Shown: piece by piece, positions 1 through 64,000 of the stretch | Layout of the letters: each line of letters starts with the position of its first letter | Position numbering within the stretch: the first letter of the stretch is position 1 | Assembly: GCF_900163755.1 (NCBI RefSeq) | Contig: NZ_FUKI01000094.1 | Span: 1-64,000, forward strand | Length of the DNA: 64,000 bases | Source: Crenothrix polyspora | GTDB lineage: Bacteria > Pseudomonadota > Gammaproteobacteria > Methylococcales > Methylomonadaceae | Direction: 5' to 3' | Position numbers and translations under genes: made by a program | Notes under the pieces: generated by a model | What the model was told of the DNA's origin: nothing | The model's database searches: none | Seen by the model: only the letters and a program-made list of their open reading frames with translations

Positions 1-25
1 ACGTGAAACTTGTTTATGGGGGCTG

Positions 26-1165
26 TTATTCGACATTTAAAGAGTGACTGAGTACTAGTTTTCTAGTTTTTGTTTCTGTAATATTTGCGAGGGTATCTCC
101 ACGCTCAATAGTAAAAGAAGTTCCATCAATCGTAATGCGATATTCTTTAAACGTGTTTACGGATGGATTTGTATTATTAGAATCTGGACTGAGACCAAAG
201 CTACCTGAGCCATGCAGATAAAGACCAGCCCAATAATTTGATTCTCCGGCCGAAATATAATCCCCTGTTTTTGTATCGACAAGATCGATATGGGTATCTC
301 TGCCCGAACCTAATCCAGCAAACCTTGCTTCGATTACAATCTTGTTGCCGGAAAAAGTTACCTTATTCTCAGTGTTGGCGGTTCTCCAAGCACCAAAAGT
401 TACTGTGCCACCTGATACAGTTATAATCCCTGGTGTTTGGCTTGGTAGATTAAATTGTCCAGGAGACCAAGAGGTACTTTGAAGCTCTGTTCCGTTAAAT
501 TCGTCTGAAAATTGAGCATTACTGGTATAAAGCGCCTGCACATCCATATCGGTTAGGGCGCGATTATAAAGGCGGACATCATCTAATGCTCCTTTGAAAG
601 GCGACTCCCAAGAAAATCCTTCTTTTGAGAAGCCAATGCGCAAGTCATCATTATTGTTATTGAATGAGCTATAACTATCAGGCTGTTCAATGTTTAATTT
701 ACCATTGATGTAAATAGACATAACGTGTTTTTTTCGATCAATCACGCCAACATAATGCAGCCATTTTCCTTTTTCAATCACTTTTGTACTATATACCTGA
801 TGTGCACAACTACCATCACCTGCTGGAGTTTGATGAAAAACAAAATTATTATGCACATAAAATGCGTATTCTCTATTGTTTAAGCAAACAGGAATACCTA
901 CACCACCTTTATGAATGATTGTTGAAACAGGATTAATAAAATCATCCACGCGAATCCAAAAGGATGCGGTTAATTGGTCGACTGGATTCAAGGATTTAGA
1001 GCTAGGAACGTTGATGTAACTTTTTCCGTCAAATTGTAATGCTGTATTGCTAACACCTGCGACACAGCTTAGGTTGCCGTTAATTGTTCCGTTGTTTTGA
1101 TTGCCACTTGTATCTTTTACCGTACTGTTATTTACAGCGCAATCATCAAAATTCCAATTGGCCAT
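26..1165 (-). CDS. Secreted LamG (concanavalin A-like) domain protein, likely out of frame with its start
   Basis: The protein looks like a LamG/concanavalin A-like lectin-glucanase fold (about residues 10-205: WNFDD near the start, DDVRLYNRAL near the domain end), followed by a second beta-rich region (215-379). The methionine at 1165 is probably internal. Upstream, in frame, the strand encodes a signal peptide (RFIVGLLAILIACTV, then an ANA cleavage-like site; LIAC could also be a lipobox) with no ATG in that frame. The natural start, ATG at 1332 or 1326 with AAGGAA before it, lies beyond the heptamer repeat and is out of frame with the gene. The stop falls near a repeat-family end at the window edge. 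The ligand is unknown; a carbohydrate- or surface-binding role is only a family inference. Confidence 0.7.
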   Translation of the reverse strand: MANWNFDDCAVNNSTVKDTSGNQNNGTINGNLSCVAGVSNTALQFDGKSYINVPSSKSLNPVDQLTASFWIRVDDFINPVSTIIHKGGVGIPVCLNNREYAFYVHNNFVFHQTPAGDGSCAHQVYSTKVIEKGKWLHYVGVIDRKKHVMSIYINGKLNIEQPDSYSSFNNNNDDLRIGFSKEGFSWESPFKGALDDVRLYNRALTDMDVQALYTSNAQFSDEFNGTELQSTSWSPGQFNLPSQTPGIITVSGGTVTFGAWRTANTENKVTFSGNKIVIEARFAGLGSGRDTHIDLVDTKTGDYISAGESNYWAGLYLHGSGSFGLSPDSNNTNPSVNTFKEYRITIDGTSFTIERGDTLANITETKTRKLVLSHSLNVE

Positions 1166-1256
1166 TAACCCCGTGGTTAAGTCGGCATTAGCTGTGTTGC
1201 TAACGGTACAGGCAATCAGTATTGCCAGTAAGCCAACAATAAAACGCCATCGCTCA

Positions 1257-1314
1257 GGTGCTTGGTGCTTGGTGCTTGGTGCTTGGTGCTTGGTGCTTGG
1301 TGCTTGGTGCTTGG
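1257..1314. repeat. Heptanucleotide tandem repeat (CTTGGTG)n
   Basis: There are seven perfect CTTGGTG units (1261-1309) plus partial units at both ends. The repeat sits between a good start site (ATG 1332/1326) and the signal-peptide reading frame of the LamG gene. Because the unit is 7 bp, each gain or loss shifts the frame; three units encode PSTKHQA in the open frame. At the present length the ATG frame ends after a short peptide. One more unit, or two fewer, would join it to the signal peptide. Confidence 0.9.
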
Positions 1315-1556
1315 ATTAGAAACCATTGTCATGGTAAGTTCCTTGTTTAAGGGCTTTTTTATTTTGGCAACAAACCTGACACAGTACGGCTTAAATTGGC
1401 GTGATTTATTGCGTTCGGGCGGGTCAAAAACTGTAAAGTTTTTTCGCTGAGCGATTGTAACGTAACTGTTATTTAATTCATACAGCTAAACTCAGTTTTT
1501 TAGATTTTATTTGCGCTGTGGGGGTGTTTGGCTGTATTTTTCATGACCGCCAAAAA

Positions 1557-1826
1557 TCAAGCGACTTGAGTGCGTGAATGCAATTGTTGTTGATCAGCCA
1601 ATTTTTTATGAATATTGCCTGGGCTTAGCTCTAAACCGTTATGCCAGCACAGTGCACCCAATTCTAAAAAAAATTGCTTAAAATACGGCTCATCGTTTAA
1701 AGGCATAACCAGTTCTGTTTGTCGGTCAATTAAGGGTTGTAAGTCATAATCACCGTAGGAATCATCAGAAAAATGTAAACGCAAAACTCTGTGTTGTACA
1801 TGTTGCGCTTGGGTGATTTTAATCAT
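1557..1826 (-). CDS. DUF2442 domain protein
   Basis: This 89-residue protein matches the DUF2442 pattern: a short beta-rich N-terminus (LRLHFSDDSYGDYDLQPL), a central region with EPYFKQFF, and ALCWHNGLELSP. It overlaps the end of the upstream DUF4160 gene by 8 bp, so the two are translationally coupled. DUF4160/DUF2442 pairs recur next to toxin-antitoxin loci and are often proposed to be such a pair, but no activity is established. The neighbouring TA remnants fit that idea. Confidence 0.8.
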   Translation of the reverse strand: MIKITQAQHVQHRVLRLHFSDDSYGDYDLQPLIDRQTELVMPLNDEPYFKQFFLELGALCWHNGLELSPGNIHKKLADQQQLHSRTQVA

Positions 1827-2085
1827 TATCAGCTCCTGAAATACGTTGTAGTGGTTTCAATTCAATAGCACATTGCCAATCAGCTAATAACTCTTGTTGG
1901 TGTTCTTGCGCCCATTCGCGTACCAGTTTAATTGCCTTGCGCGGTAATGTTCCCGCTAAAAGCTCACCACTTTCAATAGCCATTAATGCTTGATGACCTT
2001 GATATTCGACATGGAAATGTGGCGGATTATGGTCATCATGATACATGCGAATATAAATGCCAAAAAAATACGAAATGACGGGCAT
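1819..2085 (-). CDS. DUF4160 domain protein
   Basis: This 88-residue protein has the DUF4160 signature near its N-terminus (GIYIRMYHDDHNPPHFHVEY, His/Asp-rich), followed by a helical tail with REWAQEHQQELL. It is the first gene of a two-gene unit with DUF2442 and starts 32 bp after a small antitoxin-like gene (2118-2276), which suggests a three-gene transcript. The function is unknown; I infer a candidate TA component from the pairing and location. Confidence 0.8.
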   Translation of the reverse strand: MPVISYFFGIYIRMYHDDHNPPHFHVEYQGHQALMAIESGELLAGTLPRKAIKLVREWAQEHQQELLADWQCAIELKPLQRISGADND

Positions 2086-2117
2086 TTTATTTCCTGTTTT
2101 TTGTCTTCGTAAAAATG

Positions 2118-2276
2118 CTATTTGTATTTTGTCAGGGCAGTAAATGTATCACCATATTCACTCATGAATTCCCGCCCAATTTTCAGTTGCTCTTCAAAAC
2201 TTGGATCATCCATCGAAACTTCAGGAATTTCAATCATTCGACCTCTTGCATCCGCTTCAAATTCTGTAGCTTGCAT
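2118..2276 (-). CDS. Small antitoxin-like protein, copy A (52 aa)
   Basis: An open frame begins MQATEFEADARGRMIEIPE and ends with a helical segment (DDPSFEEQLKIGREFMSEYG). It is closely related to the gene at 2979-3155, and its first 19 residues match the broken antitoxin at 4517-4939. The 80-100 bp upstream of each copy are also near-identical. Compared with that third copy, A and B lack the stretch between IPE and SMDD, so they may be shortened or recombined antitoxins. Conservation between copies A and B supports it being a real gene; the function is inferred only. Confidence 0.55.
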   Translation of the reverse strand: MQATEFEADARGRMIEIPEVSMDDPSFEEQLKIGREFMSEYGDTFTALTKYK

Positions 2277-2375
2277 GGATTGGCTCCTCAGTTCACAATT
2301 TTGGACTTTGCTGTGTTGATTGTAGCGTAGGCGATTTTAAATTTATACGGCCAAGCTCAGTTTTTGGAGTTTATT
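2277..2375 (-). repeat. Shared upstream module of the small antitoxin genes (copy A)
   Basis: This stretch, containing AATTTATACGGCCAAGCTCA, recurs at 3156-3236 (interrupted there by a 99 bp element) and at 4940-5060. A weaker trace lies at 1473-1525. Each full copy directly precedes a gene beginning MQAxEFEADA, so it probably holds the promoter and leader of the antitoxin modules. The copies suggest local duplication or recombination. Confidence 0.65.
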
Positions 2376-2386
2376 TGTGCAGCGGA

Positions 2387-2683
2387 TTAAGGATGTAAAC
2401 GTAATTCCTTTTGAATGGTTTCTCTCACGATATCAGCCAGCGTTATGCCTTGGGCAAACTGTCGTAACGCTTCGTTCATCAAAGTTTGATAATTTCCACC
2501 GCTCATTTCAGCACGCGCTTTAAAAATAGATAACGTGTCATTATCAACACGCATGGTAATCCGAGACTTGCTACCTTGTTCGGTCTGCAATTGCGCCAAT
2601 GCTGGAATTTGAAAAACAGGCTTAGCATCAGTAAAATCCATTTCAGCATACTTGTCAAAAAGTGGATCAGAATTGTTGCTCAT
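2387..2683 (-). CDS. brnA: BrnA-type antitoxin
   Basis: This 98-residue protein ends in a ribbon-helix-helix-like domain (ITMRVDNDTLSIFKARAEM, then YQTLMNEALRQF), typical of the BrnA/CopG-like antitoxins that pair with BrnT. The start overlaps the end of the BrnT gene by 17 bp. In the family the antitoxin binds BrnT and represses the operon. An 18-bp perfect palindrome just before brnT is a candidate operator. The pair appears intact, unlike its neighbours. Confidence 0.85.
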   Translation of the reverse strand: MSNNSDPLFDKYAEMDFTDAKPVFQIPALAQLQTEQGSKSRITMRVDNDTLSIFKARAEMSGGNYQTLMNEALRQFAQGITLADIVRETIQKELRLHP

Positions 2684-2939
2684 AACGTCTCCTTTGGGGT
2701 TGATTAGCTTTCCAGGCAGAAATTAAACGCACTGACTCTCCACGTAGCGTCCAAACGACAATCAGAATACGATTTTTTGCGCCCATGCCAAGCGTTATAA
2801 ATCGATGCTCATCCGCATCATTGTCTTCTCGTGTTAGTGCGTAAGGGTCTAGCAAAACAGCTTTGGCTTCATTAAATGTCACACCTTCGTGATTTAATGG
2901 ATTTGCCGCCGCTTTGTCAGGATCAAATTCAATTATCAT
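2667..2939 (-). CDS. brnT: BrnT family toxin
   Basis: The protein has the BrnT fold pattern: an FDPDKAAANPLNHEGVTFNE opening, an LDPYALTREDN segment, RFITLGMG, and an RLISAWKA ending with arginine-rich RRRYEQQF. BrnT is a RelE-like RNase toxin. I chose the ATG at 2939 because it gives the family length (about 90 aa) and puts the palindrome at 2950-2967 in the leader; an upstream ATG at 2966 would lie inside that palindrome. Its partner BrnA follows with a 17 bp overlap. Confidence 0.85.
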   Translation of the reverse strand: MIIEFDPDKAAANPLNHEGVTFNEAKAVLLDPYALTREDNDADEHRFITLGMGAKNRILIVVWTLRGESVRLISAWKANQPQRRRYEQQF

Positions 2940-2949
2940 GACTTTATTG

Positions 2950-2967
2950 TATGTACAATTGTACATA
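2950..2967. promoter_or_regulatory. 18-bp perfect palindrome, candidate BrnA operator
   Basis: TATGTACAATTGTACATA is perfectly self-complementary and lies 10 bp before the chosen brnT start. Autoregulation by BrnA is known in the family; binding here is inferred from position. Confidence 0.55.
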
Positions 2968-2978
2968 AAAACAATAAA

Positions 2979-3155
2979 TCACTCCGTGGACTTTCGTTCA
3001 CAACGTATTGTTAGCGCTTGAAACGTATCAGGGTATTCACGTATGAATTCCCGCCCAATTTCCAGTTGCTCTTCGAAACCTGAATCATCCATCGAAACTT
3101 CAGGAATTTCAATCATACGGCCTTTTGCATCCGCTTCAAATTCTATCGCTTGCAT
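2979..3155 (-). CDS. Small antitoxin-like protein, copy B (58 aa)
   Basis: It begins MQAIEFEADAKGRMIEIPE and continues DDSGFEEQLEIGREFIREYP, closely matching copy A (2118-2276). It ends 39 bp before brnT, just as copy A ends just before DUF4160, so each copy heads a different TA-like cassette. The upstream module is shared too but is split by the 99 bp element at 3239-3337. Either a real small gene or the relic of a duplicated antitoxin. Confidence 0.5.
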   Translation of the reverse strand: MQAIEFEADAKGRMIEIPEVSMDDSGFEEQLEIGREFIREYPDTFQALTIRCERKSTE

Positions 3156-3238
3156 GGCTTGGCTCCTCAGTTCACAGTTTTGGATTTTGGTGTGTTGATC
3201 GTAGCGTAGGCGGTTTTTAATTTATACGGTCAAGCTTA

Positions 3239-3337
3239 GGAACGCGCACGAAATAACTTGAGCAAGTTCATGCTTCGACAGGCTCAGCACGAACGGTGGT
3301 GGCGTTTAAGTTGTTCAAGTTATTTCATGCACGTTCC
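3239..3337. mobile_element. 99-bp palindromic element, family A, copy 1 (MITE-like)
   Basis: The ends are GGAACGCGCACGAAATAACT and its near-perfect inverse, flanked by TTA on both sides (target duplication). The core contains the REP-like CTTCGACAGGCTCAGCACG. It splits the conserved upstream module of copy B: the uninterrupted copies at about 2350 and 5020 show the empty site. No transposase is encoded. The 3-bp TNA target fits some IS5-family groups, which is an inference. Confidence 0.85.
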
Positions 3338-3409
3338 TTAGTTTTTTGGGGTTATTTACACTGTGGGGTATTTTGGGAAATTTACGCCATAGCATAATCA
3401 TCAGCACGC

Positions 3410-3475
3410 ATAGGGTGTAATAGCGTAGCGTATTATGCCGGATGTTGAAATTCAATATTACGGTGCAATACAGCT
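3410..3475. repeat. Dispersed repeat, copy 1
   Basis: A stretch around TAATAGCGTAGCGTATTA and GATGTTGAAATTCAATAT recurs at 4316-4375 with few changes. The second copy forms the broken end of the vapC fragment, so it may have been involved in that deletion. Confidence 0.6.
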
Positions 3476-3530
3476 TTCGCCTATTGCACTCTATAAATTA
3501 CGCCTTATCGCGTTGGCTTATCGATTGGAT

Positions 3531-3839
3531 TTATGCGGCATCAAGCTCACCTAGTAAGTCGGGATGATTGTAGATAATCTTTAGTAGGCACAGGACACCA
3601 CCCGGCGGTACAAACCTACCTTGTTCCCAATCGCGTAAGGTTGCCACGGGTGTTTTAATTCTTGCTGCAAACGCCTGTTGTGACAGGCCGCATTTTGTAC
3701 GGGCAGAGCGAACCAAAATTTGTTCAGCTGTGGTTATCCTACCAGTCTCTGATTGCATTTCTGTCAGGGCTTGCCGAATATCCGCTAGAGGCATACCTGC
3801 ATCAGTCTCAATGGCTTGCGCTATTTTTTCAATGTCCAC
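3531..3839 (-). CDS. HigA-like helix-turn-helix antitoxin
   Basis: This 102-residue XRE-type HTH protein has its HTH in the middle (GLSQQAFAARIKTPVATLRD, then WEQGRFVPP). The start is GTG at 3839, sharing one base with the stop of the preceding RelE/HigB-type toxin gene, as in reversed-order higBA operons. The antitoxin is intact while its toxin gene is interrupted by a 90-bp element, leaving a probable orphan antitoxin. Confidence 0.8.
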   Translation of the reverse strand: MDIEKIAQAIETDAGMPLADIRQALTEMQSETGRITTAEQILVRSARTKCGLSQQAFAARIKTPVATLRDWEQGRFVPPGGVLCLLKIIYNHPDLLGELDAA

Positions 3840-4227
3840 TATACCGCCTTTTTAATATCGCTGACTGAAATATCGGATTGATCGGCTTTTTGGTATAACG
3901 TAATTAGCACAATCGTCCCCTGTTCGGTCAGATTAAAATAAATCACGCGTACTCCACTGCGCTTGCCTTTGCCTTTAATTGACCACCTGACTTTTCTCGC
4001 ACCGTCTGCGCCTGTAAGTAGTCGTTCAAAAGTTTTTTTAACACCAAATGCCCATGATTCGTGGGTCGTGAGCCATAAAATGTTAAACGACTTATGGTTG
4101 ACTACTTAATAACATCACCCGCCAAAGAATGACTGGAAATCCAAGCGATAAATTCCAAGCGTTCATCTTCAGTCCATATTTTTTCGGCTTGTTTTTGGAA
4201 GATTGGGGTTTCTATGACGGTTCTCAT
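3839..4227 (-). pseudogene. RelE/HigB-type toxin gene interrupted by a 90-bp element
   Basis: The first part reads MRTVIETPIFQKQAEKIW through WISSHSLAGDVI, then a stop (TAG) falls inside an inserted segment. After the insertion the frame resumes as GADGARKVRWSIKGKGKRSG, then VRVIYFNLTEQG and SVSDIKKAV, the rest of a RelE/ParE-superfamily toxin. Removing the element and one TA copy restores a single open frame (DVI-TGADG). The toxin is therefore probably dead; its HigA-like antitoxin directly downstream is intact. Confidence 0.8.
4017..4106. mobile_element. 90-bp MITE-like insertion with TA target duplication
   Basis: The ends are AGTAGTC and GACTACT (7 bp perfect inverted repeat with weaker similarity beyond), flanked by TA on both sides. 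It lies inside the toxin reading frame, whose two halves join exactly when it is removed. TA duplication is typical of IS630/Tc1-type mobilisation; the source transposase is not in the window. Confidence 0.75.
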
Positions 4228-4315
4228 GACTTTTATTGTACTGGACTCCCGTATAATATCAAGCATGAAAGCAATCGTAGGCTTGGTGTAGATTGGGCAA
4301 TAGCGTTATCAGGCC

Positions 4316-4375
4316 ACATAGGGCGTAATAGCGTAGCGTATTACACCGGATGTTGAAATTCAATATACGGTACCA
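4316..4375. repeat. Dispersed repeat, copy 2
   Basis: This matches the stretch at 3410-3475 (TAATAGCGTAGCGTATTA). It sits at the 3' break of the truncated vapC. Confidence 0.6.
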
Positions 4376-4508
4376 ATACGGCTTCAGCTTGAGTGATGGC
4401 ACTGATGAACAAGCCTTTGCTTGTATTGTTGTCCAGCCAATTTAGCACTTGCAGATCAGGCGAAATTTTCATCAGCTCCGAAATGACGTTGGTATCCAGA
4501 AGAATCAT
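4341..4508 (-). pseudogene. Truncated VapC-type PIN toxin
   Basis: The frame starts MILLDTNVISELMK, the PIN-domain opening with the first catalytic Asp, and continues NWLDNNTSKGLFISAITQAE before running into the dispersed repeat and stopping at 55 residues. Intact VapC proteins are about 130-140 aa and carry further acidic residues that are missing here. It follows the vapB-like gene by 8 bp. I infer an inactive toxin remnant. Confidence 0.75.
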
Positions 4509-4516
4509 GAAGCACC

Positions 4517-4939
4517 CTATTCCAATAAGTTAGGAGGCTGTCTGGAAAGCTGGCGATTAGGCAAAATTAACTCAACACCGCCTAGTGCGGAAAAACGTCT
4601 ATGAATACGACTCCCCAAACCTTCTTTGTCCTCTGCGGCCTCTTCACGATCAAATTTAAACGCCAGTGTATCTATGGACAAGGCTGATAGTCGACGAGTT
4701 GATTTTTTAGGCATATTATCGCTGTGATCATCCATCGAAATCTTAACTTTTAAATGCTTAGGAACGCGCACGAAATAACTTGAGCAAGTTCATGCTTCGA
4801 CAGGCTCAGCACGAACGGTGGTGGCGTTTAAGTTGTTCAAGTTATTTCATGCACGTTCCTTAGATGCAAATGCTCCAAATTCTTCAGGAATTTCAATCAT
4901 TCGGCCTTTTGCATCCGCTTCAAATTCTATCGCTTGCAT
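4517..4939 (-). pseudogene. VapB-like antitoxin gene split by a 99-bp element
   Basis: The N-terminal part (MQAIEFEADAKGRMIEIPE then EFGAFAS) stops inside the family A element at 4761-4859. The C-terminal part (KHLKVKISMDD, then TLAFKFDREEAAED) follows it in frame. Deleting the element and one TTA copy gives a continuous protein of about 106 aa. The toxin partner downstream is also truncated. Both fragments could be translated separately (a GTG at 4771 opens the second), but activity is unlikely. Confidence 0.75.
4761..4859. mobile_element. 99-bp palindromic element, family A, copy 2
   Basis: Same sequence and orientation as the copy at 3239-3337, with TTA duplicated at both sides. It disrupts the vapB-like gene. 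Confidence 0.85.
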
Positions 4940-5060
4940 AGCTTGGCTCCTCAGTTCACAATTTTGGATTTTGATGTATTGATTGTAGTGTAGGCGGCTT
5001 TTAATTTATACGGCCAAGCTCAGTTTTTGGGGGTTTATTTACACTGTTGGGATTGTCTTG
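4940..5060 (-). repeat. Shared upstream module of the antitoxin genes (copy C)
   Basis: Near-identical to 2277-2375 and 3156-3236, directly upstream of the split vapB-like gene. It shows the empty insertion site (CCAAGCTCAG) that the copy-1 element split at 3236-3340. Confidence 0.6.
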
Positions 5061-5101
5061 GGAATGTACAGCCACAGCATAATAATCAGAGAGTACAAAA
5101 C

Positions 5102-6460
5102 TCATAACCCAAGCGCCTTACGCTTACGCCAAAACGTGGCTCTGCTCATACCCAGTACATTAGCTGCCAACCCCGCTCGGCCATGATTTTGTTCTAAAGC
5201 CTGACGAATCGCAGCGGCTTCATCTTCGGTATCCAATGCTGGATTGCGTTTAGCCGATTGCTTCTGTATACCTACAATGCGCGGCTCCCTAAATTCGGGC
5301 GGCAACTCAGACAGCCTTAAAGTGCTACCCCTACCCACAGCAAACGCATACTCCACCACGTTATGCAGTTCCCTAACATTGCCTGGCCAGGCATAATCCA
5401 GTAATAAACGCATGGCTTGCGGGTCAATTTTTTCTATGATGCGCACACGCTGGTCATTATGCTGACTGATAAAATGCCAAATCAGCAAACTGATGTCCTC
5501 CCTACGCTCCCTAAGTGGCGGCAAAAAAATAGGCACAACCCGTAGCCGATACATCAAATCTTCACGAAACTGCCCATTTTTTACCTCCTCCCTTAAGGAG
5601 CGATGCGTTGCCGCCACAATACGCACATCCACCTCAATAGTGCGGTTTCCACCGACCGGAATATAGTTTCGTTCTTGTAACACCCGCAGTAATTTGGCTT
5701 GTAACTCCATAGGCATTTCAGCCACTTCATCCAGAAACAACGTGCCGCCATTGGCACGCTGAAATAAACCGCTGTGATCTTTTATTGCCCCCGTAAAAGC
5801 GCCACGTACATGGCCAAATAATTCACTTTCTAACAGGTTACTAGACAGTGCCGCACAATTAATCGCCAGAAAAGGCGCGTTGCGGCGTGCGCTTAAGGTA
5901 TGGATAGCTTTAGCAACCAACTCCTTGCCAGAACCGCTCTCACCCCTGACCAACACGGTCGCTTCAGTTTCAGCGGCATTTTGAATAATTTGAAACACAT
6001 CGTGCATCGTCGGTGAGCGACTTAAAATGCCATGAAAATTTTGTTTTGCGGTCGCCAATACTTTGGGTACAAAAGTAGCAGGTGCTAATGCCTCAGTCAG
6101 CACAGCGATGCCGCCAGCAAACGCCCCCAATCGATCAAACAAAATCTGGCTCACTTTTTTTAATGTGATTTTGTCACCGTTGGCCTGAGATAGCTTTATG
6201 GATTGCTCTTGATTATCATCAGCTTCAGCAAGCGTGAATTCCGCTAAACAAGGCTTGCCGACCGTATTTTCCTGGCGCAAGCCGGTTAACTTTTCCATAC
6301 CGTCGCCCCAATACAGCACCTGCTGATTTTTATCGACAATATAAATAGCAGAGGACTCACAAAGATCGAGCATTTTCGATAACAGCGTCGCACTATCAAA
6401 TTGCGCTAACCATTCGGAATACTCACTGACCCAGCCTAAAGATTGTTTTTTTTGTTTCAT
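5102..6460 (-). CDS. Sigma-54-dependent transcriptional activator (PAS, AAA+, Fis-type HTH)
   Basis: The 452-residue protein has an N-terminal PAS domain (about 28-125, with [16 protein letters not shown]), a sigma-54 AAA+ domain (about 145-375: Walker A GESGSGKE at 173-180, sigma-54-contact loop GAFTGA at 220-225, Walker B LFLDE near 241-245) and a C-terminal Fis-type HTH ([16 protein letters not shown]). It lacks a response-regulator receiver domain, so the PAS domain probably senses a ligand or redox state. A GTTTC-N4-GAAAC palindrome lies 26 bp before its start, and similar sites precede -24/-12 promoters at 7433 and 18516, which I take as its likely targets. Confidence 0.9.
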
Positions 6461-6485
6461 ACGTGCTCAAATGAATCACAAAACC

Positions 6486-6499
6486 GTTTCGCAAGAAAC
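6486..6499. promoter_or_regulatory. Candidate activator site GTTTC-N4-GAAAC next to the EBP gene
   Basis: GTTTCGCAAGAAAC is an inverted repeat 26 bp upstream of the EBP start codon. It is the same pattern as 7331-7344 and resembles the double site at 18394-18425. Its closeness to the start suggests autoregulation, possibly repression. Inferred, not shown. Confidence 0.5.
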
Positions 6500-6521
6500 T
6501 GCACCTACATTGGATATTAGC

Positions 6522-6650
6522 TACAGCGTTTTCACAGTTCAATAGTTACAGCGTAACCGTTCGCACTGAGCTTGTCGAAGTGTGCCGTTCATGCTTCGAC
6601 AAGCTCAGCACGAACGGTGACTGTAACTGTCCTAAGTTGAAAACGCTGTA
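6522..6650. mobile_element. 129-bp palindromic element, family B, copy 1
   Basis: The ends are TACAGCGTTTTCA and TGAAAACGCTGTA, with long inner arms (AGTTACAGC, and CCGTTCG REP-like cores), so the whole element can fold into one hairpin. A nearly identical 129-bp copy lies at 56843-56971. The last five codons and the stop of the Uma2 gene lie inside it. No clear target duplication is visible. Confidence 0.85.
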
Positions 6651-7210
6651 CCTAAAACACCTGCGTAAATCTCATCCATGCCCAACTGATAATCAATACA
6701 GGAAAACTGCACCTGATCGCCTTTTTCATAAACGGTTAAATGCCACAATCCCGCCTCATCAGCACGGTGGTAACGCTCTACCTGCTGTTTTCTTTGCGAC
6801 ACCAAAAAGTATTCACGCAAACTGGCAATACTTTGATACGCAATTAATTTTTCCCGTCTGTCGGTGCGAACGGTTGACGGCGACAACACCTCTATCACCA
6901 AGCACGGCTGGGTTAAAAAATACGCATCTATTTCGTCACGGCTGCAACCCAGCATAAGGTCGGGATAATAATAACTGTGCTTATGGGCAATTTTTAGTTT
7001 CACATCGTTCATATACACATCACAAGGTGTACCCTTGATCTGCTGATGTAAGGCCGCATACAAATTGCCGCTGATTTTATTATGCGCCCGCGACCCTCCC
7101 GTCATCGCATAAATATAGCCATCAACGTACTCATGGCGAAATTTAGCCTGCTGCTCCATTTCCAGATATTCGTCCTCATTTATTAAGGGCATAGCCTTTT
7201 GTGCTTGCAT
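6632..7210 (-). CDS. Uma2 family endonuclease (DUF820)
   Basis: The 192-residue protein has the Uma2 restriction-endonuclease-like fold: YVDGYIYAMTGGSRAHNKI near the start, then YYYPDLMLGCSRDEID and LVIEVLSPSTVRTDRREKL, holding the D...E-x-K-like residues of the PD-(D/E)XK core. Its biological role is unsettled in the family; such genes spread as small mobile units. The C-terminal residues TAFST and the stop are encoded by the family B element. A duplicated piece of the EBP upstream region lies on its other side. Confidence 0.85.
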   Translation of the reverse strand: MQAQKAMPLINEDEYLEMEQQAKFRHEYVDGYIYAMTGGSRAHNKISGNLYAALHQQIKGTPCDVYMNDVKLKIAHKHSYYYPDLMLGCSRDEIDAYFLTQPCLVIEVLSPSTVRTDRREKLIAYQSIASLREYFLVSQRKQQVERYHRADEAGLWHLTVYEKGDQVQFSCIDYQLGMDEIYAGVLGTAFST

Positions 7211-7290
7211 AACAACTCCGTATTAGTCAGAAAACTACACATTAAAAACAACGCACCATGCGATAGAGAATTCCTGATAAAAACTGCAAT

Positions 7291-7345
7291 GATTTTTTGT
7301 TTCATAAATGTTCAAATGAATCAAATAACCGTTTCATAAGAAACT
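7291..7345. repeat. Diverged duplicate of the EBP start region
   Basis: This stretch (TTTGTTTCAT, TCAAATGAATCA, CCGTTTC-N4-GAAACT) matches 6443-6500 at about 80%, including the first codons of the EBP gene. The two copies are in direct orientation and bracket the Uma2 gene plus the family B element, consistent with an insertion that duplicated or displaced the regulatory region. Confidence 0.65.
7331..7344. promoter_or_regulatory. Candidate activator-binding site (UAS)
   Basis: GTTTCATAAGAAAC is an inverted repeat centred about 97 bp upstream of the -24 element at 7433, the usual distance for a sigma-54 enhancer site. Same pattern as at 6486-6499 beside the EBP gene. Confidence 0.6.
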
Positions 7346-7432
7346 ATACATGAAACACAACGGCAATCATAATAGTTTTCAAAAAAAAATATTTACCATT
7401 AAAAACAAATAGATAAAAATATTTTTCTCTAT

Positions 7433-7448
7433 TGGCACGATCTTCGCT
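7433..7448 (+). promoter_or_regulatory. Sigma-54 (-24/-12) promoter of the OBAP/MauG operon
   Basis: TGGCACGATCTTCGCT has the GG and GC dinucleotides exactly 12 bp apart and a perfect TGGCACG -24 half. It lies about 75 bp before the lipoprotein start codon at 7522, which has a strong GGGAGGA ribosome site. Confidence 0.75.
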
Positions 7449-7521
7449 TTAGTAAAGATGATAGCCAGAAAAGCCTGGTACATCACTATAATTATTAGAT
7501 GATCCTTGGGAGGATGAAAAA

Positions 7522-8130
7522 ATGAACACACGATTATTGCTTTCCAGTGCAGCATTGGTATTAACTGCCGGTTGCGCTACCAACACGCCCAACGCCATCA
7601 CAGAACTGGAACATAACCACGCGATGATGCCGGTGTCAGCGGAACCAAAATACAATCCTGTCATGAACCCACGGCAAATAGAACACCCGAATGTCATGGG
7701 GTTTAATGATTTGCATATTCAGGCTATTCGACATCTTAAACCGGATGTCATGAGCATTGAAGACCCTAAATTACACGCCATTGTTCACCATCACTGTAAA
7801 GCCTACGATGACGGCACATTGGTCTGCTTAATGTTTCCAGGCGGCATGAAAGACCAGGACAAGCCGATTGGTTTTGAATACATTATACCCACCGCCCAGT
7901 ACAACACCTTACCTGCACAAGAAAAACATTACTGGCATTACCACAAAACCGAAGTCGGCAGAGCCTGTGCCACCTTCCCCGACTTAACCAAGGAAGAAGC
8001 CAACGCCATTTTACCCACCGTACACGAAACCTACGGCAAGGTAGTTTATTTCCAAAAACCCGAAGATAAAATCCCTTTGGGCGAACCTTACGTACTGATT
8101 GTTCAAGATATGCCAGATGTTAAAAAATAA
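7522..8130 (+). CDS. OBAP-like (DUF1264) lipoprotein
   Basis: The 202-residue protein starts with a lipoprotein signal peptide (LVLTAGC, lipid on Cys19). The mature part matches DUF1264/oil-body-associated-protein-like proteins: LHAIVHHHCKAYDDGTLVCL, MFPGGMKD, EYIIP, HYWHYHKTE. The cluster of His residues around HHHC and HYWHYH could bind a metal, but this is not established. First gene after the sigma-54 promoter; a stem-loop follows its stop, so downstream genes may be expressed at a lower level. Confidence 0.8.
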   Translation: MNTRLLLSSAALVLTAGCATNTPNAITELEHNHAMMPVSAEPKYNPVMNPRQIEHPNVMGFNDLHIQAIRHLKPDVMSIEDPKLHAIVHHHCKAYDDGTLVCLMFPGGMKDQDKPIGFEYIIPTAQYNTLPAQEKHYWHYHKTEVGRACATFPDLTKEEANAILPTVHETYGKVVYFQKPEDKIPLGEPYVLIVQDMPDVKK

Positions 8131-8176
8131 ATACCATCCTCCCCTTGTTGTGCATTAAAAGTGCACAGTTTTAAGT

Positions 8177-8215
8177 CAGCGGATCAAGGTTTACAACGCC
8201 TCCGCTGGCTCTTTT
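8177..8215 (+). terminator. Stem-loop with T-run after the lipoprotein gene
   Basis: CAGCGGA (8177-8183) pairs with TCCGCTG (8201-8207), followed by GCTCTTTTT. It could end or attenuate transcription between the lipoprotein gene and the membrane-protein/barrel genes. Confidence 0.45.
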
Positions 8216-8308
8216 TAAGTACACCACAGGAGTCCGCTGTTGTCGTTTTACAGAGTACCGATTTTAACCACGCATTGATTATTTTAAAAACTGATTGGAG
8301 TAATGGCT

Positions 8309-8515
8309 ATGTTAGATTTTATGTTGCGTATTTTTTCTGCAATTTTGGGGATGAACCTAAGGGATCATCATGACATCCCTTTTGCACTGCCTTTGTTGTT
8401 TTTCATTTTTCTGGGTTTTATCATCACTATGACTGTACTTCATTTCATCGGTAATGAAAATGAAGACAATCTAACCGAATCCCACACAGGACAAGAGACG
8501 CTTACGAAACTGTGA
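8309..8515 (+). CDS. Small single-span membrane protein
   Basis: The protein is 68 residues from ATG 8309, chosen because GGAG at 8297-8300 is 8 bp away; ATG 8303 is only 2 bp from it. It has one hydrophobic segment (PFALPLLFFIFLGFIITMTV) and an acidic tail. Its stop overlaps the GTG start of the barrel gene, indicating coupling. Not recognised as a known family; position suggests an accessory inner-membrane part of this operon. Confidence 0.55.
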   Translation: MLDFMLRIFSAILGMNLRDHHDIPFALPLLFFIFLGFIITMTVLHFIGNENEDNLTESHTGQETLTKL

Positions 8516-9534
8516 AAGGCCGCCATTTGAATGCGCTCATGCCGTCATTTTTTTTAAAGGCGGCATTTTTTATCGGGATAACGCTAGTGAGTTTCAATAC
8601 ATCAGCAGATTGGTCAGCCAATATCGACAACAGTATGCATTACACGGATGATGTCGCTTTATTCTCGGTAACTCGGCGATTGTCCCTTAAAGATGACCCG
8701 ACGCAACCGGTGGTTGATCGACCCAGCCAAGGCGCGGATTTTGTTTATGAACCGAAAGCTGAACTTGAATGGTCTGGCAATAATGCATTAGGTGAAATCC
8801 AAGTGTCGCTGGATGCGGGTGGGTATGTCTTTGTCGATCAATCGGCCTACACACATGGTTTGTACGAATTACAAATGTCACAGACATTTGCAACGGATAC
8901 CAAGATAAGTCTCGATTACAACTTTGTACCTGAGCTTTTTTTAGGCAAAAATGTTTTAAGACGGGAAAATGGTGCAGAATCGGAACACGATGAGCTATTA
9001 AGCAATCATTTTTGGTCTATTCATTTAGATCAACCCTTAACGAATAACATAACCGTCCGTTTACTGGGTCGTTATGGCTTGCGACATTACAACGCACCTT
9101 TCCAGCATCGTGATACGCAGTTCTGGACGCTGGGACCACATCTTGAGTGGGCTATCCGCCCAGGGATAGCGTTGTTACTGGGTTATCATTATGAACGCGG
9201 CGTAGCAGACCATAAGAAAGTTATCAATGTGGATGACGACATATCCTATGTCAATCATTATGCGTCTGCGGAGTTGAAACTACAGATACTGGAACGGTTA
9301 AGTGCCATTTTTATTGTTGATTATGAAAAAAATGTCTTCACCAGCCAGTATGTTAATGACGAACATCGCGGCGCATCCGAAAACCTGTTTCAGGGTGAAA
9401 TAGAACTGTTGTATGAACTCGATAAATCAGCAACCGTTAAATTGGGCTGGCAACATGGCAGTCGAAAATTAACCTCAGAAGCACACAGCGTTAACAACAA
9501 TAATATTTGGCTGGGAGTTGACTATGTTTTCTAG
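8512..9534 (+). CDS. Outer-membrane beta-barrel protein of unknown function
   Basis: The 340-residue protein has an N-terminal signal sequence (AAFFIGITLVSFNTSADW), alternating amphipathic strands throughout (ITVRLLGRYGLRHYN, IALLLGYHYERGV, ATVKLGWQHG) and ends in Phe after WLGVDYVF, the usual barrel C-terminus. The GTG start overlaps the upstream stop; ATG at 8539 is an alternative. I cannot name the family. It lies between a lipoprotein and a MauG-type enzyme, so it could be a substrate or export partner of that module. Confidence 0.65.
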   Translation: MKGRHLNALMPSFFLKAAFFIGITLVSFNTSADWSANIDNSMHYTDDVALFSVTRRLSLKDDPTQPVVDRPSQGADFVYEPKAELEWSGNNALGEIQVSLDAGGYVFVDQSAYTHGLYELQMSQTFATDTKISLDYNFVPELFLGKNVLRRENGAESEHDELLSNHFWSIHLDQPLTNNITVRLLGRYGLRHYNAPFQHRDTQFWTLGPHLEWAIRPGIALLLGYHYERGVADHKKVINVDDDISYVNHYASAELKLQILERLSAIFIVDYEKNVFTSQYVNDEHRGASENLFQGEIELLYELDKSATVKLGWQHGSRKLTSEAHSVNNNNIWLGVDYVF

Positions 9535-9576
9535 CCGCTGCTCTGAAACCCAAGTTTCTGTCCGTAGGAGAGAGTG

Positions 9577-10653
9577 ATGCGATTTTCTTTAACGCTGTTG
9601 GTCGGATTAATGCTTTCAGGCGCAACTGTCGCCGATCAAAATCTCGGTTTGCCGCCATTAACTGTACCGATTGATAATCCACAAACCGATGCAAAAATCG
9701 CCTTAGGCAAACATTTGTTCAACGATAAACGCTTTAGTGCAGATGGCACGGTCAGTTGCGCCAGTTGCCACCATGCCGATAAAGCTTTTACCGATGGACT
9801 ACCGTTAGCTAAAGGATTGAACGGGCAAACCGGCACGCGCAATGCCCCTACCGTTATTAATGCGGCATTTTTTGAAACCCTGTTTTTAGACGGTCGGGTA
9901 AACAGCCTGGAAGCACAAGCCTTGGGGCCGTTTACCAACCCCATTGAGCATGGTTTAAACAATCATCAGGCTATTGTTGATACCATCCAAAAAGATGCAC
10001 ACTATGGCCAGCAATTCCAAAAAGTGTTTGCCATACAACCGCACCAAATATCGATTAATCATGTCACCAAAGCTATTGCCAGCTATGAGCGCACTTTGAT
10101 TGCCGGTAATTCGCCTTTTGACCGTTATCTGTTTGGACGCGATCACTCGGTATTATCGCAGAGTGCGGAGCGGGGTTTAGGCATTTTCAAACGTAAGGGC
10201 AATTGTCTGGTTTGCCATGAAATATCCTGGAATAACGCCTTATTTACCGATAACCGTTTTTATAATGTCGGCGTAGGCTTTAAACGTTTAACACCCGTTT
10301 TAGATGCGTTGATTGCCGCTGTCAACCAGGGCAAAAATTCAGATAATTTCCCGTTAACCGATGCCCAGCGTTCTGAACTGGGGCGCTTTAATGTCACTAA
10401 ACTGTTAACGGATATTGGCAAATTTAAAACACCCACGCTAAGGAATATTGCCTTAACCGCACCGTATATGCACGATGGCAGTATGAAAACACTGGAAGAA
10501 GTTATTGAGCATTACGATAAAGGCGGCGATAAAAATCAGTTTATCGACAAAGAGATTTTCCCGTTGCATCTTACCCAACAAGAAAAAGTGGATTTAGTGG
10601 CCTTTATGAAATCGTTAACCAGTGGACAACCTGTCACAATAGCCACGCACTGA
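9577..10653 (+). CDS. MauG/cytochrome c peroxidase family dihaem protein
   Basis: This periplasmic protein has a signal peptide (LTLLVGLMLSGATVA) and two haem c sites, CASCH (about residue 62) and CLVCH (about residue 211). It has the conserved APYMHDGS stretch and then EHYDKGG, with a Tyr where MauG-type enzymes carry a haem-ligating Tyr and classical peroxidases a Met. That suggests a MauG-like oxidising enzyme rather than a plain peroxidase. I chose ATG 9577 (AGGAGA 5 bp upstream) over GTG 9574. It follows the barrel gene by 42 bp. Confidence 0.88.
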   Translation: MRFSLTLLVGLMLSGATVADQNLGLPPLTVPIDNPQTDAKIALGKHLFNDKRFSADGTVSCASCHHADKAFTDGLPLAKGLNGQTGTRNAPTVINAAFFETLFLDGRVNSLEAQALGPFTNPIEHGLNNHQAIVDTIQKDAHYGQQFQKVFAIQPHQISINHVTKAIASYERTLIAGNSPFDRYLFGRDHSVLSQSAERGLGIFKRKGNCLVCHEISWNNALFTDNRFYNVGVGFKRLTPVLDALIAAVNQGKNSDNFPLTDAQRSELGRFNVTKLLTDIGKFKTPTLRNIALTAPYMHDGSMKTLEEVIEHYDKGGDKNQFIDKEIFPLHLTQQEKVDLVAFMKSLTSGQPVTIATH

Positions 10654-10721
10654 CAGTTAGAAATAGATTATGGATAAGCACCTTACCCGCTTTATTTTTA
10701 TAACCTTACACAGAATAAACC

Positions 10722-11165
10722 ATGCACATCATGAACAAAACCGCCCTATTCCTGTTGGCATTTTTCGCCACTTCAGTTTTGGCAGAAAATATTGATAATC
10801 GCCAAATCCTTAGCCTTAACGAACCGCAACGCAACCATGTTTTGGGAGAGATGCGCGGGTTATTGGCAGGCACACAAAATATCCTGACAGCATTGGCTAA
10901 CAATGACATGGTGGCAGTGGCGCAAGCAGCCAGCCCATTAGGGCTAGGAATGGCACACAATGCCGAAAAGCACCTACACGGCGTATTACCCAAAGAATTC
11001 ATGCAGATGGGCATGTCACTGCATAAAGATTTTGACCAGATAGCCGCTGATGCAGAATCTTTAAAAAACCCTAAGCACACGCTGCAACAATTAAGTGCCG
11101 CAATGGGAAAATGTACAGCCTGCCATGCTGCTTATCAAATTCGTTTAGAAAAATCCGACCGGTAA
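10722..11165 (+). CDS. Class II cytochrome c (c'/c556-like)
   Basis: The 147-residue protein has a signal peptide (TALFLLAFFATSVLA) and a helical body with a C-terminal haem site CTACH, the layout of class II cytochromes c. It could pass electrons to or from the MauG-type enzyme 68 bp upstream, or take part in the quinol-oxidase branch downstream. ATG 10731 is an alternative start. The shared operon is inferred from spacing and strand. Confidence 0.8.
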   Translation: MHIMNKTALFLLAFFATSVLAENIDNRQILSLNEPQRNHVLGEMRGLLAGTQNILTALANNDMVAVAQAASPLGLGMAHNAEKHLHGVLPKEFMQMGMSLHKDFDQIAADAESLKNPKHTLQQLSAAMGKCTACHAAYQIRLEKSDR

Positions 11166-11171
11166 TAGTGT

Positions 11172-11828
11172 ATGACCCCTGAATTTTGGCTGCAAAATTG
11201 GCAAGACAATAAAATTGGCTTTCATCAACAACAAATCAACAGTCATCTGATTACATTTTGGCAACATTTGAATCTGACACCGAATTGCCGTGTGTTCGTG
11301 CCCTTATGTGGCAAAAGCCTCGATCTTTTATGGCTGCAACAACAAGGGCATAGTGTCGTCGGGGTTGAAATCAGTGAGCTAGCAGTCCGTGATTTTTTTA
11401 CTGAAAATGGACTAAATCCTAATAGCTTTGAGCAAGACTGTTTTCACTGCCATAAAACCGAGCATTTGACACTACTGCAAGGCGATTTTTTCGACTTAAC
11501 ACCGCATCATGTTAAGAATGTTGAAGGGGTTTTTGATCGCGCGTCCTTAGTCGCCTTGCCTATTGAATTGCGCCAGCAGTATGCACAGCATTTAAAAAGC
11601 ATTTTGCCTAACACGGCTAAAATTTTGCTAGTCACTTTTGAATATGACCAAATAGAAATGACTGGTCCACCATTTTCAGTCAGTGAAGCTGAAATCCACG
11701 CGCTTTACCAAGATAACTATGGTATCGATCTCTTGCTTAACCAAGACGTACTAGACATTTATCCCCAGTTCAAAACGGCCGGATTAACAAACCTTCAAGA
11801 GAAGGTCTACTTGCTTACGCCTTATTAA
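11172..11828 (+). CDS. tpm: Thiopurine S-methyltransferase
   Basis: The 218-residue protein is full length for bacterial TPMT: WLQNWQDNKIGFHQ at the start, the SAM-binding stretch VFVPLCGKSLDLLWL, VVGVEIS, and FDRASLVALP. The family methylates thiols and in bacteria is linked to selenium and tellurium methylation. It starts 6 bp after the cytochrome gene, so is co-transcribed. Its presence in a haem/sulfur-responsive operon fits a role in chalcogen detoxification, which is an inference. Confidence 0.92.
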   Translation: MTPEFWLQNWQDNKIGFHQQQINSHLITFWQHLNLTPNCRVFVPLCGKSLDLLWLQQQGHSVVGVEISELAVRDFFTENGLNPNSFEQDCFHCHKTEHLTLLQGDFFDLTPHHVKNVEGVFDRASLVALPIELRQQYAQHLKSILPNTAKILLVTFEYDQIEMTGPPFSVSEAEIHALYQDNYGIDLLLNQDVLDIYPQFKTAGLTNLQEKVYLLTPY

Positions 11829-11901
11829 ACTTGATATTTACCATCAGCCATACCGAAAATTTTTCAGCACTATCGACTTTAACCACTCGCAGGAGAAACC
11901 C

Positions 11902-12213
11902 ATGATAAAAAAAACAATTTCAAGCTTGGCCATCATTCTGTCATTAGCAATCACCCCAGTATCAAGTGCCTCTGCTAATACCAGCCTCGTTGGTACAACA
12001 CTGGATTTCACAGGCAGCCTGAGTCTTGATAGCACACTCAATTGGCCACAACAATTTTCCGTAAAAAAAAATGTGCCTTACGATGAATCCAAAGACTCCG
12101 CTTTACGCAGAGGCACCGAAAACTGGGATCAGCCCCAAGGTAGCTTTTTCGTCATGCCTGCCTTCATTTTTGGACTCATTTTAGTCTTCCTGTATTTTAA
12201 TCGAGAAAAATAA
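11902..12213 (+). CDS. Small exported protein with C-terminal membrane anchor
   Basis: The 103-residue protein has an N-terminal signal sequence (ISSLAIILSLAITPVSSASA), a short soluble part with paired TLDFTGSL/SLDSTL, and a C-terminal membrane segment (FFVMPAFIFGLILVFLYF). AGGAGA precedes the ATG. Its stop overlaps the cydP start by one base (TAATG), so it belongs to the cyd operon. Not recognised; perhaps an assembly factor or extra subunit of the bd oxidase. Confidence 0.6.
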   Translation: MIKKTISSLAIILSLAITPVSSASANTSLVGTTLDFTGSLSLDSTLNWPQQFSVKKNVPYDESKDSALRRGTENWDQPQGSFFVMPAFIFGLILVFLYFNREK

Positions 12214-12422
12214 TGCCATTCCCCAGCAAGCACGTTCGATTTTTATCGTATAGCAAAGAAATAACGCTGGCCTTGCTGGTGAAGTTTTTGTTGCTAAGCG
12301 GGTTGTGGTGGCTATTTTTCTCTGGCAACAAGCCTCCCGTCGATGGTGCGATTATCGCCGAGAAAATTTTTGGTGAGTCGCATCCAGCAGTTATTTCACA
12401 AAAAAATAAGGAAAGTCGTTAA
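12213..12422 (+). CDS. cydP: CydP-like small subunit of cytochrome bd
   Basis: The 69-residue protein has a single membrane span (LALLVKFLLLSGLWWLFF) and the basic N-terminus typical of the small CydP proteins found before cydA. It overlaps the upstream gene by one base, and its stop overlaps the cydA ATG by one base (TAATG). The exact role of CydP is unsettled. Confidence 0.7.
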   Translation: MPFPSKHVRFLSYSKEITLALLVKFLLLSGLWWLFFSGNKPPVDGAIIAEKIFGESHPAVISQKNKESR

Positions 12423-13987
12423 TGATCGTCAATGAAGTTGTGGAGTTATCGAGGCTTCAGTTTGCACTGACCGCTATGTACCATTTTCTGTTTGTACCAC
12501 TCACGCTGGGTTTGTCATTTCTGCTAGCGATTATGGAATCGGTGTACGTAATGTCGGGTAAGCAGATTTACAAAGACATGACGCGTTTCTGGGGCAAACT
12601 ATTCGGCATTAATTTCGCGATGGGAGTTACCACCGGCATCACCCTGGAATTTCAGTTTGGCACCAACTGGGCTTATTATTCGCACTATGTGGGTGATGTT
12701 TTCGGCCCGCTACTTGCTGTCGAAGGCATGATGGCGTTTTTTCTGGAATCCACCTTCGTAGGATTATTTTTCTTCGGCTGGGATCGCCTCAGTAAAATCC
12801 AGCATTTAACAACGACCTGGTTACTGGCTTTAGGTACAAGTTTATCGGCGCTGTGGATATTGATCGCCAACGGCTGGATGCAGCATCCGGTCGGTGCAGA
12901 GTTTAATTACGACACCATGCGTATGGAATTGACCAGCATTGCCGACGTGTTCTTTAACCCGATTGCACAGGTCAAATTTGTGCATACCGTGGCGGCAGGT
13001 TATGTCACCGGCTCGATGTTTGTGTTGGGCATCAGTGCGTATTATCTGTTAAAAAACCGCGATGTCGCTTTTGCCAGGCGCTCATTCAGGATTGCCGCCG
13101 GTTTCGGGCTGGCTTCGGTGCTGTCGGTGATCGTGTTAGGTGATGAAAGTGGCTACACCGTGGGCGAAGTGCAAAAAGCCAAACTGGCCACCATCGAAGC
13201 CGAATGGGAAACTGAAAAAGCCCCCGCTTCGTTCACGCTGCTCGGCTTGCCTAACGAAGAAACCATGACAACTGACTACGCCATCACTATTCCCTGGGTA
13301 TTAGGCCTGATTGCTACGCGCTCAATAGACGAAAAAGTCGGCGGTATAAACGACATATTGGCCAACAACCGCGAGCGTATTAAAAGCGGCATGATCGCTT
13401 ATGAAAACCTGCAAAAATTGCGCCTGGATAAACTTAATCTGCAAGCAAAATCCACTTTTGAAAGTCACAAGGACGATCTGGGCTATGGTCTGCTGTTGAA
13501 ACGCTATACAGACAAAGTCATCGATGCGACACCTGCGCAAATTGAGGAAGCCACCCGCCATTCAATACCCAAAGTAGCACCGATGTTCTGGACATTTCGC
13601 GGCATGGTGTTGTGCGGTGTGTTGATGCTGTTTATTTTCGCAGCCTCGTTCTACTACAACGCCAAACGCACCGCCCATAAACAACGCTGGCTGTTACGCC
13701 TGGCTTTCTACGGCATTCCCTTGCCCTGGATTGCAAACGAACTGGGTTGGGTGGTCGCCGAATATGGCCGTCAACCCTGGACAATCGCCGGTATTTTACC
13801 GACGCATTTAAGCGCCTCCAACGTTGATGTAGGGCAGTTATATTTAAGCCTGGCAGGATTTTTTGTGTTCTACACCGTGCTGCTGGTTATCGAACTGTTT
13901 TTGATGACGAAATATGTGCGCTTAGGGCCTAGCAGCTTACACACCGGACGCTATCATTTTGAACAGCAAGGATTAGATCATGCTTGA
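12422..13987 (+). CDS. cydA: Cytochrome bd ubiquinol oxidase subunit I
   Basis: The 521-residue protein has the CydA pattern: RLQFALTAMYHFLFVPLTLG (haem-ligand His at 21), GKLFGINFAMGVTTG, EGMMAFFLESTF, GWMQHPVG and a long periplasmic Q-loop before PWIANELGWVVAEYGRQPW. The length matches E. coli-type long-Q-loop enzymes. It oxidises quinol and reduces O2 to water in the inner membrane, with high oxygen affinity and resistance to sulfide and cyanide. AAGGAAA precedes the ATG; the stop region overlaps cydB by 8 bp. Confidence 0.97.
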   Translation: MIVNEVVELSRLQFALTAMYHFLFVPLTLGLSFLLAIMESVYVMSGKQIYKDMTRFWGKLFGINFAMGVTTGITLEFQFGTNWAYYSHYVGDVFGPLLAVEGMMAFFLESTFVGLFFFGWDRLSKIQHLTTTWLLALGTSLSALWILIANGWMQHPVGAEFNYDTMRMELTSIADVFFNPIAQVKFVHTVAAGYVTGSMFVLGISAYYLLKNRDVAFARRSFRIAAGFGLASVLSVIVLGDESGYTVGEVQKAKLATIEAEWETEKAPASFTLLGLPNEETMTTDYAITIPWVLGLIATRSIDEKVGGINDILANNRERIKSGMIAYENLQKLRLDKLNLQAKSTFESHKDDLGYGLLLKRYTDKVIDATPAQIEEATRHSIPKVAPMFWTFRGMVLCGVLMLFIFAASFYYNAKRTAHKQRWLLRLAFYGIPLPWIANELGWVVAEYGRQPWTIAGILPTHLSASNVDVGQLYLSLAGFFVFYTVLLVIELFLMTKYVRLGPSSLHTGRYHFEQQGLDHA

Positions 13988-15119
13988 TTTTGAAACACTA
14001 CGACTTATCTGGTGGGCACTGCTGGTATTTTTAATTTGCGGTTTTATCGTCATGGATGGCTTTGATTTAGGGATAGGCATGTTGCTGCCCTTTCTCGGCA
14101 AAACTGACGATGAACGGCGCGTGATGCTCAATGCCATCGGCCCCACCTGGGAAGGTAACCAGACGTGGCTGGTTACGCTGGGCGGCATTTCGTTTGGTGC
14201 CTGGTCTCTGGTGTATGCCACCTTTTTCTCAGGGCTTTATACCGGAATGCTGGTGCTGTTGTTCGGCTTGTTTTTGCGCCCAGTAGGCTTTGATTATCGC
14301 AGCAAACTGCCCAACCCGCGTTGGCGTTCAGCATGGGATTGGGCGTTGTTTGCCGGAGGCTTAGTACCTGCTGTGGTGTTAAGCCTTGGCGCTGGCAACT
14401 TGATTATTGGCTTGCCGTTTCAGATTGATAGCGATTTACGCTCCAACTATACCGGCAGTTTCTGGGATTTATTTCAACCCTTTGCCTTACTGTGCGTGGT
14501 CATTGGGGTAGCGTTATTATGCTTGCACGGTGCGGTGTTTTTGCACTGGCGTACTGAGGCGACTCTTGCCAAACGCGCCAGGCGCGTTATCCTGTGGAGC
14601 AGTCTGGTTTTTATCGTGGGCTTCATTGTAGCGGGTGTTTGGGTCGCGGTCGGTCTGGACGGTTACCGCGTTACCTCACCTATTGATACCCATATTGTCG
14701 CCAATCTATTATCAAAAACGGTGACTAAAGCAAGCGGTTTGTGGCTAGCCAACTACAGCACCTATCCCTGGTTGCTATTATCGCCATTGCTCGCCATTAT
14801 CGGTACTGGGCTAGTGGTGTTTTTGTCGGCTAAACGCCATACTGGGTGGGCGTTTTTAACCAGCTGTTTGGTCGTTGTTTGCGTTATAGTGACGGCGGCG
14901 GGGTCGATGTTCCCCTTTCTCATGCCCTCCAGCATCTCGCCGACCAGCAGTTTAACCGTATGGGATGCTAGCGCCAGCCGCTACACTTTAAACATACTGT
15001 TCTTTGCTACCGTGTTGATGATGCCCATCGTTATGGCTTATACCACCTGGGTGTATCGCGTTATGCGCGGCAAAGTAACGGTTGAGGATATTCAGAACAA
15101 CAAGAACGTGTTGTATTAA
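13980..15119 (+). CDS. cydB: Cytochrome bd ubiquinol oxidase subunit II
   Basis: The 379-residue polytopic protein has CydB motifs: WWALLVFLICGFIVMDGFD, GPTWEGNQTWLVTLGG, FRPVGF-like LRPVGFDYR. It is the partner of CydA and overlaps its gene by 8 bp, then is followed by cydX after 12 bp. The order cydP-cydA-cydB-cydX is a complete structural operon; cydDC exporter genes are not in the window. Confidence 0.97.
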   Translation: MLDFETLRLIWWALLVFLICGFIVMDGFDLGIGMLLPFLGKTDDERRVMLNAIGPTWEGNQTWLVTLGGISFGAWSLVYATFFSGLYTGMLVLLFGLFLRPVGFDYRSKLPNPRWRSAWDWALFAGGLVPAVVLSLGAGNLIIGLPFQIDSDLRSNYTGSFWDLFQPFALLCVVIGVALLCLHGAVFLHWRTEATLAKRARRVILWSSLVFIVGFIVAGVWVAVGLDGYRVTSPIDTHIVANLLSKTVTKASGLWLANYSTYPWLLLSPLLAIIGTGLVVFLSAKRHTGWAFLTSCLVVVCVIVTAAGSMFPFLMPSSISPTSSLTVWDASASRYTLNILFFATVLMMPIVMAYTTWVYRVMRGKVTVEDIQNNKNVLY

Positions 15120-15131
15120 GGGGAAAACAGT

Positions 15132-15230
15132 ATGTGGTATTTTGCATGGATTTTAGGTGTCGGTTTGGCCTGTGCTTTAGCTATTATTAATGCGTTATGG
15201 TTAGAGATTAACGAAGAGCCTGACAGTTGA
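15132..15230 (+). CDS. cydX: Cytochrome bd small subunit CydX
   Basis: This is a 32-residue protein starting MWYFAWILGVGLACALAIIN and ending in an acidic tail, the classic CydX single-span pattern. It lies 12 bp after cydB behind AAGGGGAAAA. CydX stabilises the haem d site in E. coli. It is easily missed because of its size. Confidence 0.9.
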   Translation: MWYFAWILGVGLACALAIINALWLEINEEPDS

Positions 15231-15272
15231 AAATTTAGCCCTTAAACCAGGAGGGCATCAAGAGGAATCTTT

Positions 15273-15707
15273 ATGGACAGTAAGATAGCCATCATCCAAA
15301 AAATAGGCGACAGCCTGGTTTATCTTTTCCATTATCTTGCGCTGTTCGGCATAGGGGCAATGATTGTATGGTCAGGAATACATGATTATCTGCACATGGT
15401 GCAATCCGGCCATGCCAGTTTGGAAGACATCCTGCTGCTGTTCATTTATCTGGAATTGGGCGCGATGGTCGGCATTTACTTCAGAACGCATCGTTTACCG
15501 GTGCAATACCTGATTTATATTGCCATTACCGCGCTATCGCGGCATCTGGTGATTGATGTGCAGAAAGTATCAGACAATTTTCATTTGTATTTATTGCTGA
15601 GCATTACCGGCGCGATTGCCATTTTAAGCCTGTCGATCCTGGTGTTATCGTACACGACGAAAAAATTTGGCTCTCCCGAAGAGGGCAATTCCAACAATGA
15701 TACTTAA
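15273..15707 (+). CDS. PsiE-family membrane protein
   Basis: The 144-residue protein has four predicted membrane spans (YLFHYLALFGIGAMIVW, LLLFIYLELGAMVGIYF, YLIYIAITALSRHL, LLLSITGAIAILSLSIL), matching phosphate-starvation-inducible PsiE. Its function is unknown. It starts 43 bp after cydX with a good GAGG site and may be the last gene of the cyd transcript. Confidence 0.8.
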   Translation: MDSKIAIIQKIGDSLVYLFHYLALFGIGAMIVWSGIHDYLHMVQSGHASLEDILLLFIYLELGAMVGIYFRTHRLPVQYLIYIAITALSRHLVIDVQKVSDNFHLYLLLSITGAIAILSLSILVLSYTTKKFGSPEEGNSNNDT

Positions 15708-15733
15708 AAAGAGCGCTGAACAACGGCCTGTAC

Positions 15734-16375
15734 TCAGCTCGGTGTCCTATCCAGCATGGCAAGCCCTATTATCAGCACCAGCGTCGCCAGCAGCAAAAAA
15801 TAGGGGCCGAAAAACCACAAGATGATCGGCAAGCTAAAAAAGAAAGTGCGGATTCCCAGCATATAGTAACTGCCGGCTCTGTTTAAATAGGCGCAGGTTT
15901 GTTGATATAAACTGTCACCTGTCGATGCGTCGCCAGGCAGATTAATCATATAACCGACATGATTGAAAAAACGTATGGCCATGGCAAAACAGTAAAAAGC
16001 AATGAAAAAATCCAGCAGTAGTAGGCCTAATTTTATCTGCCATAACTGACTGGATTCACTATCGGCCAAGGCATGGGGATGCCATTGCAACGTCCATGTG
16101 CCGATTTTTTCGCTTAAGTTTAACGCGCCAATAATCAGTAGCACGGCGGTCGATGCCATGAAATTAGCCGCCATCACCGAGTTGCGTAAGGTTTGAACGG
16201 CCAGAATTTCCATGTTGCCTTTGCTCATGACCATGTCAACCCAACGCTCCCGAACTCTGGCATTGAGCGCATGTACACTTGAATCCGGTGCGCGGCGAGT
16301 CCGTCGCCATAAATACAGGTAATAAACCAGTATTAACAAGCCACTGACCAAAAATGCACCTGTATCGTAAATCAT
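15734..16375 (-). CDS. DUF599 family membrane protein
   Basis: The 213-residue protein has four or five membrane segments (FLVSGLLILVYYLYLW near the start; LLLLDFFIAFYCFAMAIRFF; SLPIILWFFGPYFLLL) and the conserved ERWVDMVM..ILAVQTLRNSVMAANFMAS stretch of DUF599. Function unknown. It is convergent with psiE, and AGGGTG lies before its ATG. Confidence 0.82.
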   Translation of the reverse strand: MIYDTGAFLVSGLLILVYYLYLWRRTRRAPDSSVHALNARVRERWVDMVMSKGNMEILAVQTLRNSVMAANFMASTAVLLIIGALNLSEKIGTWTLQWHPHALADSESSQLWQIKLGLLLLDFFIAFYCFAMAIRFFNHVGYMINLPGDASTGDSLYQQTCAYLNRAGSYYMLGIRTFFFSLPIILWFFGPYFLLLATLVLIIGLAMLDRTPS

Positions 16376-16526
16376 GTCACACCCTGAGTTTTGTTATTCC
16401 AGAATGAATACGTTACATTAAGGCCATGAAAAAATGTAATAGTTACTGAATATTTACAAAGAAAAGTCAGGTGATTGCGATTGCCGAAGTACCCTATAAG
16501 ACCTACTGAATCAAGAGAAAAACGCC

Positions 16527-16752
16527 ATGTCTAAACCATTATAGAATTACTACTGATCCGCAAGTATGCGGTGGTCGGCCTTGCATTCGCAATATGCGCA
16601 TCCGAGTGAAAGATATTCTGGATTTATTGGCATCGGGTGCTAATAGTGAAGAAATACTTGAAGACCACCCCTATCTTGAGGCCGATGACATTAAAGCGGC
16701 TTTGCAATATGCCGCACAGCAAATGGATCATCCTGTTTTGAGTGTTGCTTGA
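16527..16752 (+). pseudogene. DUF433 (antitoxin-like) gene with a 1-nt frameshift near its start
   Basis: The frame reading HYRITTDPQVCGGRPCIRNM, then RIRVKDILDLLASGA and DHPYLEADDIKAALQYAA, is a nearly full DUF433 protein ending at 16752. The only good start, ATG 16527 (MSKP), is in another frame and hits a stop five codons on. One extra base in the ACC of the fifth codon region explains it. DUF433 proteins often pair with DUF5615 PIN-like toxins; none follows here. A sequencing error is possible. Confidence 0.7.
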
Positions 16753-16823
16753 TAACCCACAGTAAAAACCTGACAACGCTAAATCAATCCATTATTTTTT
16801 ATATAACTGACACAGAAGGTGTA

Positions 16824-17261
16824 ATGATGAACAAATTAATCATAGGTATTCTTAGCTTGGTTACCGCTACCGCACAAGCGCAAAATACTAACAACAATCT
16901 GGTATTGGCCTTAAATCAACAGCAAAGCAGTTCGATTCTGGAAAACAACACGGGCAGTGTTTCGCCACAACAAGCCTCAACCTTACTAGCCGAAAAGAAA
17001 GCGGTCATTGTTGATGTACGCGAAGAGGATGAATGGAACCAACAGCACATTCCAGGCGCTATTCATATTCCACTGGATCAATTACTGGGTCGACTCACGG
17101 AACTTGAGCAGTACAAAAACACCCCGATCATCACCCAGTGTCAAAAAGGCGGGCGTTCTCAGCACGCGTTAACCGTATTGAAGTCGCTAAAATTTTCAAA
17201 AGTATATAACCTGGAAGGCGGTATAGATGCCTGGAATAACGCCGGATTAAAAACCCAGTAA
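16824..17261 (+). CDS. Periplasmic rhodanese-domain protein
   Basis: It has a signal peptide (KLIIGILSLVTATAQAQ) followed by one rhodanese domain with VIVDVREEDEWNQQHIPGA and the active-site loop CQKGGRS. Rhodaneses carry sulfane sulfur on the loop cysteine. I chose the ATG at 16824 (a second ATG follows at 16827) because GAAGG sits 4 bp upstream and it begins a proper signal peptide; the frame extends further upstream without one. It heads the sulfur gene block with two YeeE/YedE genes. Confidence 0.88.
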   Translation: MMNKLIIGILSLVTATAQAQNTNNNLVLALNQQQSSSILENNTGSVSPQQASTLLAEKKAVIVDVREEDEWNQQHIPGAIHIPLDQLLGRLTELEQYKNTPIITQCQKGGRSQHALTVLKSLKFSKVYNLEGGIDAWNNAGLKTQ

Positions 17262-17300
17262 TACACTGATTTATTTCAACATACCAACCCTAAAAATATT

Positions 17301-17732
17301 ATGGAAAATTTCACGCCCTACTCGGCATTAACCGGCGGCATCCTAATAGGACTGGCCGCCACCTTGCTGTTATTGTTCAACGGTCGCATCGCCGGTATCA
17401 GCGGTATTATGAGCGGCTTAATTAAAGCTGAGCGAACTGAACTGTTTTGGCGTTTGGCTTTTCTTATTGGAATTATGATGGGGGCTTTTTTATTCCATCA
17501 GATAAAACCTGATTTTTATCAGCCACGCGAAAATTTTCCGGTGTGGCTATTGGCTTTCGGCGGTTTTTTGGTCGGTTTCGGCACACGCATGGGTAACGGC
17601 TGCACCAGTGGCCATGCTGTGTGTGGTATTGCCCGATTTTCCGTGCGTTCGATTGCAGCTACGATTACCTTTATGGCGACTGGCTTTTTGACCGTTTACA
17701 TTATGCGTCACGTACTGGGAGTGCTGGCATGA
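17301..17732 (+). CDS. YeeE/YedE family protein, first half
   Basis: The 143-residue membrane protein has [25 protein letters not shown] at its start and the conserved cysteine loop [13 protein letters not shown]. With the next gene it makes up a split version of the YeeE/YedE (TsuA-like) thiosulfate or sulfur-compound transporters. The stop overlaps the next ATG by 4 bp (ATGA), so the halves are made together. Confidence 0.9.
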
Positions 17733-18139
17733 AACTCATCGTAATCGCCCTTATCAGCGGCATACTCTTTGGCATCGGATTAGCGCTGTCGCAAATGACC
17801 AACCCCGCCAAGGTGCTAAACTTTCTGGACATCACCGGCAACTGGGATCCCAGTTTGATTTTCGTGATGGCCGGTGCGCTGGCCATCACAACGCTGTGCT
17901 TTAGAAAAATACTCAAACGACCAACACCATTATTCGATAAACAATTTTATCTGTCTAACAAATCGGTGATTGATAAACCGTTGCTGATGGGTGCTGCCAT
18001 TTTTGGTATCGGCTGGGGCATTAGCGGTTATTGTCCGGGCCCTTCTATTGCCGGATTGGGGATGGGTAATTTCGAGACTCTGGTGATGATTTTCTCTATC
18101 TATCTGGGCTTTATGGCTCACCGCCTGTACAACAAATAG
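17729..18139 (+). CDS. YeeE/YedE family protein, second half (DUF6691-type)
   Basis: The 136-residue protein starts [19 protein letters not shown] and has the second conserved cysteine loop GISGYCPGPSI. It pairs with the gene overlapping it upstream to form the transporter for a sulfur compound. The rhodanese upstream and persulfide dioxygenase downstream support a role in sulfane-sulfur handling. Confidence 0.88.
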   Translation: MKLIVIALISGILFGIGLALSQMTNPAKVLNFLDITGNWDPSLIFVMAGALAITTLCFRKILKRPTPLFDKQFYLSNKSVIDKPLLMGAAIFGIGWGISGYCPGPSIAGLGMGNFETLVMIFSIYLGFMAHRLYNK

Positions 18140-18149
18140 AGCCTGTTCA

Positions 18150-18278
18150 TCAATGATGCCACAAACTATTTCCTGAGCCTTTATTTTTACGGTACTTTTT
18201 AATCAGGACAATAAACCCCATAATTAACAAAGGCCACATCAAGAAAAACACTATTTTTAAAATAGCTAACGGTTCCAT
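18150..18278 (-). CDS. Possible 42-residue single-span membrane protein
   Basis: The frame from ATG 18278 reads MEPLAILKIVFFLMWPLLIM, then a basic tail (IKKYRKNKG). GGAG and AAGG sequences lie just upstream. The long hydrophobic span and basic C-terminus are typical of small bacterial membrane proteins. It is convergent with the YeeE pair. No family recognised; it may not be expressed. Confidence 0.35.
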   Translation of the reverse strand: MEPLAILKIVFFLMWPLLIMGFIVLIKKYRKNKGSGNSLWHH

Positions 18279-18393
18279 AATCCTTACTCCAAAACTGTGC
18301 AAATTTATACATTTATAGAGTAAAGAAAGTTTCCTCACTGTGCAACAAAAGAACTTGAATAGCCGACTTTATTAATAAATGTTTCACATAATA

Positions 18394-18425
18394 TTCCATT
18401 GAAACATAAATATGTTTCAATGGAA
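18394..18425. promoter_or_regulatory. 32-bp perfect palindrome, candidate UAS for the persulfide dioxygenase promoter
   Basis: The arms TTCCATTGAAACATA and TATGTTTCAATGGAA are perfect inverses with 2 bp between. Each arm contains a GTTTC-N4-GAA half resembling the GTTTC-N4-GAAAC sites at 6486 and 7331. It is centred about 108 bp upstream of the -24 element at 18516. Confidence 0.65.
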
Positions 18426-18515
18426 CATATTTAATAGCAACAAAGCAGTTAATATGATAGCGCAATTATATTAAAAAACCAGTAATAACAATCAATTAAC
18501 TTACAAAAACCTTGC

Positions 18516-18531
18516 TGGCATATATCCTGCT
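18516..18531 (+). promoter_or_regulatory. Sigma-54 (-24/-12) promoter of the persulfide dioxygenase gene
   Basis: TGGCATATATCCTGCT has GG and GC 12 bp apart, as required. It lies about 70 bp before the start codon at 18602. Weaker in the -12 half than the promoter at 7433. Confidence 0.6.
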
Positions 18532-18601
18532 TTAGTTTATACATCTGATTGACACTATCCCCGTGGTAGTGAAATATCCCAACACCAGCAAACGGAGAAA
18601 C

Positions 18602-19744
18602 ATGATGTTATTCAAACAATTATTTGATCAAGAAACCTGGACTTACACGTATCTGATTGCCGATACGGCCAACAAAGAAGCGATGTTGATTGACCCTGTC
18701 AACACCCATATTGACGACTATCTGGCCTTATTGGCAGAACACGGCTTGCAACTCAAATATACCCTGGAAACTCACGTCCACGCAGACCATATCACTGCCA
18801 GCGGTTTGTTACGGCAACGTCTGGGCGCACAAACCGGTGTCAGTGCGTTATGTGGTGCAGAAACAGCGGATTTTCAAATACAAGACGGGGATATTTTTGC
18901 TTTCAGCAACGGCGAACAACTTAAAGTAATTGCAACCCCTGGCCACACCAAAGGCAGTATTTCCTTTTTATGGCGCGACCGGCTGTTTACCGGCGATGCC
19001 TTGTTTATAGGCGGTTGTGGACGTACTGATTTTCAAGGTGGTGATGCAGGCGCACTTTACGACTGCATTACCCAGCGTTTATTTACCTTACCGGATGAAA
19101 CCCTAGTTTACCCAGGCCACGACTACCAACAACGCTGGGTGAGCAGCATTATGCAGGAGCGCACGACCAACCCGCGTCTGGCAGGCAAAACACGCGAACA
19201 ATTCATAGAGATTATGAATAATCTCAATCTGCCCAGACCAAGACTGATTGATGAAGCCGTATCTGCTAACCGCTATTGCGGCCTGGAAGAAAATGAACAT
19301 CAGGATGCCGTTGCTCACAGAGAGAACGTGCGGGAAACCACTAAAACGACAGATGTTCCGGTAGTTAACTGCGGCGGCAACATGCCAGCCAGCGGTGGAG
19401 CAACCGTTCAAGACATGGTGGCTGCCGCAAAACAGCACATTACCGAAGTTAATGTGGCAAACGCCAAACAATTACTTGCTGAGGGCAATATCACGCTGAT
19501 TGATACCCGCGAAGAAAGCGAATACGCGGCTGGGCATGTTGAGCAAGCCATACCGTTACCACGCGGTGTACTGGAATTTAAGATCGGTACAATCCCTGAA
19601 TTAGCCAATAAATCCAAACCCGTCCTGATTTACTGCCGCACCGGTGGTCGTTCTGCATTGGCCGCCCAAAGCCTGCAAACATTGGGGTATACTCATGTGC
19701 TCTCTGTCGCAGGTGGCTATGAGGCTTGGCAAAAAACCGTTTAA
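18602..19744 (+). CDS. Persulfide dioxygenase-rhodanese fusion (ETHE1-like)
   Basis: The N-terminal 230 residues are a metallo-beta-lactamase-fold persulfide dioxygenase: metal motif THVHADHIT, GHTKGSISF, and TGDALFIGGCGRTDF. The C-terminal 110 residues are a rhodanese domain with DTREESEYAAGH and active loop CRTGGRS. The enzyme oxidises glutathione persulfide to sulfite, and the rhodanese can supply or use sulfane sulfur. ATG 18602 has GGAG 6 bp upstream; the frame opens earlier without a site. A -24/-12 promoter and palindrome lie upstream. Confidence 0.92.
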   Translation: MMLFKQLFDQETWTYTYLIADTANKEAMLIDPVNTHIDDYLALLAEHGLQLKYTLETHVHADHITASGLLRQRLGAQTGVSALCGAETADFQIQDGDIFAFSNGEQLKVIATPGHTKGSISFLWRDRLFTGDALFIGGCGRTDFQGGDAGALYDCITQRLFTLPDETLVYPGHDYQQRWVSSIMQERTTNPRLAGKTREQFIEIMNNLNLPRPRLIDEAVSANRYCGLEENEHQDAVAHRENVRETTKTTDVPVVNCGGNMPASGGATVQDMVAAAKQHITEVNVANAKQLLAEGNITLIDTREESEYAAGHVEQAIPLPRGVLEFKIGTIPELANKSKPVLIYCRTGGRSALAAQSLQTLGYTHVLSVAGGYEAWQKTV

Positions 19745-19952
19745 ACCTGGCTTGATGTTACTGATACGCAACGAACAACATCGTTGCAATATGTAATCTG
19801 TAACATCCTGTATTGAAGCAGGCTTGATTTGTTAGGTGAATTTAGCGGACGTTAGCTAAACTCATGTAACACTGGGGTTTTCTGTCTAACAGAGACTTAA
19901 TCGCACAGTTTGTGCGCAACATAATAAAAAATAATATATCCCGGAGGATAGT

Positions 19953-21203
19953 ATGTCACAACACCACACACTTTTAATCGTCGGCGGCGGCGCGGCTGGC
20001 GTTTCGGTTGCTAATAATATGCGTCGGCAAAATGCCAAGATTGATATTGCGCTGATTGAACCATCCGAAAAGCATTATTACCAACCGGGCTTCACGATTG
20101 TTGGTGGTGGCGCTTATACGCTAAAACAATGCACCCGTAATGAAGCCGATTTGATTCATAGTAGCGTAAAATGGCTTAAAGACTATGCCGATAGCTTTCA
20201 ACCTGACAGCAATACCGTCACCCTGCGTTCTGGTGAAACCGTTACTTACGACTATCTGGTGGTCTGCCCTGGCTTACAACTGGACTGGAGCAAAATTAGC
20301 GGCTTGAAGGAAACCTTGGGCAAACATAATGTCTGTAGTAATTACTCCGTAGAACATGTCGAATACACCTGGGAATGCCTGAAAAATCTACAATCCGGCA
20401 ACGCGCTGTTCACCCAGCCACCCATGCCAATTAAATGCGCGGGCGCACCACAAAAAATCATGTATTTGGCTGCTGACCGCTTCCGCAAACAAGGCATACT
20501 GGATAAATTCAACATTGAATTTTACACTGCAACACCGGGTATGTTCGGCATCCCCTTCTTTGCAAAAGCATTAATGAAAGTGGTGGCAGGTTACGGCATT
20601 AAAACCAACTTCACCCACAATCTGGTAGCTATTGATGGCGCGACTAAAACCGCTACCTTTGAAGCAACCGATAAAGACGGCAACAAACAGCAAGTCACCA
20701 AACCGTTTGATTTTATCCATGTTACCCCCCCACAAAGTGCGCCGGACTTCATCAAAACCAGCCCATTGGCTAACGCGGGCGGCTGGGTAGACGTGCATGA
20801 TAAAACGCTACAACATAACAAATACCCCAATATTTTCGGCTTGGGCGACGCCACCTCAACACCGAATGCTAAAACAGCAGCAGCCGTTAGAAAACAAGTA
20901 CCGGTAGTAGTCGATAACATTTTGGCCATTATGAATAACAAAGCATTGGCCGAAGGCTACGACGGTTACGGCTCTTGCCCATTAACCACTTCATTGAGTA
21001 CCGTGATGCTGGCAGAGTTTTCTTACGGCGGCAAAGTAACCCCGTCATTCCCCCTGCTTGACCCCAGAAAAAACCGTTTTATCTGGTGGATCGGCAAAAA
21101 AATCGGTTTCCCTTGGATGTATTGGAGCTTAATGCTGAAAGGCTCACGCTTTGACATTCCACATAAAGCCTCTTACGTGGAAAGCCTGACCAAAGAAGAT
21201 TAA
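19953..21203 (+). CDS. sqr: Sulfide:quinone oxidoreductase
   Basis: The 416-residue flavoprotein starts with an FAD-binding motif (LLIVGGGAAGVSVANNM), then HYYQPGFTIVGGG, the conserved cysteine segment MPIKCAGAPQK and a second FAD motif NIFGLGDAT. The pattern fits SQR (type II/HMT2-like). It oxidises sulfide to sulfane sulfur and gives electrons to quinone at the membrane, feeding the persulfide dioxygenase encoded upstream and quinol to oxidases such as bd. CCCGGAGGA is a strong ribosome site. No clear -24/-12 promoter precedes it. Confidence 0.93.
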   Translation: MSQHHTLLIVGGGAAGVSVANNMRRQNAKIDIALIEPSEKHYYQPGFTIVGGGAYTLKQCTRNEADLIHSSVKWLKDYADSFQPDSNTVTLRSGETVTYDYLVVCPGLQLDWSKISGLKETLGKHNVCSNYSVEHVEYTWECLKNLQSGNALFTQPPMPIKCAGAPQKIMYLAADRFRKQGILDKFNIEFYTATPGMFGIPFFAKALMKVVAGYGIKTNFTHNLVAIDGATKTATFEATDKDGNKQQVTKPFDFIHVTPPQSAPDFIKTSPLANAGGWVDVHDKTLQHNKYPNIFGLGDATSTPNAKTAAAVRKQVPVVVDNILAIMNNKALAEGYDGYGSCPLTTSLSTVMLAEFSYGGKVTPSFPLLDPRKNRFIWWIGKKIGFPWMYWSLMLKGSRFDIPHKASYVESLTKED

Positions 21204-21247
21204 CCACTAGCAGGCTTAAGTGGGCAATCACCTTGCCCACTTAGTGG
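21204..21247 (+). terminator. Stem-loop after sqr
   Basis: AAGTGGGCAA (21218-21227) pairs with TTGCCCACTT (21233-21242), extended by outer CCACTA/TTAGTGG. There is no T-run, so termination is plausible but not certain. Confidence 0.5.
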
Positions 21248-21285
21248 CTTACTGACCTCATGACTACTCCTCCCCCCCCTACCCC

Positions 21286-22995
21286 ATGTCAAGGCTGACG
21301 CACTACCTACCCATCATCGGCTGGTTAAAAACCTACAGCCGTCAAGATTTTAGCGAGGATCTGTTTGCCGGTGTCATTACCGCTATATTGCTGGTCCCGC
21401 AAGGCATTGCCTACGCCATACTGGCAGGATTACCGCCAGAGCTTGGCTTGTACGCCAGTATTTTACCGCCCATACTGTACGCTTTATTCGGTACCAGTAG
21501 AGCCTTATCGGTAGGCCCGGTTTCTATCGCCGCCATCATGATTGCCAGTGCGTTAAGCGCCCCTGAGATTAGCGCCTTGGGTAATCCCGTGCAAAGCACA
21601 GTGATCTTATCAGCAGAAATCGGTTTAATTATGTTGTTGATGGCATTATTAAAGATGGGGGGCTTAGTGAGTTTTATCAGCCATCCGGTATTAACCGGCT
21701 TTACCAGTGGCGCATCGCTGCTTATTATCGCTAGCCAACTGCCCCAATTAGCCGGTTTAAAAACCCCGACCTGTGGCTTGAATGTGGCGTGTTATGGTAC
21801 ATATATTCAAGGTTTTAATGCCGCGACACTGGGCATTGCGTTAGCAGCGCTCGGCGTGTTGATCGTATTTGGCAAACCGCTCATCACGCTGCTAAAAAAA
21901 CTGGGTTTGTCGGTGTCTATTGTCACCGCCATCAGCAAATGTGCGCCATTATTGACGGTCGTGGTTGGCACACTCGCCGTCAGTTATTTTAGTTTGCAAT
22001 CTCAACAACATGTCGCGGTGGTCGGCCAAGTGCCATCTGGCTTTCCACGCTTAAATCTCGATTTTATGCGTAGCCAACAGTGGCGTTTGTTATTGCCCAG
22101 CGCCGCGTTTATTGCTTTAATTGCTTACGTAGAAAGCGTAGCTATTGCCAAAGTCACTGCTAATTTGCGCGGTGAAAAAATCACCCCTAACCAAGAATTA
22201 ATTGCTTTAGGGGCGGCGAATTTAGCAGCGGCACTGTCTGGCGGTATGCCGGTGGCCGGTGGGTTTAGTCGCACAATGGTTAATTTTGCCGCCGGCGCTA
22301 AAACCCAAATGGCCATGTTAATTGCCGCCGGATTACTCAGCGTGGCCGTCATATTTTTTACCCCGTGGTTTGCTAATATTCCGAAAGCAGTTTTGGCGGC
22401 GATTATTTTAATGGCTATTCTGCCGCTACTACGTTTAAAAAACATACTGCACACTTGGCGCTATGATCGCGGTGACGGACTTGCTGAGCTGATGACCTTA
22501 TTAGGTGTTCTCGTCTTTGGCATTGAAGAAGGCATTGTCTTAGGGATTATTTTAACTATCGCCAGCCATTTGCGTAAAACCGGCCAACCGCATATTGCGG
22601 TGGTAGGGCGCATACCCGATACCGAACAGTTCCGTAATATTAAACGCCATCACGTCGAAACCTGGCCACATCTATTATTCATTCGTATTGACGAAAGCAT
22701 TATGTTTTCTAATATTGATTACATTGAAAACTATCTAACCACTGAATTAGCCCAGCAACCTGAAACCAAGCATGTTGTGCTTATTTTTACCTCGGTCAGT
22801 GACATTGACGCTAGCGCGTTGGAAGCGTTAGAACATATCAATCATGCGCTGCAAAAAGCAGGCAAAACCTTAAATATTGCAGAAGCCAAAGGCCCTGTAA
22901 TGGATAAACTGAAAAAAACAGATTTTATCGAGCAACTTAAGCCCGGCAAAGTGTTTTTCCGTAACGTGGATGCAATTAAAGCGCTAGCAGAATAA
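21286..22995 (+). CDS. SulP family anion transporter with STAS domain
   Basis: The 569-residue protein has about 10-12 membrane segments and the SulP signature (LVPQGIAYAILAGLPPELGLY, then GTSRALSVGP), followed by a cytoplasmic STAS domain (about 450-565, with VSDIDASALEALEHI). SulP proteins move sulfate, bicarbonate or similar anions. Placed after SQR and persulfide dioxygenase, sulfate or sulfite-related transport is the natural guess. No good ribosome site is visible before the ATG. Confidence 0.9.
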   Translation: MSRLTHYLPIIGWLKTYSRQDFSEDLFAGVITAILLVPQGIAYAILAGLPPELGLYASILPPILYALFGTSRALSVGPVSIAAIMIASALSAPEISALGNPVQSTVILSAEIGLIMLLMALLKMGGLVSFISHPVLTGFTSGASLLIIASQLPQLAGLKTPTCGLNVACYGTYIQGFNAATLGIALAALGVLIVFGKPLITLLKKLGLSVSIVTAISKCAPLLTVVVGTLAVSYFSLQSQQHVAVVGQVPSGFPRLNLDFMRSQQWRLLLPSAAFIALIAYVESVAIAKVTANLRGEKITPNQELIALGAANLAAALSGGMPVAGGFSRTMVNFAAGAKTQMAMLIAAGLLSVAVIFFTPWFANIPKAVLAAIILMAILPLLRLKNILHTWRYDRGDGLAELMTLLGVLVFGIEEGIVLGIILTIASHLRKTGQPHIAVVGRIPDTEQFRNIKRHHVETWPHLLFIRIDESIMFSNIDYIENYLTTELAQQPETKHVVLIFTSVSDIDASALEALEHINHALQKAGKTLNIAEAKGPVMDKLKKTDFIEQLKPGKVFFRNVDAIKALAE

Positions 22996-23194
22996 ATAAA
23001 ACCCGCGCCTCTCTGATAATCCAATATTGATGGCCATTTGCTCATATTGGATTAAAAACAACCAACCCAACTTATATTTTCATCCTAATTTAAGTTGGCT
23101 TCTCAAGCTTGCCAGCAGATTGCTAAAAACTTCCTTATGTAAAAACTTATCTGTAGAATTGACGTATTTAATCTTTCAAGAGAGTACTTGTCAA

Positions 23195-23911
23195 ATGGGT
23201 AGAGCGTATCAAAATCGTAAAGTGTCTATGGCTAAAACGTCTGATTCCAAGGCAAAAGTCTACAGCAAATACGGCCGCGAATTATATGTGTGTGCTAAAG
23301 CAGGCGGGAGCGATCCAGATGGCAATTTAGCATTACGTGGTTTAATTGAGCGAGCCAAGAAAAACCAAGTTCCTGCGCATGTTATTGAAAAAGCCATTGA
23401 CAAAGCCAAAGGCGGCGGCGGTGAAGATTTTACACCTGCGCGATATGAAGGCTTTGGCCCAGGTGGCTGTATGGTCATTGTCGATAGCTTAACCGACAAT
23501 CCTAACCGCACTTTTAATGATGTGCGCCAATGCTTTACCAAAACTAAAAGTAAAATTGGTATTCAAGGTGCGGTTAGCCATATGTTTGACCATGCCGCTA
23601 TTTTGGCATTTAAAAATGATGATGAAGATGCGGTTCTTGAGGCATTGCTAACCGCTGATGTGGATGTTACTGATATCGAAAGTGATGCGGGAAAGATCAC
23701 TGTATTTACCCCGCCTGCCGACTATTTTAAAGCCAAGCAAGCCTTAATGGATTTATTGGGTGAGATTGATTTTGAAGTGGACGAAATTCAATTTTTACCT
23801 AAAAGTATGACAACTATCAGCGGCGATGAATTGATACTGTTTGAAAAATTTTTAGATATGCTAAATGACTTAGATGATGTGCAAAACATTTATCATGATG
23901 CTGAATTTTAA
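23195..23911 (+). CDS. YebC/PmpR family protein
   Basis: The 238-residue protein starts [20 protein letters not shown], the standard YebC opening, and contains [17 protein letters not shown] and RNR-type NRTFNDVR. The family binds DNA and/or acts on ribosomes stalled at difficult peptides; roles differ between members. The frame extends upstream to 23027 but the conserved N-terminus fixes the start at 23195. Confidence 0.92.
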
Positions 23912-24024
23912 GAACTTAAAAATATAAAATTCAGCCAGGAAGCCTGAAACACTTTCTACTTACCCCCATTATTTATACGCGTCTACTGCCTGACTTTTTC
24001 ACTTCTCCCACGGGATACCTTTCC

Positions 24025-26304
24025 ATGCCTACCATAAACGAACATCTATTCAACAGCCTGCAAACCGTTGAAAGCCCAGGCGACTACTACGCCAACGGCA
24101 AGCTGGATATTTTTTTACCGCAACTGGAGGTGGATGGTGTAGGCCGCATCGCCCTGCCCTTGTTGCCCGTACAAATGCAGCAACTGGTAGCGACTGCCGA
24201 ACGCGCCCCGTTTGGCAAAGGCGCACAAACCCTGGTGGATACCGAAGTCAGGCGCACCTGGCAAATTGATGCCAGCCAGGTAAAAATCGGCGGTAAGCAT
24301 TGGCCAGATAACCTTGGCACTATCGTCAAGCACTGTGCCAATGGCTTGGGAGTCAGCGGAGATGTCCACGCCGAACTGTATAAATTGCTGGTTTACGATA
24401 CCGGTAGTTTTTTCGTCAGCCACCGCGACAGTGAAAAATCCCCGGGTATGTTTGCCACCTTGGTGATTGTCCTACCGTCACAATACCAGGGCGGCGAACT
24501 GGTTATCCGCCACAAGCAACAAGAAGCGACCCTCGATCTGCATGCAGAAGACAGCTCTGAAGTGGGCTACGCCGCTTTTTATGCCGATTGCATGCACGAA
24601 ATCTTGCCAATTACCGAAGGCTGTCGGTTAACCTTGGTGTACAACCTACTGCGCACCGACAAAAAACTGCCCTTACCTACCCCACCGGATTACCACCATG
24701 AACAAGCAACCGTGGCGGCTTTGCTGCGCAACTGGGCAGCGGATTTGGCCTCAGCGGTTGACGATGTACCGGAAAAACTGGTATACCCCTTGCAACACGC
24801 CTACACCCCCGCTGAAATCGGTTTTGATACCTTAAAAAATACCGATGCAGCGATGGCCGATGTCTTGATTGCAGCCTGTCAGGAAGCTGATTGTGAGCTG
24901 CATCTGGCCTTGATATCCATTGATGAAAGCTGCGATGCGGAATATTCGGGTTATAGCCGACGGGGTCGTCATGGTGGTGAAGAGTATGAAGCCGGTGAAG
25001 TGCTAGAGCGCAACGAATCTATTTCCGATTGGCAGCGGCCTGATGGTACGGCTTCTGTTTTGCCCAGCTTGCCATTTACCGAAAACGAATTTTGCCCACT
25101 GGAAGCCTTCGATGCCATTGAGTTTGACGACGAAGAGTTTCAGGAATACACCGGCAATGCCGGTGCCACTTTTGAGCGCAGTTACCGCCACGCCGCTTTT
25201 GTGTTATGGCCCAAAGCCTATTATTTGGCCATTGTCAACCAGGCAGGGATCAGTGCTTCGCTACCGGCACTGGGTGATTTTTGCCAACGTTGGGAAGCGG
25301 AGGGCAAAGATCCAGCGTCAAAACTATGGCAAGATGCCCATAGCTTGGCCGGTTATATTCTAAGGGACAACCTATCCAATAATTTAAGCGACAGCTACGC
25401 GATGAAAGGCAGTTGTATGCGGCAGTTTTTAGACTACAACTATCGTTTGAATGATACCCCGCACATAAGGCGCGTGTGGGCAAAGCTGGTAGAAAGGGGC
25501 TTTCATAACAAAGATGACAGCGCCGCCGTGGTACAGGCGGCTGGGTTGTTGCCGTGGCCAGAAGTTGCCAGTGGTGTGGAAAAAATGCTTGCCCTGAGTG
25601 CAGTAAATTCCCAGAAAGCCTGTGCCGCCTTGTTGGCCGGTTTTTGCAAGGCCAAACCGGAATCGGCCAAAGACTTGCTAACCCCAGTTTATACCCTGTT
25701 TAGCGCCTTACCGGGTGACCCGAGTCGTTTTCCCGACTTATTGCTTTGGCAACTTGCCAGGCTAACGGTCGACAGCGATCTGGTGATTGATGTATTGCGT
25801 AGCTTTAGTGCCGTTGATGCCACGATGGCAGACAATGCCTTAACCTATATGTTGGCATGGCCAGCTACCTACAAGATGGATGACATCTTGCTGCCAGCCG
25901 CCTTGCGGTTAATCGAGGCATCCAGTAGTCGTCATTTGCCTATCGTAACCCGTTTGCGTGACGCTGTGGTGGCACATTTACAGGCACGGGTTGCACTGGA
26001 GTTACAACCACCAGCCGATTGGCGACGTGATAACCAATTCAGTAACTGTAAGTGTGCAGATTGTGCAGAACTAAAGCAATTTTTGGCTAACACGGAACAA
26101 GAGCAATGGGTTTTCAAAGCGGCTGAAGCGCGGCGCACGCATTTGCAAGGCATCATTAGCCAACATAAATGCGATGTGGATTGCCGAACCCAAAAAGGTG
26201 GAACGCCTTATCGTTTGATCTGCACAAAAAACCAAGCCAGCTACCAACGCCGTGTTGACCAACGTACCCAAGATTTACAGCTATTGGCGAAGCTGGCCGT
26301 ATGA
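24025..26304 (+). CDS. 2OG-Fe(II) oxygenase (prolyl-4-hydroxylase-like) with long C-terminal region
   Basis: The 759-residue protein has an N-terminal prolyl-hydroxylase-like domain (about 110-210). Its iron ligands are visible as HRD (H133, D135) and H191 in ADCMHEI, with R201 in GCRLTLVYNL for 2-oxoglutarate, plus GGELVIRH. The remaining 500 residues are mostly helical and end in a Cys-rich stretch (CKCADCAEL). Substrate unknown; hydroxylation of a protein is likely. The stop overlaps the next gene (ATGA). Confidence 0.82.
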   Translation: MPTINEHLFNSLQTVESPGDYYANGKLDIFLPQLEVDGVGRIALPLLPVQMQQLVATAERAPFGKGAQTLVDTEVRRTWQIDASQVKIGGKHWPDNLGTIVKHCANGLGVSGDVHAELYKLLVYDTGSFFVSHRDSEKSPGMFATLVIVLPSQYQGGELVIRHKQQEATLDLHAEDSSEVGYAAFYADCMHEILPITEGCRLTLVYNLLRTDKKLPLPTPPDYHHEQATVAALLRNWAADLASAVDDVPEKLVYPLQHAYTPAEIGFDTLKNTDAAMADVLIAACQEADCELHLALISIDESCDAEYSGYSRRGRHGGEEYEAGEVLERNESISDWQRPDGTASVLPSLPFTENEFCPLEAFDAIEFDDEEFQEYTGNAGATFERSYRHAAFVLWPKAYYLAIVNQAGISASLPALGDFCQRWEAEGKDPASKLWQDAHSLAGYILRDNLSNNLSDSYAMKGSCMRQFLDYNYRLNDTPHIRRVWAKLVERGFHNKDDSAAVVQAAGLLPWPEVASGVEKMLALSAVNSQKACAALLAGFCKAKPESAKDLLTPVYTLFSALPGDPSRFPDLLLWQLARLTVDSDLVIDVLRSFSAVDATMADNALTYMLAWPATYKMDDILLPAALRLIEASSSRHLPIVTRLRDAVVAHLQARVALELQPPADWRRDNQFSNCKCADCAELKQFLANTEQEQWVFKAAEARRTHLQGIISQHKCDVDCRTQKGGTPYRLICTKNQASYQRRVDQRTQDLQLLAKLAV

Positions 26305-27128
26305 TATCGGCTTACGGCGTGATAATGCCGCAAATCATTTACGGCACAGCCTGGAAACAAGAACGCACCGCCGCGCTGGTGGAACAGGCGATAAGCCTGG
26401 GTTTTCGGGGCATTGACACCGGCTGCCAGCCCAAGCATTACCACGAAGCCGGTGTTGGTGCGGGGATTGCCGTGTGTTTAAATAAAGGCTTGGAGCGTAG
26501 TGAGCTGTACCTGCAAACTAAGTTTACCTCTCTAAATGGCCAGGATCCGCTGCGCATACCTTACGATGCCAAGGCCAGCCTTGCGGAGCAAGTTGCACAG
26601 TCCTTCCAGGCATCGCTTAAAAACCTGCAAACCCCTTATTTGGATTGCCTTGTGTTGCATTCGCCCATGCCAAACCCGCAGCAAACCTTGGCCGTGTGGC
26701 AGGCAATGACGGACATTTTCCACAGTGGCGCAGCCAGGCAACTGGGCATCAGCAATTGCTACAAGTTACAGGATTTAGAAGCTCTATATCACGCCTCAGA
26801 GATTAAACCGGCAGTCTTGCAAAACCGTTTTTATGCCGACAGCCAATACGACCGTGGCATCCGTGATTTTTGCCGGCAACACGGGATTGCTTACCAAAGC
26901 TTCTGGACGCTGTCTGCTAACCCACACATTTTGGCAGATACCCTGCTGCAAACCTTGGCGAAACAATACCAGCGCAATGCCGCACAGGTATTGTTCCGCT
27001 ATTTGACCCAGATCGGCATTGTGCCGTTAACCGGCACGGCATCGGCCAAGCACATGGCGGAAGATTTAGCCATTTTCGAGTTTGAATTAACCGGTGATGA
27101 GTGTGCAGCGCTTGGGGCATTACTTTAA
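26301..27128 (+). CDS. Aldo/keto reductase
   Basis: The 275-residue protein has the AKR pattern: GFRGIDTGCQPKHYHEAGVG (Asp and Tyr), ELYLQTKFTS (Lys), CLVLHSPMP (His), QLGISNCY and QNRFYADSQYD. It reduces aldehydes or ketones with NADPH; substrate unknown. The first ATG overlaps the stop of the oxygenase gene by 4 bp; ATG 26325 (MPQIIYGT) is closer to the family N-terminus. Coupling suggests a shared task with the oxygenase. Confidence 0.85.
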   Translation: MISAYGVIMPQIIYGTAWKQERTAALVEQAISLGFRGIDTGCQPKHYHEAGVGAGIAVCLNKGLERSELYLQTKFTSLNGQDPLRIPYDAKASLAEQVAQSFQASLKNLQTPYLDCLVLHSPMPNPQQTLAVWQAMTDIFHSGAARQLGISNCYKLQDLEALYHASEIKPAVLQNRFYADSQYDRGIRDFCRQHGIAYQSFWTLSANPHILADTLLQTLAKQYQRNAAQVLFRYLTQIGIVPLTGTASAKHMAEDLAIFEFELTGDECAALGALL

Positions 27129-27152
27129 CTCGATGTTCAATTTTTAAGCTTA

Positions 27153-27251
27153 GGAACGCGCACGAAATAACTTGAGCAAGTTCATGCTTCGACAGGCTCA
27201 GCACGAACGGTGGTGGCGTTTAAGTTGTTCAAGTTATTTCATGCACGTTCC
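27153..27251. mobile_element. 99-bp palindromic element, family A, copy 3
   Basis: Same sequence and orientation as 3239-3337 and 4761-4859, flanked by TTA repeats. It lies just downstream of the aldo/keto reductase gene. Confidence 0.85.
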
Positions 27252-27254
27252 TTA

Positions 27255-27660
27255 GAAACGTGAACATCGAGAATTCAGGATAGAAAACTGACTATTGTCT
27301 ATCTTGTTGCTGGGAAAATTTAATTTCGATGGTAAATATTCACCCAGCCACCTTATTGACATTTGCAAGTTATTGATTATTTTATAATTAGATTATAAAT
27401 AATAAGACATGCAAAAAAATAAGCTATTGAAATATATAGTTTTCATAAGGGGCTGGACGAGTATTTACTTTCGATGCGGACTAATCGATTGATTTACATT
27501 TAATTTTTATATGCTCTGAATTACTGACTGTGGCAAAAAAATCCATAATGCAGATTTACATACGCCGTGTGAACCAACCTTCTGAGAAGAACAAAGTTAT
27601 CAAAGCGCAGTTAAAAAAACTATTGACTTAGGCCTGTCGAAATTGGCCATTTACACCAGC
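27255..27660. other. AT-rich intergenic stretch
   Basis: About 400 bp with no convincing gene on either strand and no clear hairpin terminator. It separates the rightward reductase gene from the leftward exporter operon. Confidence 0.5.
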
Positions 27661-28884
27661 CTACTGATAGCGAAGCGCTTCTATAGGCTTGAGGTTGGCG
27701 GCTTTTCCAGCTGGATAAAATCCGAAGAATACCCCCACTGCGGTAGCTACGCCGAAAGCAAGCAATACTGAACTGAGTGTGACTACGACCAGCGTGTCAT
27801 TGAATTGGCTATAGAAATACGCGCAGGCGACACCCAGCACAGCACCGATAAAACTACCCGCTAAAGAAATCATCACGGCTTCAAACAGAAATTGCAGCAA
27901 TATATCGCGATTTTTTGCACCGATTGCCATGCGGATGCCGATTTCGCGGGTTCTTTCAGTGACGGACACCAACATGATGTTCATAATGCCGATACCACCC
28001 ACCAAGAGGGACACTGAAGCAATCGCTCCCAGCATAGTCGACATTGCTTCTGTGGTGCTGGCGGCGGCTTGGGCAACGGCGGTGAGGTTGCGTACCGAGA
28101 AGTCATTCTCTTGTCCAACATGAATTCGGTGTCTGGTATTGAGTAATTCGTTCATGCTTTGTTCGGCTTTTGCCATGACCTCAGCAGATTTGGCTTTGAC
28201 CAAAATCATCCTGACCATACCGGGAAATTGATTACCGAATAGTTGGCGTTGTGCTGTGGTAATGGGGATTAAAACGGTATCGTCCTGGTCGCGGCCATCC
28301 AAGCTTTGGCCTTTAGCCGCCAATACCCCTAAAACCATAAACGGGCTGTTTTTCACTCTGACCATTTTACCGACCGGATTTTCATCACCAAACAAATTAC
28401 GCACCACGGTTTGCCCCATCAGCATGACCCGTGTGGCGGCACGAACATCGCTGTCGGTAAAACACGCCCCTGAAATAACCTGCATATCACGCACTTCCAT
28501 CACCGCTGGCGTAGTACCTGACACTTGGGTACTCCAGTTGTTCGATGCATAAATTAATTGAGCGGTATTAAAAAGATTGGGAGCCACAGCAGCAATATCA
28601 GGCAGTTCACCAATGGCTTGGGCATCAGCCAAAGTGAGCGTTGGCACTGTGCCTGAACCTTGCCGAATACCACCCGCCGAGGTTGAGCCAGACAAGATAA
28701 TAAACAGATTACTCCCCATAGAGGCTATGGAGTCATTCACCAGCATTTGCGCACCCTGCCCTATGGCTAACATCATAATGACAGCACCAACACCAAATAC
28801 CATGCCCAACATAGTCAATAAAGTACGCATCCGGTTGGCAACCATAGCGGACCAACCTTCGCCCAGCAACGCACCGATAATCAT
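27661..28884 (-). CDS. MacB-type ABC transporter permease (FtsX fold)
   Basis: The 407-residue protein has one N-terminal span ([18 protein letters not shown]), a large periplasmic domain with [11 protein letters not shown], and three C-terminal spans ([35 protein letters not shown]). This is the MacB/LolC type, but the ATPase is a separate gene rather than fused as in E. coli MacB. It overlaps the ATPase gene by 4 bp. Part of an adaptor-ATPase-permease-outer-membrane channel operon. Confidence 0.92.
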
Positions 28885-29561
28885 GTGGGCTTGTCGCTGT
28901 CGATTTGCCCGTCTTTAACCCGTATTAAGCGCTTGGCATGGGTAGCAATATCCGGTTCATGGGTAACCAGAATAATGGTGATTTTCCGCTCCGCATTCAT
29001 TGTCTCAAAAATTTTCATAATGTCTTCGCTGGTTTGGGTATCCAGATTGCCGGTGGGTTCATCCGCCAGAATCAGTTTTGGATCGGTAACCAAGGCTCTG
29101 GCAATAGCAACCCGCTGTTGTTGCCCACCTGACAATTGATTCGGTAAACGTTCACCCAATTCTGCCAAACCGACACGCCCCAGCATCTCTAGCGCTTTTG
29201 CACGCCGTGCCGCCTTACTTTTACCCGCATACAGTAACGGTAAAGCGATATTGTCCAATAGTGAGCTACGCGGCAATAAGTTAAAGCCTTGAAAAACAAA
29301 GCCGATCAAGTTATTGCGTAATAAAGCAAGTTCATCTGAGTTTAAGGTAGCGGTATCTCGGTCTTCCAGATAATAATGCCCAGCGGTGGCGGTATCTAAA
29401 CAGCCCAGAATATTCATCAGCGTAGATTTGCCAGAACCGGAATGCCCCATAATGGCGACAAACTCACCGCCTTCGATAGTGAAATTAATATCCTTAAGCA
29501 CGGGTACGTTGGCTAAATATTGCTTATACAGTCCGGTAACACAAATTAAAGGCCTTATCAT
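28881..29561 (-). CDS. MacB/LolD-type ABC transporter ATPase
   Basis: The 226-residue protein has Walker [10 protein letters not shown], signature [14 protein letters not shown], Walker [13 protein letters not shown] and H-loop VTHEPD. It powers the permease encoded next to it. It starts directly at the end of the adaptor gene (1-bp overlap) and overlaps the permease gene by 4 bp. Confidence 0.95.
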
Positions 29562-30688
29562 CAGAAGGCTTTGATCCGGAAGTTTTCTTTCGCTGCGCTT
29601 TGAACTTTGGTTTTGTCTAATTGAAGATCTTCTAAGATAACCGCATCCCCTGCTTTTAAATCGCCACTCATTAATTCAACATACTTGCCATCAGCAATAC
29701 CTATCTGCACGGGAATGGCCTGGACTTTGTTGTCCACTAAGCGATAAATAATATTGCCAGACTTTGGTGCAACCGTACCGCTAGGGCGAAACTTCAGTGC
29801 TGCCAAAGGCAATTTCAGAGTATCTAGGCGTTCCTTAATAACGATACTAACGAAGGCCGTCATTCCGGGCAATAATATTTCTTCTGGATTATTGACGTCC
29901 ACCACGACGTCATAGGTCACTACATTCTGCAACACTGTGGAATCCAGCCTGACACGCCGAACCTTACCCTTAAAAAGCCGGTCAGCATAGGCATCGACGG
30001 TAAAACTGACCGCTTGTCCGATACGGACACCGCCGACATCAGCTTCGGCAACCGAGGTGTCAATCTGCATCCGTTTTAAATCCTGGGCAATCTTAAATAA
30101 GGTGGGGGTAGTAAAGCTGGCCGCAACGGTTTGGCCTATATCAATACTCCGCGACACCACTACTCCGGAAACGGGGGATTTGATGATGGTATAGCCTAAA
30201 TTGGTTTTATCGCGTTTAAGTACGCCTTGTGCTGACTTCACCTGTGCCTGGGCAGCCGCTAACGCCTGGATCGACTGGTCGCGTTCTGATCTGGGAATAT
30301 AATCTTGGCCATAGAGCTCTTTCGCGCGGCTGGCATTGGCTTCAGCCAATTTTAGAGAGGCATTGGCATTGGCGAGATTCGCTTGGCTTTGTTCGAGTTG
30401 CGCATTAATCAAGGCAGGGTCAATTTCTGCTAAAACCTGATTTTTTTTTACCCGATCATTAAAATCAACATTCAGTTTATTAACCACCCCCGAAATCTGG
30501 GTACCGACATTGACCAACACCACGGGGTTGAGCGTGCCATTAGCGGAAACAGATTTGACAATATTGCCTTTTACTAAGGTTTCGGTGCGATACTGGGGTA
30601 AAGGTGCAGATTTTGGCCACTTCAGGTAACCATAAGTCCCCGCCATTGCCATCAGTAGCACAAGCAAAATTTTCACTGTTCGCGTCAT
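29561..30688 (-). CDS. MacA-like periplasmic adaptor (HlyD/RND family)
   Basis: The protein is anchored by an N-terminal segment (VKILLVLLMAMAGTYGYL), then a lipoyl-like domain (TLNPVVLVNVGTQISGVV), a coiled-coil hairpin (about 95-175, rich in QANLANANASLKLAEANA) and a beta-barrel part. It links the inner-membrane transporter to the TolC-type channel. I chose ATG 30688 because it gives this anchor; the frame extends into the tolC-like gene without a site. Confidence 0.93.
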   Translation of the reverse strand: MTRTVKILLVLLMAMAGTYGYLKWPKSAPLPQYRTETLVKGNIVKSVSANGTLNPVVLVNVGTQISGVVNKLNVDFNDRVKKNQVLAEIDPALINAQLEQSQANLANANASLKLAEANASRAKELYGQDYIPRSERDQSIQALAAAQAQVKSAQGVLKRDKTNLGYTIIKSPVSGVVVSRSIDIGQTVAASFTTPTLFKIAQDLKRMQIDTSVAEADVGGVRIGQAVSFTVDAYADRLFKGKVRRVRLDSTVLQNVVTYDVVVDVNNPEEILLPGMTAFVSIVIKERLDTLKLPLAALKFRPSGTVAPKSGNIIYRLVDNKVQAIPVQIGIADGKYVELMSGDLKAGDAVILEDLQLDKTKVQSAAKENFRIKAF

Positions 30689-30693
30689 ATCAT

Positions 30694-32190
30694 TTATCTG
30701 GGCAAGGAGGCATAATCTAACCGCCCCAAGGCCTGCGCCAATTGAGCTTTTTGGGTTAGCCACGTATATTGTGCCTGGATGAGTTGCAGCCGGGCATTGG
30801 CAAGACTAGATTGGGCATTCAAAAGATCGATAACAGTGCCGGCACCAGCTTCATAACTGCCCATCGCCACTTGTTGCGTTTGCAACGCACTTTCCAGTAA
30901 CGCTTCACTGCTATTGAAGCTCTCATAGGCGGTATTTAATAGTTGATAGGATCGCCAAACATCCAAACTCACAGATTGATCCAGCTGATCTAAGTTCGCC
31001 CGTTTAACCTCAAGCTGTTCTTTGGCGCTGCGGATTTGGTAAGTCGTATTGAAGCCTGTAAATAGAGGTACGCTCACTTGCATACCTAGCGTCCAGCTTT
31101 GGGTATCGCTAGGTATGCTGGTATGGTTGTAGCCGTAATTGGCAATCAAGGAAATCGTCGGCAGATGCCCCGCTTCTGCGGCTTTAACATTCGCTTCGGC
31201 CGCCTTAATAGTGGCTTCGGCGGCGGCCAAATCAGGACGTAAAGTTTTGGCTTCTTCAATCAGTTGATGCACATAGCTGTTTTGTTGGGCATCTGGTTTA
31301 GGGAGAGAAGGCGGGGCAATAGCCAAGTGATAATCGGCTTCGAGTCCTAATACATTGGCTAAAGTACCGCTAGCAATCCGGGCATCGCCTTCAGTCTTTT
31401 GCCGATTCAGTTTGGTTTGGGCAAAGGCTGTTTTCGCCAGGAGTTCATCGACTAAAGCGACCGTACCGATTTCATGTCGGGTTTGCGCCGCTAAAAAAGA
31501 GGCCTGGCTGGCTTGCTCGGAAATGATGGCCGCTTCTGCGGCGGATTGCGTGGCAAACACTTGATAATATCCCTGAATGGCAGACAACATGACCGACTGC
31601 AATACCGCATCATGCGTCCAATTCGACGCTTTTAGGGTTTGTTGGGCGATTTCAAGCTGCGCTTCGCGTCCACCAAAGTTATACAACAAATAATTTAAGC
31701 TGAGTACCGGCGAAAAACGATTAATCTGTTGTGTAGCACCATTGCTATTACTGATACTGGTAACTTGCAAACTGCTGCTGGCTGAATTCATACTGCGTGA
31801 CACTGAGGCATTCAGCGTAATCGTCGGCAAATAAGCCGCTTTGGCGATACCGACTTGTCCAGCCTGGTACAGTGCATTCGCCCAGGCTTGACGGGTTTGC
31901 GGATTGTGACACAATGCCTGATTAAGTATATCCACCAGCGTCCACGCGTGTTCGTCTGCTCTGTTCAGCTGGCAGGGATCTTCAGACTGTTGCTGATTTC
32001 CCCCTGAACTTTGGCTGACTTGTTGACGGGTTGCGAATGGATCATCCAGTATGCCATTGTGTCCCCACGCCGCCCGTAGTGACCAGCACAGTAAAATGCC
32101 AGTTCCTAAAAGCCTACTATAGAGCTTTAAGCGCACCCTATTGCCAATGGGCAGTAAGCACTTAATGCCCCAAAAACCAATAAATAACAT
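30694..32190 (-). CDS. TolC-type outer-membrane efflux protein
   Basis: The 498-residue protein has the two repeated helical halves of TolC-type channels (LTLNASVSRSMN-like strand regions; ANVKAAEAGHLPTISLIANY; QSSLANARLQLIQAQYTWL). It completes a tripartite exporter with the adaptor, ATPase and permease downstream. The substrate could be a macrolide, peptide or siderophore-like compound; the sequence does not say. The N-terminal 45 residues are long for a signal peptide, so the true start could be later. Confidence 0.92.
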   Translation of the reverse strand: MLFIGFWGIKCLLPIGNRVRLKLYSRLLGTGILLCWSLRAAWGHNGILDDPFATRQQVSQSSGGNQQQSEDPCQLNRADEHAWTLVDILNQALCHNPQTRQAWANALYQAGQVGIAKAAYLPTITLNASVSRSMNSASSSLQVTSISNSNGATQQINRFSPVLSLNYLLYNFGGREAQLEIAQQTLKASNWTHDAVLQSVMLSAIQGYYQVFATQSAAEAAIISEQASQASFLAAQTRHEIGTVALVDELLAKTAFAQTKLNRQKTEGDARIASGTLANVLGLEADYHLAIAPPSLPKPDAQQNSYVHQLIEEAKTLRPDLAAAEATIKAAEANVKAAEAGHLPTISLIANYGYNHTSIPSDTQSWTLGMQVSVPLFTGFNTTYQIRSAKEQLEVKRANLDQLDQSVSLDVWRSYQLLNTAYESFNSSEALLESALQTQQVAMGSYEAGAGTVIDLLNAQSSLANARLQLIQAQYTWLTQKAQLAQALGRLDYASLPR

Positions 32191-32198
32191 GCGCTGAC

Positions 32199-32645
32199 TC
32201 AGTGATGCGGTAAAAACTCCGGTAAGTGCTGACGAATATCCGTAACACTCAAGGTTGTTATACTTTTATCCACGGTATAACACACCGATTTTTCTAACTG
32301 ATCTGGCAATTGGCTACGTAGTAACCCCAAAAAAGACGGCCCTGCTACCAGAATTATTTGTTCAAATTTATGGGCGTTGTACGCCTCTACCAGACAATCC
32401 TTAATTAACTTCGCAAACACATCTGACTCATGTTGTTTAGGGTCGGTTTGCTGGCTAAAGGCATGTCCTACCCCGTCAGAAGATTTAATGCGTCCAGGTA
32501 AATCGGTGGTTATTTCCCGGTCATGCAATCGACCCTCGGGATGCGCCAGGCCATCAAATTCTTCTAAAGCAGAGGATGGCGTAGCCGCCGTAAAAAAACG
32601 GGCGCGGGTATTATCAGCGACCAGTATCCAAGTTAATTTCATCAC
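32199..32645 (-). CDS. Host attachment family protein
   Basis: The 148-residue protein has the family opening TWILVADNTRARFF, then EGRLHDREITTDLPGR and ILVAGPSFLGLLRSQLP. It belongs to the host-attachment/bacterial release-factor-like (baeRF) group; the name comes from Agrobacterium attachment studies, and a general role is unclear. It lies 8 bp upstream of the TolC-type gene and may share its transcript. Confidence 0.88.
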   Translation of the reverse strand: MMKLTWILVADNTRARFFTAATPSSALEEFDGLAHPEGRLHDREITTDLPGRIKSSDGVGHAFSQQTDPKQHESDVFAKLIKDCLVEAYNAHKFEQIILVAGPSFLGLLRSQLPDQLEKSVCYTVDKSITTLSVTDIRQHLPEFLPHH

Positions 32646-32701
32646 GATGTCCTTTTAAAGTAATAGCCGACAAGCGAATAGGCTTGCCATTCAAGTATTG
32701 G

Positions 32702-32804
32702 CTACCCGCTTAATACTGGACAAAATGTAGGTTGAGCCTGCCAAACAGCAGGCAGCCTAACCTACTTGAATGCTATTATTCTTTGCCCCGCATTAAGTTG
32801 ATAG
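32702..32804. mobile_element. Palindromic element, family C, copy 1
   Basis: The element has imperfect inverted ends (CTACCCGCTTAAT and ATTAAGTTGATAG) and inner arms AATGTAGGTTGAG and CTAACCTACTTG. A second copy sits at 59532-59632 with the same end and core words (CAAAATGTAGGTTG, CCTACTTGAATG). No transposase. Confidence 0.75.
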
Positions 32805-33050
32805 TGGTAAATAAGACTCCCTATCAGAGATGGCATTATTTGCTTTTTTTATACGATCGTCTGTTCGATAGCGTACATAGGTGTGACTTTTCTAAGTCGC
32901 TGACAGAAGGGTGTCGCTGGGCTGATGAAAATCAGCCATAATTTATCGCATTATCGATAACAAAGTTGTATGGTTTATGTTCCGTTTAAGAAAAAACAAA
33001 CTACAGCATGTCAGAAAATATTTATACAAGCTCGCTCAGGAAATCAGAGC
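32805..33050. other. Intergenic stretch without a clear gene
   Basis: Between two palindromic elements I see no supported gene; short frames here lack ribosome sites and family features. The rest of the 0.9 kb gap (32646-33544) is largely element sequence. Confidence 0.5.
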
Positions 33051-33152
33051 TTGTAGGGTGGTTTCGCGCCAGCAAACCGCGAATCAACGCTCAATGCCAA
33101 TGTCCAGTAGACGCATTGTGGCGGATTGCCTAGCAGTGAATCCACCCTACAA
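33051..33152. mobile_element. 102-bp inverted-repeat element, family E
   Basis: The ends are TTGTAGGGTGG and CCACCCTACAA (11 bp perfect). It adjoins one end of a family D element (33153-33256) and may have inserted into or beside it. Only copy seen here. Confidence 0.7.
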
Positions 33153-33256
33153 TTTTGTTCTGTCGTATGTTGCAAAGACCTACGAGGTTTTTAAAACCTC
33201 ATAGGTTTCACGCTGGCCAAAAACATACCCAACATATCAAAATTGACTAAGTACTG
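33153..33256. mobile_element. Family D element, partial or interrupted copy
   Basis: In reverse orientation it matches 49109-49225: AGTACTTAGTCAATTTTGAT, then GGTATGTTTTTG and a CCTAYGAGGTTTT stem. The far terminal repeat is missing because the family E element begins there. Confidence 0.65.
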
Positions 33257-33544
33257 GCCTCAGTCATTTTTGTTCTAGCAGAAATAGCCAATCTATCGAA
33301 AAAAAATAACTCATGGCTCAACAAGCCTACTACCCTCACAAATGAGCCTATCAATTCAATTTCAAAACATAATTGTACTAAACTGAAGATTAGATTCATT
33401 GAATCAAAATTACCTATAACAAACGCAGACACTTCAAGAGGCTTGCCGCACATTAACTTATTGGCGCTGCTGGCATTTTTCGTGGTTATCAATAATGTGT
33501 TAATGAATTTTTACCTATACTTTTATACCTGTAGACCGATCAAA

Positions 33545-34207
33545 ATGGATATTAAACGCCTATTATTATTTTACACGCTTATTTTTTTAGCAAACCGTGT
33601 CTGGGCAGAGGCTAAAGCACCTTGGGTGGGCACCAGTTTATTAGGGACACCTTGTATTGGAGGCGGACAAGGTTACGGGCCTTTTGATTACACGAAAAAA
33701 AAATCATATACACCAGAAAATCTTATACTGGTTGAATCCGCACATTTTACGCCAGAAGTGGAAAACTTAATTAAAGGTAACCGTGGCTATTTAGACAGTG
33801 ATATCGACTACACATTAAGAGCCTGGCCTAACCATCATCGGGCATTATTGAGTATCACTCGGTATCAATTAAAAATTGACAACAAATTAAGTAATGCTCG
33901 GCTAAAAACGCCGGTTGAATGTTATTTTCAACGAGCGCTTCATTTTAGCCCTAAAGATGCTATCAGCTTATCGCTTTATGGCTATTTTTTACGAAAAACT
34001 GGACACTTAAAAGCCGCCGTGTCTGCTTATGAACAGGCGCTTACGCTCGCACCAGATACCTCTAAAATGGAATACGCTTACAGTCTGTTGTTAATTGATC
34101 TTAAGCAATATGACAATGCACTGGTATATGCAAAAAAAGCCTATCAACACGGTATGCCACCCCAAGGTTTAAAAAATAAATTAATTAAATTAGGCGCGTG
34201 GAAATAA
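33545..34207 (+). CDS. TPR-containing exported protein
   Basis: The protein has a signal sequence (KRLLLFYTLIFLANRVWA), a glycine-rich segment (LGTPCIGGGQGYGPFDYT), a His-Trp-containing region (LRAWPNHHRALLSITRYQ) and two or more TPR-like helical repeats towards the end (ISLSLYGYFLRKTGHLKAAV; DNALVYAKKAY). TPR proteins bind partner proteins; the partner is unknown. The frame opens at 33443 but the signal peptide marks ATG 33545. Confidence 0.75.
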   Translation: MDIKRLLLFYTLIFLANRVWAEAKAPWVGTSLLGTPCIGGGQGYGPFDYTKKKSYTPENLILVESAHFTPEVENLIKGNRGYLDSDIDYTLRAWPNHHRALLSITRYQLKIDNKLSNARLKTPVECYFQRALHFSPKDAISLSLYGYFLRKTGHLKAAVSAYEQALTLAPDTSKMEYAYSLLLIDLKQYDNALVYAKKAYQHGMPPQGLKNKLIKLGAWK

Positions 34208-34310
34208 GCCGCTTTAGTATTTGCCTAAATGGTATGCACTCACCTCCCTCTTTGAAAAAGAGGGGGACTGAATGATTACCCTGTGTATTAAATTTGTTAA
34301 TCGATGCCTG

Positions 34311-36206
34311 TTAAATATCCAGATGACACCCCAAATCCACCACACGGTGAGTAGGAATATTAAAATACTCCATCGGACTGGCAGCGTTACGCCCCATCCA
34401 GCTGAACAAATGCTCACGCCAGAGTGCCATGCCAGGCCGAACCGTCGGAATGGCAATTTCGCGGCTTAAGAAGAACGAGGTTTTTTCCAGATCAAACACC
34501 AAGCCCAGTCGCGCACATAAGGCTAATGTAGTCGGTACATCCGGATCTTCCATAAAGCCATAGCGGGAAATTACACGGAAAAATTGTGATCCCAAGTCCT
34601 GTATTTCAATGCGTTCACCGACTTGTAAATAAGGCTCATCTTCCACTTCCAGCGTCAAAAACACCACGCGCTCATGCAACACCTTATTATGTTCTATATT
34701 GTGTAAAAATGCGTTCGGGACAGCCTTGCTGTTGCTGGTCATAAACACCGCCGTACCCGATGCGTGTAGCGTAATATCATGGCGTAACTTTGCGGTATCA
34801 GTGGTTAAGGGCATGATTTCCGCCAGCCTTATCGCCATTAAGCGCTTGCCTTGTCGCCAGGTAATCAACACAGTAAAAATAATTACCCCCATCGCCAGCG
34901 GCAACCAGCCGCCGCTGGGAATTTTATGCAGGTTAGCGCCAAAGAACGCCAAATCTACTACCAGAAAGACTACCATCAGCACGCTGACTTTTGCCCAGTG
35001 CCAATGCCAGCCTTTCAGCATGACGATACCGGCCAGCAGAGTTGTCACCACCATCGTACCGGTTACCGCGATACCGTAAGCAGCGGCGAGTCCACTGGAG
35101 GTTTTAAACAGGATAACCAGCAATATCACGCCAATTAATAACCCCCAATTGACTATCGGTACGTAAATTTGGCCGATTTCCTTGGCGGAGGTATGGCGAA
35201 TTTGTACGCGTGGGAAAAAACCCAGTTGTACAGCTTGCTTGGTTAACGAAAACGCGCCAGTGATGACGGCTTGCGAGGCGATAACGGTGGCTAAAGTAGC
35301 CAGAATAACCAGCGGTATCAACGCCCATTGTGGCGCTAACAGATAAAACGGATTTTGTACGGCAGCGGGGTTTTGAATGAGCAATGCGCCCTGGCCATAG
35401 TAGTTGAGCAACAAGGCCGGCATAACAAAACTGAACCAGGCATAGCGGATCGGCTGCCTGCCAAAGTGTCCCATGTCGGCGTACAAAGCTTCTGCGCCGG
35501 TTAGCGTTAGCACTACCGCACCGAGACTTAAAAAGCTCAACAGTGGATCGTGCTGCATAAAATGCACGGCATATTGTGGGTTAAGCGCCTTTAGTATCTC
35601 TGGGTATTTTAAGATATTCATCACGCCCAGCGTGGCCAATACCAAAAACCACAGGCACATAATCGGGCCAAAAAATTTGCCGATTAGCTCAGTGCCGTGG
35701 TGCTGGATGGAAAACAGCAAAATTAAAATAACCAGCGCCGTGGGCAGGATAAAAGTTTCCAGCTTGGGGGCGATAACGCCCAAACCTTCGACGGCACTGA
35801 GTACTGATATGGCGGGGGTGATGATGCCGTCACTGTAAAACAGCGCCGCGCCCAATAAACCCGCCGACAGCGCAAATTTGGCCAGCCAGCCTTTGTCGCC
35901 GGTGAGTTTATGGGTTAAGGCAAACAATGCCAGAATGCCGCCTTCGCCGTGGTTGTCGGCTTTCATAATGAAAATCAGGTATTTTAGGGTGACCACCATG
36001 AGGATCGACCAAAACACCAGCGATAACACGCCCATGACATTATCAGGGGTCAATGCGGGCGCGTGTTCACCGAGAAAGCATTCTTTCAGCGCATACAATG
36101 GGCTGGTGCCGATATCGCCATACACCACACCGATAGCGCCTAATATTAAAGCCGCACTGGAGGTTTTATGGCCATGAGCATCTGGCGTTTTTGGGTTGTC
36201 CGACAT
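34311..36206 (-). CDS. kup: Kup-type potassium uptake protein
   Basis: The 631-residue protein has 12 membrane segments and the KUP opening (IGVVYGDIGTSPLYALKECF), then YSDGIITPAISVLSAVEG and a C-terminal cytoplasmic part ending GRNAASPMEYFNIP. It is a low-affinity K+/H+ symporter in the inner membrane. Length is normal. It lies near trkH and trkA on the same strand, separated by a small TA pair, giving a potassium-uptake neighbourhood. Confidence 0.95.
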   Translation of the reverse strand: MSDNPKTPDAHGHKTSSAALILGAIGVVYGDIGTSPLYALKECFLGEHAPALTPDNVMGVLSLVFWSILMVVTLKYLIFIMKADNHGEGGILALFALTHKLTGDKGWLAKFALSAGLLGAALFYSDGIITPAISVLSAVEGLGVIAPKLETFILPTALVILILLFSIQHHGTELIGKFFGPIMCLWFLVLATLGVMNILKYPEILKALNPQYAVHFMQHDPLLSFLSLGAVVLTLTGAEALYADMGHFGRQPIRYAWFSFVMPALLLNYYGQGALLIQNPAAVQNPFYLLAPQWALIPLVILATLATVIASQAVITGAFSLTKQAVQLGFFPRVQIRHTSAKEIGQIYVPIVNWGLLIGVILLVILFKTSSGLAAAYGIAVTGTMVVTTLLAGIVMLKGWHWHWAKVSVLMVVFLVVDLAFFGANLHKIPSGGWLPLAMGVIIFTVLITWRQGKRLMAIRLAEIMPLTTDTAKLRHDITLHASGTAVFMTSNSKAVPNAFLHNIEHNKVLHERVVFLTLEVEDEPYLQVGERIEIQDLGSQFFRVISRYGFMEDPDVPTTLALCARLGLVFDLEKTSFFLSREIAIPTVRPGMALWREHLFSWMGRNAASPMEYFNIPTHRVVDLGCHLDI

Positions 36207-36265
36207 GAGATTAATCTCGATTGAAATAATAAATGAAGTCTGTCTGTGAAAGGCGTAAAAGTCAG

Positions 36266-36550
36266 TTACTCAAAACTTTTTGGCCATAGTTTAGCGACGT
36301 GATGAACGCGAATAATTTCTACCTGTTCGTTGCGTACTCGATACACAACAATATAGTTTTTGTGTACGACTAATTCTCGTGTACCCATGACACGACCAGG
36401 ACGACCAAGCTCAGAAAAATCAGCAAGCAGATGAGTTTTGTTGCGGATTTCTTGTACAAAAGTGTTGGTGCGAACGGCTTTATCTTGTGCGCTGTAGTCA
36501 GCGATTAAACTTACATTTTTAAGCGCTGTTTTCGTCCATTTAACTATCAT
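36266..36550 (-). CDS. RelE/ParE family toxin
   Basis: From ATG 36550 the protein reads MIVKWTKTALKNVSLIADY, then GRPGRVMGTRELVVHKNYIV and VYRVRNEQVEIIRVHHVAKLW, the ParE/RelE pattern of about 94 aa. RelE relatives cut mRNA on ribosomes; ParE relatives block gyrase; the sequence does not decide. It overlaps the upstream antitoxin gene by 11 bp. The pair looks intact. Confidence 0.85.
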   Translation of the reverse strand: MIVKWTKTALKNVSLIADYSAQDKAVRTNTFVQEIRNKTHLLADFSELGRPGRVMGTRELVVHKNYIVVYRVRNEQVEIIRVHHVAKLWPKSFE

Positions 36551-36779
36551 ATTGCGCAAAAAAAGCATCTACTTCTTCCACGCTGGCAAATTCGCCACGG
36601 TCTGCTTCTGCCAACCCACTTTTTACATCTTGAATTTGCCACATTTCTACTTCGATGTAGCCGCGCAGCGCTTCTACAGTCAAAAAACTTTTTGTGCGTC
36701 CAGTGGCTTTGGTGAGCGCCTCAAGTTGACCAGCAAGCTCCAAAGGTAAGCGTACATTAAGACTTTTTTCGGTTTGCAT
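36540..36779 (-). CDS. Ribbon-helix-helix antitoxin (ParD/RelB-like)
   Basis: The 79-residue protein has an N-terminal ribbon-helix-helix (SLNVRLPLELAGQLEALTKA, TGRTKSFLTVEALRGYIE) and an acidic C-terminal toxin-binding tail (FASVEEVDAFFAQYDS). It should neutralise the adjacent toxin and repress its own operon. The TA pair sits inside the kup-trk block. Confidence 0.87.
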   Translation of the reverse strand: MQTEKSLNVRLPLELAGQLEALTKATGRTKSFLTVEALRGYIEVEMWQIQDVKSGLAEADRGEFASVEEVDAFFAQYDS

Positions 36780-36900
36780 AGGATTTAACCATAGGATGGT
36801 GTATTACGTGAACAGTATAAGTAATACAAAAAACCTGTCAACAGAAGAAACTGCGCCCGAAATAGTAGCTGTATGAGGCGGCACAAACTCACGGCTAAAA

Positions 36901-38358
36901 TTATTTACGCCAAAACTCCGGCACAAATAAAATAATCACCGAAAATATCTGTACGCGTCCCAGCAGCATGGCCACCGTGCAAACACCGGTTTGAAAGTCG
37001 CTCAAGCCTGCGTAATTGCTGGCAGGACCTACCTCATTAAGGCCAGGGCCTGCGTTATTAAAACACGCGACAATAGCAGACAGTGCGGTAATAAAATCCA
37101 AGCCACTCAATAACAGGGTAAACACCAATACCACAATGCACATAAAATACAGAAAGATAAAGCCGGTGACCGAAGTAACAATACTGTGGCTGATGACATT
37201 CTGACCAATTTTTACTGATTTTACCGCATTAGGATGTATAAATTTAAACAGTTCCAGGCGTGTCTGTTTGAGCAGGATGATAGTGCGAATCATACGCATA
37301 CCACCGCCGGTAGAGCCAGACGAAGCCGAGATACAGCTGAGAAACAGCATCCACATCGGCACAAAAATAGGCCACTTATTAAAATCTGTGTTGGCAAAGC
37401 CGCAATCAGTGGCAATGGTGATTAAATTGAATGAGCTATAGCGCAAGGCTGTTAAATAATCTGGATACGTGCCGTTATGCCATAAAACACCTGCGGTTAA
37501 TAAACAACTGCCCAGTACCAGCGCCAAAAAAGCCTTGGCTTCGGCATCGCGGCCATAAGGACGTAATGATTGTTTTTTAAGGACAACAAAATGGGTGGCA
37601 AAGTTGATGGCCGCTAATAGTTGAAAAATGGACAATACCACTTCAATGGTCAGGGAATCGAAAAAGCCCACACTGCTATCGTGGGTGGAAAAGCCGCCCA
37701 AACTCATCGCGGCAAAGGCGTGGCATACTGCATCAAACCAGTTCATCCCTGCCAATTTTAGCGCGATAATGCAGGCTACCGTAAAGCCTGCATACACATA
37801 CCACAAGGCTTTAGCGGTTTGGGCAATGCGCGGGGGTAAGTCGGATTCTTTAACCGAACCTGGTGATTCGGATTTAAGCAACTGCATACCACCGACCCCT
37901 AAAATCGGCAAAATGGCAATGGCGAACACAATGATGCCCATACCGGCAATCCAGTTTAATTCATGTCGCCACAAATTAATCGACTTGGGTAAATGGTCGA
38001 GGCCGCTCAGTATGGTCGCCCCTGTTGTTGTCAGCCCCGATACCACTTCAAAATACGCATCAATAAAACTGAGTTGCGGCATGTAGAACAGTAACGGCAA
38101 GGTACAAAATACTGGGATTAAAGACCAGGTGATGGTCACCAGTAGAAAGCCGGCCTGACGAGAAACCTTTTTAGGAATGTGTCGGGTCGGGAAAAACATA
38201 AGCAACCCAGCTATCAAGGTAATCAACGTGCCTTGCAAAAAAGCATTAGTCGCACCGTCTTGTATGATCTGTGACAACAGCCAACAGGTTGCCATTAGGC
38301 TACTGCATCCTATGGTAACCAGGCCGAAAATATGGATAATGGTGAAAATAACGATCAT
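36901..38358 (-). CDS. trkH: Trk potassium uptake subunit TrkH
   Basis: The 485-residue membrane protein has repeated pore segments, VSGLTTTGATIL and SLGGFSTHDSSVG, and a third at IATDCGFANTDF, ending CFNNAGPGLNEVGP. It forms the K+ channel-like subunit gated by TrkA, whose gene lies 63 bp upstream on the same strand. Confidence 0.95.
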   Translation of the reverse strand: MIVIFTIIHIFGLVTIGCSSLMATCWLLSQIIQDGATNAFLQGTLITLIAGLLMFFPTRHIPKKVSRQAGFLLVTITWSLIPVFCTLPLLFYMPQLSFIDAYFEVVSGLTTTGATILSGLDHLPKSINLWRHELNWIAGMGIIVFAIAILPILGVGGMQLLKSESPGSVKESDLPPRIAQTAKALWYVYAGFTVACIIALKLAGMNWFDAVCHAFAAMSLGGFSTHDSSVGFFDSLTIEVVLSIFQLLAAINFATHFVVLKKQSLRPYGRDAEAKAFLALVLGSCLLTAGVLWHNGTYPDYLTALRYSSFNLITIATDCGFANTDFNKWPIFVPMWMLFLSCISASSGSTGGGMRMIRTIILLKQTRLELFKFIHPNAVKSVKIGQNVISHSIVTSVTGFIFLYFMCIVVLVFTLLLSGLDFITALSAIVACFNNAGPGLNEVGPASNYAGLSDFQTGVCTVAMLLGRVQIFSVIILFVPEFWRK

Positions 38359-38421
38359 GATGTTAGGTATTTACCTTAGACCTCGTTATAACGACGCTAC
38401 GTGGTCTGTTTGGGGAATCAC

Positions 38422-39786
38422 TTAATTGAGTGGCTGGAACAGTTTTTCAATGTTCACTACCAGATTTTTATCCATCGCAAACATAACAACATGGTCGTTT
38501 TCTTCAAACACACTGTCATGATGAATAGAAATGACTTTTTGGTTGCGGATTAATGCCCCCAACACAATGCCTGCTGGAAATTTAATGGCATCCACGCGTT
38601 GCCCGACTACAGTATGCGAGCCGTTATTCAAGTGAGCAACTGCCTCAATCGCCTCTGCTGTGCCGCCGCATAATGAGCTGACTTGCGCCACATCGCCTTT
38701 ACGGACGTGCTTTAAAATAAAGCCCAGCGTTTCCTGATTGGGCAATACCGCGACATCAATACCCGTGCCTGGCAGTAGTTTGCTGTAAGACATGTTATTC
38801 AGCAGGCAAATCACCCTGCGTGCGCCCAAACTTTTGGCCAGTGAGGCGGAAATAATATTTACACCATCGTTATCGGTGACCGCGCAAAATAAATCCGTGC
38901 TATCAATAGACTCATCCAGCAACAAAGCTTCGTCCGAACAATCGCCTTTTAAGATGATGGCCTTTTCAATTTCATTGGAAATTTTCTTAGCGCGTCGGAG
39001 ATCCTTTTCAATGATCTTGACCTGATAATCGTCTTGCAAGGCCAAACCCAAACGTTTACCGATATGGCCGCCGCCAGCGATAATAATTCTTTTAATAGGC
39101 GCTTCTAGTTTATGTAAGGCGCGTAGTACACGACGTACTTCATCACGCGGTGCAGCAATAAACAATTCATCGCCCGTTTCAATAGTGGCATCACCCGTGA
39201 CTTCCAGTGGCTTGCCCTGGCGAAAAATAGCGACGATACGAATTTGGCCGCTGGCCATCAAGCCTTTTAAATCCTTGATTTTTTTGCCAGTGACAAAGCC
39301 ATCCACCATGACTTTAACGGAAAACAAACGCACCAAACCACCTGCAAATTCTGAAACATGCAGCACACCGGGGAATTCAATGAGGTTGTGTATGGCATTT
39401 TTGACAATTTGCTCGGGGCTGATGACATGGTCTATGGGGATACCATTCGGGCCGAACAAATGTGGGTGTTTTAAGAAATCAATAGCGCGGACGCGAGCGA
39501 TGGTTTTGGGCCGGCTGTACAAGGTGTTGATCACCATGCACGCCAACATATTGGTCTCATCACTGTCGGTAACAGCAATGACCATATCGGTGTTTTCTAC
39601 ACCGGCTTGCTCTAAAACACAAGGATGAGCGGCATTACCGGTTACGGTGGCAATATCGAACTTTTCTTTCAGAGCATCCAGCAGTGGCTGTTTAAAATCC
39701 ACTACCACAATATCGTTATTTTCACGCGCTAGCGCTTCAGCAACCGACGAACCTGTTACGCCAGCGCCGAGTATAAGTACCTTCAT
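38422..39786 (-). CDS. trkA: Trk system regulatory subunit TrkA
   Basis: The 454-residue protein has two RCK repeats, each with a nucleotide-binding motif (LILGAGVTGSSVAEALA at the start; RIIIAGGGHIGKRLGLAL at about 232) and a RCK_C domain. It binds NAD(H)/ATP and controls TrkH. Length and order with trkH are normal. Confidence 0.96.
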   Translation of the reverse strand: MKVLILGAGVTGSSVAEALARENNDIVVVDFKQPLLDALKEKFDIATVTGNAAHPCVLEQAGVENTDMVIAVTDSDETNMLACMVINTLYSRPKTIARVRAIDFLKHPHLFGPNGIPIDHVISPEQIVKNAIHNLIEFPGVLHVSEFAGGLVRLFSVKVMVDGFVTGKKIKDLKGLMASGQIRIVAIFRQGKPLEVTGDATIETGDELFIAAPRDEVRRVLRALHKLEAPIKRIIIAGGGHIGKRLGLALQDDYQVKIIEKDLRRAKKISNEIEKAIILKGDCSDEALLLDESIDSTDLFCAVTDNDGVNIISASLAKSLGARRVICLLNNMSYSKLLPGTGIDVAVLPNQETLGFILKHVRKGDVAQVSSLCGGTAEAIEAVAHLNNGSHTVVGQRVDAIKFPAGIVLGALIRNQKVISIHHDSVFEENDHVVMFAMDKNLVVNIEKLFQPLN

Positions 39787-40231
39787 TTATAGCCTACAAA
39801 AATTTAGTGCTATCAATTTTAATGCTTGATAACCATCAGTAATCTCGATGGGTGGCTATTTTAGCGTAATTAAGGACTGAGAACACGGGTTAATTTAAAC
39901 TTACCCTCATTGTGTATTTTAGGTTGGCAACTTAAAGATCGGGCAATTAAAAAATCCGTTCCTTGTCGAATCATGAACAACAAACCTTTCGACAAGCGTA
40001 GATACCATCTTAAGTTGATGGCCTGTATTTTGGGCAATGAACAGCATTGATAGAAATGTTTATCTTAAAACGTAAAATACACCTTGTTGATTTATTTGGA
40101 ACCGTTAATTTAATTGACATTTAACACTATAATCGTTAGATTTCTGCGTCGCTTTCAGAAGTCTTTACAGGTTTTCACGGATGAGTTTATAAAGAACAAG
40201 GTTACTGCCATACTTTAAATCGAGTCCATTA
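39787..40231. other. Intergenic region between trkA and the jacalin/MCO gene
   Basis: This divergent region carries the promoters of both neighbours. A decayed REP-like pair (CGTTCCTTGTCGAATCATGA and CCTTTCGACAAGCG) lies at 39957-40001. TATAAT occurs about 100 bp before the oxidase start, but no well-placed -35 box is visible. Confidence 0.45.
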
Positions 40232-43200
40232 ATGTTAAAAAATATAGCTTTGGCAAGTACGTTAATTCTGTTGTCTATAAATACTGCGCTAGCAGCACTG
40301 TCATGGAACTTCAAGTCTGACATACGTGCAGAACTGTCTCCTACCCAAAAGGGTGTATGGGGCTTTATGCAAAATATTCCTGGTAACACCAAGCCTGCCA
40401 AATATACTTTACTGCCAACGTACCAAAGTAATTGTGATTTGACACGTTGGCATGTGCCTCGCGATCCCAATTTTAGTTGCTGGCAAGATATAAAATCAGA
40501 AGCCGTTATTGGTACACCCACCAAAGGAACATTTTATCTCTACATGATACCTGGCAAAGACAATCAGCTTATTTTGCGCTGGCAAAGCCCCATAGCAGGC
40601 AATGTTAGTATGACAGGTCGGGTTACGGATACCGATGACGGTTTAATAAACTGCAATAAAGGGGGTCACGATGGTATCAAATGGTTTTTAAGAACAGAAA
40701 CAGCCATTCTTAAACAAGGGGTAATAGCCAATGGTAAAGGCGCAAGTTTTGCCATTCCACGCTTACCTGTAAAAAAGGCGGCACGTTTATATGTTGTTAT
40801 TGATAAAGGCAAAAACAATTGGTGCGATTCAACTGATGTAGATTGGAGTATTAAACAGCTCACAACCGTTACGCCGCCCGCACCCACTGTTTTTGGGGCG
40901 GCAGGCGGTATTGCGTTTACGGATAAAGTGGCCAGCACACAGACATTAACCGGCATTGCTCTGCGCACCCAGTGGTGGATTACCTCGATTCAAGGCTTAA
41001 CAAATGGCAGGGCGTTGCCGGTACATGGGACATCAAGCTCCGGGGCTAGGACGGTAGTCAAATGGCCAGCCAATGAATACCTGGTGCGGGCTTACGGAAC
41101 TTATGGTGATTATCTAGGGAAAATCAGTTTCGTCACCAACACGGGTAAGGTATTAGGCCCGTATGGTGATGCAGATGCAAAGACCAGCCCGAAAAAATTT
41201 GATTTAAAAGTACCCGCCGGCAATCAGATCGTTGGTTTTAAAGGCCGAGCAAATACTAAAATTTTATATGCTATTGGCCTGATTTATCGTAAGGCCGCTC
41301 TTCCACCTGCAGTTGTTGCGCCAGATCTGGCGGTTACACTCGCGCAGCCTTTTCCTCCCTTAACGGCAACCGCGTTGAGCGAAATTACGGTAACTATTAA
41401 AAACCTGGGGACAAGCACGGCAAAAGCACCGCTGACGCTAACAATGCCTATGACAACAGGTATTGAAACCCCTATTAAGTTTGCACGCAATGTCGATGCC
41501 TGGGTTTGCATTACCAATAATGCAACAAAAAAACTTACTTGTACGTCCAGTAAAACGATAGCGGGGCATGGAAAAGAAACCTTTAAGTTAGCCGTTGCGC
41601 CGACAAATAGCATGGCAGGCAAAAAAATTGGGGCTTTTAAAGTAACGGTTAGCACTGTCGCCGGTGAAAAAAATATAACCAATAATACCGCATTATTGAT
41701 ACCAGCCGGAACTGTTAAGAAATTGAGTTTGCCTGGCATAAAAGACGATACTTACAGCAAGTTGCTGTTAAACCCAGCGATGATACGGAAAGCAGCCTTC
41801 TCGTTACCATTAACCAATTTATTGGCACCACACTACCAATTTAAGCCAGATACCAAGACATATTCTGGTTCGGATTTCTATAAATTAAACATTGACCGTA
41901 TTAAGACCCATATTTTACCGCCGGGATTCCCCGCCACTACTGTAGATGCCTACGGTGATTGTGATTGCATGGAAACCTTTAGTTATCCCGCGCATACGAT
42001 TATTGCAAATTCCACGCTGGACAAACGTGGTAAGCAAACGCTCATTCAATTTAATGATAATCGAGATGTTACAACGCATTTACTGCCGTTGGATGCCTCT
42101 ATTCATGGTGCAGATCGAGCAGAGCCCCAGATCCGAAGCGTAGTTCATCTTCATGGCTTTAAACAAGTTGACGAAAAAAGCGATGGTTATCCTGAAGCCT
42201 GGAAATCCCCTTTGGGTAAAAAAGGTGAAGATTTCGTTAATTCAGAGTCAGGGCATAGTGTGCCTCATAATCCCGATCCCTTTGTTCAGCAAAATAAACA
42301 AGCTGCCAGTTTGTTATGGTTTCATGATCACACCTTAGGTATCACCCGGCTTAATGTTTATGCTGGTCTCGCTGGATTGTATGTGCTGCGCGATAACAAC
42401 GAACAAGCCATGATTGACAATGGCAGTTTGCCTAGTGGTGCCTATGAAATTCCGCTGGCATTACAGGATCGTATGTTTCATACGGACGGTTCTTTAGCCT
42501 ACCCTGACCGTAATCCTGAGATTAAGAGTGCTCCAAAACTCAGTATGCTGCCAGAATTTTTCGGTAAAGTAATCGTGGTGAACGGTATTGCCTGGCCGTA
42601 TTTAGAGGTCGAACCACGCAAGTATCGCTTTAGGCTGCTCAATGGTTCCAATGCCAGGTTTTATAGTTTGACATTATCCAACAGTGCCGGTTTTTATGTA
42701 TTAGGGACAGAAGGTGGATTTTTACCTGCCCCTGTTCCAACTAAAAGTCTAACCATAGGTCCAGGTGAACGCTATGATTTTGTGATCGATTTTTCAGCCG
42801 CCGCCCATAACCAGACCATAATACTGAAAAATTCGGCAAACTCGCCATATCCTGACGGCGATGACAAGGTAACGGCTGGACTGGATGATCAAATTATACA
42901 GTTTCGGGTTACACAACCGTTATCAAGCGTGCCCAGAAAATCATTGCCAACTAGGCTTCGCTTACCGGATACCACGGTTTTAAAGCCTGTTAAAACGCAC
43001 CAAGTGTTATTGGCAGAAACTGTAGATCCACACGGTCGTGTGCTGCCTATTTTAGGCACTGTCAAAGAGGGCATTAAACATTGGATGGCTCCTCCTACTG
43101 AAGTCCCTAAAGCGTTTACTACCGAAACCTGGGAAATTTATAATCATACGGTGGATGCACATCCTGTGCATTTACACGGTGGGCATTTTAAAATTATAGA

Positions 43201-43438
43201 TCGCCGAACGTTTAGCGCAGACGATAATGACTTAAAAGGTTTAACGCATATAAAGCTCTCTACCGTCTTAGAACCCAAAATTCCATATGAGCAAACCTGG
43301 AAAGATACGGTTATTGCTTGGCCGGGACAGATGACCCGCATTAATGTCAAGTTTGAAAATGCTGGGTTATTTGTGTGGCACTGCCATATTCTGGAACACG
43401 AAGATCATGACATGATGCGACCTTTGTCCGTGCAATAG
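40232..43438 (+). CDS. Exported multicopper oxidase with jacalin-like and CARDB-like domains
   Basis: The 1068-residue protein has a signal peptide (IALASTLILLSINTALA), an unknown beta domain (23-200), a jacalin-like lectin domain (about 210-350: FGAAGGIAFTD, GKISFVTNTGKVLGPYG, IVGFKGRAN), a CARDB-like Ig domain (about 355-470: APDLAVTL, KNLGTSTAKAPL) and a CotA/bilirubin-oxidase-like multicopper oxidase (about 510-1068). Copper ligands are visible in VVHLHGF, WFHDHTLG, HPVHLHGGHF and VWHCHILEHEDHDMM (type 1 Cys, His, Met). It oxidises a metal or phenolic substrate outside the cell; the lectin part could tether it to a glycan. Confidence 0.85.
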   Translation: MLKNIALASTLILLSINTALAALSWNFKSDIRAELSPTQKGVWGFMQNIPGNTKPAKYTLLPTYQSNCDLTRWHVPRDPNFSCWQDIKSEAVIGTPTKGTFYLYMIPGKDNQLILRWQSPIAGNVSMTGRVTDTDDGLINCNKGGHDGIKWFLRTETAILKQGVIANGKGASFAIPRLPVKKAARLYVVIDKGKNNWCDSTDVDWSIKQLTTVTPPAPTVFGAAGGIAFTDKVASTQTLTGIALRTQWWITSIQGLTNGRALPVHGTSSSGARTVVKWPANEYLVRAYGTYGDYLGKISFVTNTGKVLGPYGDADAKTSPKKFDLKVPAGNQIVGFKGRANTKILYAIGLIYRKAALPPAVVAPDLAVTLAQPFPPLTATALSEITVTIKNLGTSTAKAPLTLTMPMTTGIETPIKFARNVDAWVCITNNATKKLTCTSSKTIAGHGKETFKLAVAPTNSMAGKKIGAFKVTVSTVAGEKNITNNTALLIPAGTVKKLSLPGIKDDTYSKLLLNPAMIRKAAFSLPLTNLLAPHYQFKPDTKTYSGSDFYKLNIDRIKTHILPPGFPATTVDAYGDCDCMETFSYPAHTIIANSTLDKRGKQTLIQFNDNRDVTTHLLPLDASIHGADRAEPQIRSVVHLHGFKQVDEKSDGYPEAWKSPLGKKGEDFVNSESGHSVPHNPDPFVQQNKQAASLLWFHDHTLGITRLNVYAGLAGLYVLRDNNEQAMIDNGSLPSGAYEIPLALQDRMFHTDGSLAYPDRNPEIKSAPKLSMLPEFFGKVIVVNGIAWPYLEVEPRKYRFRLLNGSNARFYSLTLSNSAGFYVLGTEGGFLPAPVPTKSLTIGPGERYDFVIDFSAAAHNQTIILKNSANSPYPDGDDKVTAGLDDQIIQFRVTQPLSSVPRKSLPTRLRLPDTTVLKPVKTHQVLLAETVDPHGRVLPILGTVKEGIKHWMAPPTEVPKAFTTETWEIYNHTVDAHPVHLHGGHFKIIDRRTFSADDNDLKGLTHIKLSTVLEPKIPYEQTWKDTVIAWPGQMTRINVKFENAGLFVWHCHILEHEDHDMMRPLSVQ

Positions 43439-43462
43439 CTCCCAATGGATAACGAGAAGATT

Positions 43463-43717
43463 ATGAAGGCCTTATTACCGATTGTATTTTGTCTACTGTC
43501 TGTTACCGCCGTTGCTGAAGATATCTACATGCCACCAAAAATCATGACGGATGCAGAAGTCCGGCAAGCTGAAATTGATATGGAAAAAAGTCGGCTCGCC
43601 ATCAGTTATCACTGGCGAACTCGCTTGGCCATAGCCCAAGAAAAAGCCAGGCAACAGGCTGAAATCGATGCGACTTTAAATAAATCCAGTGACGCTGATG
43701 TTGGACATAAGCATTAG
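43463..43717 (+). CDS. Small exported protein downstream of the multicopper oxidase
   Basis: From ATG 43463 (GAGAAG upstream) it is 84 residues with a signal peptide (KALLPIVFCLLSVTAVAED) and a charged helical body (EVRQAEIDMEKSRLAI; AQEKARQQAEID). It starts 24 bp after the oxidase stop and ends in HKH, so it could be a periplasmic partner or copper donor. No family recognised. Confidence 0.55.
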   Translation: MKALLPIVFCLLSVTAVAEDIYMPPKIMTDAEVRQAEIDMEKSRLAISYHWRTRLAIAQEKARQQAEIDATLNKSSDADVGHKH

Positions 43718-43737
43718 GAATACCTCTAATTGTGTAC

Positions 43738-43814
43738 TTCGACAAGCTCAGTGCGAACGGTATCCTAATTCAACTACTTATCCGTTCGTGGTTAGACAAG
43801 CTCACCACGAGCGG
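43738..43814. repeat. REP-like inverted pair
   Basis: Two REP-like units, TTCGACAAGCTCAGTGCGAA and CCGTTCGTGGTTAGACAAGC, lie between convergent genes. Each can form a hairpin. Confidence 0.65.
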
Positions 43815-43884
43815 GACTGGCCAGGGCGAACAGATGAAATAACGGCTGAAACGCTTTTACCGCTGTGACAGCTAACGCAAGAAA

Positions 43885-44817
43885 TTATTTGCTGCATGCC
43901 TCAGGACTCTCTTTACAGGCATAATCAATAATAAGTGATTCAAACCAGTTACCGAATTCACTGCCGCCTTGTTTCATCTGAGATGCCGGAGTGCCGTAAG
44001 ATACAACCGATACTACAAAATTACGCTTAGCCCATCCTAACGAATCGCCCGTTGCAGGGGTGCCAAAGTTAAGGATGACGGGGCTGCCGTCCGAACCCCC
44101 CGCCATATTTGAGCCAAAAATTCCGGTATTATTGGGAGCTGTGGCAACATTGCTGTCTACTCGGTGGTTTATTTTGCCTTTATCCAGGTTATTGGAATAA
44201 CCTAGTACCGTAACATGATGACCAATCATGCTGGACAGTTTGTAATTTAACACGCCCGTGAGGTCGCCAATGCGTTTGCCGGCACTGTTGGCTTTAAAGA
44301 CGATAAGCGCGTAGTCAGCTCGGTGTGGCATTTTGCCGCCACCTTCATACCATTCAGTTCTTACCCAAGAATTATCAGTCCCCTCCCAAATGCCATAGCG
44401 TGCCGATGGACCATTCCGATAGCCCGGTGCAAACTTGAAATCTTTGAACCAGCCATCTTCTTTGCCATTACCAGAATGTACGCAATGACCGGCAGTAAGC
44501 ACAATGCCGGGCTTTATCACGCTGCCCGTACAGACACCTGCCAAACCATCGGGCTTGGTAAACCAAAGTTTGCCGATAGCCCTATACGGAAAGGTGACAT
44601 CTGCTTGACGCGGTATGACAGGGGAATCTGTATAGTATATTTTACTGCTACCAACCGCTTTAGGCATGGGTGGTATCGCTTGGGCGATGATGACGGGATT
44701 AAGCTTTTTATTGGCCATGGCGGCGTGTTGCGCCTTGGTGTCGAGCGCCAGGGCGGGAGCGGCAATCAACGTAGAAGCCATTACACAAAACAGGGAAATT
44801 TTTATTACTGTGGTCAC
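43885..44817 (-). CDS. Exported trypsin/V8-fold protein, catalytic Ser replaced by Asp (paralog 1)
   Basis: The 310-residue protein has a signal peptide (ISLFCVMASTLIAAPALA) and a chymotrypsin-like fold: VLTAGHCVHSG (His111), RADYALIVFK (Asp168) and GGSDGSPVILNFG. In V8-like relatives the last motif reads GGSSGGP, with the nucleophile before GGP; here that position is Asp243. The protein may not cleave peptides. The paralog upstream has the same change. It lies convergent to the multicopper oxidase unit. Confidence 0.8.
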   Translation of the reverse strand: MTTVIKISLFCVMASTLIAAPALALDTKAQHAAMANKKLNPVIIAQAIPPMPKAVGSSKIYYTDSPVIPRQADVTFPYRAIGKLWFTKPDGLAGVCTGSVIKPGIVLTAGHCVHSGNGKEDGWFKDFKFAPGYRNGPSARYGIWEGTDNSWVRTEWYEGGGKMPHRADYALIVFKANSAGKRIGDLTGVLNYKLSSMIGHHVTVLGYSNNLDKGKINHRVDSNVATAPNNTGIFGSNMAGGSDGSPVILNFGTPATGDSLGWAKRNFVVSVVSYGTPASQMKQGGSEFGNWFESLIIDYACKESPEACSK

Positions 44818-44865
44818 GGATTATCCTTTTGAGAGAGCGGTAATGTGTACCAGATAAGGCAATTT

Positions 44866-45867
44866 CTAGCATGCCGAAGGCACTAGCTTGCATATGTCGT
44901 TTATGAAAGTTGAAAACTGTCCATCGAATTTGCTACCGGCTTGTTTCATCAGGGTGGCCTTGGGGGTATACGATACAACTGAGACGACACGATTGCGGTA
45001 ATCACCACCGGCTGGATCACCTTCTGAATATTCCCCAAAATTAACTATAACCGGAGCCCCATCCGACCCTGTGCCCATATTAGAGCCAAACTCCCCCATG
45101 TTACCTGTGCCGTTAACAACAGTACCATCCACTCGGTGAAGGATCTTACCTTTATCCAAATTATTAGGATAACCCAAGACGGTAACATGATGACCCACCA
45201 TGTGATTTTCCCAGTAACCTAGCCAGGTCAAGTGATCACCAATGCGCTTGCCTTTGATTTTTTCTTTAAAAATGATAACAGCATAATCAGTTGCGTGCGG
45301 CGGTTTACTGTGGCCGCTGTACCAGTCTGGCGCTACGAAAGGGCGGTATTCGATCTCAGTCCAAACGCCATTGGGTGTGGTATCTTTGTAATATCCCGGT
45401 TCAAATCGAAAATTGTAAGAATAACCACTGACTGAGCCATTGCCAGAATGCACGCAATGGCCAGCAGTAAGAACTAGGCCGCGTCTTATGATGCTGGCCG
45501 TACAAACACCTGGAGAGCCATTGGACTTGGTGAACGAGAGCCTGCCGATGGCATAAAAAGGATAAGAGGTATTGGCTGTAGGGGTGGTTACAGCAGAATC
45601 AGTAAATTGAAGCTTGCTGCTGCCCACTGATTTAACTACCGGTGTAGATGTCGGCAGTTGTATTTTATTGTCTAATGCCGAGTCTGAAAGCGATGTCACT
45701 ATAGGCAATACGCTTTGAGCTGTTGCGTAATCTTCTGTTCGAAATGGTTGACTTTTTTCAAACGTCGATATCTCATTGCTCGTGATGCCTTGGGCTGTAG
45801 CAAAAAAAGGAAGCGTAAACAAAAATAGGCCTGTAATGTAAAGCAGGGAGTTTTTTTTGGATGGCAT
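44866..45867 (-). CDS. Exported trypsin/V8-fold protein, catalytic Ser replaced by Asp (paralog 2)
   Basis: From ATG 45867 (GAGGA 7 bp upstream; the frame opens further upstream at a TTG) it is 333 residues: signal peptide (LLYITGLFLFTLPFFATAQG), VLTAGHCVHSG (His137), ATDYAVIIFK (Asp194) and GTGSDGAPVIVNFG, where Asp replaces the usual nucleophilic Ser. Closely related to paralog 1, 48 bp upstream of it on the same strand, so a tandem duplication. Both probably keep the fold as binding proteins. Confidence 0.8.
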   Translation of the reverse strand: MPSKKNSLLYITGLFLFTLPFFATAQGITSNEISTFEKSQPFRTEDYATAQSVLPIVTSLSDSALDNKIQLPTSTPVVKSVGSSKLQFTDSAVTTPTANTSYPFYAIGRLSFTKSNGSPGVCTASIIRRGLVLTAGHCVHSGNGSVSGYSYNFRFEPGYYKDTTPNGVWTEIEYRPFVAPDWYSGHSKPPHATDYAVIIFKEKIKGKRIGDHLTWLGYWENHMVGHHVTVLGYPNNLDKGKILHRVDGTVVNGTGNMGEFGSNMGTGSDGAPVIVNFGEYSEGDPAGGDYRNRVVSVVSYTPKATLMKQAGSKFDGQFSTFINDICKLVPSAC

Positions 45868-46069
45868 GGTTTTCCTCAAAATGAGTCAAGCATTAACGTT
45901 AAAATACAGTGTATTACCAGTGGCATTAACTTGTAATTAACATATTGATTTTAAAAAATATAAAGTCAATTTACATTTAGAGTGATTGTAAGAAAATCCA
46001 GTGGCAAGTGTCAATTTATTTGTAATAAAATGACCGTTATTTTAAAGAGAGTATGTAAAAAAATACTAA

Positions 46070-46168
46070 GGAACGTGCATGAAATAACTTGAGCAACTTA
46101 AACGCCACCACCGTTCGTGCTGAGCCTGTCGAAGCATGAACTTGCTCAAGTTATTTCGTGCGCGTTCC
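46070..46168. mobile_element. 99-bp palindromic element, family A, copy 4 (inverted)
   Basis: Same 99-bp element in the opposite orientation, flanked by TAA on both sides. It sits between the protease-like genes and the feo operon. Confidence 0.85.
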
Positions 46169-46248
46169 TAAGTTAATCATGTGTTATCTTGCATGACGGC
46201 AATGTTTTTAAAGGTGTAATTGCCAGATATTATTTTTTAGCCGTGCTA

Positions 46249-46298
46249 TTGAATAGTTATAAATTGCTGTTATAGTATTGCTAATGAGAATGATTATT
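46249..46298 (+). promoter_or_regulatory. feo promoter with Fur box
   Basis: A -35-like TTGAAT (46249-46254) and -10-like TATAGT (46271-46276) are 16 bp apart. The 19-bp stretch at 46280-46298, GCTAATGAGAATGATTATT, matches 15 of 19 positions of the Fur consensus and overlaps the expected transcription start. Iron-bound Fur should block the operon. Confidence 0.7.
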
Positions 46299-46346
46299 GA
46301 TTCTTCTTTGATCTTTCGTTTATAGACCTCCCTAGGGTGTTACTGT

Positions 46347-46580
46347 ATGTCGTTAAATTTAAAACATCTTGCTGTGGGCGATTTGGCTAAAATCACCGGC
46401 TTTGATAAGGCGGGTAAGGCTTATCGTAAAAAATTATTGGCAATGGGCTTAACCCCTGGCACACCATTCAGCGTGACCCGCTTTGCGCCAATGGGTGATC
46501 CGGTCGAAATTAAATTACGCGGTTTTTCGTTAACGCTCAGAAAGGATGAAGCCGCAGTATTGCTGTTAGAGAGGGTGTAA
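46347..46580 (+). CDS. feoA: Ferrous iron transport protein A
   Basis: The 77-residue SH3-like protein has KKLLAMGLTPGTPFSVTRFA and DPVEIKLRGFSLTLRKDEA. FeoA is needed for FeoB function. First gene of feoABC, sharing its last base with the feoB start (TAATG). Confidence 0.95.
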   Translation: MSLNLKHLAVGDLAKITGFDKAGKAYRKKLLAMGLTPGTPFSVTRFAPMGDPVEIKLRGFSLTLRKDEAAVLLLERV

Positions 46581-48883
46581 TGCCAACTGACTGTACCATC
46601 GGTGTTGTCGGCAATCCTAATTGCGGCAAGACAACCCTGTTCAATGTACTTACCGGCTCCAAGCAACATGTGGGCAATTGGCCTGGTGTTACCGTAGAAA
46701 AAAAAACCGGCGAGTACCGCTACGCCAATCAAACCATCACCTTGGTTGATCTGCCTGGCACGTATTCATTAGAAGCCGCTGATGACCAAGTCTCTTTGGA
46801 TGAAAAAGTCGCCCGTGATTTCGTTGCCTCCAAAGCCGCCAATGTCATTATCAATATTGTAGATGCCTCCAGTTTAGAGCGTAATTTGTATCTCACCTCG
46901 CAGCTCATTGAAATGCGTGTGCCGATGATATTGGTACTCAATATGATGGATGCGGTTAAAAAACGCGGCATCAAAATCGATATTGACGCGTTAAGCGCTA
47001 AGTTAGGCTGCCCTGTTGTCGCTATTTCTGCCGCCAATAAACACGGCATTGACAACTTAAAAGCAGCTATTAAAAATAGTGTTGTCAATCAACAAATTCC
47101 AACAGTAACTATCCCCTATTGCGATGCTTTAGAACAAGCCGTCACCGTGTTATCGCCGTTATTAGCGGAAACCGCCGCACGCAAGTCTTGTAATTTACGC
47201 TGGTTAGCCTTGCGCTTATTAGAAGATGACACGCTGGCCAAGCACATCGTCGGAACCGATTTATTACCCACTGTTGCGCAACTGCAACGCCAAGTTGAAA
47301 GTGATACCCACGATGAAATCGACATACTGGCCGCCGATGCGCGTTACGGTTTCGTTAATACGCTGACACTGGCTACGGTGTGCAAACTACACGAAATCAG
47401 TCGGCACAGAACCGAACAAATTGACCAGATTGTCCTTAACCGCTATTTGGGCATTCCGGTGTTTTTACTGGTAATGTACACCATGTTTATGTGTACGATT
47501 AATGTCGGCAGTGCGTTTGTGGATTTTTTCGACCAAGCCGTAGGTGCGGTGTTGGTGGATGGCTTGGGCGTATGGCTGGCCACAATACACAGCCCACAAT
47601 GGCTGACCGTGTTGATTACTCAAGGTATCGGCAATGGCGTACAAGTGGTCTCTACGTTTGTGCCTGTGGTGGGCTTTTTGTTTATGTTTTTGTCGGCGCT
47701 GGAAGATTCCGGCTATATGGCCAGGGCTGCGTTTGTTATGGACCGAGCCATGCGGATGATTGGCTTGCCAGGCAAATCGTTTGTGCCGATGATTGTAGGC
47801 TTTGGCTGTAACGTACCGGCCATTATGGCGACGCGCACGTTGGAAAAACAGCAGGATAGAATCCTGACCAATTTAATGAACCCGTTTATGTCGTGTGGTG
47901 CAAGGTTGCCGGTTTATGCCTTGTTTGCCTCGGCATTTTTTCCGGTGGGTGGGCAAAACTTGGTGTTTGGTTTGTATTTGTTTGGGATTGCGGTCGCGGT
48001 TTTTACAGGTTTGATCATGCGCCATACCTTGTTTAAAGGCGAGACTACCCCGTTTATTATGGAATTGCCTGCTTATCACATGCCCACACTCAATGGCGTA
48101 TTTATACGCACTTGGGATCGCTTAAAATCGTTTTTGTTTAATGCCGGCAAAGTGATTGTGCCGATGGTATTGGTGTTGAATTTACTTAATACAGTAAATA
48201 CCGATCGCTCATTTGGCCAGCAACCCGGCAGTCAATCGGTACTCAGTGCAATAGGCCGCAGCTTAACGCCGCTGTTTCAACCGATGGGTATCGCGCAAGA
48301 CAATTGGCCCGCTACCGTGGGCATTTTTACCGGTGTGTTGGCCAAAGAAGCCGTAGTCGGTACCTTGGATGCGTTATACAGCCAGCAAGCCGGGGTAAAA
48401 GCAGCCAGTAATAGCACGTTTAATCTGCAACAGGCTTTGCTGGATGCCTGTTTAACCGTGCCGAAAAATCTTATGGCTATCGCTGATAATGTGTTAGATC
48501 CACTGGGTTTAAGTGTTGAGTCTGCGGCCAGTGCGCAAGATGTTAAAGCGGACACTTACGCCGCCATGCGACACAGTTTTGATGGCAAGGCCGGTGCGTT
48601 TGCGTATTTGCTGTTTATTTTACTGTATGCGCCGTGCGTGGCGGCAACTGCGGCCATTTACCGAGAAACCAACGCCAATTGGACAGTGTTTGTGGTGTTG
48701 TGGACAACAGGCTTGGCTTACGGATCGGCAACTATTTTTTATCAAGCGGTTACTTATATGCAGCATCCTGGTTATTCGCTGTGCTGGATCAGCGGTTTGT
48801 TGGGATTGTTTTTAACGGTATTGTTCGGGCTTTGGTTATACGGTCGACAGGACATAATAAAACCAGTTCATGGGGTGATGTAA
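46580..48883 (+). CDS. feoB: Ferrous iron transporter FeoB
   Basis: The 767-residue protein has an N-terminal G domain (G1 GNPNCGKTT, G2-region WPGVTVEKKTG, G3 DLPGTYSL, G4 NMMD) and a membrane part with two gate repeats (EDSGYMARAAFVMDR and VGFGCNVPAIMATRT). It imports Fe2+ across the inner membrane. The stop overlaps feoC (TAATG). Length is normal. Confidence 0.97.
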   Translation: MPTDCTIGVVGNPNCGKTTLFNVLTGSKQHVGNWPGVTVEKKTGEYRYANQTITLVDLPGTYSLEAADDQVSLDEKVARDFVASKAANVIINIVDASSLERNLYLTSQLIEMRVPMILVLNMMDAVKKRGIKIDIDALSAKLGCPVVAISAANKHGIDNLKAAIKNSVVNQQIPTVTIPYCDALEQAVTVLSPLLAETAARKSCNLRWLALRLLEDDTLAKHIVGTDLLPTVAQLQRQVESDTHDEIDILAADARYGFVNTLTLATVCKLHEISRHRTEQIDQIVLNRYLGIPVFLLVMYTMFMCTINVGSAFVDFFDQAVGAVLVDGLGVWLATIHSPQWLTVLITQGIGNGVQVVSTFVPVVGFLFMFLSALEDSGYMARAAFVMDRAMRMIGLPGKSFVPMIVGFGCNVPAIMATRTLEKQQDRILTNLMNPFMSCGARLPVYALFASAFFPVGGQNLVFGLYLFGIAVAVFTGLIMRHTLFKGETTPFIMELPAYHMPTLNGVFIRTWDRLKSFLFNAGKVIVPMVLVLNLLNTVNTDRSFGQQPGSQSVLSAIGRSLTPLFQPMGIAQDNWPATVGIFTGVLAKEAVVGTLDALYSQQAGVKAASNSTFNLQQALLDACLTVPKNLMAIADNVLDPLGLSVESAASAQDVKADTYAAMRHSFDGKAGAFAYLLFILLYAPCVAATAAIYRETNANWTVFVVLWTTGLAYGSATIFYQAVTYMQHPGYSLCWISGLLGLFLTVLFGLWLYGRQDIIKPVHGVM

Positions 48884-49110
48884 TGATTTTATCTGACTTA
48901 CGAGACTGTTTAAAAGAGCGCAAACGCATCGCTTTAAAAGATTTGGTCGACCGTTTTAATATGGATGAAGATGCGCTGCGCGGTATGCTGGGCAAGTGGA
49001 TCAGCAAAGGAAATGTACGCAGATTGCCCACCGGCACGGCATGCAGTTCAGGCTGTGGCAAATGTGATCCGGCTTTAACCGAGCTGTATGAGTGGGTAGA
49101 AAAAATCTAA
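48883..49110 (+). CDS. feoC: FeoC-like winged-helix protein
   Basis: The 75-residue protein is a winged helix (LSDLRDCLKERKRIALKDLV; LRGMLGKWISKGNVRRL) with a cysteine cluster CSSGCGKC that can hold an Fe-S cluster. It overlaps feoB by one base. FeoC helps or stabilises FeoB in some bacteria. Confidence 0.88.
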   Translation: MILSDLRDCLKERKRIALKDLVDRFNMDEDALRGMLGKWISKGNVRRLPTGTACSSGCGKCDPALTELYEWVEKI

Positions 49111-49225
49111 TACTCAGTCAATTTTGATATATCAGGTATGTTTTTGACCCACATGAGACCGACGAGGTTTTAAAAACCGCATAGGTCATTCGATTTACCA
49201 GACAAAATAAATGTGACTGAGTATT
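49109..49225. mobile_element. Family D palindromic element, copy 1
   Basis: The ends are AATACTCAGTCA and TGACTGAGTATT (12 bp perfect), with an inner stem around CGAGGTTTTAAAAACCGC. Its start overlaps the feoC stop. A second, diverged element begins directly after it. Confidence 0.75.
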
Positions 49226-49375
49226 AGTACTCAGTCACATTTATTTTGCCGAGTGTGAATTTTAAAAAACCGTTCGTGGTGAGCTTGTCGAACCATGAAC
49301 CACAAATCCTTCGACAAGCTCAGCACGAACGGAGTATTTTATATTACTCGACAAAGTAAAAATGACTAAGTACTA
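49226..49375. mobile_element. Family D palindromic element, copy 2, carrying a REP pair
   Basis: The ends are AGTACTCAGTCACATTTATT and AAAAATGACTAAGTACT. Inside lies an inverted REP pair (CCGTTCGTGGTGAGCTTGTC at 49270 and TTCGACAAGCTCAGCACGAA). It abuts copy 1, so the junction TGACTGAGTATTAGTACTCA is itself nearly palindromic. Confidence 0.75.
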
Positions 49376-49389
49376 GTTCACATTGAACG

Positions 49390-51030
49390 TTACTCAACAA
49401 GAAACTCACGCATCATACCCATATCTTCATGTTCAAGGTTGTGGCAATGAAACATGAACAAGCCTTTATAATCCTGAAACGGCTTGATGAGTCGCACTGT
49501 CTCACCTGGCATAACCAACACCGTATCCTTAAGACCGCTATTAACAAAGCCCTGGTTTACCGTGGCATAACCGCCTTCATTAGCAGAATCGATACTACGA
49601 CTGACAATTTGAAATGACTGCCCGTGCAAGTGTATGGGATGTGCCATCGCCATCATACCGCCCATCATGCCCATGCCACCCATACCCATACCGCGACCCA
49701 TTCCCATTCCACTCATGCCATGCCCACCGCCCTGATCATGGAAGATTTCTATTAATTGTACGGTGTTTAAGGGGATGCGTTCGTTATCCTGAACATCGTT
49801 ATAGGCATGGGGACGACCATTGAGCAGCATTTGCATGTGACCTTCAGAAATTGTGATTGGCACTGGCTGGTTAGGATTATGGCTATCGCTGATACTGTAT
49901 CGGCTTATTTTTGATAAAGTTGAGGGTAGTTTGGTGCTGTCCGTTACTTTTTGGGTGATGCGTGCGGTAAAAATGGGGTAATCACTACCCACCGGTAAAC
50001 CATAAGCCTGGGAACGCATCATACCCATGCCCATTGCTGGCACAACACCGGAAAAAGCCAGGCTACGCATCACCAGCTGTGAACCCACGCTACGGTTACT
50101 GAAATCCGCCCACACATCCAGGCGCTCGCCAGGTGCGAGCATCACGTAAGGCATGTTTTCGGGCTGTTCCAGCAAGCCACCATCGACACCCAGCACGGTA
50201 ATCGGTGTACCATCATCCCAGGCCAACTTATAAATACGTGCGGTTGAGCCATTAAGAAAACGCAATCGATAAGCGCGGCTCGCAACTTCCAGTTGCATCT
50301 CAGGATGGCCATTGACCAGAATTCTGTTGCCATAAAACCCAAACATACTGCCGTGCATACCGGGTGAATAGATCAGCTGATTTTGGCTATCAAAAAGCTT
50401 GTCTTGAATAACAATAGGGATTTCAAATTCGCCAGAGGGTAATCCCAAAGCGGCTTCTTCCTCATCGTTAATAATCATAGCTCCGACAAGACCGTGATAA
50501 ACCTGGGTTGCGGTCGCTTCGTGCGGATGCGGATGATAAATAGCCATGCAGGCCCGATTAACCACTTCAAATTCATAGACAAACGTTTGCCCAGAACTAA
50601 TGGCATACATCGGATGGCCGTCAACGTCGGCAGGCACATGCAAGCCATGCCAATGGGTAATAGTATTTTCGGACAGTTGGTTATGCAGGTGAATCCGCAC
50701 TTTCTGGCCTTTCTGTAACCGTATGACGGGGCCTAAAAAAGAGCCGGGTATTGCGGTCAGCGTTTGCTCTGGACCGTGCAAAAGCTTGGCGGAATATTGC
50801 TGTACACGGGTCTTCTGGCCTACCAAAACGGCTACTTCGGTCTCTTGACAAAACAGCTCAAGCTCAACATCCGGTTTAAAGTTTGCCGATGCCGGTCTGG
50901 GGGGCAATATTGGCATCCCGTGCATACTTTCTGCGGCGGTCAACCAACTGGGCATACTGGCAAGGGTTAAGAAACCGATGCCGCTTTGTTTTAAGAAATG
51001 ACGGCGTGATTGAAATTTTGTAGTGAACAT
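49390..51030 (-). CDS. Tat-exported multicopper oxidase (CueO-like)
   Basis: The 546-residue protein has a Tat signal (RRHFLKQSGIGFLTLAS) and three cupredoxin domains with HWHGLHVPADVDG, YHPHPHEATATQV, HPIHLHGQSFQ and FHCHNLEHEDMGMM (type 1 Cys, His, Met). A Met/Gly-rich loop (GMSGMGMGRGMGMGGMG) precedes the last copper site, as in CueO, where it binds Cu(I). It probably oxidises Cu(I) in the periplasm. TTAATAACTCCTC-type ribosome site precedes the start. Confidence 0.92.
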   Translation of the reverse strand: MFTTKFQSRRHFLKQSGIGFLTLASMPSWLTAAESMHGMPILPPRPASANFKPDVELELFCQETEVAVLVGQKTRVQQYSAKLLHGPEQTLTAIPGSFLGPVIRLQKGQKVRIHLHNQLSENTITHWHGLHVPADVDGHPMYAISSGQTFVYEFEVVNRACMAIYHPHPHEATATQVYHGLVGAMIINDEEEAALGLPSGEFEIPIVIQDKLFDSQNQLIYSPGMHGSMFGFYGNRILVNGHPEMQLEVASRAYRLRFLNGSTARIYKLAWDDGTPITVLGVDGGLLEQPENMPYVMLAPGERLDVWADFSNRSVGSQLVMRSLAFSGVVPAMGMGMMRSQAYGLPVGSDYPIFTARITQKVTDSTKLPSTLSKISRYSISDSHNPNQPVPITISEGHMQMLLNGRPHAYNDVQDNERIPLNTVQLIEIFHDQGGGHGMSGMGMGRGMGMGGMGMMGGMMAMAHPIHLHGQSFQIVSRSIDSANEGGYATVNQGFVNSGLKDTVLVMPGETVRLIKPFQDYKGLFMFHCHNLEHEDMGMMREFLVE

Positions 51031-51285
51031 AATAACTCCTCAATGGGATTCGTTATGCCATGCTCTCCACCGTTTGTCGTTACAAAAAAATAGGGCTATC
51101 CACCTAAATAGATTTTATTTAAATAAGCAGCCCTACAGATGAGATATGGAGGATGTCATAATGTTATCGACGAGGTCACTGTGACATGTTTAGATTAATG
51201 GGCTTTGATGTAAATCAAGAAAGTCATAAATTGCAGATGAAGCCTTAGTAATCGTAAAGTTCGGTGCCGATGTTTACCTGCAAAT

Positions 51286-52017
51286 TCAGTAAAACAAAGT
51301 TCGACCACCATCCACCGTAAAGACCTGGCCAGTTACGTAATCAGCGTCTTTAACCAAATAACGCACAGCTTTAGCAATATCCTCCGGCATACCACATCTC
51401 GCTAGCGCTACACGCTGTATGATGTCAGTCTGCTCATGCTCGGATAGCTGTTTTTCCGGCCACAATATCGCGCCAGGTGCAATCGCATTAACCCGAATTG
51501 CAGGGGCTAATTCTTTAGCAAACACTTTCGTCATTGCAACCAAACCGGCTTTAGCAATACTGTACACTGCATGCCCTGGCAAGCCCCTCTCTGCATGAAT
51601 ATCAACGATATTAATAATGCAACCGTGTCGATCAGCCAAACACTCTGCCAGTGCTGTAGAGAGAAAAAAAGGTGCTTTAAGATTAGTGCCTAATAAATCA
51701 TCCCATTGTTGCTCGGTGGTGTGCGCTAAAGGTGTTGGATAAAACGACGAAGCATTATTAATTAACACATCTACGCCTCCCCAACTGAGCCTGGCAGCTT
51801 GCACTAACAGCGCCAAGGCCTGGGTATTTAATAAATTTGCCTGCATGAGCTTGGCTGAGTTTGGCCGTTTTTGGTTAAATTCGGCACATAATTGTTCAGC
51901 CTCTTGGTGTGACACATGATAATGCAGCAAAATATTACAGCCTTCTTGGTGTAACAGCCGAGCGCAACTGGCACCAATACGTTTAGCTGCGCCGGTAATT
52001 AATACATTTTTTTTCAC
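51286..52017 (-). CDS. Pteridine reductase (SDR family)
   Basis: The 243-residue protein has the SDR cofactor motif TGAAKRIGASCARLLHQEG with the Arg-containing variant of pteridine reductases, NNASSFYPTPL, catalytic YSIAKAGL and the ending TGQVFTVDGGRTL. It reduces dihydrobiopterin or dihydrofolate with NADPH (FolM-like). A stand-alone gene on this strand. Confidence 0.9.
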   Translation of the reverse strand: MKKNVLITGAAKRIGASCARLLHQEGCNILLHYHVSHQEAEQLCAEFNQKRPNSAKLMQANLLNTQALALLVQAARLSWGGVDVLINNASSFYPTPLAHTTEQQWDDLLGTNLKAPFFLSTALAECLADRHGCIINIVDIHAERGLPGHAVYSIAKAGLVAMTKVFAKELAPAIRVNAIAPGAILWPEKQLSEHEQTDIIQRVALARCGMPEDIAKAVRYLVKDADYVTGQVFTVDGGRTLFY

Positions 52018-52090
52018 TGTATCGCCAAATCACTTGTTATAAGCGGCGTATAAGTGCATAGCCGAGAGCTTTTGCCCGTCATCAGAAGTC

Positions 52091-52456
52091 TTAACGGTGT
52101 TTAAAAACAACACCACGAATACTCCAAAATGCTATTGCACCCAGTAACGCGCCGGTAAAATTAGACAACGCATCGTGCAAGGACAATTGTCGGTTTGAGG
52201 TAAACCAATACTGGCAATATTCCAGAAGAATCCCGCTACTGCCACAAGCCAAAATAATCAACGCGGTCAGTGTCAATGATGAATCTTTACGTATAAAAGT
52301 CATTAATAACACAGTAGACAATACCCCGTAAGCCGACGCATGCGCAATCATATCCCAGGTTAAAAAACCTATTGCCGAATGCGAACTGGGCAACAGCCAA
52401 GGGTTGAGCGTTAAAAAAACAAGAATAACTAAATACAGAATGAGTAGTCGCATCAT
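52091..52456 (-). CDS. VanZ-like membrane protein
   Basis: The 121-residue protein has four membrane segments (LLILYLVILVFLTLNPWLL; AYGVLSTVLLMTFI; LTALIILACGSSGILLEYCQ) and the SLHDALSNFTGALLG motif of the VanZ family. Role outside teicoplanin resistance is unknown. Confidence 0.85.
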   Translation of the reverse strand: MMRLLILYLVILVFLTLNPWLLPSSHSAIGFLTWDMIAHASAYGVLSTVLLMTFIRKDSSLTLTALIILACGSSGILLEYCQYWFTSNRQLSLHDALSNFTGALLGAIAFWSIRGVVFKHR

Positions 52457-52656
52457 AAAGGGGAGTTGAAATTAGAACTGTACTGCAATTTAAGATTTTA
52501 CCGAATGGCATCGCCAATAATTTTACAAAACGGCAAATGTATTGTACACGACCGATATTAAATTCTTCTTATTACTGCGCTGAGGTATTGACTGTCATTG
52601 AACATGCTGGGTTGATAAGTTACATCTGGGTAATATCTATTGCAAAGTAGCGGGCT

Positions 52657-53616
52657 TTACTGTGCAGAAATGTCTCCATTAGGCAGCACAAATTTTATGT
52701 CTAAACTTCTCAAATAGGTCTGTAATCCAGCATCTTGCAGGGGTATTAAATGCGCGTCGCCAGAGGATTTATTGTAATGTGCATGCCAGTAACCTGGCGG
52801 AGTAATAAAGACTGAATACGGTTTCCAATCTACTTTAGTCGCGTTTATTATTTCACCTGTTGCAGAAATTTTTGTGCCGACCAGTGTATAGCAACCAGGA
52901 TCACAATCTAAAATTAAATCCAGAGCCACTGATTGATGCCGGTGCGGTAATTGTACCGCGCCTTTTGGAAGCACGCCGAGCATAGCCCACAGCGTATGGG
53001 TAACCGTTAACGTTTGATCTATTTCTTTATTGGCAAGCAGCACACTAATACGACTTCGGTTCACAGCATCCGCTTCTTTTCGCACTTTATCCAATTCGCG
53101 CAGAGAATCTTCGGCGGTATAAAGTGTCGGTTTAAAGCGTTGAATATCGGCTTTAACCCCCAGATAGCGCAGGAGCGGCTCATCATGAACCAAGTAAAAG
53201 GTAGAATCGGTATCAGCAAAATGGCGTATTACCTTACCAACCGGCAACACGACAAAATCACCTGTTTTCCAGGGTATATCCATGCCATCAAATTCAGTGT
53301 GACCACTGCCACGCATCACATAAAATATGTGCGATGTTGCGTTAAAGTTTGTAGATAACGCTTCTCCAGCCAAAATACGCACAAAGTTAGCACACAGAGC
53401 AGGACTGGTTGCAGGCGCTTCACAGCCTAGCTTTTCGCTTATATCAAGCGGGATAATTCGCGTGCCGCCGGTTTCATGCAGCTCGCTACCAAATTCTGCA
53501 AACGGAATTTTAGCGATAGCGCCAGAGCCGAGAGGATCGGCGGCTTTGGTGTATTCGTAGTAGATGCAATTGTCAGTTACAACCTTGAGCTTATCTGGTT
53601 TATCTAATGTAATCAT
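52657..53616 (-). CDS. Bicupin protein (gentisate dioxygenase-like)
   Basis: From ATG 53616 (GGAG 8 bp upstream) the protein is 319 residues with two cupin domains: SHIFYVMRGSGHTEFDGMDI in the first and PHRHQSVALDLILDCDPGCY in the second, plus FITPPGYWHAHYN. The fold resembles gentisate/1-hydroxy-2-naphthoate dioxygenase-type bicupins. Substrate unknown. It follows a peptide-transporter permease gene by 55 bp. Confidence 0.8.
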   Translation of the reverse strand: MITLDKPDKLKVVTDNCIYYEYTKAADPLGSGAIAKIPFAEFGSELHETGGTRIIPLDISEKLGCEAPATSPALCANFVRILAGEALSTNFNATSHIFYVMRGSGHTEFDGMDIPWKTGDFVVLPVGKVIRHFADTDSTFYLVHDEPLLRYLGVKADIQRFKPTLYTAEDSLRELDKVRKEADAVNRSRISVLLANKEIDQTLTVTHTLWAMLGVLPKGAVQLPHRHQSVALDLILDCDPGCYTLVGTKISATGEIINATKVDWKPYSVFITPPGYWHAHYNKSSGDAHLIPLQDAGLQTYLRSLDIKFVLPNGDISAQ

Positions 53617-53671
53617 AGAACTTATCTCCGATGTAAAGCAGTCGGCGTAGCCTACGCTAACCATAAACTCA

Positions 53672-54649
53672 TTACGATAACCTAACCCTGGGATCAACCA
53701 GCGTATAAGAAATATCGGTTAGCAATAAGCCCAGTACATACAGCACCGAGCCCAAAAACACCATTGCCCGCACAATGGCAAAATCTTGACTGGTAATAGC
53801 ATCAATCGTATAACTGCCTAAGCCAGGTATGCTAAAAAACGATTCCATAATCAAGCTGCCCATAAATAACGTGGGTAATACCACGACTACACCCGTTAAG
53901 ATGGGAATCATGGTATTTTTTAATACATGGCCAAACAACGTCTGGGTTTCGGTTAAACCTTTGGCGCGTGCGGTACGCACATAATCTTTGCTGGCTTCTT
54001 CTAAAAACAAGGTGCGATACCAACGTACACCCGAACCAATACCAGAGAACGCACCGATCAATACCGGCAAAATCAAAAATTTAATCGCCGCAAAACCGTC
54101 ATCATAACCAGAAATTGGCACTAAGCGCAGTAATTTAGAGATAAAAAACTGGCCACCGATAATATAAAACAGTGATGAAATCGACATTAATACCACACAC
54201 AGCACCGTACCTACTCGGTCTATATAACTTTGCCGAAACAATACCATTAACAAAGCAAAAGTAATATCAACTAATAAACCCACGCACAAAGTAGGCAAGG
54301 CCACAGCCAGACTGGGCAAAGCACGCTCCTTGATATCTGCGCCAATATTACGACCACTGTCCGATGCACCAAAGTGAAACAAAAACAACCCCACCGATTT
54401 TTGATAAAAAATTGTGTCGGTGACTTTTTCCTCGGCAGCAGCGGTTGAATTCCACAGCAACGGTAAATCGTAACCGTGCTGTTGCTTCCAGTTAGTAATT
54501 GCCTGCTCGGTAACGTGTTTTTGGCCTAACTGCATCCGCGCCATATCATCAGGGCTGTTAACAATAAAAAACAGCACAAACGTCAAAATATTAATGCCAA
54601 TCAGCAAGGGAATGGCGTACAGCAATCGGCGAATAATATAATTAATCAT
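53672..54649 (-). CDS. Peptide ABC transporter permease (DppB/YejB-like)
   Basis: From ATG 54649 the protein opens MINYIIRRLLYAIPLLIGIN, the DppB-type N-terminus, and has the permease motif EASKDYVRTARAKGLTE with GSLIMESFFSIPGLGSYTID. It overlaps the binding-protein gene by 4 bp (ATGA). The second permease and both ATPases usual for this family are not in the window; a bicupin gene follows instead, so the system is incomplete here or the rest is elsewhere. Confidence 0.9.
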   Translation of the reverse strand: MINYIIRRLLYAIPLLIGINILTFVLFFIVNSPDDMARMQLGQKHVTEQAITNWKQQHGYDLPLLWNSTAAAEEKVTDTIFYQKSVGLFLFHFGASDSGRNIGADIKERALPSLAVALPTLCVGLLVDITFALLMVLFRQSYIDRVGTVLCVVLMSISSLFYIIGGQFFISKLLRLVPISGYDDGFAAIKFLILPVLIGAFSGIGSGVRWYRTLFLEEASKDYVRTARAKGLTETQTLFGHVLKNTMIPILTGVVVVLPTLFMGSLIMESFFSIPGLGSYTIDAITSQDFAIVRAMVFLGSVLYVLGLLLTDISYTLVDPRVRLS

Positions 54650-56775
54650 TGTAACGGCTCTTTGGTGTAGCGGCGATACGCATAAATAGCGGGAATAAGC
54701 AGCACTATAAATAGCACACCCCCCAAAAGCAACGGCCAAAAAATCGGCTGATTCCACGCCTGTCTTTTTGCCGCGCGGCTGGCGCTGTCGATACGCAGAT
54801 ATTTCAATTCGTTATTGGCCATTGAATTGGCTTTTAAATTTTTGTACCAACTGTGAAACAGCGAAAATTTCTTGGGATAAAAGCCAAAACCCAACGGCGC
54901 GTCATGGCGCAAAATCTCCTGCATTTGTTGAATAATCTGGTAACGCTGCGCACCGTTATCCATATTACGCATGGTTTCAAACAATTTATCAAACACAGGG
55001 TTTTGATAATTCACCGCGTTTTCGCCGCCAAACTTTACTTTACCATTACCACCGTACAGCAAGAAAAAGAAGTTTTCGGGATCAGGGTAATCGGCATTCC
55101 AGCCCCAGGTAAAAATTTGCGCGTTGCCGGTGCGTATTTTCTCCTGAAAACGGTTGTAGTCGGTGGCACGAATCACCAATTTAATGCCCAGCTTTTCCAG
55201 TTGTTTGCGATACCAGGTTGAACGTGGCCGATCATCGACACTGGCAAGTCCTGTGTCAAAATATAAAATCATTGATTGCTTGGTTTTGGGGTCAATACCG
55301 TTGGCGTAACCGGCTTCTGTCATTAATTGCTTGGCAGCTTCAATAGGCTTGTGCTGTAACTTATTATCGACCCAATCGTACAAATACGGATTATGACTTT
55401 GCGGACTGTCATCGTAACCAACAATACCAGGTGGTAAAAAACCTTGTGCTGGCAAACCTCGACCATTCATAAAAATGGAAATATATTCGTCGTAATCGAC
55501 CGCAATGGTAATGGCTTGACGCAGTTTTCTGGCTTGCTCGCTATTACCGCCAACGGTGGCATCCAGCATATTAAAGCCCAAGTAAGAAATCGACGTTTCC
55601 ACCGTGGTTTGTAGCTGAATGCCTTTGTCCAGCATAGATGATGTTAATGCCACGCCACCGCTGCCGGTAAATTGTATGGCCTGATCAAAACTGTCCGAAG
55701 CGATGCCAGAGGCATCAAAATAACCTTGTAGAAATTTAGTCCAATACGGGATGGTCTCTTTTTCCAGCATAAACACCACTTTGTCGATAAACGGCAGCGA
55801 TTTACCGGCATCGATTAACAAACCTTTTTGCTGATCACCTGGCTCACCTTCGCTTGGGTAAGTTTCAAGATGATAGTTCGGGTTTTTCAGCAAAATCATT
55901 CGTCGGTTAGGATTATTCTCCGCTAATAAATACGCACCCGTACCAATGGGAAACCAATCTAAACTGATGTTCTTCTCTGCCATGCCAGGCTGATTGTAAA
56001 ACACATCGGCTTCCCACGGCATAGGCGAAAAAAACGGCATCGCCAGCCAGAAGATAAACTGCGGGTATTTACCTTTAATTCTTACCCGATATTGGTACGC
56101 ATTAAGCACCGCCACGCCAGACATCGCCATGTCTTTAATAGCATTTTTAGGCTTATCGCTAACCTGTTTAGCAAACTCATCAAACCCAACAATATAGCCT
56201 TTCATAATCTCAGCTATGGGTGATTGTACCTTTGGGTGTGCCAAGCGCTTAATTTGATACACATAATCATCGGCAATAAGTTCGCGTGTGCCGGTGTTTT
56301 TAAAATCGCTGAGCTTGTTAGCCTGAGCAATCTCTGCCGTCGTTAAGCTATGGTATGAATAATGCTGACGCGCATCTTGTGCTAAAGCGGGATGCGGCTG
56401 GTAATAACTGCCTTTTTTAATGTCAATAATATAGTCAGTAAAAGCAATCTCACTGTCTGGCGCAGTTTTTGGCAAGGTTTCGCCTTGGGCATTGAGATAA
56501 CGAATCTCTGGCATCTTACTCGCTGCCAAGGGCACTAGCTGATAAGGTCTTTTTAAATAATGGTATTGAAACGGCGGCTCATAAATCTGCGCGATAAAAG
56601 CGTATTCATTAGATGAGTAAGATACCGCAGGATCCATGTGCTTGGGGCGCTCGTCAAACGATTGATATAAAACCGATTGTGAGCCTTCCGTATCACTGTA
56701 AGGATTATTAAGCTGCGAGCCGGTGCAGGCCGTTAAAAAAATGATCAGAACTAATAAAGCGTTGCAACAATGCAT
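54646..56775 (-). CDS. Peptide-type solute-binding lipoprotein with C-terminal membrane anchor
   Basis: The protein starts MHCCNALLVLIIFLTACTGS, a lipobox ending in Cys. A long family-5 solute-binding domain follows (SFDERPKHMDPAVSYSSNEY, AITIAVDYDEYISIFMNGRG, QIFTWGWNADYPDPENFFFL). Unusually, residues about 680-705 form a membrane span (FWPLLLGGVLFIVLLIPAIYAY). ATG 56775 is chosen over GTG 56784. It is translationally coupled to the permease gene. Confidence 0.88.
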   Translation of the reverse strand: MHCCNALLVLIIFLTACTGSQLNNPYSDTEGSQSVLYQSFDERPKHMDPAVSYSSNEYAFIAQIYEPPFQYHYLKRPYQLVPLAASKMPEIRYLNAQGETLPKTAPDSEIAFTDYIIDIKKGSYYQPHPALAQDARQHYSYHSLTTAEIAQANKLSDFKNTGTRELIADDYVYQIKRLAHPKVQSPIAEIMKGYIVGFDEFAKQVSDKPKNAIKDMAMSGVAVLNAYQYRVRIKGKYPQFIFWLAMPFFSPMPWEADVFYNQPGMAEKNISLDWFPIGTGAYLLAENNPNRRMILLKNPNYHLETYPSEGEPGDQQKGLLIDAGKSLPFIDKVVFMLEKETIPYWTKFLQGYFDASGIASDSFDQAIQFTGSGGVALTSSMLDKGIQLQTTVETSISYLGFNMLDATVGGNSEQARKLRQAITIAVDYDEYISIFMNGRGLPAQGFLPPGIVGYDDSPQSHNPYLYDWVDNKLQHKPIEAAKQLMTEAGYANGIDPKTKQSMILYFDTGLASVDDRPRSTWYRKQLEKLGIKLVIRATDYNRFQEKIRTGNAQIFTWGWNADYPDPENFFFLLYGGNGKVKFGGENAVNYQNPVFDKLFETMRNMDNGAQRYQIIQQMQEILRHDAPLGFGFYPKKFSLFHSWYKNLKANSMANNELKYLRIDSASRAAKRQAWNQPIFWPLLLGGVLFIVLLIPAIYAYRRYTKEPLQ

Positions 56776-56842
56776 AAAAACCACGAATCAATAAAATGAA
56801 TGACGCTAAAAATCGGATGACGTGTCGTTATTAAAATACAGC

Positions 56843-56971
56843 TACAGCGTTTTCACAGTTCAATAGTTACAGCGTAACCGTTCGCACTGAGCTTGTCGAA
56901 GTGTGCCGTTCATGCTTCGACAAGCTCAGCACGAACGGTAGCTGTAACTGTCCTAAGTTGAAAACGCTGTA
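56843..56971. mobile_element. 129-bp palindromic element, family B, copy 2
   Basis: Nearly identical to 6522-6650: ends TACAGCGTTTTCA and TGAAAACGCTGTA with REP-like core. It lies upstream of the peptide-transport operon. Confidence 0.85.
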
Positions 56972-57205
56972 TCAGTTTACCGTGAGATTTAGCATCTGTG
57001 AAATTAGTCTCCCATGATTGTCACTGGGTGACGCAATTTTGTCACCTGCTGTCAATATTCACTACACTCAACCAAACAAAAAAACGAGCGCTTGCATAGC
57101 ACAATGTTTTTAAACGGGTTTAATAAATGGCTCAATATTTGCTGTGTTTTAATTGGATACCAAGAATGGATACTCAGTAAACCACATAATTTTATGAGAA
57201 CACAC

Positions 57206-57430
57206 ATGACCACCTTAAAACTAACCCTGGATGATTCACTTTTTCAATTACTGTCTAAAACCGCTAGTGCTCTTGGCAAAAACCCCTTAGATCTGATACG
57301 CGAAGTTATTACCTATTATCTTGAAGATTTAGAAGACCTACGCCTTGCAAGCGATGCCTTAGAGCGTTTGGAAAAAGGAGAGAGCTGCACGATTAGTCTG
57401 GATGAGCTTGAACAGCGTTTATGTGCTTAA
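57206..57430 (+). CDS. Orphan RelB/RHH-like antitoxin
   Basis: From ATG 57206 the protein reads MTTLKLTLDDSLFQLLSKTA, then LGKNPLDLIREVITYYLEDL and ERLEKGESCTISLDELEQRL, a ribbon-helix-helix antitoxin of 74 residues. A toxin gene would normally start at its end; instead a small membrane protein follows at 57501. ATG 57194 is an alternative start. The toxin may have been lost. Confidence 0.65.
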   Translation: MTTLKLTLDDSLFQLLSKTASALGKNPLDLIREVITYYLEDLEDLRLASDALERLEKGESCTISLDELEQRLCA

Positions 57431-57500
57431 GGTATTACAAAATACTTTGCCATTACATAATATTTTAAGCGTTTGTCTGCCTACGGAGAAAACTAATCAA

Positions 57501-57836
57501 ATGCCCTATTCATTAGATTTATGCTTGCTCGTATTGATAATTATTGCCTATGGGCAATTATTTTTTTCCATACCCACTTGGCTTTCGGCAGTTATCTCAA
57601 CACTGTTTGGCCTCTTAGGCTTTCCATTAATTTTTTTAGGCTGGCTCGATTACTACTGGGACAGCTACATGCAGCCTGGCAAAGCATCGCTGTCTGTTTT
57701 TGTAAGTGGTATTCTTTTGCTTATTTCTCCGCTGTTAGTTTGTATAAAACCAGATAAACCAAAACCTGATAATGATAATAAACCCGACCAAGCCTTGGCG
57801 GCAGAACAAATTAATAACATAAACTCAATCGGCTAA
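57501..57836 (+). CDS. Small membrane protein
   Basis: From ATG 57501 it is 111 residues with three hydrophobic segments (LDLCLLVLIIIAYGQLFFSI; LSAVISTLFGLLGFPLIFL; LSVFVSGILLLISPLLVC) and a charged tail (KPDKPKPDNDNKPD). The frame opens at 57402 but that part overlaps the antitoxin gene and lacks a site. No family recognised. Confidence 0.5.
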   Translation: MPYSLDLCLLVLIIIAYGQLFFSIPTWLSAVISTLFGLLGFPLIFLGWLDYYWDSYMQPGKASLSVFVSGILLLISPLLVCIKPDKPKPDNDNKPDQALAAEQINNINSIG

Positions 57837-57849
57837 TCACTTAAGACAC

Positions 57850-57874
57850 CTGTCAGATTTTTAAAATCTGACAG
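57850..57874 (+). terminator. Perfect stem-loop after the small membrane protein gene
   Basis: CTGTCAGATTTT and AAAATCTGACAG are perfect inverses. The following 300 bp to the symporter gene hold no supported gene. Confidence 0.5.
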
Positions 57875-58184
57875 CCTTACGCTTTTCGTCATCCGCCTTA
57901 TTATGTCAAAGTAAAAACACCCCACACTTAGATTCTGAATCCTCACATTTTTCATACACATTGCACAGTCCTATAGCATAGGATCACTTTTCACAGTGCA
58001 AAACTAACAATTGCACCTTGGCAAAACGCCTGTTTAGCACGATAATCCATAGCGTTACGCATTAACAGCTGATAAATCATTACAAATAATCATCAACTCA
58101 GTACATTGCGACTAAACTTCTTTGCATTGACAATAAGCCTAATGCCTACGCATAGGACTTCTTTACCTAGCCGGAATAACAACA

Positions 58185-59510
58185 ATGACAGATTCTTTAG
58201 CTACACTCGTCGCAACCTTATCAAGCTGGGTATGGGGGCCACCTATGTTAACGCTATTAGTCGGCACCGGCTTATATTTAACCATTTTACTCAAAGGCTT
58301 GCAATTTCGTGCCTTGCCAGCAGCGTTCCGCTTGGTTTTCCATAAAGAACACGGTGACGATGGCGATATTAGCCATTTTGCCGCCTTAATGACAGCATTG
58401 GCGGCAACCGTTGGTATTGGCAATATTGTCGGTGTGGCGACAGCGATTTCGGTCGGTGGCCCTGGTGCGGTGTTTTGGATGTGGATGACCGGCTTAGTCG
58501 GTATGGTAACCAAATATTCCGAAGCGGTGCTAGCGGTTAAATACCGCGAAAAAGGTGAGCACGGCATGCGCGGCGGCCCCATGTACTACATCAGTAAGGG
58601 TGCTGGCCTACCGTGGCTGGGTTGGTTGTTCGCTTTATTCACCGCCATGGCCACTTTTGGCATCGGCAACATGACCCAAGCCAATGCCACCGCGAAAATA
58701 TTTGAGGCCACTTTCCATATCCAGCCGTGGATTACCGGTGTGGTATTAATGATACTAACCGCTTTGGTAATCTTGGGCGGCATACGTTCCATCGGCAAAT
58801 TCACGTCATTTTTAGTCCCAGTAATGATTTTTGGCTACGTGGGCGCAGCACTGGTGGTGCTTGCCTTGAACATAGCCGAAATCCCAGCCGCTTTTGGCCT
58901 TATTTTCCATCATGCTTTTTCACCCATCGCGGCATCAGGTGGCTTTGCAGGTGCCACCATTGCCGCCGCCATGCGTTTTGGTATTGCTCGTGGCGTGTTT
59001 TCTAATGAATCCGGCCTGGGTTCGGCACCGATTGCTGCCGCCGCCGCCCGTACCCAAGATCCGGTTAAACAAGCTTTGGTCAGCATGACGCAAACCTTTA
59101 TCGACACACTGGTCGTCTGCACCATGACGGCGCTGGTTATCCTGACTGCTACACCCTGGACACAAGGCATTAGCCCAGGTCAATTGACCAGCGCCAGTTT
59201 TGCAGAAACATTGGGGGCTACAGGTGAAATTATTGTTGCTGTTTCGACCTCTTTATTTGCCTATTCGACGTTAATAGGCTGGAATTATTATGGCGAAAAA
59301 GCCATTGAATATTTAATGGGATCTCGTGCTATCCGTATTTACCGCATCTTTTTTATTGCGGCTGTGGTGGTTGGTGCCATGCTAAATTTGGAGCTGGTGT
59401 GGAATATTTCTGACCTAATGAATGGTATGATGGCTTTACCTAATCTTATCGGCTTGTTATTGCTGTCCAAAGTAGTTAAAGCGGAAACGGATCGTTATTT
59501 TAAATTTTGA
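58185..59510 (+). CDS. Sodium:alanine symporter family protein
   Basis: The 441-residue protein has the AGCS pattern: [56 protein letters not shown] and [19 protein letters not shown]. It imports alanine or glycine with Na+. Length is normal and it appears to be a single gene. Confidence 0.94.
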
Positions 59511-59531
59511 TTTTTAGCAAACAAAAAACAG

Positions 59532-59632
59532 CTACCCGTTTAATAAGGGGCAAAATGTAGGTTGGGTTGAGCGCTTTTCTCAACCCAACCTACTTGAATG
59601 TTATTATTTTTTGTCCCGCGTTACGTTGGTAG
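59532..59632. mobile_element. Palindromic element, family C, copy 2
   Basis: The ends are CTACCCGTTTAATAAGGGGC and GTCCCGCGTTACGTTGGTAG; inner arms GTAGGTTGGGTTGAG and CTCAACCCAACCTAC form a hairpin. Same core as 32702-32804. Its right end lies 2 bp before a possible trpD start at 59635. Confidence 0.8.
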
Positions 59633-59661
59633 CCATGAAAAACAGCTTTAACGACAATCTT

Positions 59662-60687
59662 ATGGATATAAAACACGCCTTACCCCTGTTATTAAACCAG
59701 CAAAGCCTAAGTAGCGAACAAATGCGCGATGTCATGCGGCAAATCATGACTGGCAACGCCAGCGATGCACAAATTGCCGGTTTTTTAATCGCGCTGCGCT
59801 GCAAAGGTGAAAGCGTCGATGAAATTGCCGCCGCTGCACAAGTGATGCGCGAACTGGCCAGCAAAGTGCCGATAAACGGTGACCATATCATCGACACCTG
59901 CGGCACCGGTGGTGATGGCGCGAATACCTTTAACATCTCCACAACCTGCGCTTTTGTGGTGGCGGCAGCCGGTGGGCAAGTCGCCAAACACGGTAACCGT
60001 TCAGTATCCAGCAGTTGCGGCAGTGCCGATGTACTGGAAGCCGCAGGCGTTAACCTGAACTTATCCACCGAACAAGTAGTGCAATGCGTTAACAACATCG
60101 GTGTGGGGTTCTTATTTGCCCCCAAGCACCACGGTGCAATGAAGCACACTATTAATGTCCGTCAGGAAATGGGGGTAAGAACCCTGTTTAATCTGCTAGG
60201 GCCTTTATCTAACCCCGCCTGCGCGCCCAATCAATTAATTGGTGTTTTTGCTAAACACTGGGTAGAACCGTTGGCGCAGGTGTTAAAAAAACTCGGTAGC
60301 CAGCATGTTTTAGTGGTAAGCGCCGAGGATGGTCTGGATGAGATCAGTATCGCTTCACACACCCATGTTGCCGAACTGAAACACGGCGTTGTCTCAACTT
60401 ATAGCGTTACGCCCGAACAATTTGGTTTACAGCGGGCAAGTTTGGCTGAATTGTCGGTCGATAACGCCACGGCAAGCCTAAAAATGGTAAAATCGGTGTT
60501 AGAAAATAAACCCAGTGCCGCCAAAGACATTGTATTGCTGAATGCAGGCGCCGCCATTTATGCCGCCAATTTAAGTGATTCCTTGGCAAAGGGTATAGAA
60601 CAGGCAAAACACGTTATTGCCGATGGTTCTGCCTTAGCCAGGCTCAATGCTCTAGTAACCTACTCGAAAACTTTATCACACGGATAA
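59662..60687 (+). CDS. trpD: Anthranilate phosphoribosyltransferase
   Basis: The protein has the TrpD motifs [34 protein letters not shown] and [15 protein letters not shown]. It transfers the PRPP ribose-phosphate to anthranilate in tryptophan synthesis. I placed the start at MDIKHALP by family length; ATG 59635 (MKNSF) and the ATG at 59611 are in frame, but the latter is inside the family C element. trpC follows after 2 bp. trpE and trpG are not upstream. Confidence 0.93.
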
Positions 60688-60689
60688 CC

Positions 60690-61490
60690 ATGACCGATAC
60701 CCCAGATATATTACAAAGAATTCTTGCCAAAAAAGTCGAAGAAGTGGCCAACCGTAAACAGCGCATGAGCATCAGCGACTTGGAAGATATTGCCCAAGGC
60801 GTAGAAAGACCGCGTGGTTTTTATAAAGCTTTGCAAGCTAAAGTCAACGCAAAAAAGCCCGGTGTAATTGCTGAGATCAAAAAAGCCTCGCCGAGCAAAG
60901 GTATTATTCGGGAAAACTTTCAGCCCATTACTATCGGCCTGGATTACGCGATGAATGGCGCAACCTGTCTGTCGATACTAACCGATAAAGAGTTTTTTCA
61001 GGGTGCAGAAGCCAATTTGCAAATGGTCAGAGAACGCTGCCCTTTGCCCATCATCCGCAAAGATTTCATGATTGACCCGTACCAGATTTATGAATCCCGC
61101 GCGTTAGGGGCAGACTGCATTTTGTTGATTGTGGCCGCGCTAGGTGATGCCCAAATGCACGAATTGTCCGATACCGCCACCAAGTTAGACATGGACGTGT
61201 TGGTTGAAGTCCACAATGCCGACGAATTACAACGTGCGTTGACGCTGGATACTAAATTAATCGGCATTAACAACCGTAACCTGCGTAGTTTTGAAACGAC
61301 TTTGCAAACGACGCTGGATTTAAAATCGGCTATCCCTGCTGAGCGCATTATCATTACCGAAAGCGGCATCCACAGCCAAGACGATGTGCAATTAATGCTC
61401 GATAATGACATTTACGCGTTTTTGGTAGGAGAATCTTTTATGCGGGCGGAAAGTCCTGGCCAAAAAATGCGTGAATTATTTGCACTTTAG
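60690..61490 (+). CDS. trpC: Indole-3-glycerol phosphate synthase
   Basis: The 266-residue TIM-barrel protein has [17 protein letters not shown], YEPxx-type [52 protein letters not shown] and ITESGIHS. It closes the indole ring in tryptophan synthesis. Co-transcribed with trpD (2-bp gap). Confidence 0.97.
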
Positions 61491-61536
61491 CCTATTATTA
61501 TTCAAATCCATCCGTTAACGACAGTATCATCATAGC

Positions 61537-62340
61537 ATGCACAAAAATCCCATAGGTGTTTTCGATTCCGGCGTGGGCGGTCTTTCGGTATTGCGTGAGA
61601 TCCGGAAACTATTACCCGAAGAAGATTTGCTCTATGTCGCCGACTCGGCGCATGCACCGTACGGTGACAAGCCCAAGGAATTTATTCTGGAGCGGTCGGC
61701 AACCATCATGGATTTTTTCGTCAGCCGCCACGTTAAAGCCATTGTGGTCGCCTGTAACACCGCTACCGGTGCCGCCGTCAAAGAATTACGCCCCAAATAC
61801 AACGTGCCCATGATTGCGATGGAGCCTGCGGTTAAGCCAGCCTCGGAGCGCAGCCAAACCGGTATTATCGGTGTATTGGCCACTAACCGCACCATAGACA
61901 GCAATAATTTTCGTATCTTATTTGCCCGCTTTGCAGGCCAAGTGACAATTATTCCCCAAGCCTGTCCGGGGCTGGTCGAACTAGTGGAACAAGGTAACCT
62001 CAAAGGTGATGAAATTCGCGCATTGATCGCCCAATATGTACACCCGCTGGTGGCGCAAAATGTCGATATGCTTGTGTTAGGCTGTACGCATTACCCTTTT
62101 TTAGCGCCCATTATTCAGGAAATTGCAGGAGATTCTGTCACAGTGATTGATTCCGGCGCAGCCATTGCCCGCGAACTTAAATCCCGTTTAGAGAAGGCGA
62201 CTGTGTTAGCAAACCGGCAGACACAAGGCTCAGTGCAGTTTTGGAGTAGCAATGAAGCGGGTACAGCCAAGCGCGTGATTTCGCAGCTTTGGCAGGCAGA
62301 TATTGAAGTTATTAAACTGCCGGAAGCTATTTTAATCTAA
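61537..62340 (+). CDS. murI: Glutamate racemase
   Basis: The 267-residue protein has GVFDSGVGGLSVLREI, the first catalytic cysteine in VVACNTATGAAV and the second in LGCTHYPFLAP. It makes D-glutamate for peptidoglycan in the cytoplasm. It lies 46 bp after trpC and is convergent with mtnC. Confidence 0.96.
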   Translation: MHKNPIGVFDSGVGGLSVLREIRKLLPEEDLLYVADSAHAPYGDKPKEFILERSATIMDFFVSRHVKAIVVACNTATGAAVKELRPKYNVPMIAMEPAVKPASERSQTGIIGVLATNRTIDSNNFRILFARFAGQVTIIPQACPGLVELVEQGNLKGDEIRALIAQYVHPLVAQNVDMLVLGCTHYPFLAPIIQEIAGDSVTVIDSGAAIARELKSRLEKATVLANRQTQGSVQFWSSNEAGTAKRVISQLWQADIEVIKLPEAILI

Positions 62341-62349
62341 CGATTTAGC

Positions 62350-63036
62350 TTATTTTATTACTAAATGCCCAATTTGATCAAAATCCCTCACTTGCCGATG
62401 CGCGGCATCAGCATCAAGTTCACCTTCTCTTACTAGCCACAATGTTTTAAATCCTGCGCTACGCGCAGCATCTAATTCGCCTTTAATATCAGATAAAAAC
62501 AAAATGTTAGATGCCGAACAGACAATTTGTTCGGCTATATTACTATAGGCCGCACGGTCTTGTTTAGCGCCGATATGAGTATCAAAATAACCGGAAAACA
62601 ACGCGGTTATATCACCTTGTTCTGTGTGGCCAAACAACAGTTTTTGCGCCTGCACAGAACCCGACGAATAGACATACAAATCAATGCCACTGGCTTTCCA
62701 TGCCCGTAGATTATCAATAACATCGGCGTAAATATGGCCTGTAAACGCACCAAGACAATAGCCTTCTTCCCAGATTAAACCTTGCAAGGCTTTAAGTGCG
62801 GTTATTTTTTTATCTTCGTCTATCCAGATAATCAGTTGACTAATTATTTGATCCACTGTTAATTGCGCAACCACGGTATCACGCACATTTTGTAATAACG
62901 CCTTAACCTCTGAATCATCTTGATTTTGACGAATAAATTCCGCTATATGTGCCCGCGCATAAGGGAACAACACATCTTTAACAAATGAAATTGACGTGGT
63001 TGTACCTTCAATATCAGTAACAATGGCTTTAATCAT
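62350..63036 (-). CDS. mtnC: Enolase-phosphatase E1 (methionine salvage)
   Basis: The 228-residue HAD-family protein has the motif IVTDIEGTTTSISFV (nucleophile Asp), YVYSSGSVQAQKLLF and LFLSDIKGELDAA. It converts the diketo-phosphate intermediate to acireductone. It overlaps mtnD by 4 bp. Confidence 0.95.
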   Translation of the reverse strand: MIKAIVTDIEGTTTSISFVKDVLFPYARAHIAEFIRQNQDDSEVKALLQNVRDTVVAQLTVDQIISQLIIWIDEDKKITALKALQGLIWEEGYCLGAFTGHIYADVIDNLRAWKASGIDLYVYSSGSVQAQKLLFGHTEQGDITALFSGYFDTHIGAKQDRAAYSNIAEQIVCSASNILFLSDIKGELDAARSAGFKTLWLVREGELDADAAHRQVRDFDQIGHLVIK

Positions 63037-63593
63037 GACAACATGGCCACGGTTTGATCCAGTGTCGGAAAGCGTTTGGCAATGGCGTTACCGGTAAAAT
63101 CCGCCACCCAGCCTTCGGGCGTGGTAAAAAGACGAATACATTTAAAATTGGGATTTTCGCCCATATCAAACCAATGCTTGGTGTGTGCTGGCACACTGAT
63201 TAAATCACCTTTTTCGCACAATACTGCGTATACCTTGTCGCCCACATGCAAAGAAAACAATCCGCAACCATCAATGAAAAAGCGCACTTCAAAATCGGTG
63301 TGAATATGTTCTGCTAAAAATTTTTGCCGTAACGTGATTTTTTCAGGGTGATCGGCCGTCAGATTAATAATATCGACCGATTTAAAACCATACTGCTGCA
63401 TTAACCGATTAATGGATTCCTCATAAGCCGATAAAATAAGCGCTTGGCTAGCATCGGGGGCTAGCTCAAAAGCTGTTTGCCAGCGTTCAAATTGCACATC
63501 AATAGCGCTCAGTTGCTGTGCTATTGCAGCAAAATCGTGGTAATTTTCGCCGTATTCAGCTTGGTTGTCAGAAAAAACAGTTAATAGGCTCAT
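63033..63593 (-). CDS. mtnD: Acireductone dioxygenase
   Basis: The 186-residue cupin has the metal motif in EHIHTDFEVRFFIDG (two His, Glu) and the last His in VPAHTKHWFDMG. It oxidises acireductone to 2-keto-4-methylthiobutyrate (Fe form) or to an off-pathway product (Ni form). Overlaps both neighbours by 4 bp. Confidence 0.95.
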   Translation of the reverse strand: MSLLTVFSDNQAEYGENYHDFAAIAQQLSAIDVQFERWQTAFELAPDASQALILSAYEESINRLMQQYGFKSVDIINLTADHPEKITLRQKFLAEHIHTDFEVRFFIDGCGLFSLHVGDKVYAVLCEKGDLISVPAHTKHWFDMGENPNFKCIRLFTTPEGWVADFTGNAIAKRFPTLDQTVAMLS

Positions 63594-64000
63594 AGCTTAA
63601 CTCCGTGTAGGTGCAGTTCACAAAGCAATAAAAAATCCAAGGCTTCTAAATAACGCAAGGCGTGTTGTACCGAATGTCCCCAGGTATAAAGCCCGTGACC
63701 GGCAATAATATAAGCCAGAATATCGCCGTGCTGATCAATATAATTATCCACTTGCGCCGCCAAGCGGGGAATATTTTGATCGTTGGCAAAAATGGGAATG
63801 CTAATACAAGTGTCATGCGTTTTTATGCCAGGCAAGGCTTTTAATAACTCGTAATCTTGTAAGATAACTTCGGTTTTAAAAAGCCGCGAAGCCAATGTTG
63901 CGGTCATAGAATGCGGGTGTAAAATCGCGTGTACATCAGGGTAACGCTTATAAAGTGCGGTATGTAACTCGGTTTCTGCCGAGGGTGTTTTACCATCCAA
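63590..64000 (-). CDS. mtnB: Methylthioribulose-1-phosphate dehydratase, partial
   Basis: The C-terminal 136 residues of a class II aldolase-fold protein: HAILHPHSMTATLASRL (two metal His), IIAGHGLYTWGHSVQHALRY (third His). About 70 N-terminal residues lie beyond the window end. It overlaps mtnD by 4 bp, so mtnB-mtnD-mtnC form one operon. mtnA or mtnK would be expected elsewhere. Confidence 0.93.
   Translation of the reverse strand: MDGKTPSAETELHTALYKRYPDVHAILHPHSMTATLASRLFKTEVILQDYELLKALPGIKTHDTCISIPIFANDQNIPRLAAQVDNYIDQHGDILAYIIAGHGLYTWGHSVQHALRYLEALDFLLLCELHLHGVKL

Follow-up and report, generated by a model that had tools for sequence, protein, structure and literature searches.

A heptanucleotide tract, (CCAAGCA)n, at the start of a gene in the window (the whole 64,000-nt stretch of DNA analysed here) is likely a translational simple-sequence contingency locus that switches an exported modular protein in the genus; the copy found here is in the OFF state and apparently interrupted. 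In the proposed mechanism, slipped-strand mispairing in the tract, which lies between the start codon and the signal peptide, would change n. When n is divisible by three, the ATG would be joined in frame to the signal peptide and to an exported modular protein composed of a LamG domain and/or a second domain, a choice-of-anchor D/Ig-like domain and a C-terminal hydrolase, while any other n would give a short dead-end peptide. The tract would encode the n-region of the signal peptide and be removed on export; since the array forms this n-region, the mature protein should be the same at any array length. Across the genus, meaning Crenothrix and those closest to it, one and the same leader and tract precede proteins of differing domain sets. 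Slippage, reversibility and export are what we infer from the arrangement of the locus.

Repeat array and reading frames in the window

The window lies on contig C166 of a 3.92-Mb draft genome of 180 contigs (G000). It was compared with Crenothrix polyspora RSM_CP2 (G001; contig C68, NZ_FUKJ01000154.1) and with a MAG labelled Methylobacter tundripaludum Bin_16_1 (G002; contig C65, SBAV01000550.1), both contigs agreeing with these records in every base. The features of the locus are as follows:

1333..1521, minus strand: conserved upstream region including AAGGAA at 1339-1344 (DNA match in G001:C68, G002:C51 and G002:C84)
1315..1332, minus strand: start codon and first six codons, ATGACAATGGTTTCTAAT (identical in G000, G001:C68, G002:C51 and G002:C84)
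1257..1314, minus strand: CCAAGCA tandem array, eight full units plus CC (TRF and script count)
1184..1256, minus strand: signal-peptide codons in the gene frame, ERWRFIVGLLAILIACTVSNTANA (from translation; signal peptide called by eye)
536..1030, minus strand: LamG domain (Laminin_G_3, PF13385; E=1.2e-24)
57..514, minus strand: second domain, unnamed, common to G002:C65 (no Pfam match above the cut-off)
1..54, minus strand: end of a multicopy mobile element, interrupting the gene (18 places in the genome)

Analysis of the window with TRF revealed a single perfect array of a 7-bp unit, present in 8.3 copies at 1257-1314 (100% match), and a script count on the minus strand gave eight full CCAAGCA units. 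No second heptamer is repeated at least four times within the 64,000 nt, all 31 start positions belonging to the one 58-base array, and no heptamer reached four repeats in 50 mononucleotide shuffles of the window. ACAAGGAACTTACC on the minus strand leads into ATGACAATGGTTTCTAAT (1332-1315), after which come the eight units and CC (1314-1257). The first-pass annotation had described an ATG at 1332, a second ATG at 1326, an upstream AAGGAA and 7 to 8 heptamer units after the ATG; all of these are present, the AAGGAA at 1344-1339 and the units being eight, full and perfect. Its count of 167 nt from 1332 to the Met at 1165, with a remainder of 2 on division by three, is arithmetically correct.

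Translation from the ATG at 1332 ends after 38 codons. The long frame opens after the stop at 1318-1316 and reads the array as STKHQAP repeats, followed by ERWRFIVGLLAILIACTVSNTANA and the LamG domain. Between this stop and 1165 the gene frame contains neither ATG, the absence of which had been claimed before, nor GTG or TTG (ORF lister, first start after the stop), and the Met at 1165, its first listed start, lies behind the signal peptide. For 18 + 7n to be a multiple of three, as the frame requires, n has to be one too, and with n=8 the ATG at 1332 is out of frame with the signal peptide and LamG. As in simple-sequence contingency loci, the array is a perfect tandem repeat whose unit (7 bp) is not a multiple of three, and it is located inside the coding frame, between the start codon (1332) and the protein body.

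Upstream of the array gene, at 1557-2966 of the window, lie a DUF2442 gene (just below the cut-off) with a DUF4160 gene and a BrnA/BrnT toxin-antitoxin pair. In G001:C68, too, a BrnT/BrnA-like pair lies immediately upstream of the array gene.

Array, leader and signal peptide in the genus

A search with three array units covered 151 genomes of the family and recovered the array only in the three of the window's genus, with a single locus in the window's genome. AMO/PmoA-type genes were present in all four genomes tested (the window's, those of two genus mates, and G027) and in none of 14 control genomes, indicating that the window's organism is a methanotroph. Over window positions 1230-1450, which comprise the leader and the array, the DNA match is 97% in G001:C68, 95% in G002:C51 and 88% in G002:C84, and over 1436-1521 it is 92, 86 and 88%, respectively. 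These upstream 86 bases were also examined as a repeated promoter in five genomes, where only two partial matches (G001:C327) were found besides the four array loci; elsewhere in the window, weak similarity recurs in a few spots, and no sigma-70-type site was found in 1200-1700. Two similar exported-looking proteins on contig C45 of the window's genome (at 21244 and 22898; L069) have a MISN start and the leader with one and two mismatches, and no array; the one that was scanned contains an Lcl_C domain (PF07603).

Three arrays could be read through. In G001:C68, n is 12 and the frame is in phase, with 966 open codons before the contig ends; in G002:C84, n is 6 and the frame is again in phase, with 611 open codons up to the contig end; the window's array, with n=8, is out of frame. 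That two of the three are in frame is uninformative by itself. Repeat number thus varies among relatives, with in-frame and out-of-frame states, in a comparison made between species only and with one or two loci per species. The translational ON/OFF layout proposed in the first-pass annotation, OFF at the assembled length, is borne out by the relatives, whose arrays of 12 and 6 units are each in frame, and the fixed repeat number that the annotation had named as evidence against switching was not observed (n = 8, 12 and 6 between species). At each of the four loci where the 3' side could be read, the distance from the last full unit to a TGG is nine bases, though the bases differ, and this constant spacing means that each locus needs n divisible by three.

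Contig G002:C51 ends and G002:C65 begins inside the array, with exactly 60 bases in common (eight units plus CCAA), and the two are presumably neighbouring contigs. A short-word assembler would stop at such an array if it held at least nine units or was mixed. A broken array of this kind, together with the draft state of the window's genome (180 contigs), raises the question of whether the window's unit number is an assembly error and its gene really in frame. We consider this highly improbable, as the window's contig runs through the whole array, whose 58 bases fit within ordinary short reads.

Comparison of the codons that follow the array revealed that the signal peptide of the window and that of G001 have the same residue at 22 of 22 codons, with four base differences, all at third positions. 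Against G002:C65 there are six base differences, five of them at third positions, and 21 of 22 residues are the same. Change that is silent only against G001 and mostly at third positions against G002:C65 indicates that this frame is translated in the genus, and since no ordinary start lies between the array and the signal peptide, translation has to pass through the array. ATT and CTG codons do occur in the signal-peptide frame, and translation could in principle be independent of the array, from a rare start such as these or by a frameshift, at any n. Such a start would, however, cut into the signal peptide, and the array-free G001:C338, a relative of the C84 protein, begins with an ordinary ATG that precedes the same hydrophobic stretch, in a plain start reading MPLVFNYKHPAQTFKHWQFIVGF; we therefore give array-independent translation very little credence. 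Inspection of the starts of 18 further LamG loci with printed frames found an ordinary start near the signal peptide to be clear in seven, all of other genera (L009, L013, L017, L020, L023, L026 and L029); the remaining 11 are unclear, cut, from within the genus itself, or were translated in the wrong frame.

Modular proteins and the apparently interrupted copy

The LamG domain of the window gene matches PF13385 at 87.6 bits against a cut-off of 27.6 and is the only match to this model in the window's genome. For the second domain, structure prediction without an alignment gave a mean pLDDT of 35.1, too low to be of use. Comparison of this domain with that of G002:C65 over 153 codons showed 92.2% identical residues and a dN/dS of 0.086 (NG86) or 0.103 (YN00). 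The G001:C68 protein is composed of LamG, a choice-of-anchor D/Ig-like domain and a class 3 lipase (PF01764, E=5.9e-14), and the G002:C65 protein of the second domain, choice-of-anchor D, DUF11 and an alpha/beta hydrolase (PF07819, E=1.9e-6, with weaker others), with no LamG. The G002:C84 protein contains LamG and a bacterial Ig domain (Big_9) before the contig ends; a reading by eye of its end as a subtilase was dropped, as none appeared in the Pfam and NCBIfam results. LamG, which is present in the window gene (26-1264), is missing in G002:C65 (L067) between a near-identical signal peptide and the second domain, and the difference reads as a clean domain gain or loss. Pattern scans for close relatives of the window protein, run with six query peptides of which at least two differ even in the nearest relative, gave 26 stretches in the GTDB genome collection and four in viral contigs, and none was confirmed.

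The stop of the gene frame at 26-28 is located inside the end of the mobile element. The first-pass annotation had let the gene begin its span at 26, and the stop there is real; as a natural gene end it fails, lying within a multicopy element. Eighteen places in the window's genome, the window's included, match at least 58 bases of this element end at 98-100%, and the printed ends abut CTAG. At least nine of the 18 copies lie within three bases of a contig end. The element end is often seen at contig ends, and the element probably causes many of the assembly breaks. It may be IS630-like, an identity for which a DDE transposase of that family and a TA or CTAG target would be expected; its transposase was read over 73 residues, with a weak HTH_23 match below the cut-off, and the DDE_3 match of the window's genome is on C89, without a link to the multicopy element.

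Contig C2 of the window's genome starts with a different element end. After some 120 bases that resemble a stretch of C10, the same protein family picks up again, only a few residues from where it broke off. The C2 protein contains choice-of-anchor D and DUF11 together with a phosphoesterase domain (PF04185, E=4.9e-66), and scores 196.8 bits with the phospholipase C model TIGR03396 (cut-off 580, thus below it); C2 is the only match in the window's genome to the first part of the query used. C2 may carry the rest of the window gene, and the element ends on C166 and C2 may belong to one element; the window gene appears to have been cut by a mobile element. Judged from these domain matches, the window gene is the front of a modular, predicted secreted protein whose last module differs between loci, being a class 3 lipase, an alpha/beta hydrolase and, in the window's genome, probably a phospholipase C. 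The earlier label of a surface LamG protein describes at most this front; it does not fit the whole gene, which in the relatives continues into Ig-like domains and a hydrolase.

Because the gene runs into the element at base 54, a correct frame alone would not restore the whole protein, and an ON length in this genome would yield only a truncated fragment of LamG and a beta-sandwich. For the same reason, selection for switching in this strain is doubtful. The window copy may simply be a pseudogene, disrupted by the element and only later left out of frame by drift of the array, and we put this at a little short of an even chance. The element end at 1-54 holds the stop of the frame, and the other half of the gene is apparently on C2 behind the opposite element end; against this, the dN/dS of about 0.09-0.10 in the second domain relative to G002:C65 means that decay, if any, is recent. 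A pseudogene in the window's genome would not conflict with a genuine switch in other members of the genus. Under the contingency-locus reading, the window copy, with n=8 (OFF) and an interrupted gene, is probably decaying. The slipped-strand mechanism of the first-pass annotation stands for the genus, while here a correct n would give a truncated fragment at best.

The heptamer in other bacteria and known repeat switches

Genome contigs of many phyla contain four units of CCAAGCA, in no fewer than 118 stretches. Arrays of at least six units account for 59 of 121 loci in the genome and viral scans together, and two of these belong to this genus (L202 and L173). An origin of the array as viral or mobile sequence was considered and rejected: three viral contigs hold at least four copies, against two and none for two reordered heptamers of the same composition. 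The wide occurrence of the repeat in unrelated genomes, at many places away from gene starts, would fit a neutral repeat that expanded by accident, its frames kept or lost by drift and without switching. This explanation is improbable, however, since the position and the leader are the same in all three genus genomes, two long open frames are in phase, and the 22 codons that follow differ from G001 only silently.

The CCAAGCA array reads STKHQAP in whatever frame and contains no stop in any of them; it would suit the n-region of a signal peptide because no frame holds a stop and the peptide is positively charged. The arrays outside the genus were judged by eye from 30 sense-side entries, leaving out downstream frames of fewer than 80 codons. 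In the Orbaceae strain ESL0721 (L136, n=15), the frame of an upstream ATG runs across the array and into a stretch resembling a secretion signal, and no ordinary start intervenes. An Urechidicola MAG (L114, n=8) is in frame into a secretion-signal-like stretch if a start codon inside the hydrophobic stretch is ignored. In a Melainabacteria MAG (L144 and L113), the array lies directly before a prepilin motif (PF07963, E=1e-5) and is broken across two contigs with a 66-base overlap. In Gilliamella bombicola (L111), the array, with n=11, puts the ATG out of frame, and the protein may start later. The L136, L111 and L114 proteins gave no Pfam match at E<=0.01, and 16 opposite-side entries contained no case of ATG, array and secretion signal in sequence. 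Unrelated bacteria may have recruited CCAAGCA more than once to serve as a phase switch, placed after the start codon and ahead of the secretion signal, in Crenothrix hydrolases, an Orbaceae exported protein, an Urechidicola lipoprotein-like protein and a melainabacterial prepilin-like protein. We hold this to be rather unlikely. The choice of cases was made after looking, and most of the arrays listed are not of the switch kind.

Several described systems resemble the array gene. One is neuO, the capsule O-acetyltransferase gene of E. coli K1 on prophage CUS-3, which has a heptanucleotide repeat in its 5' coding region and is translated at full length when the repeat number is divisible by 3 (PMC13001214). 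Both genes thus have a heptanucleotide repeat in the 5' coding region and a frame restored by multiples of three, whereas neuO differs in its heptamer (AAGACTC), its enzyme and its host, an E. coli pathogen. The neuO repeat length is cited as affecting NeuO activity (PMC13001214), while the array here should be lost with the signal peptide. In Neisseria opa, coding repeats in the 5' leader-peptide region shift the frame by slipped-strand mispairing (PMC3960869); the array gene likewise carries its repeats in the 5' region encoding a leader peptide, but the opa unit is a pentamer, CTCTT, and the products are outer-membrane adhesins rather than modular hydrolases. The hmw1A and hmw2A genes of Haemophilus influenzae have promoter-region heptanucleotide repeats that grade the transcript level (PMC8262952, PMC2651432) and share with the array gene a heptanucleotide repeat tied to a surface protein. 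The array here is not a promoter repeat of this type, being located after the start codon, in a coding frame that is translated in relatives. Xanthomonas and Nostoc possess GGGAATC-type heptamer repeats with many intergenic, G-rich copies per genome (PMC4692102); these are likewise heptamer arrays in environmental or plant bacteria, in contrast to the single locus at a coding 5' end described here. Reports on repeats of 6-9 bases were called rare in that 2015 paper (PMC4692102).

In the open-licence PMC literature, judged by title or the start of the abstract, no such switch was found in methanotrophs, Crenothrix or Methylomonas, and nothing on methanotrophs was found for slipped-strand or repeat phase variation of lipase or phospholipase. 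Among the matches listed from the same literature, none linked a CCAAGCA repeat with bacterial phase variation by title. Set beside the known systems, the proposed switching mechanism is one already known, and the host is new.

Most known cases of ON/OFF switching by repeats are from bacteria that live with a host. The Crenothrix group comprises filamentous, sheathed methane oxidisers described as important in lakes (PMC5563964). The layout of such a switch is found here in a methane oxidiser, before proteins predicted to be exported, whose modules include a lipase, an alpha/beta hydrolase and probably a phospholipase C. If the switch operates as proposed, natural populations would be mixtures of cells differing in their exported enzymes, and phages, grazers or surface attachment may be what gives rise to such mixtures.
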